This document shows positions 1-64,000 of a stretch of DNA of 64,000 nucleotides, piece after piece. The DNA is from Uranotaenia lowii. Taxonomy: Eukaryota; Arthropoda; Insecta; Diptera; Culicidae. The DNA lies in assembly GCF_029784155.1 (NCBI RefSeq), contig NC_073692.1:425177324-425241323 (forward strand), read 5' to 3'. A model generated the notes under the pieces. That model was not told the DNA's origin, searched no databases, and saw only the letters and a list, made by a program, of their open reading frames with translations. Every line of letters starts with the position of its first letter. Position 1 is the stretch's first letter. A program made the position numbers and the translations under genes.

Positions 1-408
1 CCTAATTTTGCTATCATGCCTTGAAAGTAAAATGAGGTATCATTTTGCCCGAATAAAGGTGGTACAATACCAAAATTGGGTCTCACTTTTCATATATGGA
101 TACCTCAATCATATCAACTGTAGGTTTCACTGAAACCTTAATGATACCTCGTTTAGCCAACGTTTCAATGCGAGTTTTGAGGGCATATTGGTACCAACTT
201 TAGGTACAATTAACAACCAAAATTTGCCATCGTTGTGATATCAAATATTTTTTTAAAAAAGGTTCATTAAGCTTTCACTAAAAGAAAAATTTGGCATCAC
301 TGTGCTATCTTTCAATCTAAAACTATACCCGAATTTTGGTATTGTATCACCTTTATTCGGGCAAAATAGTATCAAATTTTACATTCAAGGCATGATAGCA
401 AAATGAGG
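1..408. mobile_element. Inverted-repeat DNA element (MITE-like), cut by window start
   Basis: Bases about 10-80 are repeated in inverted orientation at about 328-399 with few mismatches; both arms contain GCTATCATGCCTTGAA and GCCCGAATAAAGGTG. The arms enclose about 250 bp of AT-rich sequence with no ORF. The phrase CCTTAATGATACCTCGTTT at about 139-158 recurs in diverged form near 5850 and 5975. The left terminus may lie outside the window, so no target duplication can be assigned. It is a non-autonomous DNA element by structure; the superfamily is unknown. Confidence 0.65.
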
Positions 409-1125
409 TGTTGTTTTGCCTTAAAAGTCTGCTCGGGATAAGCTTTAGCAGTTACTTTTATTAAACTTTTTTCAAAGTTTTCCATTTTTCCGACGTTAAA
501 TTTTACTTACAGCGAAAGTTGGGCCAACGCTGGCCCTAGCGGTCCCACAACAAGGACAACTTCAAAGAAAAAAAAATTTACTTACAGAATGCCGAAGATT
601 AATGAAGTTTCCTCTGTCGATTGTTGAGAAATTCTGCAATTTGATGTGCTAAGCAAAATGTTTTCAATCTGGGCTGCATCTTAGCAAAGATTCTCTAGGG
701 TACATAATCGCTGGAACTATCTATCTAAATTTCTAAAATGATTCTCAATAATTTCGACGTTCACAAAACCCGCAAGATAAAATAACAGCTAGAAAAAAAG
801 CAAACAACAAGATATCTCAAAAGGGCGATTCACAGATATCGAAAATATTATAATATTTGCGTTTTGTTCCACACAGTTTTTACCCTGACTAATCCAACAT
901 AATTTCAGTTAGTTTGATAATAATCTGCGAATTTCGGATGTGATACATTTTTCTTTAATTTTTTTCAGACAATGTGATAAGCAAAATTTTTTCTGCAAAA
1001 TCTTTCTCCAAACAAATTTGGTCCTATTAAATTTTTGTTGCCACGAAAAAAGAACAATAATATACATTGAAAGAGTGATATTTATGTTGTTGAATATCTG
1101 AATTTTTTTTGGCAAATTCCATTAT
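409..1125. other. AT-rich sequence, no gene seen (except short retroposon at 513-576)
   Basis: Apart from the retroposed insertion at 513-576 I see no coding potential, RNA gene or repeat. A 68-codon minus-strand open frame at 909-1115 is low-complexity and judged random. Confidence 0.5.
513..576 (+). mobile_element. Ultra-short hairpin retroposon, family 1, copy A
   Basis: A 64-nt insertion flanked by a perfect 11-bp direct repeat TTTACTTACAG (502-512 and 577-587). The body is about 55 nt (513-567) and ends in A9 (568-576), the structure left by target-primed reverse transcription. The body contains the hairpin GGGCCA-ACGC-TGGCCC and an outer pairing AAGTTG with CAACTT just before the tail. 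TGGCCCTAGCGG fits the tRNA/SINE A-box consensus if one inserted base is allowed; no B box is visible. A second copy lies at 4318-4375 in opposite orientation. It encodes nothing. I do not recognise a named family. Confidence 0.8.
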
Positions 1126-2040
1126 TATATAGGGGAGAGTGGGGTAACGTGAGCCATGGGGAAACGTGGGCCACTTTGAATATCTCAGATGTGTGATGAG
1201 ATAAAAATCTCAAACCAACTGTTATCGTCGTCGCTTTGCGTAAGCAAAATTTTCTTTATGTTGTTGACTAAAATACGCATCATATGCTTCTTTTATTTAT
1301 CAAACTTTAAAAAGTTAGAAAAATTTACTTAAATAATTGAAAAAGCACAAGCTATTTGCTTCGATGGGGAACCTAAAGTTCATAACAAAAATATGCTCAT
1401 AGGCGTATGATCTTAGTTTTATCATGTTCTTTCACGTGGATAAGGAATTTTTGATGAAACATCAATAAGTCACACAAACGCAACCAATTTGTAAATCATG
1501 GCTTGTGGGGAATCGTGGGCCACTCATCTTGGGCCACCTATAATTTTATGTTTTTATACACATTTAAAACTAAAAATACGTTATTACTATCTATTAAGTT
1601 TTCTTATGCAAAATGAAGAGTTTTGAAAAATATTTTGTCCATTTTTTATAAATAATTTCGCCAAGCAAGTTTTTTGAATCTATTCGATCATACACATGTC
1701 TCTTTCTTATTTCTTCATCTGAAATTGCTTTAAAATAACGAAATGAATTTTCAAATTTCAGTTTTGGGTCAATTCATAAACTTTGCATGTTATTTGGTCA
1801 ATTTAGATATGGTGGCCCACAATTCCCCACCATTTTTCAAAATCGAAAAAATATTGCTTTTTTTAAAACAGCCAGAGCTTGGGGAAAATAACTTATTAAA
1901 AATTAAGGAAAAATGCCTAATAATACCTTAAAAATATAGAAAAGCAAACCATTTTTTATTTTCATTTTATCTTTTATAATGAGAAAGTTATGCAACAAAG
2001 AAAAAAAGTGGCCCATGATTCCCCACTCTCCCATACTATA
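1126..2040. mobile_element. ~915-bp TIR element with repeated GTGGCCCA/TTCCCCAC words
   Basis: Left end TATATAGGGGAGAGTGGGG and right end CCCCACTCTCCCATACTATA are inverted copies with small changes, consistent with a TA-targeting MITE. The interior has no transposase ORF. It repeats a motif of type GTGGCCCAnnATTCCCCAC in both orientations near 1155-1175, 1500-1540, 1811-1831 and 2008-2028, which looks like a set of subterminal binding-site repeats. The 62-codon frame at 1743-1931 is judged a chance ORF. Confidence 0.75.
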
Positions 2041-2109
2041 TTTTCAAATAAACCATTATGAATAAATAAACGAAACAAAAAACAAACGAAAACCGAATTC
2101 GTTCAATTC

Positions 2110-3010
2110 TTGTAAGATATTCGACAACCGAAAATACGACAATTTGAAAGTGTATGATATTTCCGTGAATGCATTCAACGCGCGTACATAAACGGGTGAG
2201 CTATCGTCGTTATGTAACCAAGGTTTTTATAGGTGTCACTGTGACCAGAGTGCCTACAGCTACGGGTGGATGCATATTGAGGAAAAGTAGGCAAGTTTCT
2301 CATTAGTTGGGGGAGGAGACGAAGCGCTTTTTGACAGCCAATTGTTCGCCTACCATGCCTACGATTACGATTGCCTGTCACAAGATGGACGATTCCGTGT
2401 ATTGGTATAAGAACACACCCGAAGTTGTACTCGACCTGACTGTGACCAGCAGGCAGAGGTGCAGTGTCCTGATTTTTCAGGATTTGTACTGGTTTTCGAG
2501 AGACCGTCGTGGTTTTCTAAATTATCCTAGTTTTTGAGAAATGTACTGAATTGTCCTGATTTTGAAAACAAAATATATTAACTGTAATTGAAATCATCAG
2601 GATATCTAACAAATCTGTAAAAAAAATAGTTTAACCGACAATACTCTTCGGTTCAGATGATATTAAAATGATGTTTTCCATATGAATTGCAGACCACCCT
2701 AGATTCTGCTTGCCTCATTTTCTTAAATTAAGGCGTCTGCAGTACTTGTATTTAGCTTTCATTAATGTAATCTATGCTTAATTAGTTATGTCTTGTAAAT
2801 CCTCTTTTTTTTCTTCATGGTGTCCTGATTTTCTATAAAACTACATGGCATCACTGCCTGCAGTTGCATGCAGTGTCCCTATAAGTACCTTGGTTTGATA
2901 ACGACAATATGTCACCCGTTTATATGTACGCGTCTTGAATGCATTCGATGAAATAGCATACCCTTTCAAATCGTCGCGTCGTATTCTCGATTTTCGAAAA
3001 ACTTACAAAA
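2110..3010. mobile_element. Foldback-like element with ~160-bp inverted ends
   Basis: The first ~170 bases (from CTTGTAAGATATTCGAC, through GAATGCATTCAA, GCGTACATAAACGGGTGA and CCAAGG) recur inverted at about 2870-3010 with scattered mismatches and small indels. The centre contains a second, smaller inverted-repeat unit (about 2448-2871). No transposase is visible. Long imperfect terminal inverted repeats with little unique interior fit a foldback or long-TIR MITE. A clear target duplication was not found. Confidence 0.7.
2448..2871. mobile_element. Nested inverted-repeat element inside the foldback element
   Basis: The left end contains AGCAGGCAGAGGTGCAGTG followed by TCCTGATTTTTC. The right end, read in reverse, starts TGCAGGCAGTGATGCC and contains AAATCAGGACACC. 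The pair looks like imperfect TIRs of an element inserted in the larger foldback element. The interior repeats TCCTGATTTT-like words (2468, 2553, 2823). No ORF. Boundaries are approximate. Confidence 0.45.
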
Positions 3011-3169
3011 CCTACATGAAATCGATTATCAATCAACGGGAAAATTTGTTTGTTTTTCTTCATTTGTTTACCTTTGTGGTATATTTAAAAATTTATATTA
3101 TTTAATTTCAATTAAATTTACCTAGAGGTTTTTTTTTAAATAAATATTTATTAACATAAATGGCAATCT

Positions 3170-3385
3170 CATCGTTTTTTTTTTTGGCGTAATGAAATTT
3201 GAACTGTTGAAACTTTTAGGTGGGAAATTTTTCTGCTAAACGAAATACCTAAGTTCCAACGATTATGTCCTTGAAGAAGCTTGGATAATAGGACCTGCGA
3301 TAAAACTTCACATGGGAATCTTCCGCGGGAGGATCGATAGCAGAATTTTCTTTGGCCTTCCAATCGGGAATACGTAAGTTGCAGT
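3170..3385 (-). pseudogene. Possible gag-like (ORF1) scrap of a non-LTR element
   Basis: On the minus strand the interval reads as short peptide segments (for example DPPAEDSHVKFYRR and YYPSFFKDIIV) broken by stop codons, in a style reminiscent of the nucleic-acid-binding ORF1 of Jockey-type mosquito elements. The resemblance is from memory of the family style and is weak. No zinc knuckle is visible. It may equally be chance. Confidence 0.2.
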
Positions 3386-4090
3386 GTTTTTTTTTCATAT
3401 AAGGAATATAAGAACTATTAGATAACTAGAAAAGTAACGAGCATGGGTCGAACAGTTTATGTAAATTTTAAACTAACAGGAAGACTTTTGGCAAAAGTAG
3501 AACTGTTTAAACTCATCGAAATTTTAACCAGAAAGAGATGTAGATCAAAGAATAATAGTTTTTACACGACAACAAAACTTCACTAAAATTTGTTACTTTT
3601 TTCGGACACATTAATATGGACCGTGCTCTTCGTTGGCTCTTATGGCAGAGGATGGACTTGAGTTGGCAATAAGCAGTTATCAACAATAATTATTGTAGAT
3701 AACCTAATCAGGAAAATGTCATGTTACAATGAACTTAATAATAGGAACAGTGTTGGACTCTTCTACGAACTACAATATATTTACGGGTGTGCGCCAGTAG
3801 AGTAATAATAAAATAGATGGACCTTACCAGTCTAATGTCTTCTTCAACATTTTTCCCTTATTTCCGGATGTATCGTTTATCTTCCTTCTTGCACCAATCA
3901 AGTCATCAAAGGACCACATTAGACGAACCAGATTAATCCAAACATGCTGACTGCCTGCTCTGGAAGGCGAAGAGATTCCTCGGAAATGTTTAGCTCCAAA
4001 TCCGATCTGATGGGGCAAATTTTCTTCTTCCGAGTCTTCGATTTGCTTTGCATCGTCGTTGTTGTTCCAGTTACGACGGTTGATTTTTTT
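3386..4090. other. Unassigned AT-rich sequence
   Basis: No convincing coding, RNA or repeat signal. Open frames at 3824-4018 (minus) and 3944-4159 (plus) have no recognisable domains. Confidence 0.45.
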
Positions 4091-4094
4091 TTTG

Positions 4095-4255
4095 AATATT
4101 TACAATTGACATTGAAGAGGCTAGCCCTGAAGCTGGTGGCGACGTACTCCAGCGGCTGAAATACTCACAGTAAGTTGATGAGAACCTTGGCTGGCAGCAA
4201 ATGAAGACACTGGTTCCGGGTCGCCAGCGATTGGAGATTTTATATTTCGGCCCTA
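4095..4255 (+). mobile_element. Diverged 3' fragment of the RTE-like element
   Basis: This aligns by eye with the 3' end of the RTE-like copy at 30813-31073: GAAGAGGC, then CGGCTGAAAT, GATGAGAA, CTTGGCTGG and GAAGACACTGGTTCCGG occur in the same order and spacing as in that copy. It lacks the terminal CACCGGAGGATC and the AAGT-repeat tail. It is an old relic of the C-terminal coding end of ORF2. Confidence 0.55.
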
Positions 4256-4317
4256 CGAGTCGGGAAATCGGCATCGGATCGATATGCAGGTATTTAGAAT
4301 GAACGCGGGATACATTT

Positions 4318-4375
4318 TTTTTTTTAAAGTTGTCCCTGTTGACGAGACCGCTAGGGCCAGTGTTGGCCCAACTTG
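4318..4375 (-). mobile_element. Ultra-short hairpin retroposon, family 1, copy B
   Basis: A 58-nt insertion in reverse orientation, flanked by a perfect 14-bp direct repeat CGCGGGATACATTT (4304-4317 and 4376-4389). Read on the minus strand it is a 50-nt body followed by a poly(A) tail (T8 on the plus strand). The body starts CAAGTTGGGCCAAC and closely matches copy A, including the A-box-like TGGCCCTAGCGG and the closing GGACAACTT. Both copies start at nearly the same base, so the ~50-nt unit appears to be full length. Confidence 0.8.
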
Positions 4376-4389
4376 CGCGGGATACATTT

Positions 4390-5836
4390 CTGGAGCGCTC
4401 GCGCGGAACAAAAACAAAAACTGAACACAAGGGTATTTGTTTACTTTGTTACACGATTATTCATTCGAACTTAAAATGAAAATAATATAAAGCGCTGTTC
4501 GCAATTCGATTTGGAATTCGCGGTCGCAGTCTCAATTTAAGTTAAATTTTTTCGTTTTTGCTTTATCTATTATGTATGTGCGATTTGTCCGATTAGTGTA
4601 TCATTATTTCTTCATGTTAATCACTGCTTTGTACGAATAACAGCGAATGTAAAACATTGCTCGAAAATTAACTTCCAATCCAAAAGACAATATTGATTAC
4701 TTGTTATAAACACAGATAGCGACTTTTTTCGATAAGAAAAGGAAATGGGAAAAATGAAATGAATTTGTTCATAATTCCATCACAATGTCAGTTTAACAAA
4801 TGAAAATAAGACAAAACAAAAAAGTGCATAAAACCAAATTTCGAGGAAACATGCTTATTTGTTGTGTTGTGTTTAGCCCGTTTGTATACATTTTTTTTTG
4901 AAAATTTTTATTTCAAACGTAAAAGTATGTATAGAAAATTTAAAAAAATTGAAAAAAAACCCCAATTATAATTCGAAATATGAAAAAAATTTTGACATAA
5001 TTAGTTCAAAATCGATAATTTTTGTACTCATAACCTGGATCTTAAGGCCTCAAATATTACAAATTCAATTTAAAATTTATTTTTCTAGTGAATTGAAAAG
5101 AAATTACAAACAATTTCTTCATCAAAAAGCCAAAAAGTGTAAAACATCATTTATATGCAAAAGTTTAGAGACTTTCGGCATTTTTTTTCCATTTTATGTT
5201 TTCACGGTATTAAGTTAAACTACAGGATGCGTTATTTAAAGTCAACCTTTCTAATAACACTTTTAATTTCTTATTTCAGTGTGATTTCTCATTAAATATT
5301 TGAAAAAAAAAAAACAATGCGAGAATTTTAATAAAGAGGTCATAGGTTTTTGTATATTGATTCGAAATTGCAATTTTTAACGTAAATTCACCCTCTACTG
5401 GCAAAGTTGTGAATGGAACGAAAAAAAAATGTTGTTGAACTAAATCACAAAAATACTTTTAAATAAAATAAATCTAAATTTACTTTTAATATAAAATTAA
5501 TAAAACAAATTTAAGTGTCTCGGTGCCAAGAGGCTATAAAGGCCTGAAAACTTCTTTCAGTAAAACACGCAAAACAGTTTAAGTGTTGCGCTTTTTAACT
5601 CATTCACTTAAAATCGACCCTTTTTGCACTCATATAAATGCACCCTCTAAGACCTCATAAAAAAACACACAGTGTGAATTTTAAGTTTTCTTTTAAATTT
5701 AAATTTACTATAACTCTACTACTCCTCGGTTTGGTCTCAGTTTGCTATTGTATGAAAATTAAGATTTTTTAAGAAAAAGATTAGCTGTTTTGATTATTTT
5801 TTATTGTTGTTTTTATGCGGAAATTAAAATGACAGG
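4390..5836. other. AT-rich unassigned DNA
   Basis: The sequence is rich in A and T runs. The open frame at 4898-5218 (106 codons) is lysine/asparagine/phenylalanine-rich and looks compositional. I see no RNA gene or structured repeat. Confidence 0.45.
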
Positions 5837-6395
5837 TAAAAATTAATGACACCCTAATGATGCCTAGTTTTGATATTAATGAAAAATCAACACCCACCAA
5901 TTAATGCCCGCACATGCTGATAACGTATGTTTGTTTGTTAACAAACTGGTGTAATTTCAGTTTTCGAAATAGTGATACCTTAATGATGCCTATTTTTGTC
6001 ATGACTGAAAAATCAATACTTAAAACACGCACGGTAACGAACAAATTTGCTGTTTGTTTTCAGCTCGAATTGTTTTTAACATCTATTTAAATTAAATTTT
6101 TCATCACACAAAATTGAATACTAAAGCATGCTATCATTTTGATCTCACTTTTCTTGAATGACACTTTGTTTTGTTATCTTGGAAAAAATAAAACCAAATA
6201 ATCCTTTCATTTTGGTCTCAACGTCTTATTCAGGTATTGGTTTGGCATCATCTTCCAACATATTGATGCTTCAATGAAACCTAATTTCGGCATAGGAAAA
6301 AATGTAATACTAATTTATGGTTTCATTATGGCATTGATACCTCATTTTGGTTGCTGTTTGCTATCGATTCAGGCATCAAAGTCGTCTCGGGAAAC
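5837..6395. repeat. Diverged relative of the element at the window start
   Basis: A block beginning GACACCCTAATGATGCC at about 5849 is repeated directly about 130 bp later as GATACCTTAATGATGCC, each followed by GAAAAATCAA. Further on come ATTTTGGTCTCA, GGTATTGGTTT and GATACCTCATTTTGG, phrases echoed in the 1-408 element. It is probably an old MITE copy; the ends are not resolved. Confidence 0.35.
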
Positions 6396-7869
6396 AATCT
6401 ATAACAGTTTTATATAAAGTGTTTTCCAACATAGATACAATTTTTTACTAACTTCAAGAATTTCTAGTGTATGGACTTGAGCTTTATAAGAGTTCTAGTG
6501 ATGTATAGAACGCAGCCTAGCTTTTTATGAAGATGAATGCTGTAGCTCTAAAGAAGATGTGCTGACTTTACTAAAGCTAAAATTGTTATTCGGGGTGACA
6601 GATATTCTGACTTATTAAAATGTATTTTATAAACGAATCTCTGTATGGATTTTTTTTTGTTTACATATAAGTTGAAATTCTCGTTAACCAGCTATTGATC
6701 TCACTGGAACAAAATATTTCACCGGATTAAATACGAACGCTCAGCCCAGTGTATTTAATCCTCCCGTATGATCCCCTTCTGGATAATCTTAAATCAAAGA
6801 TTATAATCGATGACCGAGCGCGCTGGTTGATTAAGAAAACCTACAGCACGCGGTGGCAATTACGACACTAAATAACGCAGATGCTCGGGCTCTTATTCTC
6901 ACGGTTCGAATGTCACGCAGCCATTCGCTTAAATCACCCATTGTGACCGCCAATAAATCTGCATATTGGTTCGAAGAGGAGGATGCTGCCCTGAGATTGC
7001 TAACCATTTCTCTGGGAGGTAGTACTCAAGAAAATGATGCTGAGGGAATAGCTCGAGCCAATCGACTGCAGTTGAGGCTTCCCCTTGAAGTGGATAGAGG
7101 AATCGGATATCCAACCGAGTACGATCATAATTTAATGTTATTGCACCTATTGATACGTTAATTATTTATCTCGATAACGACTTGCATACATTACCTGGCC
7201 CTGCTACCTTTTCGCAATTCAAACTCACACTTAAAAATGACAAATTTACTGTTTCTCGTTGGCGCACCACAAGACGGGGCAAAAAAAAATGCAAGGCAAT
7301 CTTCCTTCTCGACCAAAATAATCACACCCGAACGCAGCTCAGCCCATTATGGAATCCAGAGCCTTAGCCTGGCAGGCTTAAACAACTTCTCTGAGGCTGA
7401 CCAATGCAGATGCAGTTTTCGGTTCATCTCCTCCATGAGGCCAATAGCTTTGAGTTGGCCAAAAAGGCACCCGGGAATCTTCTCACACCAACACACTCGA
7501 AACTTCTTGCTTATTTGTAACCGAATGTTGCGCTTAAGCAGCATGCAGGGGAAAATAATTAAAGATATAAATTAATAATTTATGATTGCTGGAATGGCGC
7601 TGCTTTACCTTTTGCCTTGGCTTGGGTTCGGGAGGAGATATTCAGTTCATATGGAGGAGCACTACCGGCCACTCAGAGTGTTTGCAAAATTCCGGAGGAT
7701 GAACTTCTAGCTGCCGTCCCGTAGTTGCAAAACGTTTGATCCTCGTGGGAAGACAACAGCGACGGTGGATGACGTGATGGCAAACTGAATGGCGGAACGG
7801 CCAGGACGGACGCTGGACCGAGATTCAACAATTCCGACCGCGAGAGAGTGAACAATAAAATTTTACGAC
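6396..7869. other. Unassigned; scattered short open frames
   Basis: Overlapping open frames of 60-118 codons occur at 6853-7161, 7182-7575 and 7673-7855 on both strands. None shows a domain, a splice structure or a family resemblance I recognise. Part of the interval (7580-7870) is GC-richer than its surroundings and could be an old transposon body or unique sequence. Confidence 0.4.
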
Positions 7870-8040
7870 ATGTACGCCGCCGCTACATTCAGCCTGGCTG
7901 GCCAGCAGCAGCCGCACAAACTGGTATCCGTGTGGAAGGATGAAAGGCCAACAATTCTGCCCACCATTATTCGAGTTTGCAGCCAGGATGCGGACAACAT
8001 TGTATATCGGGCACCTAACAGTATGAAATTATGCTAATGA
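7870..8040 (+). CDS. Possible short exon, unknown product
   Basis: From ATG at 7870 a frame of about 56 codons begins MYAAATFSLAGQQQPHK, continues as varied, non-repetitive sequence, and ends at a TAA. Its GC content is well above the flanks. A GT within ACAGTATGA (about 8019) could be a weak splice donor. I do not recognise the peptide. No partner exon was found, and it may be a transposon scrap. Included only because composition and amino-acid use look coding. Confidence 0.2.
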
Positions 8041-8379
8041 GAAATTTTGTAGTTTTTATTTTTCGGGGCTGGACCAACTAAACCGAGTTTCAATTATAAA
8101 TGTATACTCAAATGCTTTTGGGGCTGGCAGTTTAAAAATAGTGTTTTCCTTCCGCAGTTACACTCATGAACGTATCATCACTCAGTATATACTTTACGAC
8201 CATTGCTCTTCAAGACTGAAGGCCTGACCTCACTTCCAACTTCGACTTCTCATTGTGATAGCACGGGTAATACCAATATACGACGTGGGAGGGATTACAG
8301 ATTTTTGTAAGGTAAGAGAGTAGCTGATAGCAGTCCAGGTCTTGCACTTCTTGAAACATCATAATGTATTATACAGCCA
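8041..8379. other. Unassigned
   Basis: No gene or repeat recognised; probably the degraded upstream part of the RT relic that follows. Confidence 0.35.
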
Positions 8380-9180
8380 TCAATACGGTTTACGCGAAAA
8401 ATTAAGTCTTCTGGCAGCAGCAACTGAGCAAGTTGACGGCAATAACAATGCCCTGGATCATCGAAGTTATTTTTGGATCTAGAAAAAGCTTTTGACACGA
8501 TTGACCATACTATTCTACTTCGAAAACTTAAATTTTTTTGGAACCAGACGTAACACATTGTCTCTATTTGCCAGTTATCTTACTTATAGCGAGCAGTACA
8601 TCCAAATCTTCCAATCAATTAGTGACCTTGGAGACTTTCCTGTTGGAGTCCTCCAAGACAACCTTGGACCACTCCTGTTTATGCTTCATGTGACCCACCC
8701 AGATTGGTCTTGCAAGCACCACGATTTTGGAGGCATTATTTTTCAGGTGTCAAGCGTCTTGGTAAAACTTTTTTTTTTCTTTATTACAGAGACTTTCAGC
8801 CTCGGGCTGGTTCGTCTCTCTCTTGGTAAAACTGAAATCATACTTTGATGAGAACTTCCTTTCACTTGAACTTAATAATCAATACCAAACATGTCATCTT
8901 TAGTCTTTAGTCATCGGCTCACCACCAATCACCGTTAGCTCGAACTTTGTATAACGGTAATTGAGCGAGTCAGAACTTTTGAATACTTGGGTCTTAATTT
9001 TGATGAACACATAAGATGAGACAAGCATTGCCTTTAGGGATCCGATCAAATGTCGTTTATCCTAAACTCAAGCCTCTCACATCACATGCTCAGGACTTAA
9101 TGATATGCCTCGGATGGTTACCGACAAAGACGACATCCTACACCAATTCAAACGATGCATACCGTAATATAGGCTGGTAA
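8380..9180 (+). pseudogene. Jockey/CR1-type reverse transcriptase relic
   Basis: The plus strand reads LDLEKAFDTIDHTILL at about 8469-8516 (RT motif A, catalytic Asp present). After a frameshift it continues with LSLFASYLTY and VGVLQDNLGPLLF, the counterpart of the family's GVPQGSxLGPLLF. Further frameshifted pieces (KSYFDENFLSLELNN near 8832-8880) match the region after the catalytic YxDD box, but YxDD itself is not readable. Stops and frameshifts make it non-functional. A 51-nt retroposon interrupts it at 8770-8820. The class (non-LTR RT) is secure; the clade is tentative. Confidence 0.65.
8770..8820 (-). mobile_element. Ultra-short hairpin retroposon, family 2
   Basis: A 51-nt insertion flanked by a perfect 13-bp direct repeat TCTTGGTAAAACT (8757-8769 and 8821-8833). 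On the minus strand it is a 42-nt body ending GTAATAAAG followed by A9. The body folds as an outer stem AGAGAC/GTCTCT and an inner stem CAGCC-CGA-GGCTG, the same two-storey plan as family 1 but unrelated in sequence. It contains AATAAA immediately before the tail. No coding capacity. Confidence 0.8.
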
Positions 9181-9229
9181 ATGGTGGATAATCTGCAACA
9201 CTAGACCCCATAGTGGTCATATCACCTCT

Positions 9230-9990
9230 TATTCACAACTCCTATCTCTACCTCCCCGTGGTATCGGCTAAGATGCGAGTAACCTAAGTGGAGATTGGGT
9301 ACCCAACCCCGGTGGATGCTTTGGTCGCATGCAGACTGAGAAGGTGGCCGCACGCGTCTGTTTCCCAGGTCAGAGCGGCTCAAACAGCGTCTATCTCGCA
9401 GCGAGCGGCTGAATTTATGAAACACGGCTCCCGCCAGCCAAGTCCAAGATGGCAGTCCCATCGCGGGATAGGGACTTTAGGCTAACAATCTACTGCAATG
9501 TAAGATTTCAGTTATCTATTTATTTTAGTTTTTGACTGCTGCCATACAGACCGAATATTAAAATTTACTCATGTTTTAATTAAAACTATTTTAAAGCTAG
9601 GGAACGTTACGGATTGCACATTTAAACATTGATTTGGATACATTGAAGTCAAACAAGTGTGAAACATTGTTGAATACTTGACAACATCGATAAAGCGGTT
9701 GGTTTTGTCCAAAAACTGTTCTGCTTATAGGTAGCCAAAAGGTGGATTGGTTACGCAAACGGCGGGCAATTCATAAAACTGTTACGGAATCCGAAAGCAA
9801 TCACCGACCTGGAACATTGGCGACGACTTTTAGCATGAAAACACGGACACGAATTGGAACTTGGAACGTTTTAACCACAGACAAACAGACAGGACACTTA
9901 GAGGAAAAATCCAACAAATTTTCGCAAGAGATTAAATTGCCATCTGGTGTCGGTATTGCCTACCAATCAGTTTTATCAAAAATAAAAGGA
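9230..9990 (+). mobile_element. 5' relic of an RTE-like element (leader plus start of endonuclease)
   Basis: 9230-9480 is a GC-richer, non-coding stretch. After about 200 bp of AT-rich sequence, 9742-9999 encodes a frame containing RTRIGTWNVLTTDKQTGHLEE. RIGTWNV is the characteristic start of the apurinic-type endonuclease of RTE-like elements. The frame then degenerates. Treating 9230-9480 as the element's leader is an inference from position and composition. Confidence 0.5.
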
Positions 9991-10937
9991 TCGAGGTAGC
10001 CTTAGATATTGTGATGTCAAAAAAGGTAAACAAACATATTTTTCTTTTGGACTGAGATGTTGTCAATTTTCTTCTCAATTTGATTTTTTTCGCGGGTGAT
10101 CGAGACATCCCATTTAATCGAAGATCAGGGAACAAGAACTTGCACAACTGTTTTCAAGAAAGAGTGCAAAATGATCATTATTAACATTCATGAACATTCT
10201 GGTGCAAGTTCCCGCTAGTTAGTTGAAACCGAGGATATTATAAACTTCATAAACGGCAGCAGCACAGTAGGAGAGGAAAACAGAGCTTCATCCTTCACAG
10301 CCAGAGTCTCTTCAACCTGCTTAATTTCTATCACAGCCGAAGCGTAATGTAAATTATTCTAATCACAATTTTATTTTCTAGAGTCATGTAATGGAAATTA
10401 ACAGCTAAATCGTCCGTCCTTGAGTGTGAGTGAATCCCATCGATAGATACTACATATTTGATTTCAAGATGGTTCGAGTCGACGAACGAACCAACTAATA
10501 AAACATTGAAAATTCCTCTAGCCGAAACTGATGAAGATTTATCAAATGGAACTGCTGAATTGTGAATAAACATTGTGTTTGAAATACAGCTATCATTTAC
10601 AAAAAATTATTTTTGATATCATGTATTTCATTATTATTTTCTTTCATTCTCTTGTAATTCATTTTGAGCACTCGATTTAGTTATAAAACATTTATCGAAA
10701 TTTCAGGTGTTTTTTAAAGATAATTTATTTGATTTTTAAAAAAATATATAGGTCTCATTTTAACAGGATTAAAATTTGTCAAGTGCTCAAGTTTTCGTTG
10801 GATTTAAACTGTTGAGGTATTTGTTTTTTTTTAATAACTATATGTACTTTTTATCCCTCTTTCATTGATGGAAGGGGGACGAGAGAAGGTTGTTTCGGGT
10901 TTCAGATTTTTTTTCGTTTTGAAAATGCGGTCCTCCT
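9991..10937. other. AT-rich unassigned DNA
   Basis: Contains short random frames (9932-10147 and 10331-10573, minus). No repeat or RNA signal recognised. Confidence 0.45.
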
Positions 10938-11131
10938 TATTTATCTGTTTGTTTTATTGCCATTAGAATAACGTTGTGGCCATGTGACGTCGGATTTGAA
11001 CCGTCTGCTTTTCCGACTAGGTCCGCCGCAGTCTCTGGAGGCATGTACCCTCGGTCCGGGCAACCGTTGTAGGCGGATTCCTCGTCGTCTTCGGTGACGC
11101 AACAGCCCCGGAAGAAATACCGATAGTCGTC
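10938..11131 (-). CDS. Possible exon, cysteine-containing peptide, unknown
   Basis: Reading the minus strand from about 11131, after TTAATTTAG (a possible acceptor), an open frame gives DDYRYFFRGCCVTEDDEE, then CPDRGYMPPETAADLVGK, and stops near 10938. The block is GC-rich and bounded by AT-rich DNA. The adjacent Cys pair is reminiscent of small secreted Cys-rich domains, but no complete domain or neighbouring exon was identified. It also contains a perfect B-box-like GGTTCAAATCC, so a degraded pol III element is an alternative. Confidence 0.2.
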
Positions 11132-11840
11132 CCTAAATTAACGATTTAAAGGCTTACTGTTTAACAGTCTTCCAAATTCATTGAGTTCCCATGTATTATG
11201 CGAAAAAAATGCATCAGCCGCGAAATGGAATACGACCAACTCATCCGAACAACTCTGAGGGAAATTACTCCTAAAAAACAAATACACAGCCTGTTAGAAG
11301 CTCGGTCCTGCACGAAGTCAGGGAATTTTACATACCGATAGAATGAGCCTTTATCTGATGTACCTACTAGTCCATAGGTCGGCAACCTGATCCAGAAGTG
11401 AATTTTGAAAACTGCATCCGCTGTATGAACTGTAGCAGTCCTCATATTGGAAAATTCAACATTTATTCTCCGCCTTAAAGTAGGCCCAGTTTGTCCGCTC
11501 CTCGATCGATCTCGAACATAATATCGATTCGCGCGATCGACGGTTTGAGCAATGCGGTTAGACACGCCAGAGGACGCGTTCATACATTCTCCCGTGGGTG
11601 TTGAATCGTTTCAGCTAGAACCAATTAGCTACTGCGATCCTAATGAATTAGCCGAATCTCTAATCTCTTGAGATAATCTTTAGAGCTCTCGGGGATTATG
11701 AATTTCCGCCGAGGGCGTTTGTAGCAAGATCACTTTCCCTGCACTGAGAGCTCAAGGAGACGAGCAAATGTTTCTTGAGCGTGATTGGCAGTGGACGTGT
11801 ACGTAGGCCGAGCTACATTGAGTCCGAATTAATGTAAATT
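11132..11840. other. Unassigned; 140-codon open frame on minus strand
   Basis: The frame at 11161-11583 (minus) begins MNASSGVSNRIAQTVDRAN and has mixed composition but no recognisable domain. It could be an exon remnant or chance. Confidence 0.3.
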
Positions 11841-13260
11841 GATGTGTGGTCAGAGTTTTCAGTTAGTTTATAATTTATTTTTTCAATTTCTTTAGCTAGA
11901 TAATTAATAGTAGAAAAGTGCGTGCCAAGTGAAAGGTTGCGTGACAATTAGTTTGTTTAAGGTAAAATATACGTGCTAGGTGTTTCGTGCGTGTTTTAAT
12001 GCTTTCTGGTGTCGAATAGGCACGTCTTTTCTCAGATCGGTCTTACAGGGACCACGTCGCACTCCGCTGCTGCCGTTTTTCCGTTGCGCCGGAAACATCC
12101 GACAACAACACTCGTCGGAAGCGGGACGTTTCGCCAACATAACGTCCCGGTGGGAGTTACGGGAACTCCACGTGGTCAGAGCAGCGCAGACTATCGTTGC
12201 AGCCAACGTCTAACAACACTTAGCAGCCGTTCAAGGTCAGGTAGCAAGCCACAGCGTGGGTCAGCGACCTTTGAACCCAGGTCAAGCGCAGGCACATTGG
12301 CTCAGCACAGGTGGTGAGACGTTCGATATCGACACCTTCAGCGAGCGCCCGAACGGTGCTAGCATAGCCAGAGCAGCGTGATTCGTCACACATCAGTCCC
12401 GCCGTCTCTCCATCGGCTGCGAGTAACAGGAGCGAAGGAATCGGTGAGTCCATTCCAATATCCAGTGATTGGCATTGAAGGGGTCATCCATATATGACTC
12501 TCTAGTTGGGGATTTGTGCATTTCCTGAACGACGGTGATCTGATTTCCGTTTTGCACAACATTTAGTGTCGAGGCCGAATTTCCGTTCCATCTTTTACGG
12601 AAGCCCCACTATCAAAAGCATAAATTCGAGTGCGACAAGCTATGCTGCTCGAAAGCTTGTCGCATGAAAACACGCACGTATGGGGAGGTATAGATTTAGG
12701 CGTTTAAAAATTGCACGCAAGTAGGCTAGATAGGATTTAGATTTAAAACGTTTAAATGATTTCTTTAAAGTTAGGGAATAAATTCTAATATATATTGTAA
12801 ACTGTAATTCGATTGTTTTCTTCGATTGATTGAAGATTTTGACCACTCCTGGGGATTCCGGGGAAGGACTAGGGGGTTCCATGTGCAAATAAGCTGTCGT
12901 TACAATTGGGGAACGAGAGGTCGTTAGCTCGGTGATGTTATTACCACGTATGAGCGATCTATAACTGAGCAGTTCTTTTGGTCTATTTCACGTGATTCGT
13001 ATTCGGGATTATGCGTTAGTTTCGTCGCTTTTGGGTTAGCTATTTGGAGAGCCCTATCTGTTCCGATCCTTAATCACTTGTAAGGATAATTTATGGACTC
13101 GCCCTCAGCGGAGTCTCACCGGGCATATTAAATCGCGGCGTACGATCTCCTAACGGAGTGGCGCTTAAGTCGTACGCCAGTAAGGGATCGATCAGTGGCG
13201 GCTACAGAACAAGCGGAAAGGAACAAATAGAGGAGTATTTGCCAAAGCTTAGCTCTACAA
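11841..13260. other. GC-rich block with several perfect stem-loops; possible retroelement leader or LTR
   Basis: Between AT-rich flanks this block carries CGGGACGTT/AACGTCCCG (12122-12130 with 12141-12149), GGAGTT-ACGGG-AACTCC just downstream, TGCGACAAGCT/AGCTTGTCGCA (12632-12642 with 12655-12665), GACTC/GAGTC near 13097-13115 and GGCGTACGA/TCGTACGCC (13137-13145 with 13170-13178). Conflicting frames on both strands argue against protein coding. AGTGGCGGCTACAGAAC at about 13194 begins with TGG as an LTR-element primer-binding site would. A structured leader or LTR is the favoured but unproven reading. Confidence 0.35.
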
Positions 13261-13734
13261 TTTTTTTTCGCTTTTCAGTTTTTTTGAAGCATCAGTATAG
13301 AGATTAGGATTTATTTTATAATCGATCGTAAATTCAGTGAACAACTATTGTTTGAAAACAAAAAAACTTAAATCAAATTGTTTATTTCCAAAACGTGTAT
13401 GTTTTTAGAATCAGTCAATCACAAACACAGGAAAATTAAAGTTTATCATTTACAAAAAAGTAGTTTTAGACAGCCTCTGTTTTGTTATCAAACAACGTAA
13501 TCCTCATCAAAATTTATATTGTAAGCACTCTCAATCACTTTTTTGCCGTCTTTAAAATTAATCAGTTGAAACTTCCAAACTCTTACTAGAATTAATACAC
13601 CATTTCGAGAAATATTTTCAACTTTGACGCGTAAAACATACAAATATAAGGAAAACCACCTCATCCCTATCATATTTGTTTGAATGAAAACGATAATTTT
13701 AATGTATCTCAATATTGATACCTCATAAGCATTC

Positions 13735-14065
13735 CAGATTGTTCGGTTTACCTGGGCTTGCCCAGATTTTCAAAGAAAACATTGAAAGATGCTAGGTCCG
13801 GTCCGGTTGGATATCGAGGAAAAAGGCCCGGTTTTTATCAGGATTATTCACAAATTTTACGAAATTCCAAATTTATAACTTATTTGAGCGAAATAAATTA
13901 GCAAGCATTTTTTGGAATTTTGAGATAAGATTTGAATGCCGCTGATGTGCTTTGTTTAAATTCATTTTTCCCGGATATTACCCGGTTATGAGTTTTAAGT
14001 TTTAAGTTAAGTTTTAATTTCTAAATCCAATGCCCGGATTTGCCGGCCTGGATAAGTTCAGAAAA
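13735..14065. repeat. Dispersed repeat, copy 1 (CCCGGATATTA family)
   Basis: Contains CGGTTTACCTGG, GGCCCGGTTTTTATCAGG, TTCCCGGATATTACCCGG and CCGGATTTGCCGGCCTGG. The same ordered set of phrases (TTCCCGGATATTAACCG, GGATTTTGCCAGG, GACCCGG) occurs at 32790-33190. This indicates two diverged copies of one element. No ORF and no clear ends. Confidence 0.45.
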
Positions 14066-15419
14066 ATTTTGGAAAGCCAAGTCAATAAATAACGGGTTAA
14101 AAAAAGTGAATAGATACATGAAATTTAAAGTAAGACAGCTTTTCAAACTCTAATCAACATTGAGAATGAAAAAATCGTTGAAAACTCAATCTTAAAACTC
14201 AAAAAGCCAATATTCATCAAAAGCACACAAATTTTGAACAAAGTTTTAATAAGGGACGTAATTAATTCTTTATTAAAAGTTTATCACCGTTGATTTATTT
14301 TTTATTAATTTTTGTTCTGAAACTTTCAAAGTATCATTGAACTGATTTTGCCAGTTAAAATGTACTGTTTCTTTATTATTTGTCACGAATGTTCTATGAA
14401 GGCTACAAAATCCCATTATTACAGTTTTATACCGGTCAAGCAGCAGCAGCTTAAACGAACATTGATGAATAATATACTGTGTATTGCAATTCATTTTTCA
14501 TTCAATTGGACGCACAAAACTGAAGAATCAATTGTGAAATAACATGAGATTTTTGAATTTTCCAGAAGCATAAAATTCTACCAGTTGTCAGGAGCATATT
14601 TTTTGAAGATAAATATTTTCGACTACATAAGTTTTAGTTTAACTTTACCTTTTACTTCTGGATTTTGGAAAGGATTAGCTAAATCTGGGGAATGTCTTAA
14701 AAAACTTGATAATTTTAAGAAAATTAATTTTCCTTTGCATTGGTATTTTTAACGCTTTTCTTTGCCGAAGAACTTATCAATACTGTGTATTTGTAAATAT
14801 GTTTTAATTTTTTCTCTTTAACATCATGTTCATTCAAGATTAATATGGATTTAAAACTATCTTGGTTCGATATTTGCTAACGTAGTTATTAAAAGTTATA
14901 TACAATCTAACCATGTTAGATGAGATAACGATCCAGAAGAAAATCCATATTCTTAATGATAATCGAAAATTTGAAAGAAAAATCCAAGAAGTAGATGAAA
15001 ACTCTAATGGGTTAAAATTGTTTCTTAAACCTAACGTTCATTATTCATTTTGACTTTTTTATGAAAAACAAATACAATAAATCTTTCAGGTGGCTCTTTC
15101 AAACTCTGAAAATTCGAAAATTTGAAGTTTTTGGCTCTTCCAACTCAAAAGGTTGCCGACCACTGTACTAGTCTGATGATTTCAGCTGTTCATTGCGGTT
15201 GATTTTTTAACGTTGTGACTTAAAAAATGATTTCTCCCAGAGCAGGAATCCGCTGGATCAAAACAAACCGTTTCAAATTCGTTTCGCTGGATAAAAACAA
15301 ACGAAAATAAACATTCTATAAGTACCATGGTGATGAAAACATTATTACCATTATAACACAGCTACCATGATGAAAACTTAGATTTGCTTCTTAGTGATTC
15401 TAGTGCACTCTTTTGGCGA
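14066..15419. other. AT-rich unassigned DNA
   Basis: No gene seen. Open frames at 14273-14494 and 14348-14542 overlap on opposite strands and are judged chance. Confidence 0.45.
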
Positions 15420-15462
15420 CATTGCCTAGCTTCCGAACAGCTTTGCGAAAAACGAAAACCGA

Positions 15463-16370
15463 GTGTCCCGTCTGTTTGTCTGTGTTTTAACCCTTGCCCA
15501 ACAAGGCAAGCTGGCACAACTTGCTAGAGAAGCTAGCCGCCTCAAGCTTGAAATTCTGGGACTGAGCGAAGTCTGTTGGCTTAATACTGGAGAACACAAG
15601 ACACTCTGGCATACGAGGAGAACATGCTACCCGGGAACGAGGAGTTGGTTTCCTGTCAAACCCGCAGGCCTGACTGAGTGACGTTGCCGATTTGCAGGAG
15701 AAAGAGCAGTTTTACAGTCAACTGAACATCGTGGTAGAGAAAATTCCGAAGGGTGACATTCAAATCCATTTGGGCGACTTCAACGCAAAGATCGGCTCCG
15801 ACAATCAGGACCTTGAGCGCATCATGGGGCGCCATGGTCCAGGACAGATGAGCGAAAACGGAGAGCTGTTTGTAGAATTTTGTGGCAACAACAACATGGA
15901 GATCAATTGATCGCCCCTCCCCCATCGACCAGCACATAAGGTCACTTGGGTATCCCGAGATGACCGTACAGAAAATGGAGAAGGAGCTTTCTTGATGTCC
16001 GCACAAACGAAGCGCAGACATTGCATCTGACCATCACCTTGTCCTTGGCGAGATACGACTGAGAGTTGCGCGTGTCCAACGGCGCGAGGAGAGAGTTGGG
16101 TGTCGATATGACGTCCACCGGCTGAAGAATCCAGAGTTGAAAAGGGCATGCGTTGAACAGCTAGAATCTTGAGCCTCGAAATTGCCGACAGACGGAACAG
16201 TCGAAGAACAGCGAGAATGCCTTTATCACGCCGAGCCATGGTACTCTCGGTAAAGTTTGTGGAAGAAGAAGTGAATGGATGTCGGATGAAACTTGGAGGA
16301 TGTTCGATGCTCGGAGAAAGGCGAAAGTCGGAATTGAGCAGACATGTACCGAGTCAGCCAAAGCAGCCGC
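15463..16370 (+). pseudogene. RTE-like ORF2, apurinic endonuclease part
   Basis: Readable pieces in order: GKLAQLAREASRLKLEILGL followed by SEVCW (about 15508-15580; SEV carries the metal-binding Glu of the family), HLGDFNAKIG (15766-15795, catalytic Asp and Asn present), KVTWVSRDDRTEN, and IASDHHLVLGEIRLRVAR (about 16021-16075, catalytic Asp-His present). The frame shifts at least three times and there is an in-frame stop after CVEQLES at about 16170. Domain identity is clear; activity is impossible in this form. Confidence 0.75.
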
Positions 16371-16377
16371 CTGCTTA

Positions 16378-17229
16378 GGGGAAAAGTTCATATAACGCCC
16401 CATGTGGCTAAAATGCGCCACCCTTGTTTTGAAGAATCTGAAACATTTTAAGCCTGCAAAATATTACCAATTTGTTTTGAATGCTGTGATTGGTCATGGC
16501 AAGTATGAATTTTTCCTTAAAATGCCCCTGTGTCGTGATAATTTCAGAATTTAGGTTTTTCTTCATTTCGATCTAAATTTTTAAACACTTTCAATAAGGT
16601 GTCACCAAGCAGAGAAAAACGAATAAGACAATATTTTCTGACACATCGATAGAGCAAAGTCTTAACTTTGATTTTATGCTAAAAAATCATACTAAACTCG
16701 CTAAGGTATGCTTTTTATGGGTATGTTCTATCACGGCCCATGTGCTTGTTATAACGCGCCAATCGTAGTAGGCTGAAAATAGCATCAATTTTTCAAAAAG
16801 GCCAATTTTCATTAAAAATGAACAAATAGTCTAAAACCATATTTTGAGCGTTAATTCAGCCCAAAAATTTTACTTTTCTTTTTTTTTAAATTTTGATTAG
16901 TCCATTTTGATTTTCTTTTCAGTAAAAGTGTCTGCTAGTATTGGTGTGTTTTCGGTCTTCGGCTGCTTTCGGGTGTGTTCGGCTGCTAGGCGCGTATTGA
17001 ATACACAGCGGCGCGTATTTGCAACCCCATTTTTGTTCTGTGGGTTTTATATGCTTTTAAAAAATCATGTTTTTGAAGCAACTATAGCAATTTGAGTAAT
17101 AAAAAATCATAGGCATTTGTAGAAAACACTTTTCTTCAACGATTACACCCATTTTTACCACAATTTAAACGTGGAATACATAGAAAATCAGCGATTCGCT
17201 TAGGTGGCGCATAATAGGGCATGTTCCCC
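16378..17229. mobile_element. 852-bp MITE with TA target duplication inside the RTE-like element
   Basis: Left terminus GGGGAAAAGTTCATATAACG follows TA at 16376-16377. The right terminus, read in reverse, is GGGGAACATGCCCTATTATG and is followed by TA at 17230-17231. The host coding sequence resumes across the junction (AACL before, RYAELEKA after), which fixes both ends. Subterminal words of the type GGC(T)AAAATGCGCCACC and its inverse GGTGGCGCATAATAGG occur at both sides, and GGCCCATGTG with ATAACGCGCC inside. No transposase ORF. Confidence 0.8.
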
Positions 17230-18341
17230 TACGTTATGCGGAGCTGGAAAAGGCTGTAAACGAGCTTGTAGACGAGACAAGAGAGCCTGGACAAACTCTC
17301 TACCCGAAGAGGGAGAAAGAGTCGCCGCCATTGGAGATATCCGATTATTTTATGACATTTCTCGCCGCCTCAGTGGTGGAAGGACTGACGTTAGAATGCC
17401 ACTAAAAGACCGAGCAGGTCTTATTGAACGATCGAACAGATTAGATCAAACGATAAACTGAACACTTCGATCAACTCTTCCGAGTCACGAATAGCGATGG
17501 CCAACAGAACCCGCAGCTCGTAGTGACAACAGTAAGTCGCATAAATGGCGTCAACTCGGAAGCGCCCTCGCTGGCTAGAAGCGGCAATCAAAAATATGAA
17601 ATCCAACAAAGCACCTGGGATCGATTGCATCCCTGCTGATATGCTGAAAGCCGGCCCTGCCCTGTCAGCACATATGTTGCACCGTCTTTTCGCTGACATC
17701 TGGGATACTATAACATTCTCAGCCGACTGGATGCAGGGTATCCTCGTAAAGGTCCCGAAGAAAGGAGACCTTACAGAGTACGGTCACTGGCGAGGCATAA
17801 CGTTGATCTGTACAACCCTCAAAGTACTCTGCAAAGTGATCCTGAACAGGATCCAAGAGAAAATTGACACTACACTCCGACAGCAACAAGCTGGATTCCG
17901 ATCCGGACGATCATGTGTGGACCACATTACAACGCTACGAATAATACTGGAACAAATCAACGAATTCCAGGACTCTCTTCTGCTGGTGTTCGTTGATTTC
18001 GAAAAAGCATTCGACCGACTTAACCATGAAAACATCTGGCGGCTCTAAGGCGAAGAGGAGTACCAGAGAAATTAGTCCATCTCATCTAAGCACAATACGA
18101 GGCATCTTCGTGCAAGATCTTGCATGACAGTGTCTTGTCCGAACCAATCCTTGTAACTGCAGGAGTGAGACAGGGATGTATCTTATCACCGCTACTTTTT
18201 CTCATTGTAATGGATGAGATTCTGATTGGATCGATCGACTCTGCACCGAACCGAGGATTGCCGTGGAATCTTTCAACAATGGAACAACTGAATGACCTTG
18301 ACCTGGCTCTATGCACCGGAGGATCAGCGCGGGAGCATTAA
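17230..18341 (+). pseudogene. RTE-like ORF2, reverse transcriptase part with internal deletion
   Basis: After the linker (ACRRDKRAW, GDIRLFYDISRRLSGG), the 167-codon frame at 17545-18048 contains KSNKAPGIDCIPADMLKAGP, LVKVPKKGDL, NWRG-like HWRGITLICTTLKVLCK, QQAGFRSGRSCVDHITTLR and motif A LLVFVDFEKAFDRL (Asp intact). After a frameshift, motif B reads TAGVRQGCILSPLLFLIVMD (18150-18215). At 18296-18316 the expected DLDLADD motif C is cut after DLDLA and joined directly to LCTGGSAREH and stop. The palm catalytic Asp pair, thumb and C-terminal region are therefore missing. Confidence 0.75.
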
Positions 18342-18363
18342 GTAAGTTAGTAAGTAAGAAATC

Positions 18364-19554
18364 GGTCGGAATTGAAAGAAGAAATTTATAAAGTTATACC
18401 TAGATACCCGAAAAAAATATCAACAATTTCTTTACAAACTTGAGGCCCGTCACGTGATCCCTTCTTGTAGTGCTATCGCGCACAACAATCTGCTTATTTG
18501 GGCCACTCTACTCAACAAACCAATCAGTGGGAACACGTTTTATCTGGAGGAAATCTCTTGCTAAATTCTTATTAAATCTTTTCCAAATGACACCACCGGC
18601 GCGAATTGAAACTAACAAACACTAGCCAGCCTAGCAAAAATGTTTGATTTACAAGCGTTCTCCTAGGGAAGTACTCCTCCAGTTCGCTCGTTTCTCTTTT
18701 CGGAGCAGAGTGAGATGCAAAATGAACTCCCTAGGAGCATTACATCTTTGAGGCAGATGGTCACTCCTTCTCATTCCTTCTTGCCGCTTAGAGAGTTGGT
18801 GCAGATTTCAGCTCCGTGGGTGTTTGCTTTCAAATAAATCTGAAGCTTTTGAACTTCTATGACAAATTCGGCCATCAACGCCAACACAGCTCGGACACTC
18901 TCCAACCTGGCAACCATAGTATGGATTTCTGTATTATAGTTCTGCTCAGATATTTGGGAAACCTTTGTGACCAAGCGAGTAATCATATGGGTGCCTTGTA
19001 ATCCAACCTTGTTCTCTCGTCGTTTGCTAACTCTCAGAAATCCCAATCGTTCCCAGCAAACATAACATCGCATTAGAAATGTCAACTCAACTCGTTAACA
19101 ATGTTAATGCGAATCGTAATTCCTACCAAACCAAGTAAATGATCGTAAAAATGGTTAGTTAAAGTCTACCGACTCGTATATGACAAAAGTCCGCCATGTT
19201 TGCAAATTTGTCTCCCGCGTGCGGGTTCAAATGAGAAAACAACCTTGTTGTTCTCTTTGCGATAAGCAGTGCAACCAGATTTCTTAAAATCAGAGGGTCC
19301 ATTTGGATAAACTGGCCAATGAGAGAAGCAGCAAATATTGTCGCTGGCAACGGTTTGCATGCATTGAGAGCAAAACTTGCGCTCTCTCGCATACTGTCAG
19401 GATGTACGGTAAAAGGGGTTGTATATCGTCCAATTTTTACAACTCTTATCGCTTAAGCCAGAAGTTAAAAATATGTATGTATATTGCCTCCACTTTAGTA
19501 CGTAAATGCTGTTTTTTCGAGTTATATAAGATGATTTTATAATGTATACTAGCT
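18364..19554. other. Unassigned; 104-codon minus-strand frame at 18771-19085
   Basis: The minus frame 18771-19085 has mixed composition (VTKVSQISEQNYNTEIHTM, then VARLESVRAVLALMAEFV) with a possible helical/coiled stretch. It has no recognised family and could be a gag-like scrap. CTCCTAGGGA at about 18660 and TCCCTAGGAG at about 18730 form an inverted pair. Nothing else is supported. Confidence 0.3.
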
Positions 19555-20894
19555 GATCCCATTTTTTTTTCCTGTAGGGGAGAGCCCACTGCGACCAGTA
19601 GTTGATCTATTGTGGTGTTTACCCCGCGTTACTATATGCTGTCAGGTTCACCTGCACTATTGATTGGAGTGACAGTTGATTGCTGACTAAGCATTTTATC
19701 CCAATCGGGTATGATATCAAAGATGTATGATATAACCTTCTTAGGGCTGATATGCAACCATATGTCTTGAGCGCTTATTAACTTTGCCCCAAGTACACGC
19801 TCTCTCCTATTTAGGAGGGCGCAGCAGTTGCATAGAAGATGCTCTGCAGTTTCTTTTTCGAACCCGCAGAACCGACAGTCGTCGTTTTGAATAATGTTTA
19901 TCCTTTTGAGATGCTGTTTTGTTGGACAATGTCTGGTCAAGAGACCTGTGTAAGTACTTAGTACGTGCTTACTTAAGTTCAACATGTTTTTTGAGAGTCG
20001 TGCGCTTGGTTCAATGAATCTTTTTGCCTGAGTTGCTCCTTCCGCTATTTTCCAGTTGGAAACAATAGTGGTGCTTTCCCAGTTCTTGAGCTCCATAGTC
20101 AAGGCACTTCTCGATACTCCGCAGAAAGGTTCAGGTCCAATCAACAGTTCCTGAGATCCTTCCCTAGCTAGTTGGTCTGCTTCTTCGTTCCCTAGGATAC
20201 CGCAGTGGCCTGGTACCCAGAATAAAGATACTCTGTTCCTTATGGCCAGGTTTCTTAGTGCAATTATACACTCCCAAACTAGTTTGGAGTAACATGTGAA
20301 CGTACTTAGTGCTCGGAGAGCAGCCTGGCTGTCAGAGAACATGCAGATACTTGTGTACCTGTATCCCCTTTTCAAACAGGCTAAAGTTCATTCTAGAATT
20401 GCTTGAATTTCAGCTTCCCTGTTTCCCATAGGCCAGTTTCCCATAGGAATTGAGATCCTGAGTCTAGGTCCGAAAACCCCTGCCCCAGTTCTTTTATCCA
20501 TTTTTGACCCATCGGTGAAGAATAGGATCGATCTGGAAGGAACCGCAGGTCCACCTGACTCCCACACGTCCCTATCATTGATAGTTACATTGTATGGTAT
20601 GTCTAGGTTGAAAATGGGCTCCATCCAGTCATCATTTTTCACAATAAGTGAGTTTAATTTAAATTTCTTTAGGATTTTGAGGTGTCCTGTAAGATCTCCT
20701 TCATAGAGAGTTTTGTGTTTGGAGAGTCTCAAGGCACTACGTTCCGCCTCTAACTCAATGAATTGCTGATCCCATACGAACTCCGTTTCGCTTTCAACTT
20801 GGAATATGTCATGAACAGTTTGTATGAAAGTCAATTGCCAAGCATTTTCCAGATTCATTGTTAAGTAATAATTGCAAAAATATTGGACGATCAC
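19555..20894 (-). mobile_element. 3' part of an RNase H-bearing non-LTR retrotransposon
   Basis: Minus-strand coding from 20894 to 19632, then a short 3' region ending in an A-run (T10 on the plus strand at about 19563-19572) gives the terminal part of a non-LTR element. Upstream (above 20894) no RT is visible, so the copy is 5'-truncated or rearranged. Elements of the I, Loa and related clades carry RNase H in this position; the exact clade is not determined. Confidence 0.65.
19632..20894 (-). pseudogene. RNase H domain with C-terminal zinc knuckle, one nonsense codon
   Basis: The first part (20894-20388) carries the linker and ILFFTDGSKMDKRTGAGVF (first catalytic Asp) and ends REAEIQAILE (catalytic Glu) followed by TGA at 20390-20388. 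The same frame continues as TLACLKRGYRYTS, then MFSDSQAALRAL (second Asp) and LFWVPGHCGILGNEEADQLA (His and last Asp). The four acidic residues and the His are all present. A C-terminal CRFCGFEKETAEHLLCNC fits the CCHC finger common after RNase H in these elements. Only the single TGA interrupts about 420 codons, so decay is recent. The product would act on RNA-DNA hybrids during retrotransposition. Confidence 0.75.
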
Positions 20895-20979
20895 TTCGTC
20901 TGTCGTCTGCTACTAAATTTGAAATCAGGAATCAAAAACCATGTGAATAAATTTCAACTAAATCATTGCATAACAACGC
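20895..20979. other. Junction sequence
   Basis: Short AT-rich link between the RNase H relic and the 143-bp repeat block. Confidence 0.3.
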
Positions 20980-22760
20980 TATTTATATGGACGACCCCTT
21001 CCGTTGACCCCTGGCAAAATATTTGACATCTGAAATCGATTGCCGGTCCCTGAAAACTACCGTGTGCAAATTTTCATCCCAATCCGATGTATAATAACGA
21101 CGATATTTAAAAAATATTGAAAGGTTTCTATGGACGACCCCCTTTGCCGGCCCCTTAAACTGAATTGAATACCTGAAATCCATTGCTCATCTCTCAAAAC
21201 TCTCGTGTACCAATTTTCGTATGAATCCGATGGATATTAACGACAATATCGCATCAAAAGTGAATAGTTTACATGGACGAACCCTTTGGTTGACCCCTGA
21301 TTTAGTTTGGATAAGTGAAATCGGTTGATTGTCCCTAATAACTCCTATGTGCAAATTTTCATCCCAATCCGATGTATAAAAACGTCAATATAACTAAGAT
21401 ACTATGAAATGAATTTGCGGCTTTATCGGTGAGGGTTAAAGAGTTGAAATGAAAGACGGATAGAAGATCAGAAGAAAATTCTAAGGTGGTGAAAAGAGCG
21501 AAGAGCATTTGAAATAGAAGCTTGACCACATACTAAATTCTTTGTCCCACACCAATTAACTGTATTGAAGAAGTAGTACCCAATAGAGAAGGCACTACGT
21601 TTTTCGATACAGTTAATTATGGATGGTTCGACCGCCATGTGAGTGTGCACATGTGCCGAACGGACAAAAAATTTAGCATGTGGTTGCTCTGTTAAGTCTT
21701 CTATTGTGCGATATCGTTCCATCGATGGCTAGGTAGATTTCTTATTTTCGTTTTGTGCGGATGTTCCAACTGGATTGAGTTGTCGCATACGGTCAACGGT
21801 CAGAAATCTTGGCCTAACTATTTTCGATTATCGGAACGATGTTTTGTAATTGATTTTTATAGCCGAATTATTTTTTTTTTTTATTATTATTATTTAAGAG
21901 GAGAAATCACCGTGAATTTGTTTTATGAAATGAATTTGCGGCTTTATCGGTGAGGGTTAAAGAGTTGAAATGAAAGACGGATAGAAGATCAGAAGAAAAT
22001 TCTAAGGTGGTGAAAAGAGCGAAGAGCATTTGAAATAGAAGCTTGACCACATACTAAATTCTTTGTCCCACACCACTACTTCTTCAATACAGTTAATTGG
22101 TGTGGGACAAAGAATTTAGTATGTGGTCAAGCTTCTATTTCAAATGCTCTTCGCTCTTTTCACCACCTTAGAATTTTCTTCTGATCTTCTATCCGTCTTT
22201 CATTTCAACTCTTTAACCCTCACCGATAAAGCCGCAAATTCATTTCATAAAACAAATTCACGGTGATTTCTCCTCTTAAATAACTAAGATACTGAAAATT
22301 TAATATGGACGACCCCTTTTGTCGGCCCCTTACACTAAATTTGATACCTCAAATCGATTGCACGTAACTCAAAACTATCGTGTACCAATTTTCATCTGAA
22401 TACGATGTATAATAACGTCAATATCGCAAAAACAGCCAACAGTTAATATGGACGACCCCTTTGGCTGTCCCCTTACGGAAAATTTGATACCTGAAATCGA
22501 TTGCTCGTCTTTCAACACACTCATGTGCAAATTTTCAACACAATCCGACGAAAAATAACGTCAATATCGCGAAAACAATATTTGTCTTGTATGGACGACC
22601 CCCTTCAAAAGGGGTCATCCAAAAATCTGAAAACATTTTTCATCCTTCCTGGTCCTAATGAGTATCCATGCTAAATTTCAGCTCTCTAGCTCTTAAGACG
22701 GCTGAGTCTATAGAGGACAAACAAACAAACATACAGAAATTGCTTTTTATATATATAGAT
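20980..22760. repeat. Near-tandem ~143-bp units (TATGGACGACCCC repeat), interrupted
   Basis: Units begin with ATGGACGACCCC or a close variant at about 20987, 21131, 21273, 22305, 22449 and 22591. Each is followed by a conserved order of phrases: GACCCCTT..., GATACCTGAAATCGATTGC, GTGCAAATTTTCA and AATCCGATGTATAATAACG. The last unit ends in AGGACAAACAAACAAACATA and TTTTTATATATATAGAT, which looks like an element terminus. The gap between units three and four is a later insertion (21404-22279). It is probably part of a transposon with internal repeats; the family is not named. Confidence 0.7.
21404..22279. mobile_element. Young composite insertion with direct plus inverted long repeats, 14-bp target duplication
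   Basis: Flanked by a perfect 14-bp repeat ATAACTAAGATACT (21390-21403 and 22280-22293). Inside, segment A occurs at 21404-21577, again in direct orientation at 21894-22075 (with about 38 extra bases on its left, starting TTAAGAGGAG), and inverted at 22076-22279. The last two make a nearly back-to-back palindrome about 180 bp per arm. I saw no differences between copies. The middle (21578-21893) has no transposase, RT or GIY-YIG signature. The layout recalls Penelope-type direct/inverted terminal repeats or a foldback element; neither is proven. Confidence 0.7.
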
Positions 22761-23210
22761 ATGAAACGTATAGCAAAGTTTGTTGAGCAATATACCTACA
22801 AAAATGTTTGCTGGGTTCCGGCGTTTAAGCTAACTGATGTTGCTTATAAATACCAGCGGTTTTGTTGACCATTTTTGCTAAAACTTCTCTTGTTCGTTCA
22901 GTTCGTTCTAGAGTCGATTCAAGATTGACGGAATTTTGACCATCATCGTCATCGTCGAGGAACTTCGTGTTGCTCTCGTGATGCTTGGAGTGTGGCTGCG
23001 GAACCCAAACTATTAGATATCTCTAGTATAATCGAAGTCAGTCAGCACACTGGCTAGCCGCTCATTTTACGCTTCAGGCTTTGATCGAAAATAACTACAA
23101 CATATAAATGATAAAAACATCTTAAGACAAATTTTGATTTGTTCTCTGGAAATATCAGTTTGATTACATCATCATGTGCGTTTTAATGTACCATTAATTT
23201 GAATATTGGT
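22761..23210. other. Unassigned
   Basis: No recognisable gene, RNA or repeat. Confidence 0.4.
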
Positions 23211-24740
23211 TCATTATGAGCGTAGCTCTGTGTTCGATCTGATAGCTGAAACGGTCTCACGTTGCCCAAACTGCTGAGTCATGCGTTTGGAGAAATTTGT
23301 GATACTAAATACGGTGAAAAGTACTTTCCTCTGGCCAAGTCCTTCAAAAACAGCGCATCTGGTAATTTCCACCGAGTATCGAGTGACTCCAGTCCTGCCA
23401 ACATACACAAGGATCCGTTTCTGGCATTTTTTCTTTTCACTTAAGGTTCCTTAAGGGGGGGGTAGGGTCTAACGGGTATAAAAAAACACCATTTTCACGA
23501 TTTTTTTCTAGAGCTATCGTTCAAACAAATGTATTCAAATTTTCTGCATTATACAAAGCATTGTTGAAAGAACATTTAGTAATTTTTTCGTAGAAAAATA
23601 TTGAAAAATGAGCCGGTGACGGGGCATTTTCGAGGATGCCTTTTAGAAAACAGGATTTGCGGTGGACACTGTATCTCAGCACAGAATCATCTGAAATCAA
23701 AAAATCAGAGCAAAATATTTGTAATAGATGTTTTTCTGGACCCCAACGTTTTTATTTAACTTAAAAATATTTTTATGAAATTTTTGTGGCTGTTTTAAGT
23801 AAAAACTACGATTTTTCACTTAAAAATCCGTCATTTTTCACCTCTAAAATCTCCCCAAAGTAAAAAAATCAAAAAAGAAAAACGTTGGGGTCTGGTATTT
23901 TATATGTAGAAAATGTGTTCCAAATTTGAAAAGAATCGGATAAGTAGTTTTCAAATGACGATGTCCACGGACTTTAAAAATGTGCTTTCGAGAAAAACGC
24001 GTTTGAAGTTTCTGCTCTTGCTTTCTTGCAGTATTAGATAGGAGGAGATAAAGGCCTATAACTTCTACAGTTTTGCTTCAATTGACTTGAAAATTTGACA
24101 CAACATTCTTGAAATGTTTTACAATAAGAAAATAAAAAAATAAAAAAATCGATTTTTTGAAAGTGTTAGACCCTACCCCCCCCTTAAGGCGTCTCTCAGA
24201 AATCTTTTTTGAACCCTTTCAATCCTGAGTTTTTCATCTAACTCGACTCCTGGATCTTTCACGGAGGATTTTCAAGCCATGGTACAGCTGTTCTCAAGAC
24301 AATACTCGTGCACAATATTATTCACTTTCCGAGTAATGGTAATAACATCATATTTTGAGGCATTGATTATCAATCCGAAATTGCTGCAACACTCTGAAAA
24401 TCTATAAAGCGCACTTTGAAGGATCAAGCAATCCTTGGGGTGCCGAGCAGGGAGGAACAGTTTTAAATCATCTGCGTATATCAATAGAAACACGTCATTC
24501 AGAACACCGGGAAACTCGTTCATAACAGTAACGAAAAGGTGGGGTCCGAAGTGACTTCTTTGTGGTACGTCGTTGTTGACCGAGAATACCCTGGATCTCA
24601 CTATGTATTTCGATACGAACGAATCCACTGAAGACAAATTCCGGTGATCCCATTTTTACACAGCACTGATAGGAGAGCGCTTATGTTAATCACGTTAAAA
24701 GCCTTTGACATTTCGGTATATGTAATCCCTGCTAAGATAT
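23211..24740 (-). pseudogene. Jockey-like reverse transcriptase relic, split by a TTAA MITE
   Basis: On the minus strand from about 24740: TYTEMSKAFNVIN (motif A; the expected catalytic Asp is Glu), then the 121-codon frame 24637-24272 with NDVPQRSHFGPHLFVTVMNE (motif B) and LIYADDLKLFLPARHP (motif C intact). It continues with VKDPGVELDEK and RIERVQKRFLRDAL, where a MITE is inserted (23451-24187). Beyond it (23408-23214) the C-terminal RQKV, KRMTQQFGQRETVSAIRSNT is readable. It resembles the Jockey-like element at 48206-49102. The catalytic change and frameshifts make it inactive. Confidence 0.7.
23451..24187. mobile_element. TTAA-flanked MITE with perfect 19-bp TIRs
   Basis: The left boundary is TTAA (23451-23454) followed by G8 and TAGGGTCTAAC. 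The right boundary is the exact inverse, GTTAGACCCTA then C8 then TTAA, at 24165-24187. The TTAA duplication is typical of piggyBac-type elements. The 729-bp interior has no transposase ORF. It sits precisely inside the minus-strand Jockey-like RT coding sequence. Confidence 0.85.
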
Positions 24741-27436
24741 GCTTTTACTGTCTACCTACTCGAATGAGTTTTTGGTTACAAGATACAAGCATATAAGCTT
24801 ACAACGTAACCTACGAAAACGGGTCTCTTTCATTTTGAATCAAGCTTTTGTCACTTATCCTTCAGGATCTGCGCGTGAACTACGTATTTTGAAAACCACT
24901 TATCTATAAGACTTACAGACATGTTTCCGCTCAACATGAAAGTCAAACTTTAATCCTCCAAGACCTTTAGAACATATTTTTAATGGGTGACAATTGGCGA
25001 CGAATGTGTTAATTTGTATTCAAATTTATTAGACACCCTGTATATTTCGTAATTGTTACATGAAAATCAATGCAAATTATCTCGAAGATGCCTTTTTAGG
25101 CGTTAGATACGATCTGAGGGTGCATTAACCTATTTTATGAATTCTTCGATGACATGTTTAAGGCAGAAAATCGAGGCGTAGTATTGATAAATGGTGATTT
25201 CCACTACGGCGTGATTACACCACCGCAGGCTACGGAACATGCGATTGTTGAAACCCTTGCTCAGTTAATCAGTCACTTATCATTTCATTTGATCAAATTG
25301 ATACCAATTTGCAGTGTAATCAGTTGCTTTGGGAATGTAAGTTTTTTCTTCATCGTCTTCTCTAAACGTCTCTCTCTTCACTAATCACGACGTCAACTCC
25401 CATGCTCGAAAAAGGTGAGGAGGTCCAATCTTCGGGGCAAGGCTATTAAAATAATTATGACTAAAAACAAACAACAAACGATCGTCGTCGGCCGCCGTTG
25501 TCTTCGGTTTTTTTTTTTCGATCATAAGCACGGTTCCAATTTTATTCTAGGCTCATTTGATCATCGTCCCTACTAAATATCCCCTTAGCCCCCCCTTTCT
25601 GGTGGTATGGAGCAAAAGGGGCGTTTGCTAGTCATTCTCTAACCGATCAAAATAAGTTTGGAGACTCGAAGCGTTGATACCTAACTAGTTGTTGCTGGAA
25701 CAAAAGCTATCATGTTTCTCGATGAACCACGCGCGCTCTTTGGGATCACGTTATGTCATTAAATTAATTTTGTACAGTTATTAACGAGAGACGATGGATG
25801 GATGGCCTCAAGAATTATAAGAAAAAAATCCCAAAGCACCGGGAAAGGTTGGGAAGGAATCGACGAAAAAAAATCGAAACAGACCTCCACCAAAGACCCG
25901 AGTCGGGCATCCTGAGTTGGAAATTCGCTAGTCCTATATAGATTCGTGTGCTGCCGCTGCTCCATAACAAGGCCCTTGCGGTCACGGTCGTCGGTCGTCG
26001 CGAGGGTCCATCTTTGGCCGCCGCAGCATAAGACGGCTTTCATTAAACATACGTCCGGAACAGATATACGAATGTATGTATATGCGACGAGATGAAATTA
26101 AGTGGGTAATGACAGCTAAATTGCTGGGTTGTTTGGGTAAAGAAAAATTTCGCGAACCATAGAACAGTTTTTTCTTCTTAAAGGATTTTTTTTTACAAAG
26201 TTTCTGGCTCCAGGCTCGTTAAATTTTAGCACGATGCGTTAACTGCAGCATGTAACAAGGTGCATTTGAATGTCGAGAGCAACTGCTTGACAACGTGAAG
26301 TCAGGTTAGTTTTTAAGTTGATTTTTTTTCTATTAGATACTCTCGCTTTTTTGTTCAGTTTGAAACAGTTATCCTAACAATAGGTTTGTGGCTCCAATTA
26401 GCTTCTTGTTCAAAATTTAAAACTGTTGCGTTGTTCAGCTTTGCATTTTTTTTTAATAAAATTTATTTTTATAATTTTGGGACTACAATCAGGGAAAGAC
26501 CCAATTACCTATGGAGCATACAACGTAACATAAAAAGTATCGACATTTCAACGCCTCAAGCTACGATCCAAGCAATTTGACTAATTTTCAAACTGAGCTC
26601 AACAAACTCATCTAAAATAGACCGGAGCAGTAAAGCTAGCCTATCGTTTCAATTTATCTGTCTCAATTAGAGAGCGTACTCATAGACTGGCAGCAGCAAA
26701 AGAAGAGCTTTTTAAACCAATTGACCCAATTTTTCACTCGCGCCAAACCAAATACCACGGTCATGCTCCGAATGCGAACCGGAATTTGTCACACAACAGA
26801 CCAACATCGCGAAAATTTACAAATAAAAAAGAAAAATATTAAAAGCAATGTCTTCCGGCCGCCAACATCGAATTTCACACCATTTAACAGGCGGTCTTAT
26901 TTGTCCAAATTGGGTTTACAACTGGAAACGGCTTTTAGTTTGTTTGGCGTTGTTGACTGTCGTTTTTTTTTGGTGCCCCGCAACTTTTTATCGGGATAGT
27001 GTCATTTTCCCGCGCATTATTTGCTCGGGCATCAGCGACGTCGTCGACGACGTTGGCTTTTCCTTTCATTATTTCCTTTATTTTTCATCGGCCAAATCTC
27101 TGTTGGGAAAAGCAAACACAATTCCACCCACACGCCACCTCGACCTTACTTAAGATTACTGATTATGTGCATTGGTTTGTTTTTCCTTCTCTCGGAGCTT
27201 GTGCGAAAGCATTAATTTCTCACGCAATTCAACCGTGGTCTGCGGCAAACGATGGAAAGTTGGTTTTCTTTGTGATGAGAAATTTATCAAGCGCAATTTT
27301 TGTTGAAAATAAAAAATCTGGAAAATTTTAATTTTCACAGAACATCACTGAAAAACATATTTAAAACAAAGTTAAAGAAATAAGATTCTAAAATATAAGA
27401 TAAAAGAAAATATGAAATGAAAACAAGGATAAAGGA
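24741..27436. other. Unassigned, mixed AT-rich and GC-richer unique sequence
   Basis: No domain-bearing frame. Frames at 25154-25384 (plus), 25759-26043 (minus) and 26848-27331 (plus, overlapping frames) show no family resemblance. 25960-26040 and 26990-27060 are GC-richer and rich in CG-containing trinucleotides such as GTCGTC. They could be conserved non-coding sequence of an intron or intergenic region. There is nothing firm to annotate. Confidence 0.4.
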
Positions 27437-28590
27437 TGAAAAAAGAAGGAAGAAGGAAGAAGGAAGAAGGAGAAGGAAGAAGGAAGAAGGAAAAAGGAAA
27501 AAGAAAGAAGGAAGAAGGAAGAAGGAAGAAGGAAGAAGGAAGAAGGAAGAAGGAAGAAGGAAGAAGGAAGAAGGAAGAAGGAAGAAGGAAGAAGGAAGAA
27601 GGAAGAAGGAAGAATGAAGAAGGAAGAAGGAAGAAGGAAGAAGGAAGAAGGAAGAAGGAAGAAGGAAGAAGGAAGAAGGAAGAAGGAAGAAGGAAGAAGG
27701 AAGAAGGAAGAAGGAAGAAGGAAGAAGGAAGAAGGAAGAAGGAAGAAGGAAGAAGGAAGAAGGAAGAAGGAAGAAGGAAGAAGGAAGAAGGAAGAAGGAA
27801 GAAGGAAGAAGGAAGAAGGAAGAAGGAAGAAGGAAGAAGGAAGAAGGAAGAAGGAAGAAGGAAGAAGGAAGAAGGAAGAAGGAAGAAGGAAGAAGGAAGA
27901 AGGAAGAAGGAAGAAGGAAGAAGGAAGAAGGAAGAAGGAAGAAGGAAGAAGGAAGAAGGAAGAAGGAAGAAGGAAGAAGGAAGAAGGAAGAAGGAAGAAG
28001 GAAGAAGGAAGAAGGAAGAAGGAAGAAGGAAGAAGGAAGAAGGAAGAAGGAAGAAGGAAGAAGGAAGAAGGAAGAAGGAAGAAGGAAGAAGGAAGAAGGA
28101 AGAAGGAAGAAGGAAGAAGGAAGAAGGAAGAAGGAAGAAGGAAGAAGGAAGAAGGAAGAAGGAAGAAGGAAGAAGGAAGAAGGAAGAAGGAAGAAGGAAG
28201 AAGGAAGAAGGAAGAAGGAAAAAGGAAAAAGGAAAAAGGAAAAAGGAAAAAGGAAAAAAGAAGAAAAAGGAAAAAGGAAAAAGGAAAAAGGAAAAAGGAA
28301 AAGGAAAAGAAAAGGAAAAAAACGGAAAAAGGAAAAATGAAAATGGAAAAAGGAAAAAGGAAGAAGGAAAGGAAAAGAAAATGGGTGAGCGGCGGCTGGG
28401 GGGGGTGCCGCGGGGGAAGTGGTCTGAGGGGGTGGGTGGGTTGGGGGGGAGAAACAGGAAACAGGAAAAAAAGGGAAAAGGAAAAAGGAAAAAGAAAAAA
28501 AGAAAAAAAGAAAAAAGGAAAAAGGAAAAAGGAAAAAGGAAAAGGAAAAAAGGAAAAAAAGGAAGTAAGAAAAAGGAAGAAGCAGAGGAA
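27437..28590. repeat. (GGAAGAA)n polypurine array with GGAAAAA edge and internal G-rich island
   Basis: About 27520-28217 is an almost pure 7-bp repeat GGAAGAA (roughly 100 copies, one T at about 27614). The left edge (27437-27520) is irregular. The right part shifts to GGAAAAA units (28218-28370). A G-rich island (28384-28449) then interrupts before more AAGG-type purines to about 28590. The plus strand is nearly free of pyrimidines for over 1.1 kb. Long open frames across it in several frames, encoding Lys/Arg/Glu/Gly or Phe/Leu/Pro/Ser repeats, are by-products of the repeat. Confidence 0.95.
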
Positions 28591-30059
28591 GGAAGGATTT
28601 TGGAAAAATAAAACTTTTATGTTGATTTTGATTTTCATTATTCAAAGATCTGTGATGAAAATTTTAAACATAAGGAAAAGTAAACGTTGATATGTAAGTT
28701 TTCATTTTTCCTAGACACTGGAAATAAGCAAAGATACGCAAAAATTTTGCGATCCTGATCTCCTGGCTCCGTAGTCGGCATCTCGACTTAAATTATTAAG
28801 AACGAAACGAAATGGGAGGTGCTGCTAAAAGAAAAGAGGGACCTTTGGGATGACCACAATATTGTTGTTTTTTTTTGGAAATTTTTGTTTTAGGGCTATG
28901 TGGGGCATTTTGCACTGCTCAAAAAATAAACGAACTTTCTGATCCCGAAATGAATGGAATATGAGCAATTCAAAAATTTCAATAAATGTTAATTTTTTTT
29001 AAGGAATCGTTATTTTTACTCCAAACTATATGATTCTTACTAACGAACTGACCCACTCCCATCTGATCCAATTTCCCGGAGATCGGTTTCACTTCTCCGG
29101 TTCGGGGCTCGTTTGCGAATTGGGAACCGGGTCGCGAAAGGCCAAATCCTCGATGAAGTGCGCGCGATGAAGAAGCGGCGAAACTCGTTGAAAAGTCACG
29201 GAAAATTATAGGGCTCCGGCTTGATGAGGAAACGCAACTTCGGTGCCAGTCAAGTCGTGGTCTGGGTCGGTTGGTCGGTCGGTCGCGCCAATGCCAGAAT
29301 AACGCCGGACGCATTTTTTTGGTTGATTTTTTTTTCATCTCGTTACCTTCGCAAAGTTCGAGGACGCCTTTTGCCGCTGATGGCGCAACCGGGCAAGGAT
29401 CAAGGAAAGGCGCGTTTTGCGGTTTATTTGCTTGCCCTCGGAAGTCCCGTTCTGTCCACCGCACACCTTTTTTGTGGGACTCTTAGGAGATTCAGAAGGA
29501 CGTGGAAGAAGAAACATCCAATTATGATTTTGACGAGGAAACATAATTTATTTTCTGTTTCATTTTCAAAGTATTGAAGAAATACAGGGTAAATCATGTT
29601 ACTTTAAATATCCTAAAAGTTTCTCAAAACAACTTTAGATAAAAATACCAAATTGTCGGTGAGTTAAAATGGATGAAAAATTTCACTTAACTGAGCAGTG
29701 TGTGACGAAGAAAAAGAAATAACTAAAAAAAATCATGCAATTTCTCAATTCAAACAGTAGCTGCATTAGCATGTTTGACATGATCTTTTTAAGAAAGTGA
29801 AATACATATTATACAGTTGAAAGTAATTTTATGAGATTAACAAACATTCGGTGTGATTTCGTGGATTGAATTTAAGAAGTTAAAGGTAAAGAACATTTCA
29901 ATCACACCAATAATGGCACGGTTCAAGCTTCCAGAAATTAAAAACAACGGTTAATTTTGTATCAGTGATATAAAAACATCCTTAAGTGACCATTATCGGC
30001 TCAGAGAGGTTTATTCCTGAATAAGTGTGTGTTTTTTTCTTTTCGAGATTGAGGTAGGC
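28591..30059. other. Unassigned; GC-richer patch 29050-29520
   Basis: Overlapping frames on both strands (28979-29464 minus, 29221-29577 plus) without recognisable domains suggest non-coding GC-richer sequence. GGTGTGATT (about 29850) and AATCACACC (about 29900) form a small inverted pair. Nothing else recognised. Confidence 0.4.
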
Positions 30060-31200
30060 GAAAACTGTACAAGATGCACCAGCGGGGTAAGATGGCCCAT
30101 GCCATCCTTTCTCAAAAATACACTTACCTGTCCCTTCGAATGATGTTTTTCTTCATTTTTATCGTAGCATAAAGCTTTTTCATCATTTATTAGATGAAAA
30201 GTTCACAAAAACGACTTCAGTTCTTAGAAAAATAACGGGAATCAGCGTGAAACTTGTTATTTTTAATGGGTAATATTTATGATTTTATGTTAAACCAGCC
30301 TGCACAATCTGATGAAACTACAGCTTATTGGTTTTCCACTCGTATGTACTTTCGAAAGACTATAAATATTTTGTTGTAGTTTAATAATTTCGAACGAATT
30401 TTAACTAAAATCAATCATATCATAAACGGGGTAGAATGCCCAAAAGACCACGTGTTTTAGCCCAAATTTTGAATGCTGTTAACTTATGAGAAATCCAGAA
30501 TATTAAAACAAAAGCAATTTATTGTGTTACGATAACGATAACAATGCACAGTTATAACAAATTTCGCCCCTGTTCGAGTTGAAAAGGTGCACCAATATTC
30601 GACTCGAAAAAAATATCTGCGCCATGTTTGCAGCGATATCAGTCAAGAAAGTGAATTTCGTTGCCTACCTGAAGGCATTTTACTTGTAAGGATATGAAAA
30701 AGTGTACTTTGAACAGCTAAATTTTCGATAAGTTAAGCAATAATGAATGATTTTTTGCCAAAGGATGGTTAGTTTACAAAAATACGATTAACATTTGACT
30801 AAACCTTTGTATAACCTTTGTAACCTTTCCTGCGAAGAGATGAAAACGAGATTTGCAGAGAGGCGCTAGATTGGAATCCAGAAGGTCATCGAAGAAGAGG
30901 CAGACCCAGAAACTCGTGGCGGCGAAGCCTAGCCGCTGAAATGCGAACTGTCGACGAGAATCTTGACTGGGGCCAAGTGAAGACGCTGGCCCCGGATCGT
31001 CAACAGTGGAGGTCTTTTACCACGGCCCTATGCACCGGAGGATCGGCGCGGGATCATTAAGTAAGTAAGTAAGTAAACCTTTGTATTTCAATTATTACAT
31101 TCCGTATAATCATTATTCCATTTCTTACCACCTTTTCGGTATGGTACGTTCTGTCCACTAGCTTTGGCATTCTACCCCGCGGTTTGTTTTCTAGCTGTTT
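30060..31200. mobile_element. Degenerate TIR element of the GGGGTA(A/G)-ATG type
   Basis: Left AGCGGGGTAAGATGGCCC (about 30081) and right, in reverse, CGCGGGGTAGAATGCC (about 31180) are inverted counterparts. An internal copy ACGGGGTAGAATGCCC lies at about 30427. There is no ORF. An RTE-like 3' fragment inserted at 30813-31073. The pattern matches the other elements with repeated GGGGTAA words. Confidence 0.5.
30813..31073 (+). mobile_element. 5'-truncated RTE-like copy with perfect 13-bp target duplication
   Basis: Flanked by TAAACCTTTGTAT at 30800-30812 and 31074-31086. From about 30890 the insert encodes RRGRPRNSWRRSLAAEMRTV, then DENLDWGQVKTLAPDRQQWR, and ends TTALCTGGSARDH-stop followed by an AAGT repeat tail (31058-31073). 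This gives the intact C-terminal end of the RTE-like ORF2 and defines the 3' end of the family in this window. The clean duplication and open frame show a fairly young, 5'-truncated insertion made by target-primed reverse transcription. Confidence 0.85.
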
Positions 31201-32489
31201 TAGTTTTTAACAAAAATATTACCAAAATCGTGTTTTAACATATTATTTCTTTTTGATAATACGTAAATCTGATCCCTGAATCGTCGTAAAATTTCAATTT
31301 GGTTCCCAGGTGATTGGTATTGCTGTAAATAGCGATTATGCCTCACTGGTGCGACTTGTAGAGTTTTCCCTCAACCAAATTTTGGTGTTGATTGACATCA
31401 AGTGACTCCGTTTGACAATTTTATGTACTAAAATTTGAGTCTAGAAACAGTTGGACTTCGATTGTTTCAATAGCATAAAAATACGAACATACAGGAAATT
31501 TGAATAGCAAAAATAAATAAAACCTGTTAGCACCGAGAAAAACATCCTGTTCGCTGTTCATTAAACGCCTCAACAACCCGAGGACGTCCTCGTCTTCGTC
31601 CTCGAAGTACTTCAAACACATCTTAAAACAGTTGTTTCCTGCAAATGTGGATCAGGTTACGCATCTGCTGGTGATATTTCCGATTTTTTCTTATACTTTC
31701 AACATGAATAGGATATGTTTTCTAGAAAATTTTAAGAGCTCAAAAAAACACATGCCCTCCAAAACGTTCAGCACCTACTCCTTAAAAAAATCAAAAATAA
31801 TAATAATAAATGATGTTGACTGTTCAAAACAAAATATGCAACTTTCCAATATAAACAAAAAAGTTCAAATTATCTCATGTAAACGTTACTTGAACAAACA
31901 ATATCAAAGAAGAGTTTTGCACCATAATGAAGCCTTTAGGACTCCATGTTTTGAGGAATTCAAAAACTTCCCCAAATCGACAAATATCTAATTTTTCTAC
32001 CAATGAACCCCAACTTATTCTTGAAGATTATCAAATCCACTATCCATGAAGCTTTTTAATCATTTTCCGACTTATGGTTACAACCTTAAGAACCTTAAGA
32101 ATATCATTCTTTCTGTTACACGATCGTGTAATTCAGGACGATTTTTTGAAAAATTTGTTAAAAGCTCAAATTTGAACAAAAATTTAGGCCAAAAACAAAG
32201 GTAGGGGATAGGCGGGCTAAATGCGCATATTAAGGAAATTACTCATTTTCTCCCATTTTTCAATAGATAGGAGTATAAAAACTATATGCTCATGAGCGGA
32301 CATCTGTTTTATGAAAGTTAGAGTAGTTTTTTTGTTAAATCACTTACAGTTTTTGCGAAAATAATTTTATAGTATAAGTAGTCAGAATAGACGATTTCCG
32401 AAACCGGCGGGCTAAATGCGCGTATTTTTGTTTTGAGGTATATTTCAATTACACTTGCAATATTTTGATATTATTTAATTTTATATGGT
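31201..32489. other. Unassigned AT-rich DNA with a pair of GGCGGGCTAAATGCGC motifs
   Basis: GGCGGGCTAAATGCGCATAT (32211) and GGCGGGCTAAATGCGCGTAT (32406) are direct copies about 195 bp apart, preceded by AGGTAGGGGATA at 32200. This looks like one end of another TIR element of the same style; the opposite end was not found. Remaining frames (31421-31621, 31632-31991) are AT-driven. Confidence 0.4.
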
Positions 32490-33635
32490 AGAAACGAATG
32501 TGAGGCATACGTCAAGGCTGAAAATTCGCTTCAACTTAATGATCAGCCAAAAGACTCAATCCGCTTTTACATTTCTAACAGGCAGAAGTCTCAATTCGCT
32601 TATCAAATTCCAAAATCCGAAATCTCAATCCAATTTAATATCATCAAAAAAAAAAAAAGAACAAAGTACATTCAAACAAAGAAGCCCAAACCGGGTTTAA
32701 AAGTAAAAACCCTCCTCGGTTCAACATTTCCAAAAAAAAACAAAAGTCTTTTTCCACTTAAATTAAACTTATAAGCACTAGCTTCAATCCGCTTTCAATC
32801 TGGCCCGGTTGCCTGGATTTCATTGTAAAATAACCGGATTATTAACTTTATTTGGCAAGTCAAACAAAAAAATAATTGTGTTGCAAATTTTTTTTTAATT
32901 TATACCTCCAAAACGAATTTTTCTGACCAAGTTATATAAAAATAACCATGAAAAGTTTTTGGAAGCCTTAATTAAGATTCTTAATCTATCAATAAATTTA
33001 GGTAAATTTTTTTTTAATTTTTTTTCTTGATTTTTGTTTGTGTAATTTCTGGGTCTTACTAAATTTTCCCGGATATTAACCGAATTTTGGTCGTCAAATT
33101 TGATATTAAATCCCTGGATTTTGCCAGGTTTTTATGAAAATTGCTGAGTTTGTCCGACCCGGAAACGTGCTGAAAAAATTCAGGAAACCTTACTGCAGCA
33201 TAATTAACAAGCAAAAGCCTTAAGGCGCTTTCACATTTTTAACCGGATGAAGATTCAGTTAGCTTTTATTTTTCCAATGCACAGCAGTATAAGTTCACTT
33301 TAACATTTAAACAATTGAAAATCTCACAGCGATTTAACATGATCAACAAGCAGAAGGGTTGGGAACCCATGCTTTTAATTTTTATTAATAGACAAAACTT
33401 TTATTGCTCACTAACATAAGCAACAGTCTCAATCCACTTCTTCATTTTCAAAAAGTCTCGATCCGCTTTACATTTTCATCAGGAAAACGCTTCATTCCAC
33501 TTTGAAATTTTACCTGAGCAGAAGTCTCATTCCGTTTAAACATTTCCAACACACAGAAGTTTCATTCCGAGCATTTTCAACAGCCGGAAGTCTCGTTCCA
33601 CTTTCACAAAATCAACAACACCGGAAGACTTAACC
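32490..33635. repeat. Degenerate minisatellite (AGAAGTCTCAATCCGCTTT units)
   Basis: Imperfect units of about 31-45 bp with the core GAAGTCTCAATCCGCTTT followed by ACATTTTCAACA recur from 32540 to 32650 and from 33225 to 33620 (clear copies at 33521, 33556 and 33587). The array is interrupted by the dispersed element at 32790-33190. Units are well diverged, so the array is old. Confidence 0.6.
32790..33190. repeat. Dispersed repeat, copy 2 (CCCGGATATTA family)
   Basis: Shares CCGGTTGCCTGGATT, TTCCCGGATATTAACCG, CTGGATTTTGCCAGG and GACCCGG, in order, with 13735-14065. It lies inside the minisatellite, which shows it inserted after the array formed. Confidence 0.45.
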
Positions 33636-36600
33636 TGAAATGAAACATGAAATCTGCATATAAAATTCAAGTTCGTAGTTGAAATTATAGAACATTTTTA
33701 TAAAATTTAAACTGAAATCAGAAACTTCAAACTGAATATTCAAACAAAAACTAATAAATCTAAATCAGGTATTAAGTATATAAAAATTCTGAAATTGAAA
33801 TTTGATGTTATAAAATTTCAATATAAAAAATAAAAAGAAATTAAATATATAAGCTTATGATATGAATCCGGAAAAAAACTTTATGATTATTTTTAAGAGG
33901 AATGAAGAAAGAGAACTGGAGTTTGAGTAAGCAGTTTAAACTAGGAGTTTGAACCTGTAAAAATGATTTACAAATTAGAATATAACATAGATCTTTAAAA
34001 AATGTTCACCTGATTTTTTCTCATCTCGTGTGGACCTTTTGAACCTTTTTATGCAAATCCGTGTTCACGAGAAACCTAAGTTTCTTTCATTTTTGATACC
34101 TACCTACTTTCCTTCATAATTTGTACTCTGAGTTTTAAATCTTATTAAAGATTTAAATTAGAAATTTGTTTCATCAATATGCATTTTCATTATGATTTAT
34201 TTTATCTGACATTTGGGTCACAAGTCTGAATTTAACGTTTCAAATTCCAAATCGCGTAATGAATGTGGATCTGAGTTTGTTATTGAAAGAGTTTATAATT
34301 GAAATCTGCTTTTAGAAATATTACTTGGAGTCTACTCTGAAGAATTTTGATTGAGGTATCAATCAAATAAAAATAAAGTCGATCTTGGAATTCAATCTTG
34401 AATTTAAATCAAGTATAAGTCATGAAGAAATCAATCTGGTTCCAATGATTCAAGTTTCAGTTTGAATTCCAAATTTGGAATTCGAATCTCATGAGTCATA
34501 ATTGGAAGAAGGTTTAAGATTAGGATATGAAGACGTTGGGATTAAAGACTCATTTCAATCCTCCGTCGATAACAATTCAAACCTGAAATAAAATTTCAAG
34601 GAATGTTTGAACCTGAGGTATGCTTGGTTATTTTTAAATGCCTAATTTCTACCTTAGGCGAGGAATGTTAATTTTTAATGTTTTTATTTGAGGCCCTCAA
34701 GATGAGAGGGATCAATTGACGAAATCATCAGTTTTAAGTTAATTATACCACCTTTTTATATCCCAATTTACAACTGTTGTAAAACTTTAATTTTTATTAT
34801 TTTTTGACACTATTTGATTGAATGAAAATTTCGCAAATACGCAAAATATGTTTAATTTTAGCACTTTGACAATTTCGAAGTGCGTTTTCTCGAAACTATC
34901 ATGTGTAAAATTACACGCCTCTGACCCCGCATCAAATGTTATCTGAAATCTGAGTAAAAATTTTTGAAAACGTACAGTCCAAATTTATTTGAAAAAAATA
35001 TATTTTAAATATTTTTAAAACTGATCTAAAAACAGCAATAAGGTTCTGATCTGCAAATTAAACTTTATTTCGTTGATATCTGAAGCTTAGTATTCATGAA
35101 ATGTCCAGTGTAGTTTTTTTATCTGTCTTTGGGTCTAAATGTTAAATTTTGTTTTAAAATTTAAATTTTTTACGAAATGAATTGAATTTTGACCTGAAAT
35201 TTAAATTTGTTCCTTTTCTGTTGAAATCACTCGGTCCTTATCTGATGTCAAAAGTTTTGAACATATGAATTTCTTATCGAAGTTTGTGTTTAATAATTAT
35301 TTGAAGGCCTGTGAAACCATGGTTCAAAAATGTTCAAAAGTGAAAAATAAGGTGATATTTTTCAAACAAAATACACCAATTGAATACGAGCTTATTATAT
35401 GATCTGTTCTACGTTAAACACCAAACAAAACAACGAACGCATGGCTCCAGCTGCAGTGCCATTACTTCCAAACAACTTCTACTTCTTGTTGAAAGCTCCC
35501 CACAAAACCGCAAAAAGTGTTAAAATGGCTTGAAACAAAATAGTAAAACGTCTACAAAACCACAATGTTTTTCCCCATCACGTCAAGCGCCTCACTGGAG
35601 AGGAGCTTTGAAGAGGTGTCTGGGTAGATGTAAGTTGTGAAGAGGAGAAGGAGGAGCCTTTTGCATCAACATTAAATCTCATTGTTCGAAAGACATTTCA
35701 CTCCTCGAAGTAGAACTCACTTCTCAAAATGTGAACAATAAAGCAGGGGGGACTCTCTCGTGGGGAAAAAAACCCGACTTGGCACCCCAATGAGTTTCTG
35801 GAGCAAGTTTGCCGTTTCCATTAGAAGAAACTTGGGGGGGAAATCTTATTTATATTTATGACAACATTTTGCAGCAATATCAATTATGACGTTTTTTACC
35901 AGTTTTCGATTCCTCCTCGTGGTGGTAGGTAAGAAGGAATGTTTTATGCACCTTTCGTTTTTCTTGCTGTCAGTTTTTTGCGGATTACATTTCTAGCATT
36001 GATAGTTTTCCTCTGTTTTCCTCGGTCTCTTTCTTCTTGCTGAAGCATGATATTTTCTTTGGCTCTGGAACTGGTGCAAATGAACGAAATGTAACGAACT
36101 GAACAACCTTTGAATTCTCGATTGAATTTAAGCCTGCCAGTCACGGTGCCAACTTCTTGTGGGTCTCTTATTATGCAATATAGACCCCAGACCCATTCAA
36201 GATGGTTTAGATGGTGAGCCCGCGCAAAGTCGCTGATGGAAAAAGTGGTTCTGGATTGGAGCAGGGCGAATTCCCATATTCAGGGCTCTGCCAGCAGTTG
36301 ATGGATTAACCCACTTCATGTCAGCGCAATGCCTGTCGGCTCAATAACATACTGTAATGGGGCACCTAAAGCGAGTTCATCTGGGAGCCACGGCGAAATG
36401 TCAATGATCTATTGTCATGGTTTGGAATCCACACTGCTTTCGATGACCAAAACTTCAAGCTCAGCCTCATGAGAACATGAAACTGTTGAGGGTTTTTGAG
36501 GAGGGCTCACCTATTTACTCACTCGTCAACACATACTTTGTGGAAGGTTTGGCCAAAAGGGTGAATGTTTGCATATATGTTTAATCAGATCCACAAATAA

Positions 36601-37080
36601 TGGCATTTGGCCGTAGGTGGTTAACACGTTCGCTGTCAGAGCATCATTTGTTGGCTTATTTATTTTATTTTCAACAAGAGTACGAGCATAAAGTTCTGTT
36701 GCGTAAGGCCTTTTCCATGTTGAAGACTTAAAGTGGATTAAATTAATGAAATGTTCTTTGGGAGCGCCCTTCATTATGCATTTGAATCATTCATTTGAAA
36801 ATGTCGATGATTCATTACCTCGGCTTTGTCTGATTTTGGTAAATTAATAGTGAAACAAGTACGAATCAGCAAATAGATAACTTTTGATTGAAATTTCTTG
36901 AAATAAATAAACAACATTTTTTTTAAAAAACATTTTAATTAAGCAAAAAAGACATTCTAAAAAAAAGTTTAAAATAACAAAAACTTAAAAAAAAACAACC
37001 CATACCAAATAAACAATGACAAAACAATTTGAAACAAGGTACAAAAGACCAAGTTAAATTAAAAAAAAAAGAAAAATGAC
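33636..37080. other. AT-rich low-complexity DNA then unique sequence; no gene
   Basis: 33640-35300 is built from recurrent AT-rich words (GAAATTTGAATT, TTCAAATTGAAA types) with no sharp unit. 35400-36780 is more complex and contains short frames only (35944-36144 and 36526-36774, minus) with no domain. 36900-37160 contains AATGACAAAACTGACAAAAA and related proto-units leading into the nonamer array. Confidence 0.4.
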
Positions 37081-37159
37081 AAAACTGACAAAAAGGACAA
37101 GGGCAGGGCTTACGGGATAAATCACCCAATAGGATGAAAATCCCTGAAAAAAAAAGCCA

Positions 37160-40100
37160 AAAGACAAAAATGACAAAAATGACAAAAATGACAAAAATGA
37201 CAAAAATGACAAAAATGACAAAAATGACAAAAATGACAAAAATGACAAAAATGACAAAAATGACAAAAATGACAAAAATGACAAAAATGACAAAAATGAC
37301 AAAAATGACAAAAATGACAAAAATGACAAAAATGACAAAAATGACAAAAATGACAAAAATGACAAAAATGACAAAAATGACAAAAATGACAAAAATGACA
37401 AAAATGACAAAAATGACAAAAATGACAAAAATGACAAAAATGACAAAAATGACAAAAATGACAAAAATGACAAAAATGACAAAAATGACAAAAATAACAA
37501 AAATAACAAAAATAACAAAAATAACAAAAATGACAAAAATGACAAAAATGACAAAAATGACAAAAATGACAAAAATGACAAAAATGACAAAAATGACAAA
37601 AATGACAAAAATGACAAAAATGACAAAAATGACAAAAATGACAAAAATGACAAACATGACAAAAATGACAAAAATGACACAAATGACAAAAATGACAAAA
37701 ATGACACAAATGACAAAAATTACAAAAATGACAAAAATGACAAAAATGACAAAAATTACAAAAATGACAAAAATGACAAAAATGACAAAAATGACAAAAA
37801 TTACAAAAATGACAAAAACGACAAAAATAACAAAAAAGACAAAAATGACAAAAATGACAAAAATGACAAAAATGACAAAAATGACAAAAATGACAAAAAT
37901 GACAAAAATGACAAAAATGACAAAAATGACAAAAATGACAAAAATGACAAAAATGACACAAAAGGACAAAAATGACAAAAATGACAAAAATGACAAAAAT
38001 GACAAAAATGACAAAAATGACAAAAATGACAAAAATGACAAAAATGACAAAAATGACAAAAATGACAAAAATGACAAAAATGACAAAAATGACAAAAATA
38101 ACAAAAATAACAAAAATAACAAAAATAACAAAAATGACAAAAATGACAAAAATGACAAAAATGACAAAAATGACAAAAATGACAAAAATGACAAAAATGA
38201 CAAAAATGACAAAAATGACAAAAATGACAAAAATGACAAAAATGACAAAAATGACAAAAATGACAAAAATGACAAAAATGACAAAAATGACAAAAATGAC
38301 AAAAATGACAAAAATGACAAAAATGACAAAAATGACAAAAATGACAAAAATGACAAAAATGACAAAAATGACAAAAATGACAAAAATGACAAAAATGACA
38401 AAAATGACAAAAATGACAAAAATGACAAAAATGACAAAAATGACAAAAATGACAAAAATGACAAAAATGACAAAAATGACAAAAATGACAAAAATGACAA
38501 AAATGACAAAAATGACAAAAATGACAAAAATGACAAAAATGACAAAAATGACAAAAATGACAAAAATGACAAAAATGACAAAAATGACAAAAATGACAAA
38601 AATGACAAAAATGACAAAAATGACAAAAATGACAAAAATGACAAAAATGACAAAAATGACAAAAATGACAAAAATGACAAAAATGACAAAAATGACAAAA
38701 ATGACAAAAATGACAAAAATGACAAAAATGACAAAAATGACAAAAATGACAAAAATGACAAAAATGACAAAAATGACAAAAATGACAAAAATGACAAAAA
38801 TGACAAAAATGACAAAAATGACAAAAATGACAAAAATGACAAAAATGACAAAAATGACAAAAATGACAAAAATGACAAAAATGACAAAAATGACAAAAAT
38901 GACAAAAATGACAAAAATGACAAAAATGACAAAAATGACAAAAATGACAAAAATGACAAAAATGACAAAAATGACAAAAATGACAAAAATGACAAAAATG
39001 ACAAAAATGACAAAAATGACAAAAATGACAAAAATGACAAAAATGACAAAAATGACAAAAATGACAAAAATGACAAAAATGACAAAAATGACAAAAATGA
39101 CAAAAATGACAAAAATGACAAAAATGACAAAAATGACAAAAATGACAAAAATGACAAAAATGACAAAAATGACAAAAATGACAAAAATGACAAAAATGAC
39201 AAAAATGACAAAAATGACAAAAATGACAAAAATGACAAAAATGACAAAAATGACAAAAATGACAAAAATGACAAAAATGACAAAAATGACAAAAATGACA
39301 AAAATGACAAAAATGACAAAAATGACAAAAATGACAAAAATGACAAAAATGACAAAAATGACAAAAATGACAAAAATGACAAAAATGACAAAAATGACAA
39401 AAATGACAAAAATGACAAAAATGACAAAAATGACAAAAATGACAAAAATGACAAAAATGACAAAAATGACAAAAATGACAAAAATGACAAAAATGACAAA
39501 AATGACAAAAATGACAAAAATGACAAAAATGACAAAAATGACAAAAATGACAAAAATGACAAAAATGACAAAAATGACAAAAATGACAAAAATGACAAAA
39601 ATGACAAAAATGACAAAAATGACAAAAATGACAAAAATGACAAAAATGACAAAAATGACAAAAATGACAAAAATGACAAAAATGACAAAAATGACAAAAA
39701 TGACAAAAATGACAAAAATGACAAAAATGACAAAAATGACAAAAATGACAAAAATGACAAAAATGACAAAAATGACAAAAATGACAAAAATGACAAAAAT
39801 GACAAAAATGACAAAAATGACAAAAATGACAAAAATGACAAAAATGACAAAAATGACAAAAATGACAAAAATGACAAAAATGACAAAAATGACAAAAATG
39901 ACAAAAATGACAAAAATGACAAAAATGACAAAAATGACAAAAATGACAAAAATGACAAAAATGACAAAAATGACAAAAATGACAAAAATGACAAAAATGA
40001 CAAAAATGACAAAAATGACAAAAATGACAAAAATGACAAAAATGACAAAAATGACAAAAATGACAAAAATGACAAAAATGACAAAAATGACAAAAATGAC

Positions 40101-41997
40101 AAAAATGACAAAAATGACAAAAATGACAAAAATGACAAAAATGACAAAAATGACAAAAATGACAAAAATGACAAAAATGACAAAAATGACAAAAATGACA
40201 AAAATGACAAAAATGACAAAAATGACAAAAATGACAAAAATGACAAAAATGACAAAAATGACAAAAATGACAAAAATGACAAAAATGACAAAAATGACAA
40301 AAATGACAAAAATGACAAAAATGACAAAAATGACAAAAATGACAAAAATGACAAAAATGACAAAAATGACAAAAATGACAAAAATGACAAAAATGACAAA
40401 AATGACAAAAATGACAAAAATGACAAAAATGACAAAAATGACAAAAATGACAAAAATGACAAAAATGACAAAAATGACAAAAATGACAAAAATGACAAAA
40501 ATGACAAAAATGACAAAAATGACAAAAATGACAAAAATGACAAAAATGACAAAAATGACAAAAATGACAAAAATGACAAAAATGACAAAAATGACAAAAA
40601 TGACAAAAATGACAAAAATGACAAAAATGACAAAAATGACAAAAATGACAAAAATGACAAAAATGACAAAAATGACAAAAATGACAAAAATGACAAAAAT
40701 GACAAAAATGACAAAAATGACAAAAATGACAAAAATGACAAAAATGACAAAAATGACAAAAATGACAAAAATGACAAAAATGACAAAAATGACAAAAATG
40801 ACAAAAATGACAAAAATGACAAAAATGACAAAAATGACAAAAATGACAAAAATGACAAAAATGACAAAAATGACAAAAATGACAAAAATGACAAAAATGA
40901 CAAAAATGACAAAAATGACAAAAATGACAAAAATGACAAAAATGACAAAAATGACAAAAATGACAAAAATGACAAAAATGACAAAAATGACAAAAATGAC
41001 AAAAATGACAAAAATGACAAAAATGACAAAAATGACAAAAATGACAAAAATGACAAAAATGACAAAAATGACAAAAATGACAAAAATGACAAAAATGACA
41101 AAAATGACAAAAATGACAAAAATGACAAAAATGACAAAAATGACAAAAATGACAAAAATGACAAAAATGACAAAAATGACAAAAATGACAAAAATGACAA
41201 AAATGACAAAAATGACAAAAATGACAAAAATGACAAAAATGACAAAAATGACAAAAATGACAAAAATGACAAAAATGACAAAAATGACAAAAATGACAAA
41301 AATGACAAAAATGACAAAAATGACAAAAATGACAAAAATGACAAAAATGACAAAAATGACAAAAATGACAAAAATGACAAAAATGACAAAAATGACAAAA
41401 ATGACAAAAATGACAAAAATGACAAAAATGACAAAAATGACAAAAATGACAAAAATGACAAAAATGACAAAAATGACAAAAATGACAAAAATGACAAAAA
41501 TGACAAAAATGACAAAAATGACAAAAATGACAAAAATGACAAAAATGACAAAAATGACAAAAATGACAAAAATGACAAAAATGACAAAAATGACAAAAAT
41601 GACAAAAATGACAAAAATGACAAAAATGACAAAAATGACAAAAATGACAAAAATGACAAAAATGACAAAAATGACAAAAATGACAAAAATGACAAAAATG
41701 ACAAAAATGACAAAAATGACAAAAATGACAAAATGACAAAAATGACAAAAATGACAAAAATGACAAAAATGACAAAAATGACAAAAATGACAAAAATGAC
41801 AAAAATGACAAAAATGACAAAAATGACAAAAATGACAAAAATGACAAAAATGACAAAAATGACAAAAATGACAAAAATGACAAAAATGACAAAAATGACA
41901 AAAATGACAAAAATGACAAAAATGACAAAAATGACAAAAATGACAAAAATGACAAAAATGACAAAAATGACAAAAATGACAAAAATGACAAAAATGA
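37160..41997. repeat. (TGACAAAAA)n array, at least 4.8 kb, running into an assembly gap
   Basis: A 9-bp unit TGACAAAAA is repeated more than 500 times. Variants cluster at the left: two blocks of four TAACAAAAA units starting at 37495 and 38099, and scattered changes at 37650-37850 and 37955. From about 38135 to 41725 I see no variant unit; one 8-bp unit occurs near 41730. Because the period is a multiple of three and lacks stops, giant frames (MTK, DKN, FVI, LSF or HFC repeats) arise on both strands; they are not genes. Confidence 0.97.
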
Positions 41998-42497
41998 NNN
42001 NNNNNNNNNNNNNNNNNNNNNNNNNNNNNNNNNNNNNNNNNNNNNNNNNNNNNNNNNNNNNNNNNNNNNNNNNNNNNNNNNNNNNNNNNNNNNNNNNNNN
42101 NNNNNNNNNNNNNNNNNNNNNNNNNNNNNNNNNNNNNNNNNNNNNNNNNNNNNNNNNNNNNNNNNNNNNNNNNNNNNNNNNNNNNNNNNNNNNNNNNNNN
42201 NNNNNNNNNNNNNNNNNNNNNNNNNNNNNNNNNNNNNNNNNNNNNNNNNNNNNNNNNNNNNNNNNNNNNNNNNNNNNNNNNNNNNNNNNNNNNNNNNNNN
42301 NNNNNNNNNNNNNNNNNNNNNNNNNNNNNNNNNNNNNNNNNNNNNNNNNNNNNNNNNNNNNNNNNNNNNNNNNNNNNNNNNNNNNNNNNNNNNNNNNNNN
42401 NNNNNNNNNNNNNNNNNNNNNNNNNNNNNNNNNNNNNNNNNNNNNNNNNNNNNNNNNNNNNNNNNNNNNNNNNNNNNNNNNNNNNNNNNNNNNNNNN
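41998..42497. other. Assembly gap (500 N)
   Basis: Exactly 500 N, the usual placeholder size. The nonamer array is broken here, so its true length is unknown, and contiguity with the sequence at 42498 onwards is a scaffolding decision. Confidence 0.98.
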
Positions 42498-43317
42498 TCG
42501 TGATCTGACATTTATTTGAGAATTCAGATTTTTATTAAAAATTAGACAATGTATTTTATGTATTCTATTTCTGTGCATTAGTTCATTTGTCCGAAGCTTT
42601 ATTCGAAATTTTGATTTGCATTCTTTTTCTGGTGTTTTGGAAGTATTGATTTCAAATCTGAAAACTAGACTGCTTAGAATTTATTTCTAAGCAAATTTCT
42701 AGTTCAGAATAAGGAACATCATTTTTAATGATTTAATAATGACTTATCGGAAATGGCATTTGCAATGATTAGAAACATTAGTTCTGATTCATTTTTAAAA
42801 TGGTGATTAATTTTATCAGTAAATCTATTATTTTTTTTTAGTTTTTGTGATAGTTATTTGTAAGAAAATGGTTTATAAATAAATTTCCTTATTTCTGTGA
42901 ATTTTTGGTTTTTTATTATTTTTGGCTAAATAAGAATTTCGAAAACCCCCCCCCACTGGATGAGTCCTTCGCACGGGCCTAAACTTTTTTATCATAAGTA
43001 TAATCGAAATGCAGTCTTTGGATGAAATATTTTTCATAGATTAGGCTTTAAGAAAAATCGTTTTCAAAAGAAATCAGTGGACCAAAGTTATTCATGATAA
43101 ACTGGACTTCTTGCGAAAAAAATGTCTCAAAATCCCATACAAATTTAAGGTTCGTTGAGCGACCCCTTCACGTGATCCGATCAGGCCCAAATTTGGCATG
43201 AGACCTTGTACTAGGCCTAGAATGAATTTAAGCTTGCAGCGCATAACATTTCACAACTTTGAAATTTCTTATACAAATCTGGGGCAGTCTTATAAATACA
43301 TTATGAAACCATCCATC
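42498..43317. other. AT-rich unassigned DNA right of the gap
   Basis: No array units continue on this side of the gap. No gene or repeat recognised. Confidence 0.4.
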
Positions 43318-43319
43318 TA

Positions 43320-43874
43320 CAGTACCGTTCATAATTGTATAGAAATTGGAAGCACGCGCACTATCACTTCGAATTTGACCTTCCATAACTTTTTACTCTG
43401 ATGATATTTTTTGATTTGCGTTAGATAGATCAACTAACACACTAGTATACCACAAAATTTGAACTTTCTGGAGTTTGTGTGGCCTGAGATACAGCAATTC
43501 TTCGAAAATCGGACTTTTTGGACTTTTCTCATTCAAACTGCAATATCTCGGAAACTACGCTACATTTTTTATTGAAATTTGGCAGAGTGATTGTTGAAAC
43601 ATAAAGCTAGCATGTCTGAAGTTTTCGAAAAGTTCTATCGATGAGATCAAAAGTTACGCGAGGTGCAATATTTCAGGCATGAACCTAAAAATGCGATTTC
43701 TATAGAATTATGGACGAATGTTTCCATAGGAAAATCATATTTAGATCATAGTTAGATAGAACTAACGCAAAACATTTGATCAAAAAACATCATTAGAGTA
43801 AAAAGCTATGGAAGTTCAAAGTCGAAGTGACAATGCGCGTGCTTCCAATTTCTATACAATTATGAACGGTACTG
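43320..43874. mobile_element. 555-bp Tc1/mariner-type MITE with long TIRs
   Basis: TA at 43318-43319 and 43875-43876 flanks termini CAGTACCGTTCATAATTG and its inverse. The inverted similarity continues through ATAGAAATTGGAAGCACGCG, CACTTCGA, CTTCCATA and TTTTTACTCT for about 100 bp per side, and more weakly to about 140 bp. No transposase ORF. TA target and CAGT ends are typical of the Tc1/mariner superfamily. Confidence 0.85.
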
Positions 43875-43876
43875 TA

Positions 43877-45218
43877 TGTGTTCACTTTCGTCCTCAAATA
43901 TTCTCTCCAAGCAAGATCTGAATCAAGAGAGCATACCTTCGCAATATAAGCTTCTGACATTGAAGCCCAGGTCTCGGAGATGGAAGCCTTAAGAAAATCG
44001 ACATATGGGTAAGAGGATTCACAGGCCTTTGCTTAAACATACGCTCATATTAAATAGTTGAGGGAGTAAAAATTCGAGGTGCTAGAACGCCAAAGATCCT
44101 TAACCCAAAACTTTATATTTTCCTTCAGCTATGTTTTGGTATGTTTAGAGGCATGGCATGGACTCTATCTTGTTGAAATACAACATTCTCGGGTTCTCGG
44201 CTTCACCGAAGTTTGGCCGAATCCATGGAAGCTCCTGATTGTTCAATTTATTAATTAAGACTTCAGTAGATATTAACTTTTACCTAAGCTTTTATGAAAT
44301 CATACTATGACTGCGGTGAGATGATTGGTAGTAAATAAACTGGAATTCCACATTCTCTGGAATATTTACAGCCAGTGAAATATATCGATCCGTACGTGAA
44401 TTGGACATCGAATCTATTAAAAAAAGGTTCTCATCTGAGAACACGTCGATCAGCTGCTTCCTCTTTAACTTAGTGCGCTTGTGCGCTCGAGGCGCAGTCC
44501 TTTAGACGTTCTAATGTCTAATGACACTTCGCTGTTGTTCCTGATGATGCATTTAAGTCATCTTTGACCAATCGTTTTATGGTCATGAGAGATTGTAAAT
44601 TTAAATAATTGTTTAATCATAAATCACTTTATGTATTTCTAAAAAAAAAAAAAATAAATAAATTAATAAATTTTAAGCAACATTCTATGAGAAATTTATT
44701 CACAGTCTCTTGGGTATTAAATCTTCATCAAGAACCTATCGTAATTATAAACTTGTTTGCATGCGGTGTGGTTGTCAAGAAACCTCGGGATGATCCCTAA
44801 ACTAGTTTAGGGTTTTTTTTTCGTTCCCGCTCCATCAGCCGAGCAACGCAACGCAAGTCCAGGAAACCGGATCGATGAACTGCTCAAGAGACATCCATCA
44901 AAGGCGTCTTCCGTCTGTCGGATCCGATCTATATCAGTGTCAGTCATCTCGTCAGCCGATCTTTAGCGGCATTTTAGTGGCAACTATTGCGATAACAGGC
45001 TGAGCGGATTATACTTTGTAGTAAAGGCCTTTCAGTTAAGGCCTATCGTGAGGTTTAGATGATCAGGTGTTTCCTGTGGAATTTTTCTCTGAAGGATTTA
45101 TGTCTCGCGTGGATTTCGTTTGAGATCCCTGGATGTGTGGATGCGTGAAGTTATTCCTGCTGTTGATCCAACAAACGCAATTGTCGATTCTGGGAAAAAG
45201 AAAAGTCGTGTGAACACA
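43877..45218. other. Unassigned; contains a palindrome followed by T9
   Basis: No coding signal. CCCTAAACTAGTTTAGGG at 44795-44812 is a perfect 18-bp palindrome directly followed by nine T (44813-44821). 44830-45120 is GC-richer unique sequence. A pol III-type or regulatory role is possible but unsupported. Confidence 0.35.
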
Positions 45219-45476
45219 TTAGAAAGTGCAACATTGAGCTGTACAAAGAAGATAATCGCATAAAACCAGCGGGAACGTCGATCTTTTTGTGTTTATGAGT
45301 AATGCCTTCATTGAACCGGGCCAAGCAAATCGACCCCATGCAGCAGAAAGAAGGAGTGTGACGAGAGCATAAAATCTATCGCCGATCGTGGTATATCCAC
45401 ACAGTCCAAACACCACATAGACGCAAACCATCATAAACATGCTAGTTATGCTCCCCATGTAGACGAAACCTGCCAA
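45219..45476 (-). CDS. Possible exon of a multi-pass membrane protein, unknown
   Basis: The minus frame has no ATG at the left edge (a TTG opens it) and could be entered from an acceptor TTAG at about 45500. It encodes RWGCLQLAGFVYMGSITSMF followed by MMVCVYVVFGLCGYTT, then FYALVTLLLSAAWGRFAW. The first stretch is a convincing hydrophobic helix with flanking polar residues, and the second could be another. The amino-acid use looks like a real membrane segment. I cannot name the family. No polypyrimidine tract or donor is compelling, so this stays tentative. Confidence 0.25.
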   Translation of the reverse strand: MAGFVYMGSITSMFMMVCVYVVFGLCGYTTIGDRFYALVTLLLSAAWGRFAWPGSMKALLINTKRSTFPLVLCDYLLCTAQCCTF

Positions 45477-46899
45477 TTGGAGGCACCCCCATCGAGCAGA
45501 CTAATTTCCCAGGCAACGGTTAAATATTGATTTATGCATCATCTCAAACAGGGCTCGCTGCGGAGAAACATTTCACCTTCCTCGATCCTCTTTCCTCAAC
45601 TCCAGAGACCCACAAAAAAAAGCTGAAGGAGCAAACGAAAATATGCTAGGTATCATCGAACGTTCAGGCGGAAAGTATATTTGGTATAAACTATAAAAGA
45701 GGAGCCAGTGCGAATAATAAAAAAAGCACAGCTCCTTTCACTTATATGCATATACCCACAACAACAACACATTCGAACATATGCTTGATGGGGTTCTCAC
45801 TCACTTTAAGGGGTGGAATATTTTCGCGATCGAAAGCGGGCCACGGATGGACAGCCTCTGCGCCGCCATTATCATCAGTGAAACCATTCGAGCGGGAGAG
45901 AGCTCAAACAGGAAAAAAAAACACAGCAAACACTCTCCAGAAGGGTTGATTCGCAGAAAAAGATCTAGCCGGGTGCGATGATGAAGTATGGTGGGGCAAG
46001 GGGCAGGAAACACACATACTGCCATTTTCCGCCGCAATGTTGTTCCAGCACATGCTGATAAAAACATAAATCATGATGCACTTTTCGTTTCATGACCGAC
46101 CATCACATCATTTTAACGATTTCATGGATTATGAGGAAAACTGTGAACACCTCATATGGAGCTCATTGATGATTTCGCTGCCAAACCAGAAGATTACTGC
46201 TGCGGTAGGAAATGGAAGTAAATAATTTTCAAATGCAATTGGTCTGGAAGATAATTTTATGCTGGAGTGTATTTTTTTTCAACCTCGATTATTCTCTTTC
46301 TGACTTCAGCCGGACTTTGAATTTTTGAAAACAATATACACGGTCTGGCAATTAAAGTGCTACATAACGTTAAGAGTGATTTTTACGAAACATACAAAAC
46401 CAAACTAGATGACTGCTTTTCACTTTGTAAACATTTAGTCTAAACTGTCAGATGTAGTTTTTCATAAATTTTAAATCAAGAGTATTTTGAAGAAATAGGC
46501 CTTGGACCTAGTGCTTTTATTGTCTAGTTCCAGGCTGTGAAATGGCAGAAAGACATATTTCGTGAGCTGTTCAATATTCGTGTTGTTTTTTTTTTTTAAT
46601 TTCACTTTGCACTTTGAAGATACCTTGAGATCAGAAGTAAATGATCAGATGAAAATCATCAAGGTGCGTCCTGAGAGAATTCCGTGACATAGTATCAATA
46701 AATAGGTGATTGATTGTAATATACCAGATCCAAATCGCCGATGGATCTTGAAATATGATCCTAAGACTAAGGTTTCAACACCTTCCGGTAGAAATAAAGC
46801 AGGAACGGGTAAAATGAGCGAGGTAAAGAACAATCAATTTACGTATCGGGCTGTTATACGGCATGTCTTCGCACAGTGAACACGTCCCCATTTTGGATT
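45477..46899. other. Unassigned unique sequence
   Basis: Short frames on both strands (45746-45981 plus, 45801-46067 minus, 46645-46833 minus) with no domains. No RNA or repeat signal recognised. Confidence 0.4.
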
Positions 46900-47138
46900 T
46901 AGCTAGTGGTCTACCCTCTTGAGTCGGTGTATGTCGTCAGTGTCTGGAAACCTCCGTGTCACTGCGTTAAAGTTATCGACAAGCGGAGGAAGGTCTAGGC
47001 GAAAAGGCGGAGGTGCGTGTACTGTGTCACGAAGTGACCATCCGTATCGAAAAACCTCGACGAAATTACGAGAGGTCGAATCACCAAGTTTTTTTTTAAA
47101 TCCTCTATAAATAAACAAAATATAAGAGAATAGACGAT

Positions 47139-47618
47139 ATGACGACAGAAGATGAAGTCAGGACAGTACCAGTCGACCAGTGTAAGATTGGCGAATATCA
47201 GATCTCGATCCGTTTGAGCAGCCTACACAGAACTCGAGTGCAGGCGATTAAAGGTAGGATGGTTGGTTTGTCATATATAACCATCTTCAAGCAACCAGAG
47301 GTATGCTTTCGATTCATGGAGTACGGCTACAAACCGTTTGACTGCAAGGGAGTTAACAGACGAGAATTATGCTTAGGGTGCGGGGAATCCGGTCACATAG
47401 CGACTAGCTGGAGTAAGCTGGCGAAGTGTCTTATTTGCACTGGTGACCATGTAACTGACAACCGTAAGTGTCGTGCCTACCAAAAGGGACTAGCAGCGAT
47501 ACCATGGGCTTGGAATAATCCAAATCAACGTCAACCACTGTCACGAAGCACGACAGCTTCTACGACAGATAGCGGTGGAAGAGAAGCTAGAAAAAGAGTT
47601 TGTAGCAGACCCCTGTAA
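47139..47618 (+). pseudogene. R1-like ORF1 (gag-like) with degraded zinc knuckles
   Basis: A 159-codon frame opens MTTEDEVRTVPVDQCKIGEY and includes a three-knuckle region: CFRFMEYGYKPFDC, CLGCGESGHIATSW and CLICTGDHVTDNRKC. In the first, the second Cys is Phe and the His is Tyr. In the second, the last Cys is Trp. The third keeps its ligands. ORF1 proteins of this clade bind element RNA through these knuckles. The length is far below the usual 400-500 residues and the segment before the knuckles is shortened, so this is a truncated relic. Confidence 0.75.
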
Positions 47619-48205
47619 TAGAGCTTTGAGTGGCACAAATTGGGTGACCGATATTGCCAATCTGCCAGCAATAAGAGTAACAGGAAAGTATCTTATATAA
47701 GAAGTGGTCACATCGTATGAGGAAGGGTTTGTGATAGCCAAAGTCATAGGGATCTTCTTTTGTAGCTGCTACGCTCTACCGAGATGGAACTTGGAGAAAT
47801 TTAGCGCTACGATGGATAAGAAGGTAGAGGCAGAAGAGAGGATATGATAGGTGAACGACGCTGGAGGACAAAACAATTCGACCGGAGGTGTTGAAGTGGG
47901 AGCAAAACTTGTCTCACTAGTCAGCGGAAAACCTGACGAAAGTACTCATACGTGCTTGCGAGTACGCAGCAATGACGAGGAGAGAAATTGAGAATTTGTG
48001 TGCCAGCTGCCTTCGCGCTAGGCGAAACATGCGATAGTACGAACTCAAACCGAGAGAGACGTGCGCAGGCCTCTTTTCTAGATTACGAAAAGAAACCTCT
48101 GCAAGGCAATTAAAGAAAGTAAAAAGGCATGTTTAAGCAAAATTTGTCTGGACGCCAATGACAGACTATGGGGTTAAGGCCTACAGGATAGTCATGGCAG
48201 AAAAT
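47619..48205 (+). pseudogene. R1-like ORF2, degraded endonuclease and pre-RT linker
   Basis: Pieces in shifting frames: TNWVTDIANLPAIRVTGKYL, SYEEGFVIAKV, GIFFCSCYALPRWNLEKFSA (endonuclease), then SLVSGK, RACEYAAMTRREIENLCASC, RARRNMR, KKACLSKICLDANDRLWG and AYRIVMAEND. Most of the endonuclease catalytic core is deleted between about 47815 and 47880. It ends where the Jockey-like sequence begins. Confidence 0.6.
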
Positions 48206-49102
48206 GATATGGCATGTAATGATATTAACATGCTGCTTGCTGGATCCGGAGTACTCATGTACGCGGACGATTTGAAATTTTTTTTGGTCATTAACAGCTT
48301 GGCAGATTGTCAGATATTACAGCGATTCCTCGATACGGTTGTAAATTGGTGTGCTGTTAACTTACTGGCCTTAAGCGTCTCTAAGTGCTGTATCATAACA
48401 TTTGGACGCAAGAAACTTCCATTTTTGTACAACTACAATATCCAGAACGAATTCCTACATCGTGTTGATCAAATTAAGGACCTTGGCGTTGTTTTGGATA
48501 GTCATATGACATTTAAGCGTCACTACTGTGCTACACTTGAAAAGGCTAACCGAATGCTGGGATTTGTCATACGTCTGAGTAAAGAATTTACAGATCCTAT
48601 TTGCCTACGAGCTCTGTATTGCTGCCTGGTCCGTTCAATACTAGAATCTGCAAATCTTGTGTGGTGGCCATTTGAAGCTACATGGGTAGCGCGTTTTGAA
48701 GCGGTTCAACGGAAATTCGTTCCTTATGCTCTGCGTGATCTACCGTGGGATAATCCTCGAAACCTGCCACCTTATGCACGACGTTGCGCTTTGCTTGGCC
48801 TTCACACGCTGTCGGATCGCCATTCCATCGGTCAATCACTATTTGTAGCGAAAATTGTCAGAAACGAAATCGACTGTTCTTGGATACTCTCCCGCTGTAA
48901 CATTTATGCCCCAGAAAGAGCTCTGCGAAACCGTAACTGGCTTTCACTGGAATCGAGAAATAAACGCTATGGCAGCAACGACCCATTACGTTCCGCAAAA
49001 AATAGCTTCTTACGCCATTATGCTCTCTTTGACTTTAATGTCTCAACTGCAACATTTAAACGAATGATCGAATCTAACATAAGTGACCAGTTAAGAAGCT
49101 AG
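48158..49102 (+). pseudogene. Jockey-like ORF2 C-terminal part (open frame of 314 codons)
   Basis: The first ~16 codons belong to the R1-like host (VKAYRIVMAEND); the rest is Jockey-like. MYADDLKFFLVINSLADCQI carries an intact motif C. It continues with SVSKCCIITFGRKK, HRVDQIKDLGVVLDSHMTFK, the thumb region LRALYCCLVRSILESANLVW, FEAVQRKFVPYALRDLPWDN and the C-terminal RALRNRNWL, SNDPLRSAKNSFLRHY. The absence of stops over 300 codons indicates a young insertion. Fingers and motifs A and B are missing because of 5' truncation, so it cannot be active. Compare 23211-24740. Confidence 0.8.
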
Positions 49103-52100
49103 AAATCTCAAAATGTAAGTTTAGTTAGACCTAGATTTAAGTAAACCATTAAGACACTTACGTCAGATGGTCTTTTTTATAAACAATAAACAATAAACAA
49201 TAAACAATAAACAATAAACAATAAACAATAAACAATAAACAATAAACAATAAACAATAAACAATAAACAATAAACAATAAACAATAAACAATAAACAATA
49301 AACAATAAACAATAAACAATAAACAATAAACAATAAACAATAAACAATAAACAATAAACAATAAACAATAAACAATAAACAATAAACAATAAACAATAAA
49401 CAATAAACAATAAACAATAAACAATAAACAATAAACAATAAACAATAAACAATAAACAATAAACAATAAACAATAAACAATAAACAATAAACAATAAACA
49501 ATAAACAATAAACAATAAACAATAAACAATAAACAATAAACAATAAACAATAAACAATAAACAATAAACAATAAACAATAAACAATAAACAATAAACAAT
49601 AAACAATAAACAATAAACAATAAACAATAAACAATAAACAATAAACAATAAACAATAAACAATAAACAATAAACAATAAACAATAAACAATAAACAATAA
49701 ACAATAAACAATAAACAATAAACAATAAACAATAAACAATAAACAATAAACAATAAACAATAAACAATAAACAATAAACAATAAACAATAAACAATAAAC
49801 AATAAACAATAAACAATAAACAATAAACAATAAACAATAAACAATAAACAATAAACAATAAACAATAAACAATAAACAATAAACAATAAACAATAAACAA
49901 TAAACAATAAACAATAAACAATAAACAATAAACAATAAACAATAAACAATAAACAATAAACAATAAACAATAAACAATAAACAATAAACAATAAACAATA
50001 AACAATAAACAATAAACAATAAACAATAAACAATAAACAATAAACAATAAACAATAAACAATAAACAATAAACAATAAACAATAAACAATAAACAATAAA
50101 CAATAAACAATAAACAATAAACAATAAACAATAAACAATAAACAATAAACAATAAACAATAAACAATAAACAATAAACAATAAACAATAAACAATAAACA
50201 ATAAACAATAAACAATAAACAATAAACAATAAACAATAAACAATAAACAATAAACAATAAACAATAAACAATAAACAATAAACAATAAACAATAAACAAT
50301 AAACAATAAACAATAAACAATAAACAATAAACAATAAACAATAAACAATAAACAATAAACAATAAACAATAAACAATAAACAATAAACAATAAACAATAA
50401 ACAATAAACAATAAACAATAAACAATAAACAATAAACAATAAACAATAAACAATAAACAATAAACAATAAACAATAAACAATAAACAATAAACAATAAAC
50501 AATAAACAATAAACAATAAACAATAAACAATAAACAATAAACAATAAACAATAAACAATAAACAATAAACAATAAACAATAAACAATAAACAATAAACAA
50601 TAAACAATAAACAATAAACAATAAACAATAAACAATAAACAATAAACAATAAACAATAAACAATAAACAATAAACAATAAACAATAAACAATAAACAATA
50701 AACAATAAACAATAAACAATAAACAATAAACAATAAACAATAAACAATAAACAATAAACAATAAACAATAAACAATAAACAATAAACAATAAACAATAAA
50801 CAATAAACAATAAACAATAAACAATAAACAATAAACAATAAACAATAAACAATAAACAATAAACAATAAACAATAAACAATAAACAATAAACAATAAACA
50901 ATAAACAATAAACAATAAACAATAAACAATAAACAATAAACAATAAACAATAAACAATAAACAATAAACAATAAACAATAAACAATAAACAATAAACAAT
51001 AAACAATAAACAATAAACAATAAACAATAAACAATAAACAATAAACAATAAACAATAAACAATAAACAATAAACAATAAACAATAAACAATAAACAATAA
51101 ACAATAAACAATAAACAATAAACAATAAACAATAAACAATAAACAATAAACAATAAACAATAAACAATAAACAATAAACAATAAACAATAAACAATAAAC
51201 AATAAACAATAAACAATAAACAATAAACAATAAACAATAAACAATAAACAATAAACAATAAACAATAAACAATAAACAATAAACAATAAACAATAAACAA
51301 TAAACAATAAACAATAAACAATAAACAATAAACAATAAACAATAAACAATAAACAATAAACAATAAACAATAAACAATAAACAATAAACAATAAACAATA
51401 AACAATAAACAATAAACAATAAACAATAAACAATAAACAATAAACAATAAACAATAAACAATAAACAATAAACAATAAACAATAAACAATAAACAATAAA
51501 CAATAAACAATAAACAATAAACAATAAACAATAAACAATAAACAATAAACAATAAACAATAAACAATAAACAATAAACAATAAACAATAAACAATAAACA
51601 ATAAACAATAAACAATAAACAATAAACAATAAACAATAAACAATAAACAATAAACAATAAACAATAAACAATAAACAATAAACAATAAACAATAAACAAT
51701 AAACAATAAACAATAAACAATAAACAATAAACAATAAACAATAAACAATAAACAATAAACAATAAACAATAAACAATAAACAATAAACAATAAACAATAA
51801 ACAATAAACAATAAACAATAAACAATAAACAATAAACAATAAACAATAAACAATAAACAATAAACAATAAACAATAAACAATAAACAATAAACAATAAAC
51901 AATAAACAATAAACAATAAACAATAAACAATAAACAATAAACAATAAACAATAAACAATAAACAATAAACAATAAACAATAAACAATAAACAATAAACAA
52001 TAAACAATAAACAATAAACAATAAACAATAAACAATAAACAATAAACAATAAACAATAAACAATAAACAATAAACAATAAACAATAAACAATAAACAATA

Positions 52101-53563
52101 AACAATAAACAATAAACAATAAACAATAAACAATAAACAATAAACAATAAACAATAAACAATAAACAATAAACAATAAACAATAAACAATAAACAATAAA
52201 CAATAAACAATAAACAATAAACAATAAACAATAAACAATAAACAATAAACAATAAACAATAAACAATAAACAATAAACAATAAACAATAAACAATAAACA
52301 ATAAACAATAAACAATAAACAATAAACAATAAACAATAAACAATAAACAATAAACAATAAACAATAAACAATAAACAATAAACAATAAACAATAAACAAT
52401 AAACAATAAACAATAAACAATAAACAATAAACAATAAACAATAAACAATAAACAATAAACAATAAACAATAAACAATAAACAATAAACAATAAACAATAA
52501 ACAATAAACAATAAACAATAAACAATAAACAATAAACAATAAACAATAAACAATAAACAATAAACAATAAACAATAAACAATAAACAATAAACAATAAAC
52601 AATAAACAATAAACAATAAACAATAAACAATAAACAATAAACAATAAACAATAAACAATAAACAATAAACAATAAACAATAAACAATAAACAATAAACAA
52701 TAAACAATAAACAATAAACAATAAACAATAAACAATAAACAATAAACAATAAACAATAAACAATAAACAATAAACAATAAACAATAAACAATAAACAATA
52801 AACAATAAACAATAAACAATAAACAATAAACAATAAACAATAAACAATAAACAATAAACAATAAACAATAAACAATAAACAATAAACAATAAACAATAAA
52901 CAATAAACAATAAACAATAAACAATAAACAATAAACAATAAACAATAAACAATAAACAATAAACAATAAACAATAAACAATAAACAATAAACAATAAACA
53001 ATAAACAATAAACAATAAACAATAAACAATAAACAATAAACAATAAACAATAAACAATAAACAATAAACAATAAACAATAAACAATAAACAATAAACAAT
53101 AAACAATAAACAATAAACAATAAACAATAAACAATAAACAATAAACAATAAACAATAAACAATAAACAATAAACAATAAACAATAAACAATAAACAATAA
53201 ACAATAAACAATAAACAATAAACAATAAACAATAAACAATAAACAATAAACAATAAACAATAAACAATAAACAATAAACAATAAACAATAAACAATAAAC
53301 AATAAACAATAAACAATAAACAATAAACAATAAACAATAAACAATAAACAATAAACAATAAACAATAAACAATAAACAATAAACAATAAACAATAAACAA
53401 TAAACAATAAACAATAAACAATAAACAATAAACAATAAACAATAAACAATAAACAATAAACAATAAACAATAAACAATAAACAATAAACAATAAACAATA
53501 AACAATAAACAATAAACAATAAACAATAAACAATAAACAATAAACAATAAACAATAAACAAAA
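48206..53563 (+). mobile_element. 5'-truncated Jockey-like element with 4.4-kb tail array, inserted in the R1-like element
   Basis: The insertion starts just upstream of RT motif C (NDINMLLAGSGVLMYADDLK), runs to a stop at 49100, continues through a short 3' untranslated region (49103-49178) and passes without a break into (AATAAAC)n. The array is therefore the element's own 3' tail, greatly expanded. The flanking R1-like coding sequence resumes at about 53564. Possible diverged target duplication: AAAATGATATGGC (left) and AAAAGTGAAATCAC (right); weak. Confidence 0.75.
49179..53563. repeat. (AATAAAC)n array, about 4.38 kb, ~626 units
   Basis: A 7-bp unit AATAAAC repeats from ATAAACA at 49179 to about 53563. 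On reading I found no variant unit except at the right edge (AAACAAAAC). The plus strand contains no G at all. Each unit contains AATAAA, the canonical poly(A) signal. The minus-strand frames of about 1,470 codons (LLFIVYC repeats) are artefacts of a stop-free repeat. Confidence 0.97.
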
Positions 53564-55062
53564 CAAAAGTGAAATCACCTAAAATGTTCCTCAACAAATT
53601 ATGAGGAAAATAACGAGAGAGCTGTTAACTCGACATAATGTCAAAAGCTGGCCACAAGTCCTGTACGACTGAAATACCAGCAAGGAGGAGTTAATATCGG
53701 TAGAAGAACTACGCGACATCGCCAAATCCCTTCAGCCGGAAAAGGCTTCGGGTCCAGATGGTAACCCGGACATTTAAGGCCGCGATTATGGAATTTCCCG
53801 AAATGTTCTGATTTTCACTGCAAATGTGTATTTAGGAAAAGATGTTTCCAGAGGTTTGGAAACGGCAGCAGCTGATTCTGCTGCCCAAACCAGGAAAGCC
53901 ATTGGGGTCTAACAATCAATCCAGCTTCCGAAACGGCTGATACTGCCAGACTCAAGAAAAGAAGAGGGGATCGTTTTTCGTGCGGTAGTAACACAAGACG
54001 TGCGCAACGTCTTCAATAATGTCAGCTGGGCAGCTATTGAATCCTCGCTTATAAAAATGAGTATACCGAAATATCCGTGCACATTAGTGGAAAGCTATTT
54101 TCAGAACCGTAAGCTACAATACATGCCGAGCGAAGGATTTCAGGAAATGAATATTACAGCTGGAGTACCGCAAGGGTCGATACTGGGCCCGGTTCTTAGG
54201 AATATTCGTTCGATAAGGTGCTGACATTGAGCCTTCCAGAGGGAGAAAAGTTGGTTGGTTTCGCGGTAGACATCGTGCTACTAGCGACGGATTACTCAAC
54301 AGAAATCGTTCAGCTAAGAGCTTCAGAGGGTGTAGAAGCAGAGTTTGCAGTTGCCTCACCACATAACCAAGATGGTCCTGATATCAAACCTGATTTCACC
54401 GCAAAGAGGCAGGATTATTCTTGGATCATGCACTTTCTAATCAAAGCGCGAGCTAAAATATTTGGTTGTGATGATTGACGACCGGATTAGCTTTAAAAGC
54501 CACATTGAGTATATGTGTAAACGGCCGCACTAACGAGGATAATGGCGAGCAACTCGGGGATCCGAAGTAGTCAGCGGAGGATAATAATGTGGTTTCGTCA
54601 ATCCTTTGATACGGACTGATGGTCTGGGAATCTGGCTTTAACATCCAGTGTAGGCGATATTGCGAGCTATGGATATCACCATGACTAACTGGTAGCTGTG
54701 GAACAACTCAGAAAGAAAAAGGTGTCAAGGAGTGGATGAAGAGAAAGCATGGCAAACTAGATTTCTACATGACGCCATTTCTGACTGGTCATGGACGTCT
54801 CACCACAGGTTCGGACATGTGACCTCGCCGGTTAGTCTGACATGCGATAACTCTACCCGAACACGTGGTGTTCTATTGTCCAAGATTTGAAGAGGAACAT
54901 GCCAACATATTCACCGCCAGTCGACCGGACACGTCAGCCGACAACATGTTGCTGAATATGTGTGATGACATCAGCATTTGGCATACAGTTTGCGATGAGC
55001 TCGCCCGGATAATCACTGCCCTGAAAAGGTATGGAGACTGACGACAATTGCGATAGACGTAG
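53564..55062 (+). pseudogene. R1-like ORF2, reverse transcriptase to C-terminus
   Basis: In shifting frames: ISVEELRDIAKSLQPEKASG followed by PDG (about 53693-53762), PEVWKRQQLILLPKPGKP (about 53850), the 74-codon frame 54000-54224 with VFNNVSWAAIESSLIKM and ITAGVPQGSILGPVL (motif B), then GFAVDIVLLATDY (about 54257-54295), where the catalytic Asp-Asp box reads Val-Asp. The distal part HVVFYCPRFEEEHANIFTAS and DNMLLNMCDDISIWHTVCDE then LARIITALKRYGD (to about 55040) is the clade's typical C-terminal end. It is clearly dead. Confidence 0.75.
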
Positions 55063-55064
55063 TA

Positions 55065-58000
55065 GGGCTAGGTGGGGTAATTATGAACAAAATTTCTTCA
55101 TTTGGCACACTTACAGTCACCTTATGTTTATTTCTTATCGCAAACTCTGAAAAGCTGCCAATTATGAATGTTTTCGTGCTCTTCATCATTCTGTAGAACA
55201 ACTTTTTGTTTTTGGTCGCAACCTATGTCCTTGAGACGTCTGTTCATAATTACCCCGTCTGTTCATATTTACCCCCCTCTCTAGGGGGTAATTATGAACA
55301 CGGATTACGAAAGGGGTATACATTTTTTGAAAAGTAATTGTAGTTATACGTTACATTTACCCATAGTAAGTAGTGTTTGGTGATTTTTTACTTAAAAAAT
55401 TATGTTCATAATTACCCCGAACGCTGTTCATATTTACCCCGAGACTTGTCCAATATGATTTATATGGTGTCAGAAAATCTTAACTCAACACCAAACAATG
55501 AAAATAATAAGCAGAAATAAGTAAATGGGTTGTTTTATAAAAACTCAATTCAATTAATGTATAAAATTTGTAAAATAAACAAATTTAGAGGTAAAGCAAA
55601 ACAAAAAATAGCAATTTAGTGTTCTTTTTTATTGATTTTTCTATCTTTTGTTTCGGTAGTTCAATTTTCAGATGCATCTTTTACGTTTTAGTTGGTTTCT
55701 TTTTCTTTCGTTTCTTTATGTCGTTGTAGATCATTTTTATTTGATAGGACCTCTCCATACGTGTGAAAATTTAGGCGAGTTAGACAACTCAACAGTTTTT
55801 ACATCCGTTTTAAATGTCCTGCGCAGCAAACATCAAGTTTTCATCTGAATGTCGTGGGTTAGGCTTTTCACGTACGTGCGAGATATCATGAAATTGAAAC
55901 CTATACATATACAGAAAATTCTAATTTTTTTAAAAGATGGTGGTTTCATAAAAACACTTATTAAAATCTTTTTGGATTAGTGAACATTCATTTTTTCAAG
56001 GCTTGTCAGTTCTATACGATCGACTGTTTTGAAAAATATTTACACTAATTAATTTTTTTATCACCTATACGAAATTTCTCATTAGTAGCTCTATTTTTTT
56101 TTTCTTTTAAATCTGCAGTAATTTCCTCACAAAACTGAAAGAGAAAATCTTCAACCAAAAGATTTTCATTTTGTACTAAATTAAAAAAATGTATTCGAAC
56201 AAATTAAGATTGAAAAAAGTAACCAAGTATTAAAATAAGACTGCTAGAAAATAGATTTTGAATCTTTGTTATCCGAATGTAACTCATAAATAATTATTAT
56301 TTGCTGTAATTTTAATGCTTGAATAGCAACACGTTGTCCAAACACACAGGAAAATTTATCTTTTTGATTTTTGTTTTGTGGACTTATTCACCTATTAAAT
56401 TTATCATGGTTTTTCATATATTATACTGTTGACCACAGAGATTTAAGGTTCATATTAATGTTAAATTTCACGCGGTAATGAATAAAAGCTCGAGCAGCAA
56501 ACGTTTTGTTTAAAAATGATGAATTTTATTTTTATTAAAATTAAAAATTTCTACAAGTCTAGTTTATAACCTTGTTATTTTTCAATCCAAAAAAAAAACT
56601 GGTTTTGAAAGGACGTAAAACCTGTATTCGGTAATAGAGAACTATTCCTGGGATACAGGTTTTCGGTTTCGGTATTACCGGTAAAACTATCCTTACGCAC
56701 CACTCACTTAATCTAAGAAAACATTTGATTGCCTTTTTTCTATCAACAAAAACAAGTTCTTATTACTATTTTTTTTTAAATAAAATTAAGACTTGTTTAA
56801 ATATGGTTACGCGAGCTTTTTTTTTTCAAATTTTATTTTCAGTTTTGATAAAATTGTGTTCAAAAGTTTTTTTCAAAGACTGAAAAGAATTGGCATAGCT
56901 TTTTTTTTCCAAATCCAAATCTCATATTTATAAAAAAAAACTCAATTTCTCAAAAATTCAAAACTCAACACTTAACGCATTGCGGACCTCAGTTAAATAG
57001 GAAATTAATTGAATTTGGCCAGTGGATTCTGTGAGCGCTGATGTGGTCTAGCGGATAGGCTCGTTCTTCCAAAATATACCAACACCAGCACAATACATTC
57101 ATCCACAACAGTTAATACGAAGCCATTGGGTTTGGAGATTTGTCGAAATTAATAATCAAGAAGGCATGTGAGGCATATTTAGGCAGAAACTGCGGTGAAT
57201 CTGTGCACCCATGGTGGATAACTACAATACATACATACATTCTGTGATATAGAATGCCGAGTGTTGATACTTCCCGGCTAAGATTTCTACGCGGTCCTAA
57301 ATTTATTAAGATCTTAAAGTCTGCTTCATTTAATATTGGAACAAATTCTTTTGCTCATTGTGGCGCTCCTAGTGGACGGATTTGGAAACTTTTTTCACCC
57401 ACGTGTCGGGAAATTCATTACCTTTCACCATGTATTTATGTCATAACACCAAACGATAGCATTTTGTAAACAACCGCCATGGAAGCCGAACGGAGAGATC
57501 AAATTGTGCACACTATTTACTGAAGGGGGAAGGACGGGGGGAGAGGGTAGTTTTGTAAGATTTTTTTTTTACAAGGGGAGGAGGGGGAAAGGGGTCTGGA
57601 AATGCTTTATTAATTAGTAAATGGCCCCCTAAGTAGATGAATAAAACATTTGACCATCGAAAAGCGAAAGAAATGGCAGTAAATGCATAAGAATATGTGT
57701 TCATAATTACCCCATAGGACGAAAACTATGGGGTAAATATGAACACTCATCTGTAAATCAGTGCGAATAAAATTTTTCAAAATTTCTTCCAAATCCAGAC
57801 AAAGCATCATAAACTAGATGTAAAACAGGTGATAACAACATTCCAGTTGGATTTCCTATGATCAGATAAACAAAACATTGAACATTGTCGAAAACGATTT
57901 CCGTTTCACGGGGTAATGGTTTTTTAAAACATCTGAAATGATATCATTAGGATTTGAAAACAGATCAGAAACAGCTTATAGTTATCAATTGGATGTTAAA

Positions 58001-58100
58001 CTATCACTTTTGGAACTTATTGTGTCCATTCATCCCCCACAGCAGCGCGTATAGCACTTGTTCGGAATTACCCCGTGTTCATAATTACCCCACTTGACCC
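55065..58100. mobile_element. ~3.04-kb TIR element with many GGGGTAATTATGAAC words
   Basis: TA at 55063-55064 and 58101-58102 flanks ends GGGCTAGGTGGGGTAATTAT and, in reverse, GGGTCAAGTGGGGTAATTAT, both followed by GAACA. The word GGGGTAATTATGAAC or GGGGTAAATATGAAC occurs about ten times in both orientations, clustered near the ends (around 55074, 55246, 55262, 55288, 55404, 55427, 57700, 57729, 58068 and 58082). No transposase frame was found in the AT-rich interior. It inserted at the 3' end of the R1-like coding sequence and later received a SINE. Confidence 0.75.
57035..57238 (+). mobile_element. tRNA-like SINE with 9-bp target duplication
   Basis: Flanked by ATTCTGTGA at 57026-57034 and 57239-57247. 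The insert begins GCGCTGATGTGG. TGGTCTAGCGG (57044-57054) is a perfect A-box match (TRGYNNARNNG). It ends in a CAATACATACATAC tandem tail. A weak B-box-like GGTTTGGAGAT lies at about 57129, farther downstream than usual. It encodes nothing. The tail type suggests it uses a LINE with a short-repeat 3' end. Confidence 0.6.
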
Positions 58101-58102
58101 TA

Positions 58103-58796
58103 TAACCTAACTTTACTAAGCTGAATGAGTTCCAAGCGTAGTTGATTGGACCACTACGTGAAGATGGTCTGGGCCGATCAGGGTGATATTTAATTTAAAT
58201 AAGAGCTTTTTATCGATTGTTGTATTAGTAGCGCATATGTGTGAATAAGACCTCCTTTCCGAAGTATTGCCTAAGGGCAGTAACACGGTAACTCGACGTG
58301 CCTTTGTACCAATGCGTTAAATTCTTTCTTCAAATTTACCACCTGGGTAATTTAAAAAAATTGTGCTCTCGATCTGGGGTACGACGGGCAGAAAAAGCAT
58401 CGAGGCCAGAAATCCAAGAGTTACCAGCCCTTTGGCTGTACAACGGTCGAAGTAGGCCGGGGGGACTGTCGAGTAGAGTTCGTCCAATCTCACGGTTTGA
58501 AGCTTCAAAGATTAGGGAACGCTGCGTTACCTTTGGGGAGTACTCGAGTAGTACGGTTCCCAAAAGTCGAAGCTGCGAGGATATCCGATACCTTCTTCGC
58601 AGGAGAAATTGTTGAGAAAGGGCTATTTCACGTTCCAGGAATACCCACGGATAGAGTAGAGTGGCTCTCAATTCGAGTCGGTCTAGGATGACGTCTTTAT
58701 GGGAAATCATCCGAGGCGCGAGACTAGGGTACGCTGCACTCGATCGACACACGACGGGCAAAATGTGATGAACCTTTTATCCGGGGGTTAAGAGGC
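58103..58796. other. GC-richer unassigned sequence
   Basis: Overlapping frames on both strands (58298-58615, 58336-58761) with no recognised domain. CGACGGGCA occurs twice (about 58381 and 58752), and words such as CGAGTCG foreshadow the minisatellite that follows. It may be a leader or LTR of an unrecognised element. Confidence 0.35.
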
Positions 58797-59095
58797 CGTT
58801 CCTCGAGTCGTTCGAAGAGAGGTTAGACTTTGCGTCTTCAGGAGAAGAGGATTGTATAGTCATCCTCGAGTCTTTTTGATAAGAGGTCGGATCTCGAGTC
58901 GCAAGAGGAGTAATATACGTGTTAAGCTCCAGTCATTACGAAGAGAGGCCAGAGGAGAAATTGGGCCTTGAGTCGTGCAGAGGAGAGGTATGAGTACGTA
59001 AACCTCGAGCCGATGCAAGGAGAGGTCGAATCTCAAGTCGTAAGAGAAAAGGTCAGGCCTCGAGTCGCAAAGAGGAGAGGGTTAAGTGGGAACCA
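58797..59095. repeat. Degenerate minisatellite, CCTCGAGTCG...AGAGAGGT units
   Basis: About eight imperfect units of roughly 27-45 bp, each with a CTCGAGTCG core followed after a short spacer by AAGAGAGG or GGAGAGG (examples near 58801, 58864, 58890, 58969, 59004 and 59057). Units differ in length and sequence. The composition is purine-rich and unlike the neighbours. Confidence 0.6.
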
Positions 59096-59219
59096 CGAGT
59101 CATTGGTAATGGTGATAGGTATTGCTGAGAGTGGTCTCTTTCATAATTATTGCCTTGGAGCGCACTAGCACGCATAGACCTCCCACTCTTGGAGGATAGT
59201 GTGTTGAATAAATAGTCCG

Positions 59220-59510
59220 AGTTGGGAACTAGATCTGCGGCCCCAGGTGGAGTTGAAGGAGCAGCAGGTATACATGAAGTATAATACGGAGTCTTTCCAT
59301 TGTACCCATTGACCCAGAGTATCAAATTGGGGGGACGCGGTTGCTAGTCGTGTCTTGGAATACAATCCGTAAACCGAGATCAACCACCTGAGTGATCATA
59401 TAATAAAACATGACAGTGTGGTAAACCACTGTTGAGCCATACAGTCCATGTAGGGAACTATGTAGATCTGAGGCCCCAGGTGGAGTTTAGGGAGTAGGAG
59501 GTATGAAACG
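59220..59510. repeat. Direct repeat GGCCCCAGGTGGAGTT, two copies
   Basis: GGGAACTAGATCTGCGGCCC at 59225 and GGGAACTATGTAGATCTGAG at 59453 open two copies of a ~55-bp block that share CCCCAGGTGGAGTT and GGAG(C/T)AGNAGGTAT. The block looks like an internal duplication in the same unidentified element as the preceding minisatellite. Confidence 0.5.
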
Positions 59511-59754
59511 GAGCAGTGATGCCATGCATTTTCACGACACATGTGTATTTTAAAGAAAAAATCATACATGCCATGGCAAATCACAGCATTTTTAACAAAT
59601 TGGTAATATTTTCCAGGCTTAAAATGTTACAGATTTTTCAAAACAAGAGTGGCGCCACATGGGGCTTTTTAAAATGTTTCTCGATCCCAAGATATTAAAG
59701 GTTGAATATTTTTTTCGAGATTTTTCTGCCCATTGTACTAAGTGATTCCTCGAA

Positions 59755-59832
59755 GTACGTATTGAGTTCTTTTTCCCAGACTCCCTGACGAATATCAATC
59801 AGGGAGTCTGGGAAAAAGAACTCAATACGTAC
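59755..59832. repeat. Perfect 34-bp inverted repeat, 10-nt loop
   Basis: The left arm 59755-59788 starts GTACGTATTGAGTTC and ends GACTCCCTGA. The right arm 59799-59832 is its exact reverse complement. The loop is CGAATATCAA. There are no mismatches in 34 pairs. It would form a very stable hairpin in RNA or a cruciform in DNA. Confidence 0.9.
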
Positions 59833-60009
59833 ACTAAAATCCAAAACTCAGAATCTACAATTGTTCCATAACCTGTTCAGCAGACCCATACCAATTTTCA
59901 ATTCATTTAGATGAATTTGAGGGGTATCAATGCCCAAAAATATTTTCAGTCATTCAAAATGAAAGATTTAAAACCCCTGAACATTTATGAAGACAGGTTT
60001 TGAAGCTTG
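59833..60009. other. Unassigned
   Basis: Nothing recognised. Confidence 0.35.
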
Positions 60010-60155
60010 TGTGAAGGTAGTTGAGCCTCAGAAATAAGAACTGTTGACGAGAGTACTCACTGGCATCAAGACGCTGACTCCAGGTCGTAGATATTTTTAA
60101 TTTTGGCTTTTACGTTCGACAATTGGGGCAAGATTTTTAAATAAGAAAGTAAGTA
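60010..60155 (+). mobile_element. Old 3' fragment of the RTE-like element
   Basis: CTGTTGACGAGAGTACTCAC, then GGCATCAAGACGCTGACTCC and AGGTCGTAG, follow the same order as CTGTCGACGAGAATCTTGAC and AAGACGCTGGCCCCGGATCG in the copy at 30813-31073. A short AAGTAAGT near 60147 may be the tail. Heavily diverged. Confidence 0.5.
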
Positions 60156-60200
60156 TTTGAAAGTGCGTTTTTAATAATCAATGAGCTAAAAAACTGTACA

Positions 60201-60385
60201 CTAAGGTTTTTTTTTACGCGGTATGGATTCCGTCGTTAAAGTATAGGACTTGGAATATTTCGCTCAAAAAACGTATTGATTCGCGAGAGCCGTGTGGAAG
60301 AATCATATCCATGGCAAAAAACCGCGTAAAAAGAAGCCGTGTTAGAAAAACTGAGCAAAATCAAACCGCGTAAAAAAAACCTTAG
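60201..60385. mobile_element. 185-bp MITE, TIR CTAAGG-T(8-9)-ACGCGGT
   Basis: The left end CTAAGG, T9, ACGCGGT (60201-60222) is mirrored at the right end by ACCGCGT, A8, CCTTAG (60365-60385). The flanks GTACA and AGTAC suggest the TIR or target may extend a few bases. An internal AAACCGCGTAAAAAG near 60320 repeats the terminal motif. No ORF. Confidence 0.75.
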
Positions 60386-61870
60386 AGTACTACTCCTTAA
60401 AGCGATAAAAGTACAGAAAAACTTCCTGTTCAAAATTTTCACTTTAAATTTCAATGTACAGATTTTTCCACAAAACGGAACATCAATTTAATGTGGATTT
60501 CATATAGAGTCGTACATTTTCAAATGAAAAATTTGCGCCCGTTCGTATTTCACTCCCCAAGAGGTCATCAGCCAGCAACAAATTCCTCCCATATCGCTTA
60601 TGAACATTCCTCTCAAGCAACCATCTAAGCCACATGTGCCCTCTACAAGTTCCGTTCATGTGCTGCTTTTTTTTGCTAGACACTTAATTGCATAACTTAA
60701 TTGCATAACTCATATCTCTCAACTCACTCGTTGACCGGAAAAAGTTTAAGAACCTGAATCGGGAAGCGGGTTATGCAATGCACCCATAGCTCCCCTTCAG
60801 GCGCCGGGCGTGTCTGGCAACATAAAAGGCAATAACGATAAGCCAACTTTTCCAACTTGTTTCAAACTCCCATTCGGGATGCTACCGCATTCGAATTGCA
60901 ATCCAACATCTGCCAAAAAGCTATAAAAATAAATAAAAATGGTTCTTTTTCTTTGGGGATTTCGAAGTTCCTTTCCCTTTTCTAACGTTAATTTTCTGAA
61001 GATCCACGCGCCACCGATTTGACGTTACGTTCTTGAACGCACGACAAGAAGCCAAAATTTAAACGCTCACTGAGCAAACGTTATAGATAGTCAGAGATAA
61101 CCCTAGACAGACAGGGTCCCTTGAAGACAGAAACCCTTGGCATCCACCTTGATACACCTCTAATCCCATTAACAGTGAATTAATTCCGATATATCATTTC
61201 GAAACAGGAAAATAAATAAGTAGACCAAATATTTCTGCTGCCACTCACGGATTAGAAGTGTTTCAAAATAAAAGAACAAGACAAACGAAAATGAGGGGGC
61301 ACAACTCATTCACAAACGAGTCAACTTCGCTGGTCCGAGTCTGGACTGGCGGCCAAACTGGCCTGAACTGGACAAGATCAAAGTCGGAAGACCGCATAAT
61401 CTAATGAATGAGGAAAGAAGCAACAGATTCTTTCTCTTCCTGCATTTCTCCTACTCGGGCCTTTATTCTATTTTCATTATTGTTTTTTCCTCCTTCAACA
61501 ACGTAAGATGGAAGTGTGGAAATAATTCGACATTTTCATAAAAGCGAAATAAATAAATTCCCGCATTCTACGCGATGGCGTTTGTTTTAGGGTTCTTCAA
61601 ATCGAGATTAGGAGACCTTCTGGAGTGACATTAAATGGAAAGGAGGCGTATCTAGGGATCCGTAAGAACTTTTACCAGAATTTTCCCAAAACGCACTATT
61701 TAGTAGCTAACACCGAATTCTAGAGAATAACATACAAAATCGTCCAAATAAAGGAGTGCTTCTTGATACGAAGGAAATTGATTTATTGAATTTTGCGTTT
61801 TGTCAGCAATAATTAAAGATCGCATCTTCTAGGGTACATCTGTTCAAATAATCGTTAAATGTCTTCAAAA
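60386..61870. other. Unique-looking unassigned sequence
   Basis: A duplicated ACTTAATTGCATA occurs at about 60683 and 60696. Otherwise mixed-composition sequence without frames of note. It could be non-coding sequence near a gene, but no exon or promoter can be supported. Confidence 0.4.
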
Positions 61871-62040
61871 AATGTAATGTAATGTAAGGTAAGGTGATGT
61901 AATGTAATGTAATGAAATGTAATGTAATGTAATGTAATGTAATGTAATGTAATGTAATGTAATGTAATGTAATGTAATGTAATGTAATGTGATGTAATGT
62001 AATGTAATGTAATGTAATGTAATGTAATGTAATGTAATGT
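61871..62040. repeat. (AATGT)n pentamer tract, ~170 bp
   Basis: About 34 units of AATGT, with variants AAGGT, GATGT and AAATGT mostly in the first 50 bases and one GATGT at about 61990. Confidence 0.95.
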
Positions 62041-64000
62041 TATTTTTATATGCTCAGCATTAAGAAGGAATCCTTCATAAACGTTACACTGGATAGTTTC
62101 AAAAGGCGATTTTGACAGAATTTGAGAAAAGCTACGTTATCCTTGGCTCAACCCTGATCGCTAAGCCAAGCCCGCACAAAATTACAATAATAAAACAATA
62201 AAACGGAAACCGAGTATTAAGGGAGAAAAGTAAACACTATCCGCCGGATGGATGGATAGGCAATTTTTCTCCGGGTTCTGCAGCGACCCAAGAATAAGAA
62301 AACAGAGAACAAAAAAAGTATCACCAACAACAAACCTAACGTATGGCTGTATATTTCTGGCCTCCGAGAAGTCCCGAAAATGAAAAACACCCAGAAATAT
62401 GTGCCGCAAAAGTTCTATTTAATTAGAATAAAATATGGGAACTCGTTTCGCTCTCCGGCTGCACGGCGTTCGGTCAAGAAGAAAAGGTGCTGCTGGGAGC
62501 CAATTTTTCCGTTTTCCTTGCGGCTGGTTGACCGGTCGGGTTGTTTGAAATTGAAATAGAATGTGTCAGGATTGTAAATTAGCTTCCACAACTTCTCAAA
62601 CAGTTCGGTGAAGTTGATAAGCCTGGCGAGCAGAGACTCTACTGACATGTTAGGTTGGCTAACATTTTTGGGGGTAATTTATCTGCTTTGGTCGCACTCT
62701 GTCGGTCGAACACGAATCGAGCATGGTCCGCGGTTGATAAGCGAGGAAGCGCTGCTGCTCAAATGTCCAGATGAGCCAGAAAATGTGTGAGCAAAATCTT
62801 TGGGATCTAATCGACATGCTCTGGTAGCAGCTCCATAGGAATCATTAGGCTATAATTTTGTCAAATTTACTCGTCTTATCTGTGTGTCCCGATCTTTTGT
62901 TTTAAGAAAATGATAAATGTTTCCATATTAACACTTAACTAATGGAATCCATAAAACGGTATCATGGACTGACTCAAGTGACAATTTTCGTTCTAAAAGA
63001 TCCTTTAATGCCACCTTAAAATGTGCTTTAAATAAACGTTAAGTCATAAATTTCTTTAAAGCATTTATGACACGCTTATCGAAGTAGAAAGAAACTTTTT
63101 TGTAGTTTTAAATTTTTCATCAAAGTCTCGAATCCCTGAATGTGAAAATCTGATTTGTAATCTACACTTCAATCGACCTTGATCTTTCATACTAGTCTCT
63201 TTAACTGGGACTAAATTGAAATGTTCAGCTATTGCAACAAGGTACTTAATCACTGCTGGGAAGGAGCCTGCACCAATTGAAGTATCCGCAATCATCCACA
63301 AATCATGGCTCGTAAATCATCCTTGGTTTCACGAGATAATCAAAAGGGGCCACATATCTCATTCCCTCCGGGGGCCATTCCGAAGCTATTCTCTTCCGTC
63401 GTAGTTGTTGTTCCCATATGGTCTTAATAAAATAAAAGAAAATACTGCACCACATTTTGCAGACAAGGGGGACCCTCGGAAGATAACCGAGTCTTGTCAG
63501 ATCTCTTCGCTGAAGAGTGAAGCATTGCTTTGGTGGTGGTTTCTCTCTATAGTTGGTTATCAGTCTCGGTCATAATTAATACTTTGCTACCGTTTTGTGT
63601 CCATCTCTACCACCCGGGATGGGATATTTCTGTCCATATTCTTCGGACGAATGGCGTGGACGTCTTCTCTTCATCTGATATGTTCATGACTACGACGACG
63701 ACGGCCGCCAGGAATACCTACCAATTGAGTTGAGAAAAGGGGAGAACTTTCTTCTTGGTGCCCGGTCATTGTTTGGCATCATTCATAGATGAAAGTTGGT
63801 TGTACGATGGTTTAAGGCTTATTTCTCAAGGAAAGTGTAATGCATGTTAAAATTACTGTGATCACCTTACTAAGTTTTTCCACGGATTGATTTTGAACTT
63901 GACAAAACACAGATACGAGTCAAGGTAAAAATTGAATATTTTTTTAAGTGAAAAAATTACTTTTTATTTCACCGTTTATAATTCGTATAAAAAAATAATT
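62041..64000. other. Unique-looking unassigned sequence
   Basis: Short frames (62182-62409 and 62415-62648 minus, 62608-62790 plus, 63065-63301 minus, 63530-63733 plus) show no domains. No transposon ends, RNA genes or arrays recognised. Confidence 0.4.

Follow-up and report, generated by a model that had tools for sequence, protein, structure and literature searches.

Within the 64,000 nucleotides of the Uranotaenia lowii genome that were analysed here (the window), 51 nt at 8770-8820 are flanked by two perfect copies of the 13-bp sequence TCTTGGTAAAACT and read on the minus strand as a 42-nt body followed by A9. This raises the question of what kind of element moves as so short a unit and what sets its 5' end. 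The initial annotation had described a hairpin retroposon bounded by the duplication, with AATAAA before the tail, and this description was borne out at 8757-8833, where one G separates the motif from the tail (Table 1). The claimed fold was also recovered: at -15.7 kcal/mol (z -5.29 against dinucleotide shuffles, none of 200 being as stable), the body forms an outer 6-bp stem AGAGAC/GTCTCT, an internal loop, an inner 5-bp stem CAGCC/GGCTG and a 3-nt loop. The hairpin core matched once within the window at up to 3 mismatches and not at all in 100 shuffles. By eye, the 42-nt body shows no SINE-type head (pol III promoter; tRNA-, 5S- or 7SL-like), and an Rfam scan of the window at gathering scores returned nothing.

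Table 1. Positions in the window of the insert, its parts and the neighbouring features.
Feature	Position	Strand	Remark
Family 1 copy between 11-bp duplications (body and tail 64 nt)	502..587	+	
Family 1 copy between 14-bp duplications (body and tail 58 nt)	4304..4389	-	
Putative piece of older reverse-transcriptase relic interrupted by the element	8446..8550	+	RVT_1 match in Pfam under the cut-off (E 5.9e-4)
Target-site duplication copy 1, TCTTGGTAAAACT	8757..8769	.	
A9 tail	8770..8778	-	
42-nt body, hairpin-only retroposon, CGAG loop type	8779..8820	-	Core has 498 exact genome copies
AATAAA, single G between motif and tail	8780..8785	-	
Hairpin AGAGAC-GAAC-CAGCC-CGA-GGCTG-AAA-GTCTCT	8788..8819	-	Folded
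Target-site duplication copy 2	8821..8833	.	

It had further been claimed that the element interrupts an older reverse transcriptase (RT) relic. This stood in part: a 35-aa piece matched Pfam RVT_1 at 20 bits, below the cut-off of 29.6 bits, and a 91-aa piece in another frame (8483-8755) gave no match in the Pfam search. An RT relic around the insert, in a decayed region, is thus weakly supported.

The core pattern GACGAACCAGCC-N4-GCTGAAAGTC was searched exactly in the 1.078-Gb assembly and matched 498 places, compared with 0 for a reversed-pattern control. We read 90 of the first 100 places listed (30 + 40 + 20) and the window copy, 91 copies in all. By upstream similarity, 61 of them are hairpin-only, 22 belong to a SINE, seven are LINE-extended and one (L003) belongs to a third element. 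The loop is CGAG in 33 copies, including the one in the window, AAAG in 30 and CAAG in 24, while four other types occur once each. CGAG copies were hairpin-only in 32 of 33 cases and never part of a LINE. Within the set with intact hairpins, AAAG or GAAG loops occurred in 24 hairpin-only and seven longer copies as against 2 and 22 for CAAG (p 3e-7). When the upstream stretches of the 61 hairpin-only copies were compared all against all, no pair was similar up to the hairpin. An A-rich 3' tail is a feature of the copies, with L043 and L051 as exceptions; the match at 600 in L051 is an ATAG-loop hairpin without an A-tail and has, by eye, TGACCGTT on both flanks. That the insert belongs to a real retroposon family with further copies is therefore confirmed by the 498 exact matches, of which those read mostly carry short duplications and A-tails. 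Divergent copies of this family with 1-4 substitutions were absent from the window and the loci searched, and the core pattern had 0 matches in IMG/VR. A scan of 308 kb of window and loci for other A-tailed short insertions (duplication at least 11 bp, body 25-150 nt) revealed no related hairpin by eye; it returned low-complexity repeats, family 1 (described below) and single matches in L006, L077, L079 and at window position 55241.

Of the 61 hairpin-only copies, 40 are flanked by correctly placed duplications of 9 bp or more (mean 11.8 bp), whereas re-paired flanks reached 9 bp in 3 of 400 control trials. Of the remaining 21 copies, 11 have 6-8 bp, three (L017, L087, L098) have a longer match elsewhere and seven have none; in L017, L022 and L098 a duplication that the script had missed or misplaced was found by eye. 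SINE copies have duplications of 8-14 bp in 20 of 22 cases, and the lengths in hairpin-only copies are alike. Target-site duplications of variable length are what is expected of a retroposon inserted by target-primed reverse transcription.

Loop apart, the same 3'-terminal hairpin terminates the LINE copies L078 and L081 and a tRNA-like SINE, in agreement with the earlier tie between the retroposon and a LINE. L078 is an almost complete LINE, though a broken one, whose ORF2 contains two in-frame stops. Pfam matches to endonuclease (PF14529, PF03372) and RVT_1 lie above the cut-off and RNase H just below it; the upstream ORF pair is gag-like by eye, and the upstream ORF and the last ORF piece had no Pfam match. 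The ORF2 stop lies 16 nt before the hairpin, so that through L078 the hairpin copies share their 3' end with an RT-coding element. L081/L082 represent a second LINE with the same tail and 74-78% DNA identity to L078, and the seven LINE copies belong to a group with endonuclease, RT and RNase H. A search for the LINE protein in IMG/VR gave 3 pattern matches, none of which was confirmed. The SINE is the long form of the CAAG type. Its tail is preceded by about 165 nt in which A- and B-box-like motifs can be made out by eye, and the first eight copies have duplications of 8-14 bp; ARAGORN called no tRNA on L002, L007 and L008. Similarity among the 22 SINE copies extends over 158-163 nt; L088 is the exception and starts about 16 nt before GAC. 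A rare third element with a CGAG tail has about 150 nt upstream of the hairpin in common between L075 and L076; it occupies 4 places, and no other longer CGAG form was seen, nor any CGAG-type LINE among the copies read. Rfam had no match on L074, L071 and L008 up to E 1. Independently of the hairpin, L076 contains a drz-agam-1 ribozyme match at 9669-9784 (39.4 bits; gathering score 37). The sequences upstream of the hairpin in the two LINEs, the SINE and the third element differ from one another, yet the point at which bodies start does not. Since 30 longer elements of these three kinds carry the same 3' tail, the 42-nt body is best read as the 3'-terminal hairpin of a LINE that was mobilised alone.

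Where this unit begins could be narrowed down from the flanking bases. In the 40 copies with duplications the start of the body ranges from 1 nt inside GAC to 8 nt outside it, with 32 of them at 2-6 and a peak at 4-5; some 5' junctions carry extra bases, which makes the boundary less sharp. Among AAAG hairpin-only copies (n=24), 21 share with both LINEs a T or C at position -4, and only six have the C of the LINEs at -5, which places the boundary 1 nt outside the outer stem. CGAG hairpin-only copies (n=32) have A at -3 in 26, at -4 in 18 and at -5 in 15. Taken together, the counts in both types put the start at the outer stem or 1-2 nt outside it. A 5' end that lies 9 to about 150 nt upstream is seen in few of the 91 copies; by their duplications, L003 ends at 32 and L088 at about 16. 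L057 and L067 resemble the LINE over only 18 and 123 nt, values that describe the extent of similarity and not mapped ends.

The 498-copy pattern requires the inner half of the outer stem and is therefore blind to copies cut inside the hairpin. Accordingly, we also searched with the 3' half, and such copies were found. The CGAG-type 3' half GCTGAAAGTCTCTATAATAAAG (AATAAAG tails) has 199 genome places, of which all 41 on C1 or within the first 53 Mb of C2 were sampled (24 from the core set and 17 more). L003 alone reads past the hairpin region, and 23 of the 41 start at the outer stem or at most 3 nt from it. In L121 and L128 the start lies at the outer stem or slightly inside it, and L120, L122, L124, L125 and L129 have changes or a deletion within the hairpin. 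At ten places, which represent nine events, less than the full hairpin is present. The inner stem is the starting point in L115, L116, L119, L123 and the pair L126/L127, duplicates with identical flanks. L117 and L118 begin near GGCTG, in the 3' strand of that stem, as L114 and L130 probably do too, although these two lack a clear duplication. The other eight short places have duplications of 9-13 bp. For the SINE-type 3' half GCTGAAAGTCTCTATAATAAGAAA, with 127 genome places, 26 of the 30 in the same C1/C2 region were sampled (4 on C2 were left out). These tails continue into the SINE in 24 of 26 cases, four of which were seen for about 95 nt only, and L088 and L134 are cut near the hairpin. 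Read-through is thus 24/26 for the SINE type compared with 1/41 for the CGAG type (Fisher p 8e-15); the scoring is borderline for L003, counted as read-through with an extension of only 32 nt, and for L088, counted as cut at about 16 nt.

The initial annotation had proposed that the hairpin itself is recognised, and had named compensatory stem changes as support for structural selection and freely accumulating unpaired ones as evidence against it. Variants with the first inner-stem base changed numbered 17 (control 1). Eleven of these have at least one broken pair and six are fully paired, mostly by G-U, while a compensatory two-sided change was present in a single one (C3:79284303). The stems therefore accumulate unpaired changes, and structural selection among the copies finds little support; the variant copies are probably for the most part dead insertions. 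With stem variants that are mostly broken, and with 3'-half-only copies that have duplications of their own, the proposal of recognition went unsupported. The half-hairpin copies weigh against the need for a whole stem-loop in the inserted copy. By analogy with stringent LINEs, hairpin recognition by a LINE RT is plausible.

We favour, with about even confidence, the explanation that the insert is a hairpin-only retroposon, placed by target-primed reverse transcription and made of a LINE 3' hairpin and its A-tail, whose template RNA was already short and trimmed to the stem base. The source would be the 3'-terminal hairpin and A-tail of the LINE group that codes for endonuclease, RT and RNase H. 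The RNA of such a LINE, or a read-through RNA, may lose its 5' side back to the stem base, for instance to a 5'-to-3' exonuclease that stops when it meets the hairpin or bound RT protein. The RT would then copy the pre-shortened template to its end, and target-primed insertion would leave a duplication of about 12 bp. A different course of events, which we rate as a real possibility though short of even, is abortive reverse transcription, in which the RT copies the tail and hairpin of a full LINE RNA and usually releases at the hairpin base, so that the insertions are extreme 5'-truncated LINE copies. Truncation at the 5' end is well known for LINEs, as passages of PMC3747384 set out, the half-hairpin copies indicate that truncation can occur inside the hairpin, and the LINE T or C at -4 was retained in 21 of 24 AAAG copies. 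However, at 24 of 26 places the RT had continued beyond the same stems on SINE RNA, which means that it is able to traverse such a hairpin, whose base is no absolute stop; a template that already ends there is therefore the better, though unproven, account. The scarcity of ends between 9 and about 150 nt upstream also speaks against release during copying. On the other hand, the CAAG loop of the SINE differs from the CGAG loop of the short copies, so that RT behaviour might differ as well. Moreover, if the RT must bind a whole hairpin, the short copies were truncated after binding, which would favour truncation during copying.

It is improbable, in our view, that CGAG source loci give rise to an RNA of about 50 nt that amplifies as an independent SINE with no LINE parent. 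CGAG is the commonest loop (33 of 91), 32 of these 33 copies are hairpin-only with no LINE, and tail variants recur among them (AATAAAGAT in five including L003, GTAATAAAG and ATTATAAAG in two each). These shared variants could, however, stem from LINE copies that were not read; the 42 nt contain no internal promoter recognisable by eye, and AAAG hairpin-only copies keep the flanking base of their LINE. We see next to no chance that the insert is a MITE-type DNA transposon or a product of chance. An imperfect inverted repeat does lie between the duplications, and the L051 hairpin between TGACCGTT copies has no A-tail by eye, but A-tails, duplications of varying length, 498 copies versus 0 for the control and a 3' end common to LINE and SINE tell against it for the family, L051 aside.

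Our preferred reading, a template trimmed before copying, may extend to the first family of short insertions in the window (family 1; Table 1). Its core has 19 exact genome places, of which we read 11 (nine distinct insertions; L103, L106 and L111 share flanks) besides the two in the window; six listed places were left out. The bodies mostly begin with CGCAAGTTGGG or a few nt away. The initial annotation had regarded its fold as parallel to that of the second family, which did not hold, as the minimum-energy fold consists of two hairpins in a row and not of one with an internal loop; CGC/GCG closes the first in 5 of 8 sequences folded. An architecture common to both families was rejected, since the forced three-way fold was 1.5-6.2 kcal/mol worse (8 sequences folded, of 13 copies). 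What is common to both is that the structure's first base pair marks the start of most bodies read, to within a few nt. It is a tentative and rather unlikely generalisation that the 5' end of the mobile unit is set by RNA structure or a protein footprint and not by a promoter, with any RNA that carries the LINE hairpin and an A-run being trimmed to the first base pair and re-inserted, and with the unrelated tails of families 1 and 2 doing so in parallel. If true, 42-nt hairpins would multiply from read-through transcripts.

The two family 1 copies in the window (502-4389) have opposite orientations and are separated by about 3.8 kb. Pairs spaced by 2.9-3.8 kb were also seen at C2:293.08 Mb, C2:424.71 Mb and C3:207.50 Mb, which suggests that they are part of a larger repeated segment. 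The window contains further repeats. About 626 near-identical ATAAACA units occupy 49103-53561, starting about 75 nt beyond the stop codon of an ORF, RT-like by eye, as if the satellite had been seeded by the 3' repeat tail of a LINE. A satellite of about 538 AAATGACAA copies at 37159-41997 runs into an N stretch, and similar repeats surround the element copies in L076 and L087. Two tandem arrays (20982-21299 and 22300-22577) have a similar 143-bp unit.

The cause of 5' truncation in LINEs is an old question. LINE-tail copies that mostly stop at one point, set against SINEs with nearly the same tail that pass it, provide a natural comparison of RT stopping with a pre-trimmed template. Insertions of about 50 nt are probably missed by repeat annotation, and hairpin-only LINE-tail copies were undescribed in the titles and abstracts searched, with few search terms aimed at them and mostly open-access coverage.

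MosquI elements are LINEs of the I clade. The Gecko SINE of Aedes aegypti is paired with the I-74_AAe and MosquI LINEs according to passages of PMC3747384. The SINE described here, a tRNA-like mosquito SINE with a LINE 3' end, is of this general kind; unlike in our case, the passages on Gecko contain no hairpin-only copies (PMC3747384). In stringent LINE/SINE pairs, such as zebrafish ZfL2-1 and ZfL2-2 and eel UnaL2, the partners have a 3' tail with a stem-loop in common, as described in parts of PMC4176376. The same parts report that the ORF2 protein of zebrafish LINEs binds the 3' stem-loop, in assays on two L2-clade LINEs, and that the CR1, Tad1 and RTE clades also include stringent-type pairs (PMC4176376). 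Similarly, LINE and SINE here carry the same 3' stem-loop tail, to which RT binding is putative, whereas the majority of the copies read have nothing but the stem-loop and tail, which differs from the pairs in those parts of PMC4176376. The same 3' end, A-tail and duplications are also found in 5'-truncated LINE copies. In the account given in passages of PMC3747384, however, LINE copies are mostly truncated at various positions and 100 to 1,000 bp long, whereas those described here are about 42 nt long and, where read, mostly begin at a single point of the structure.
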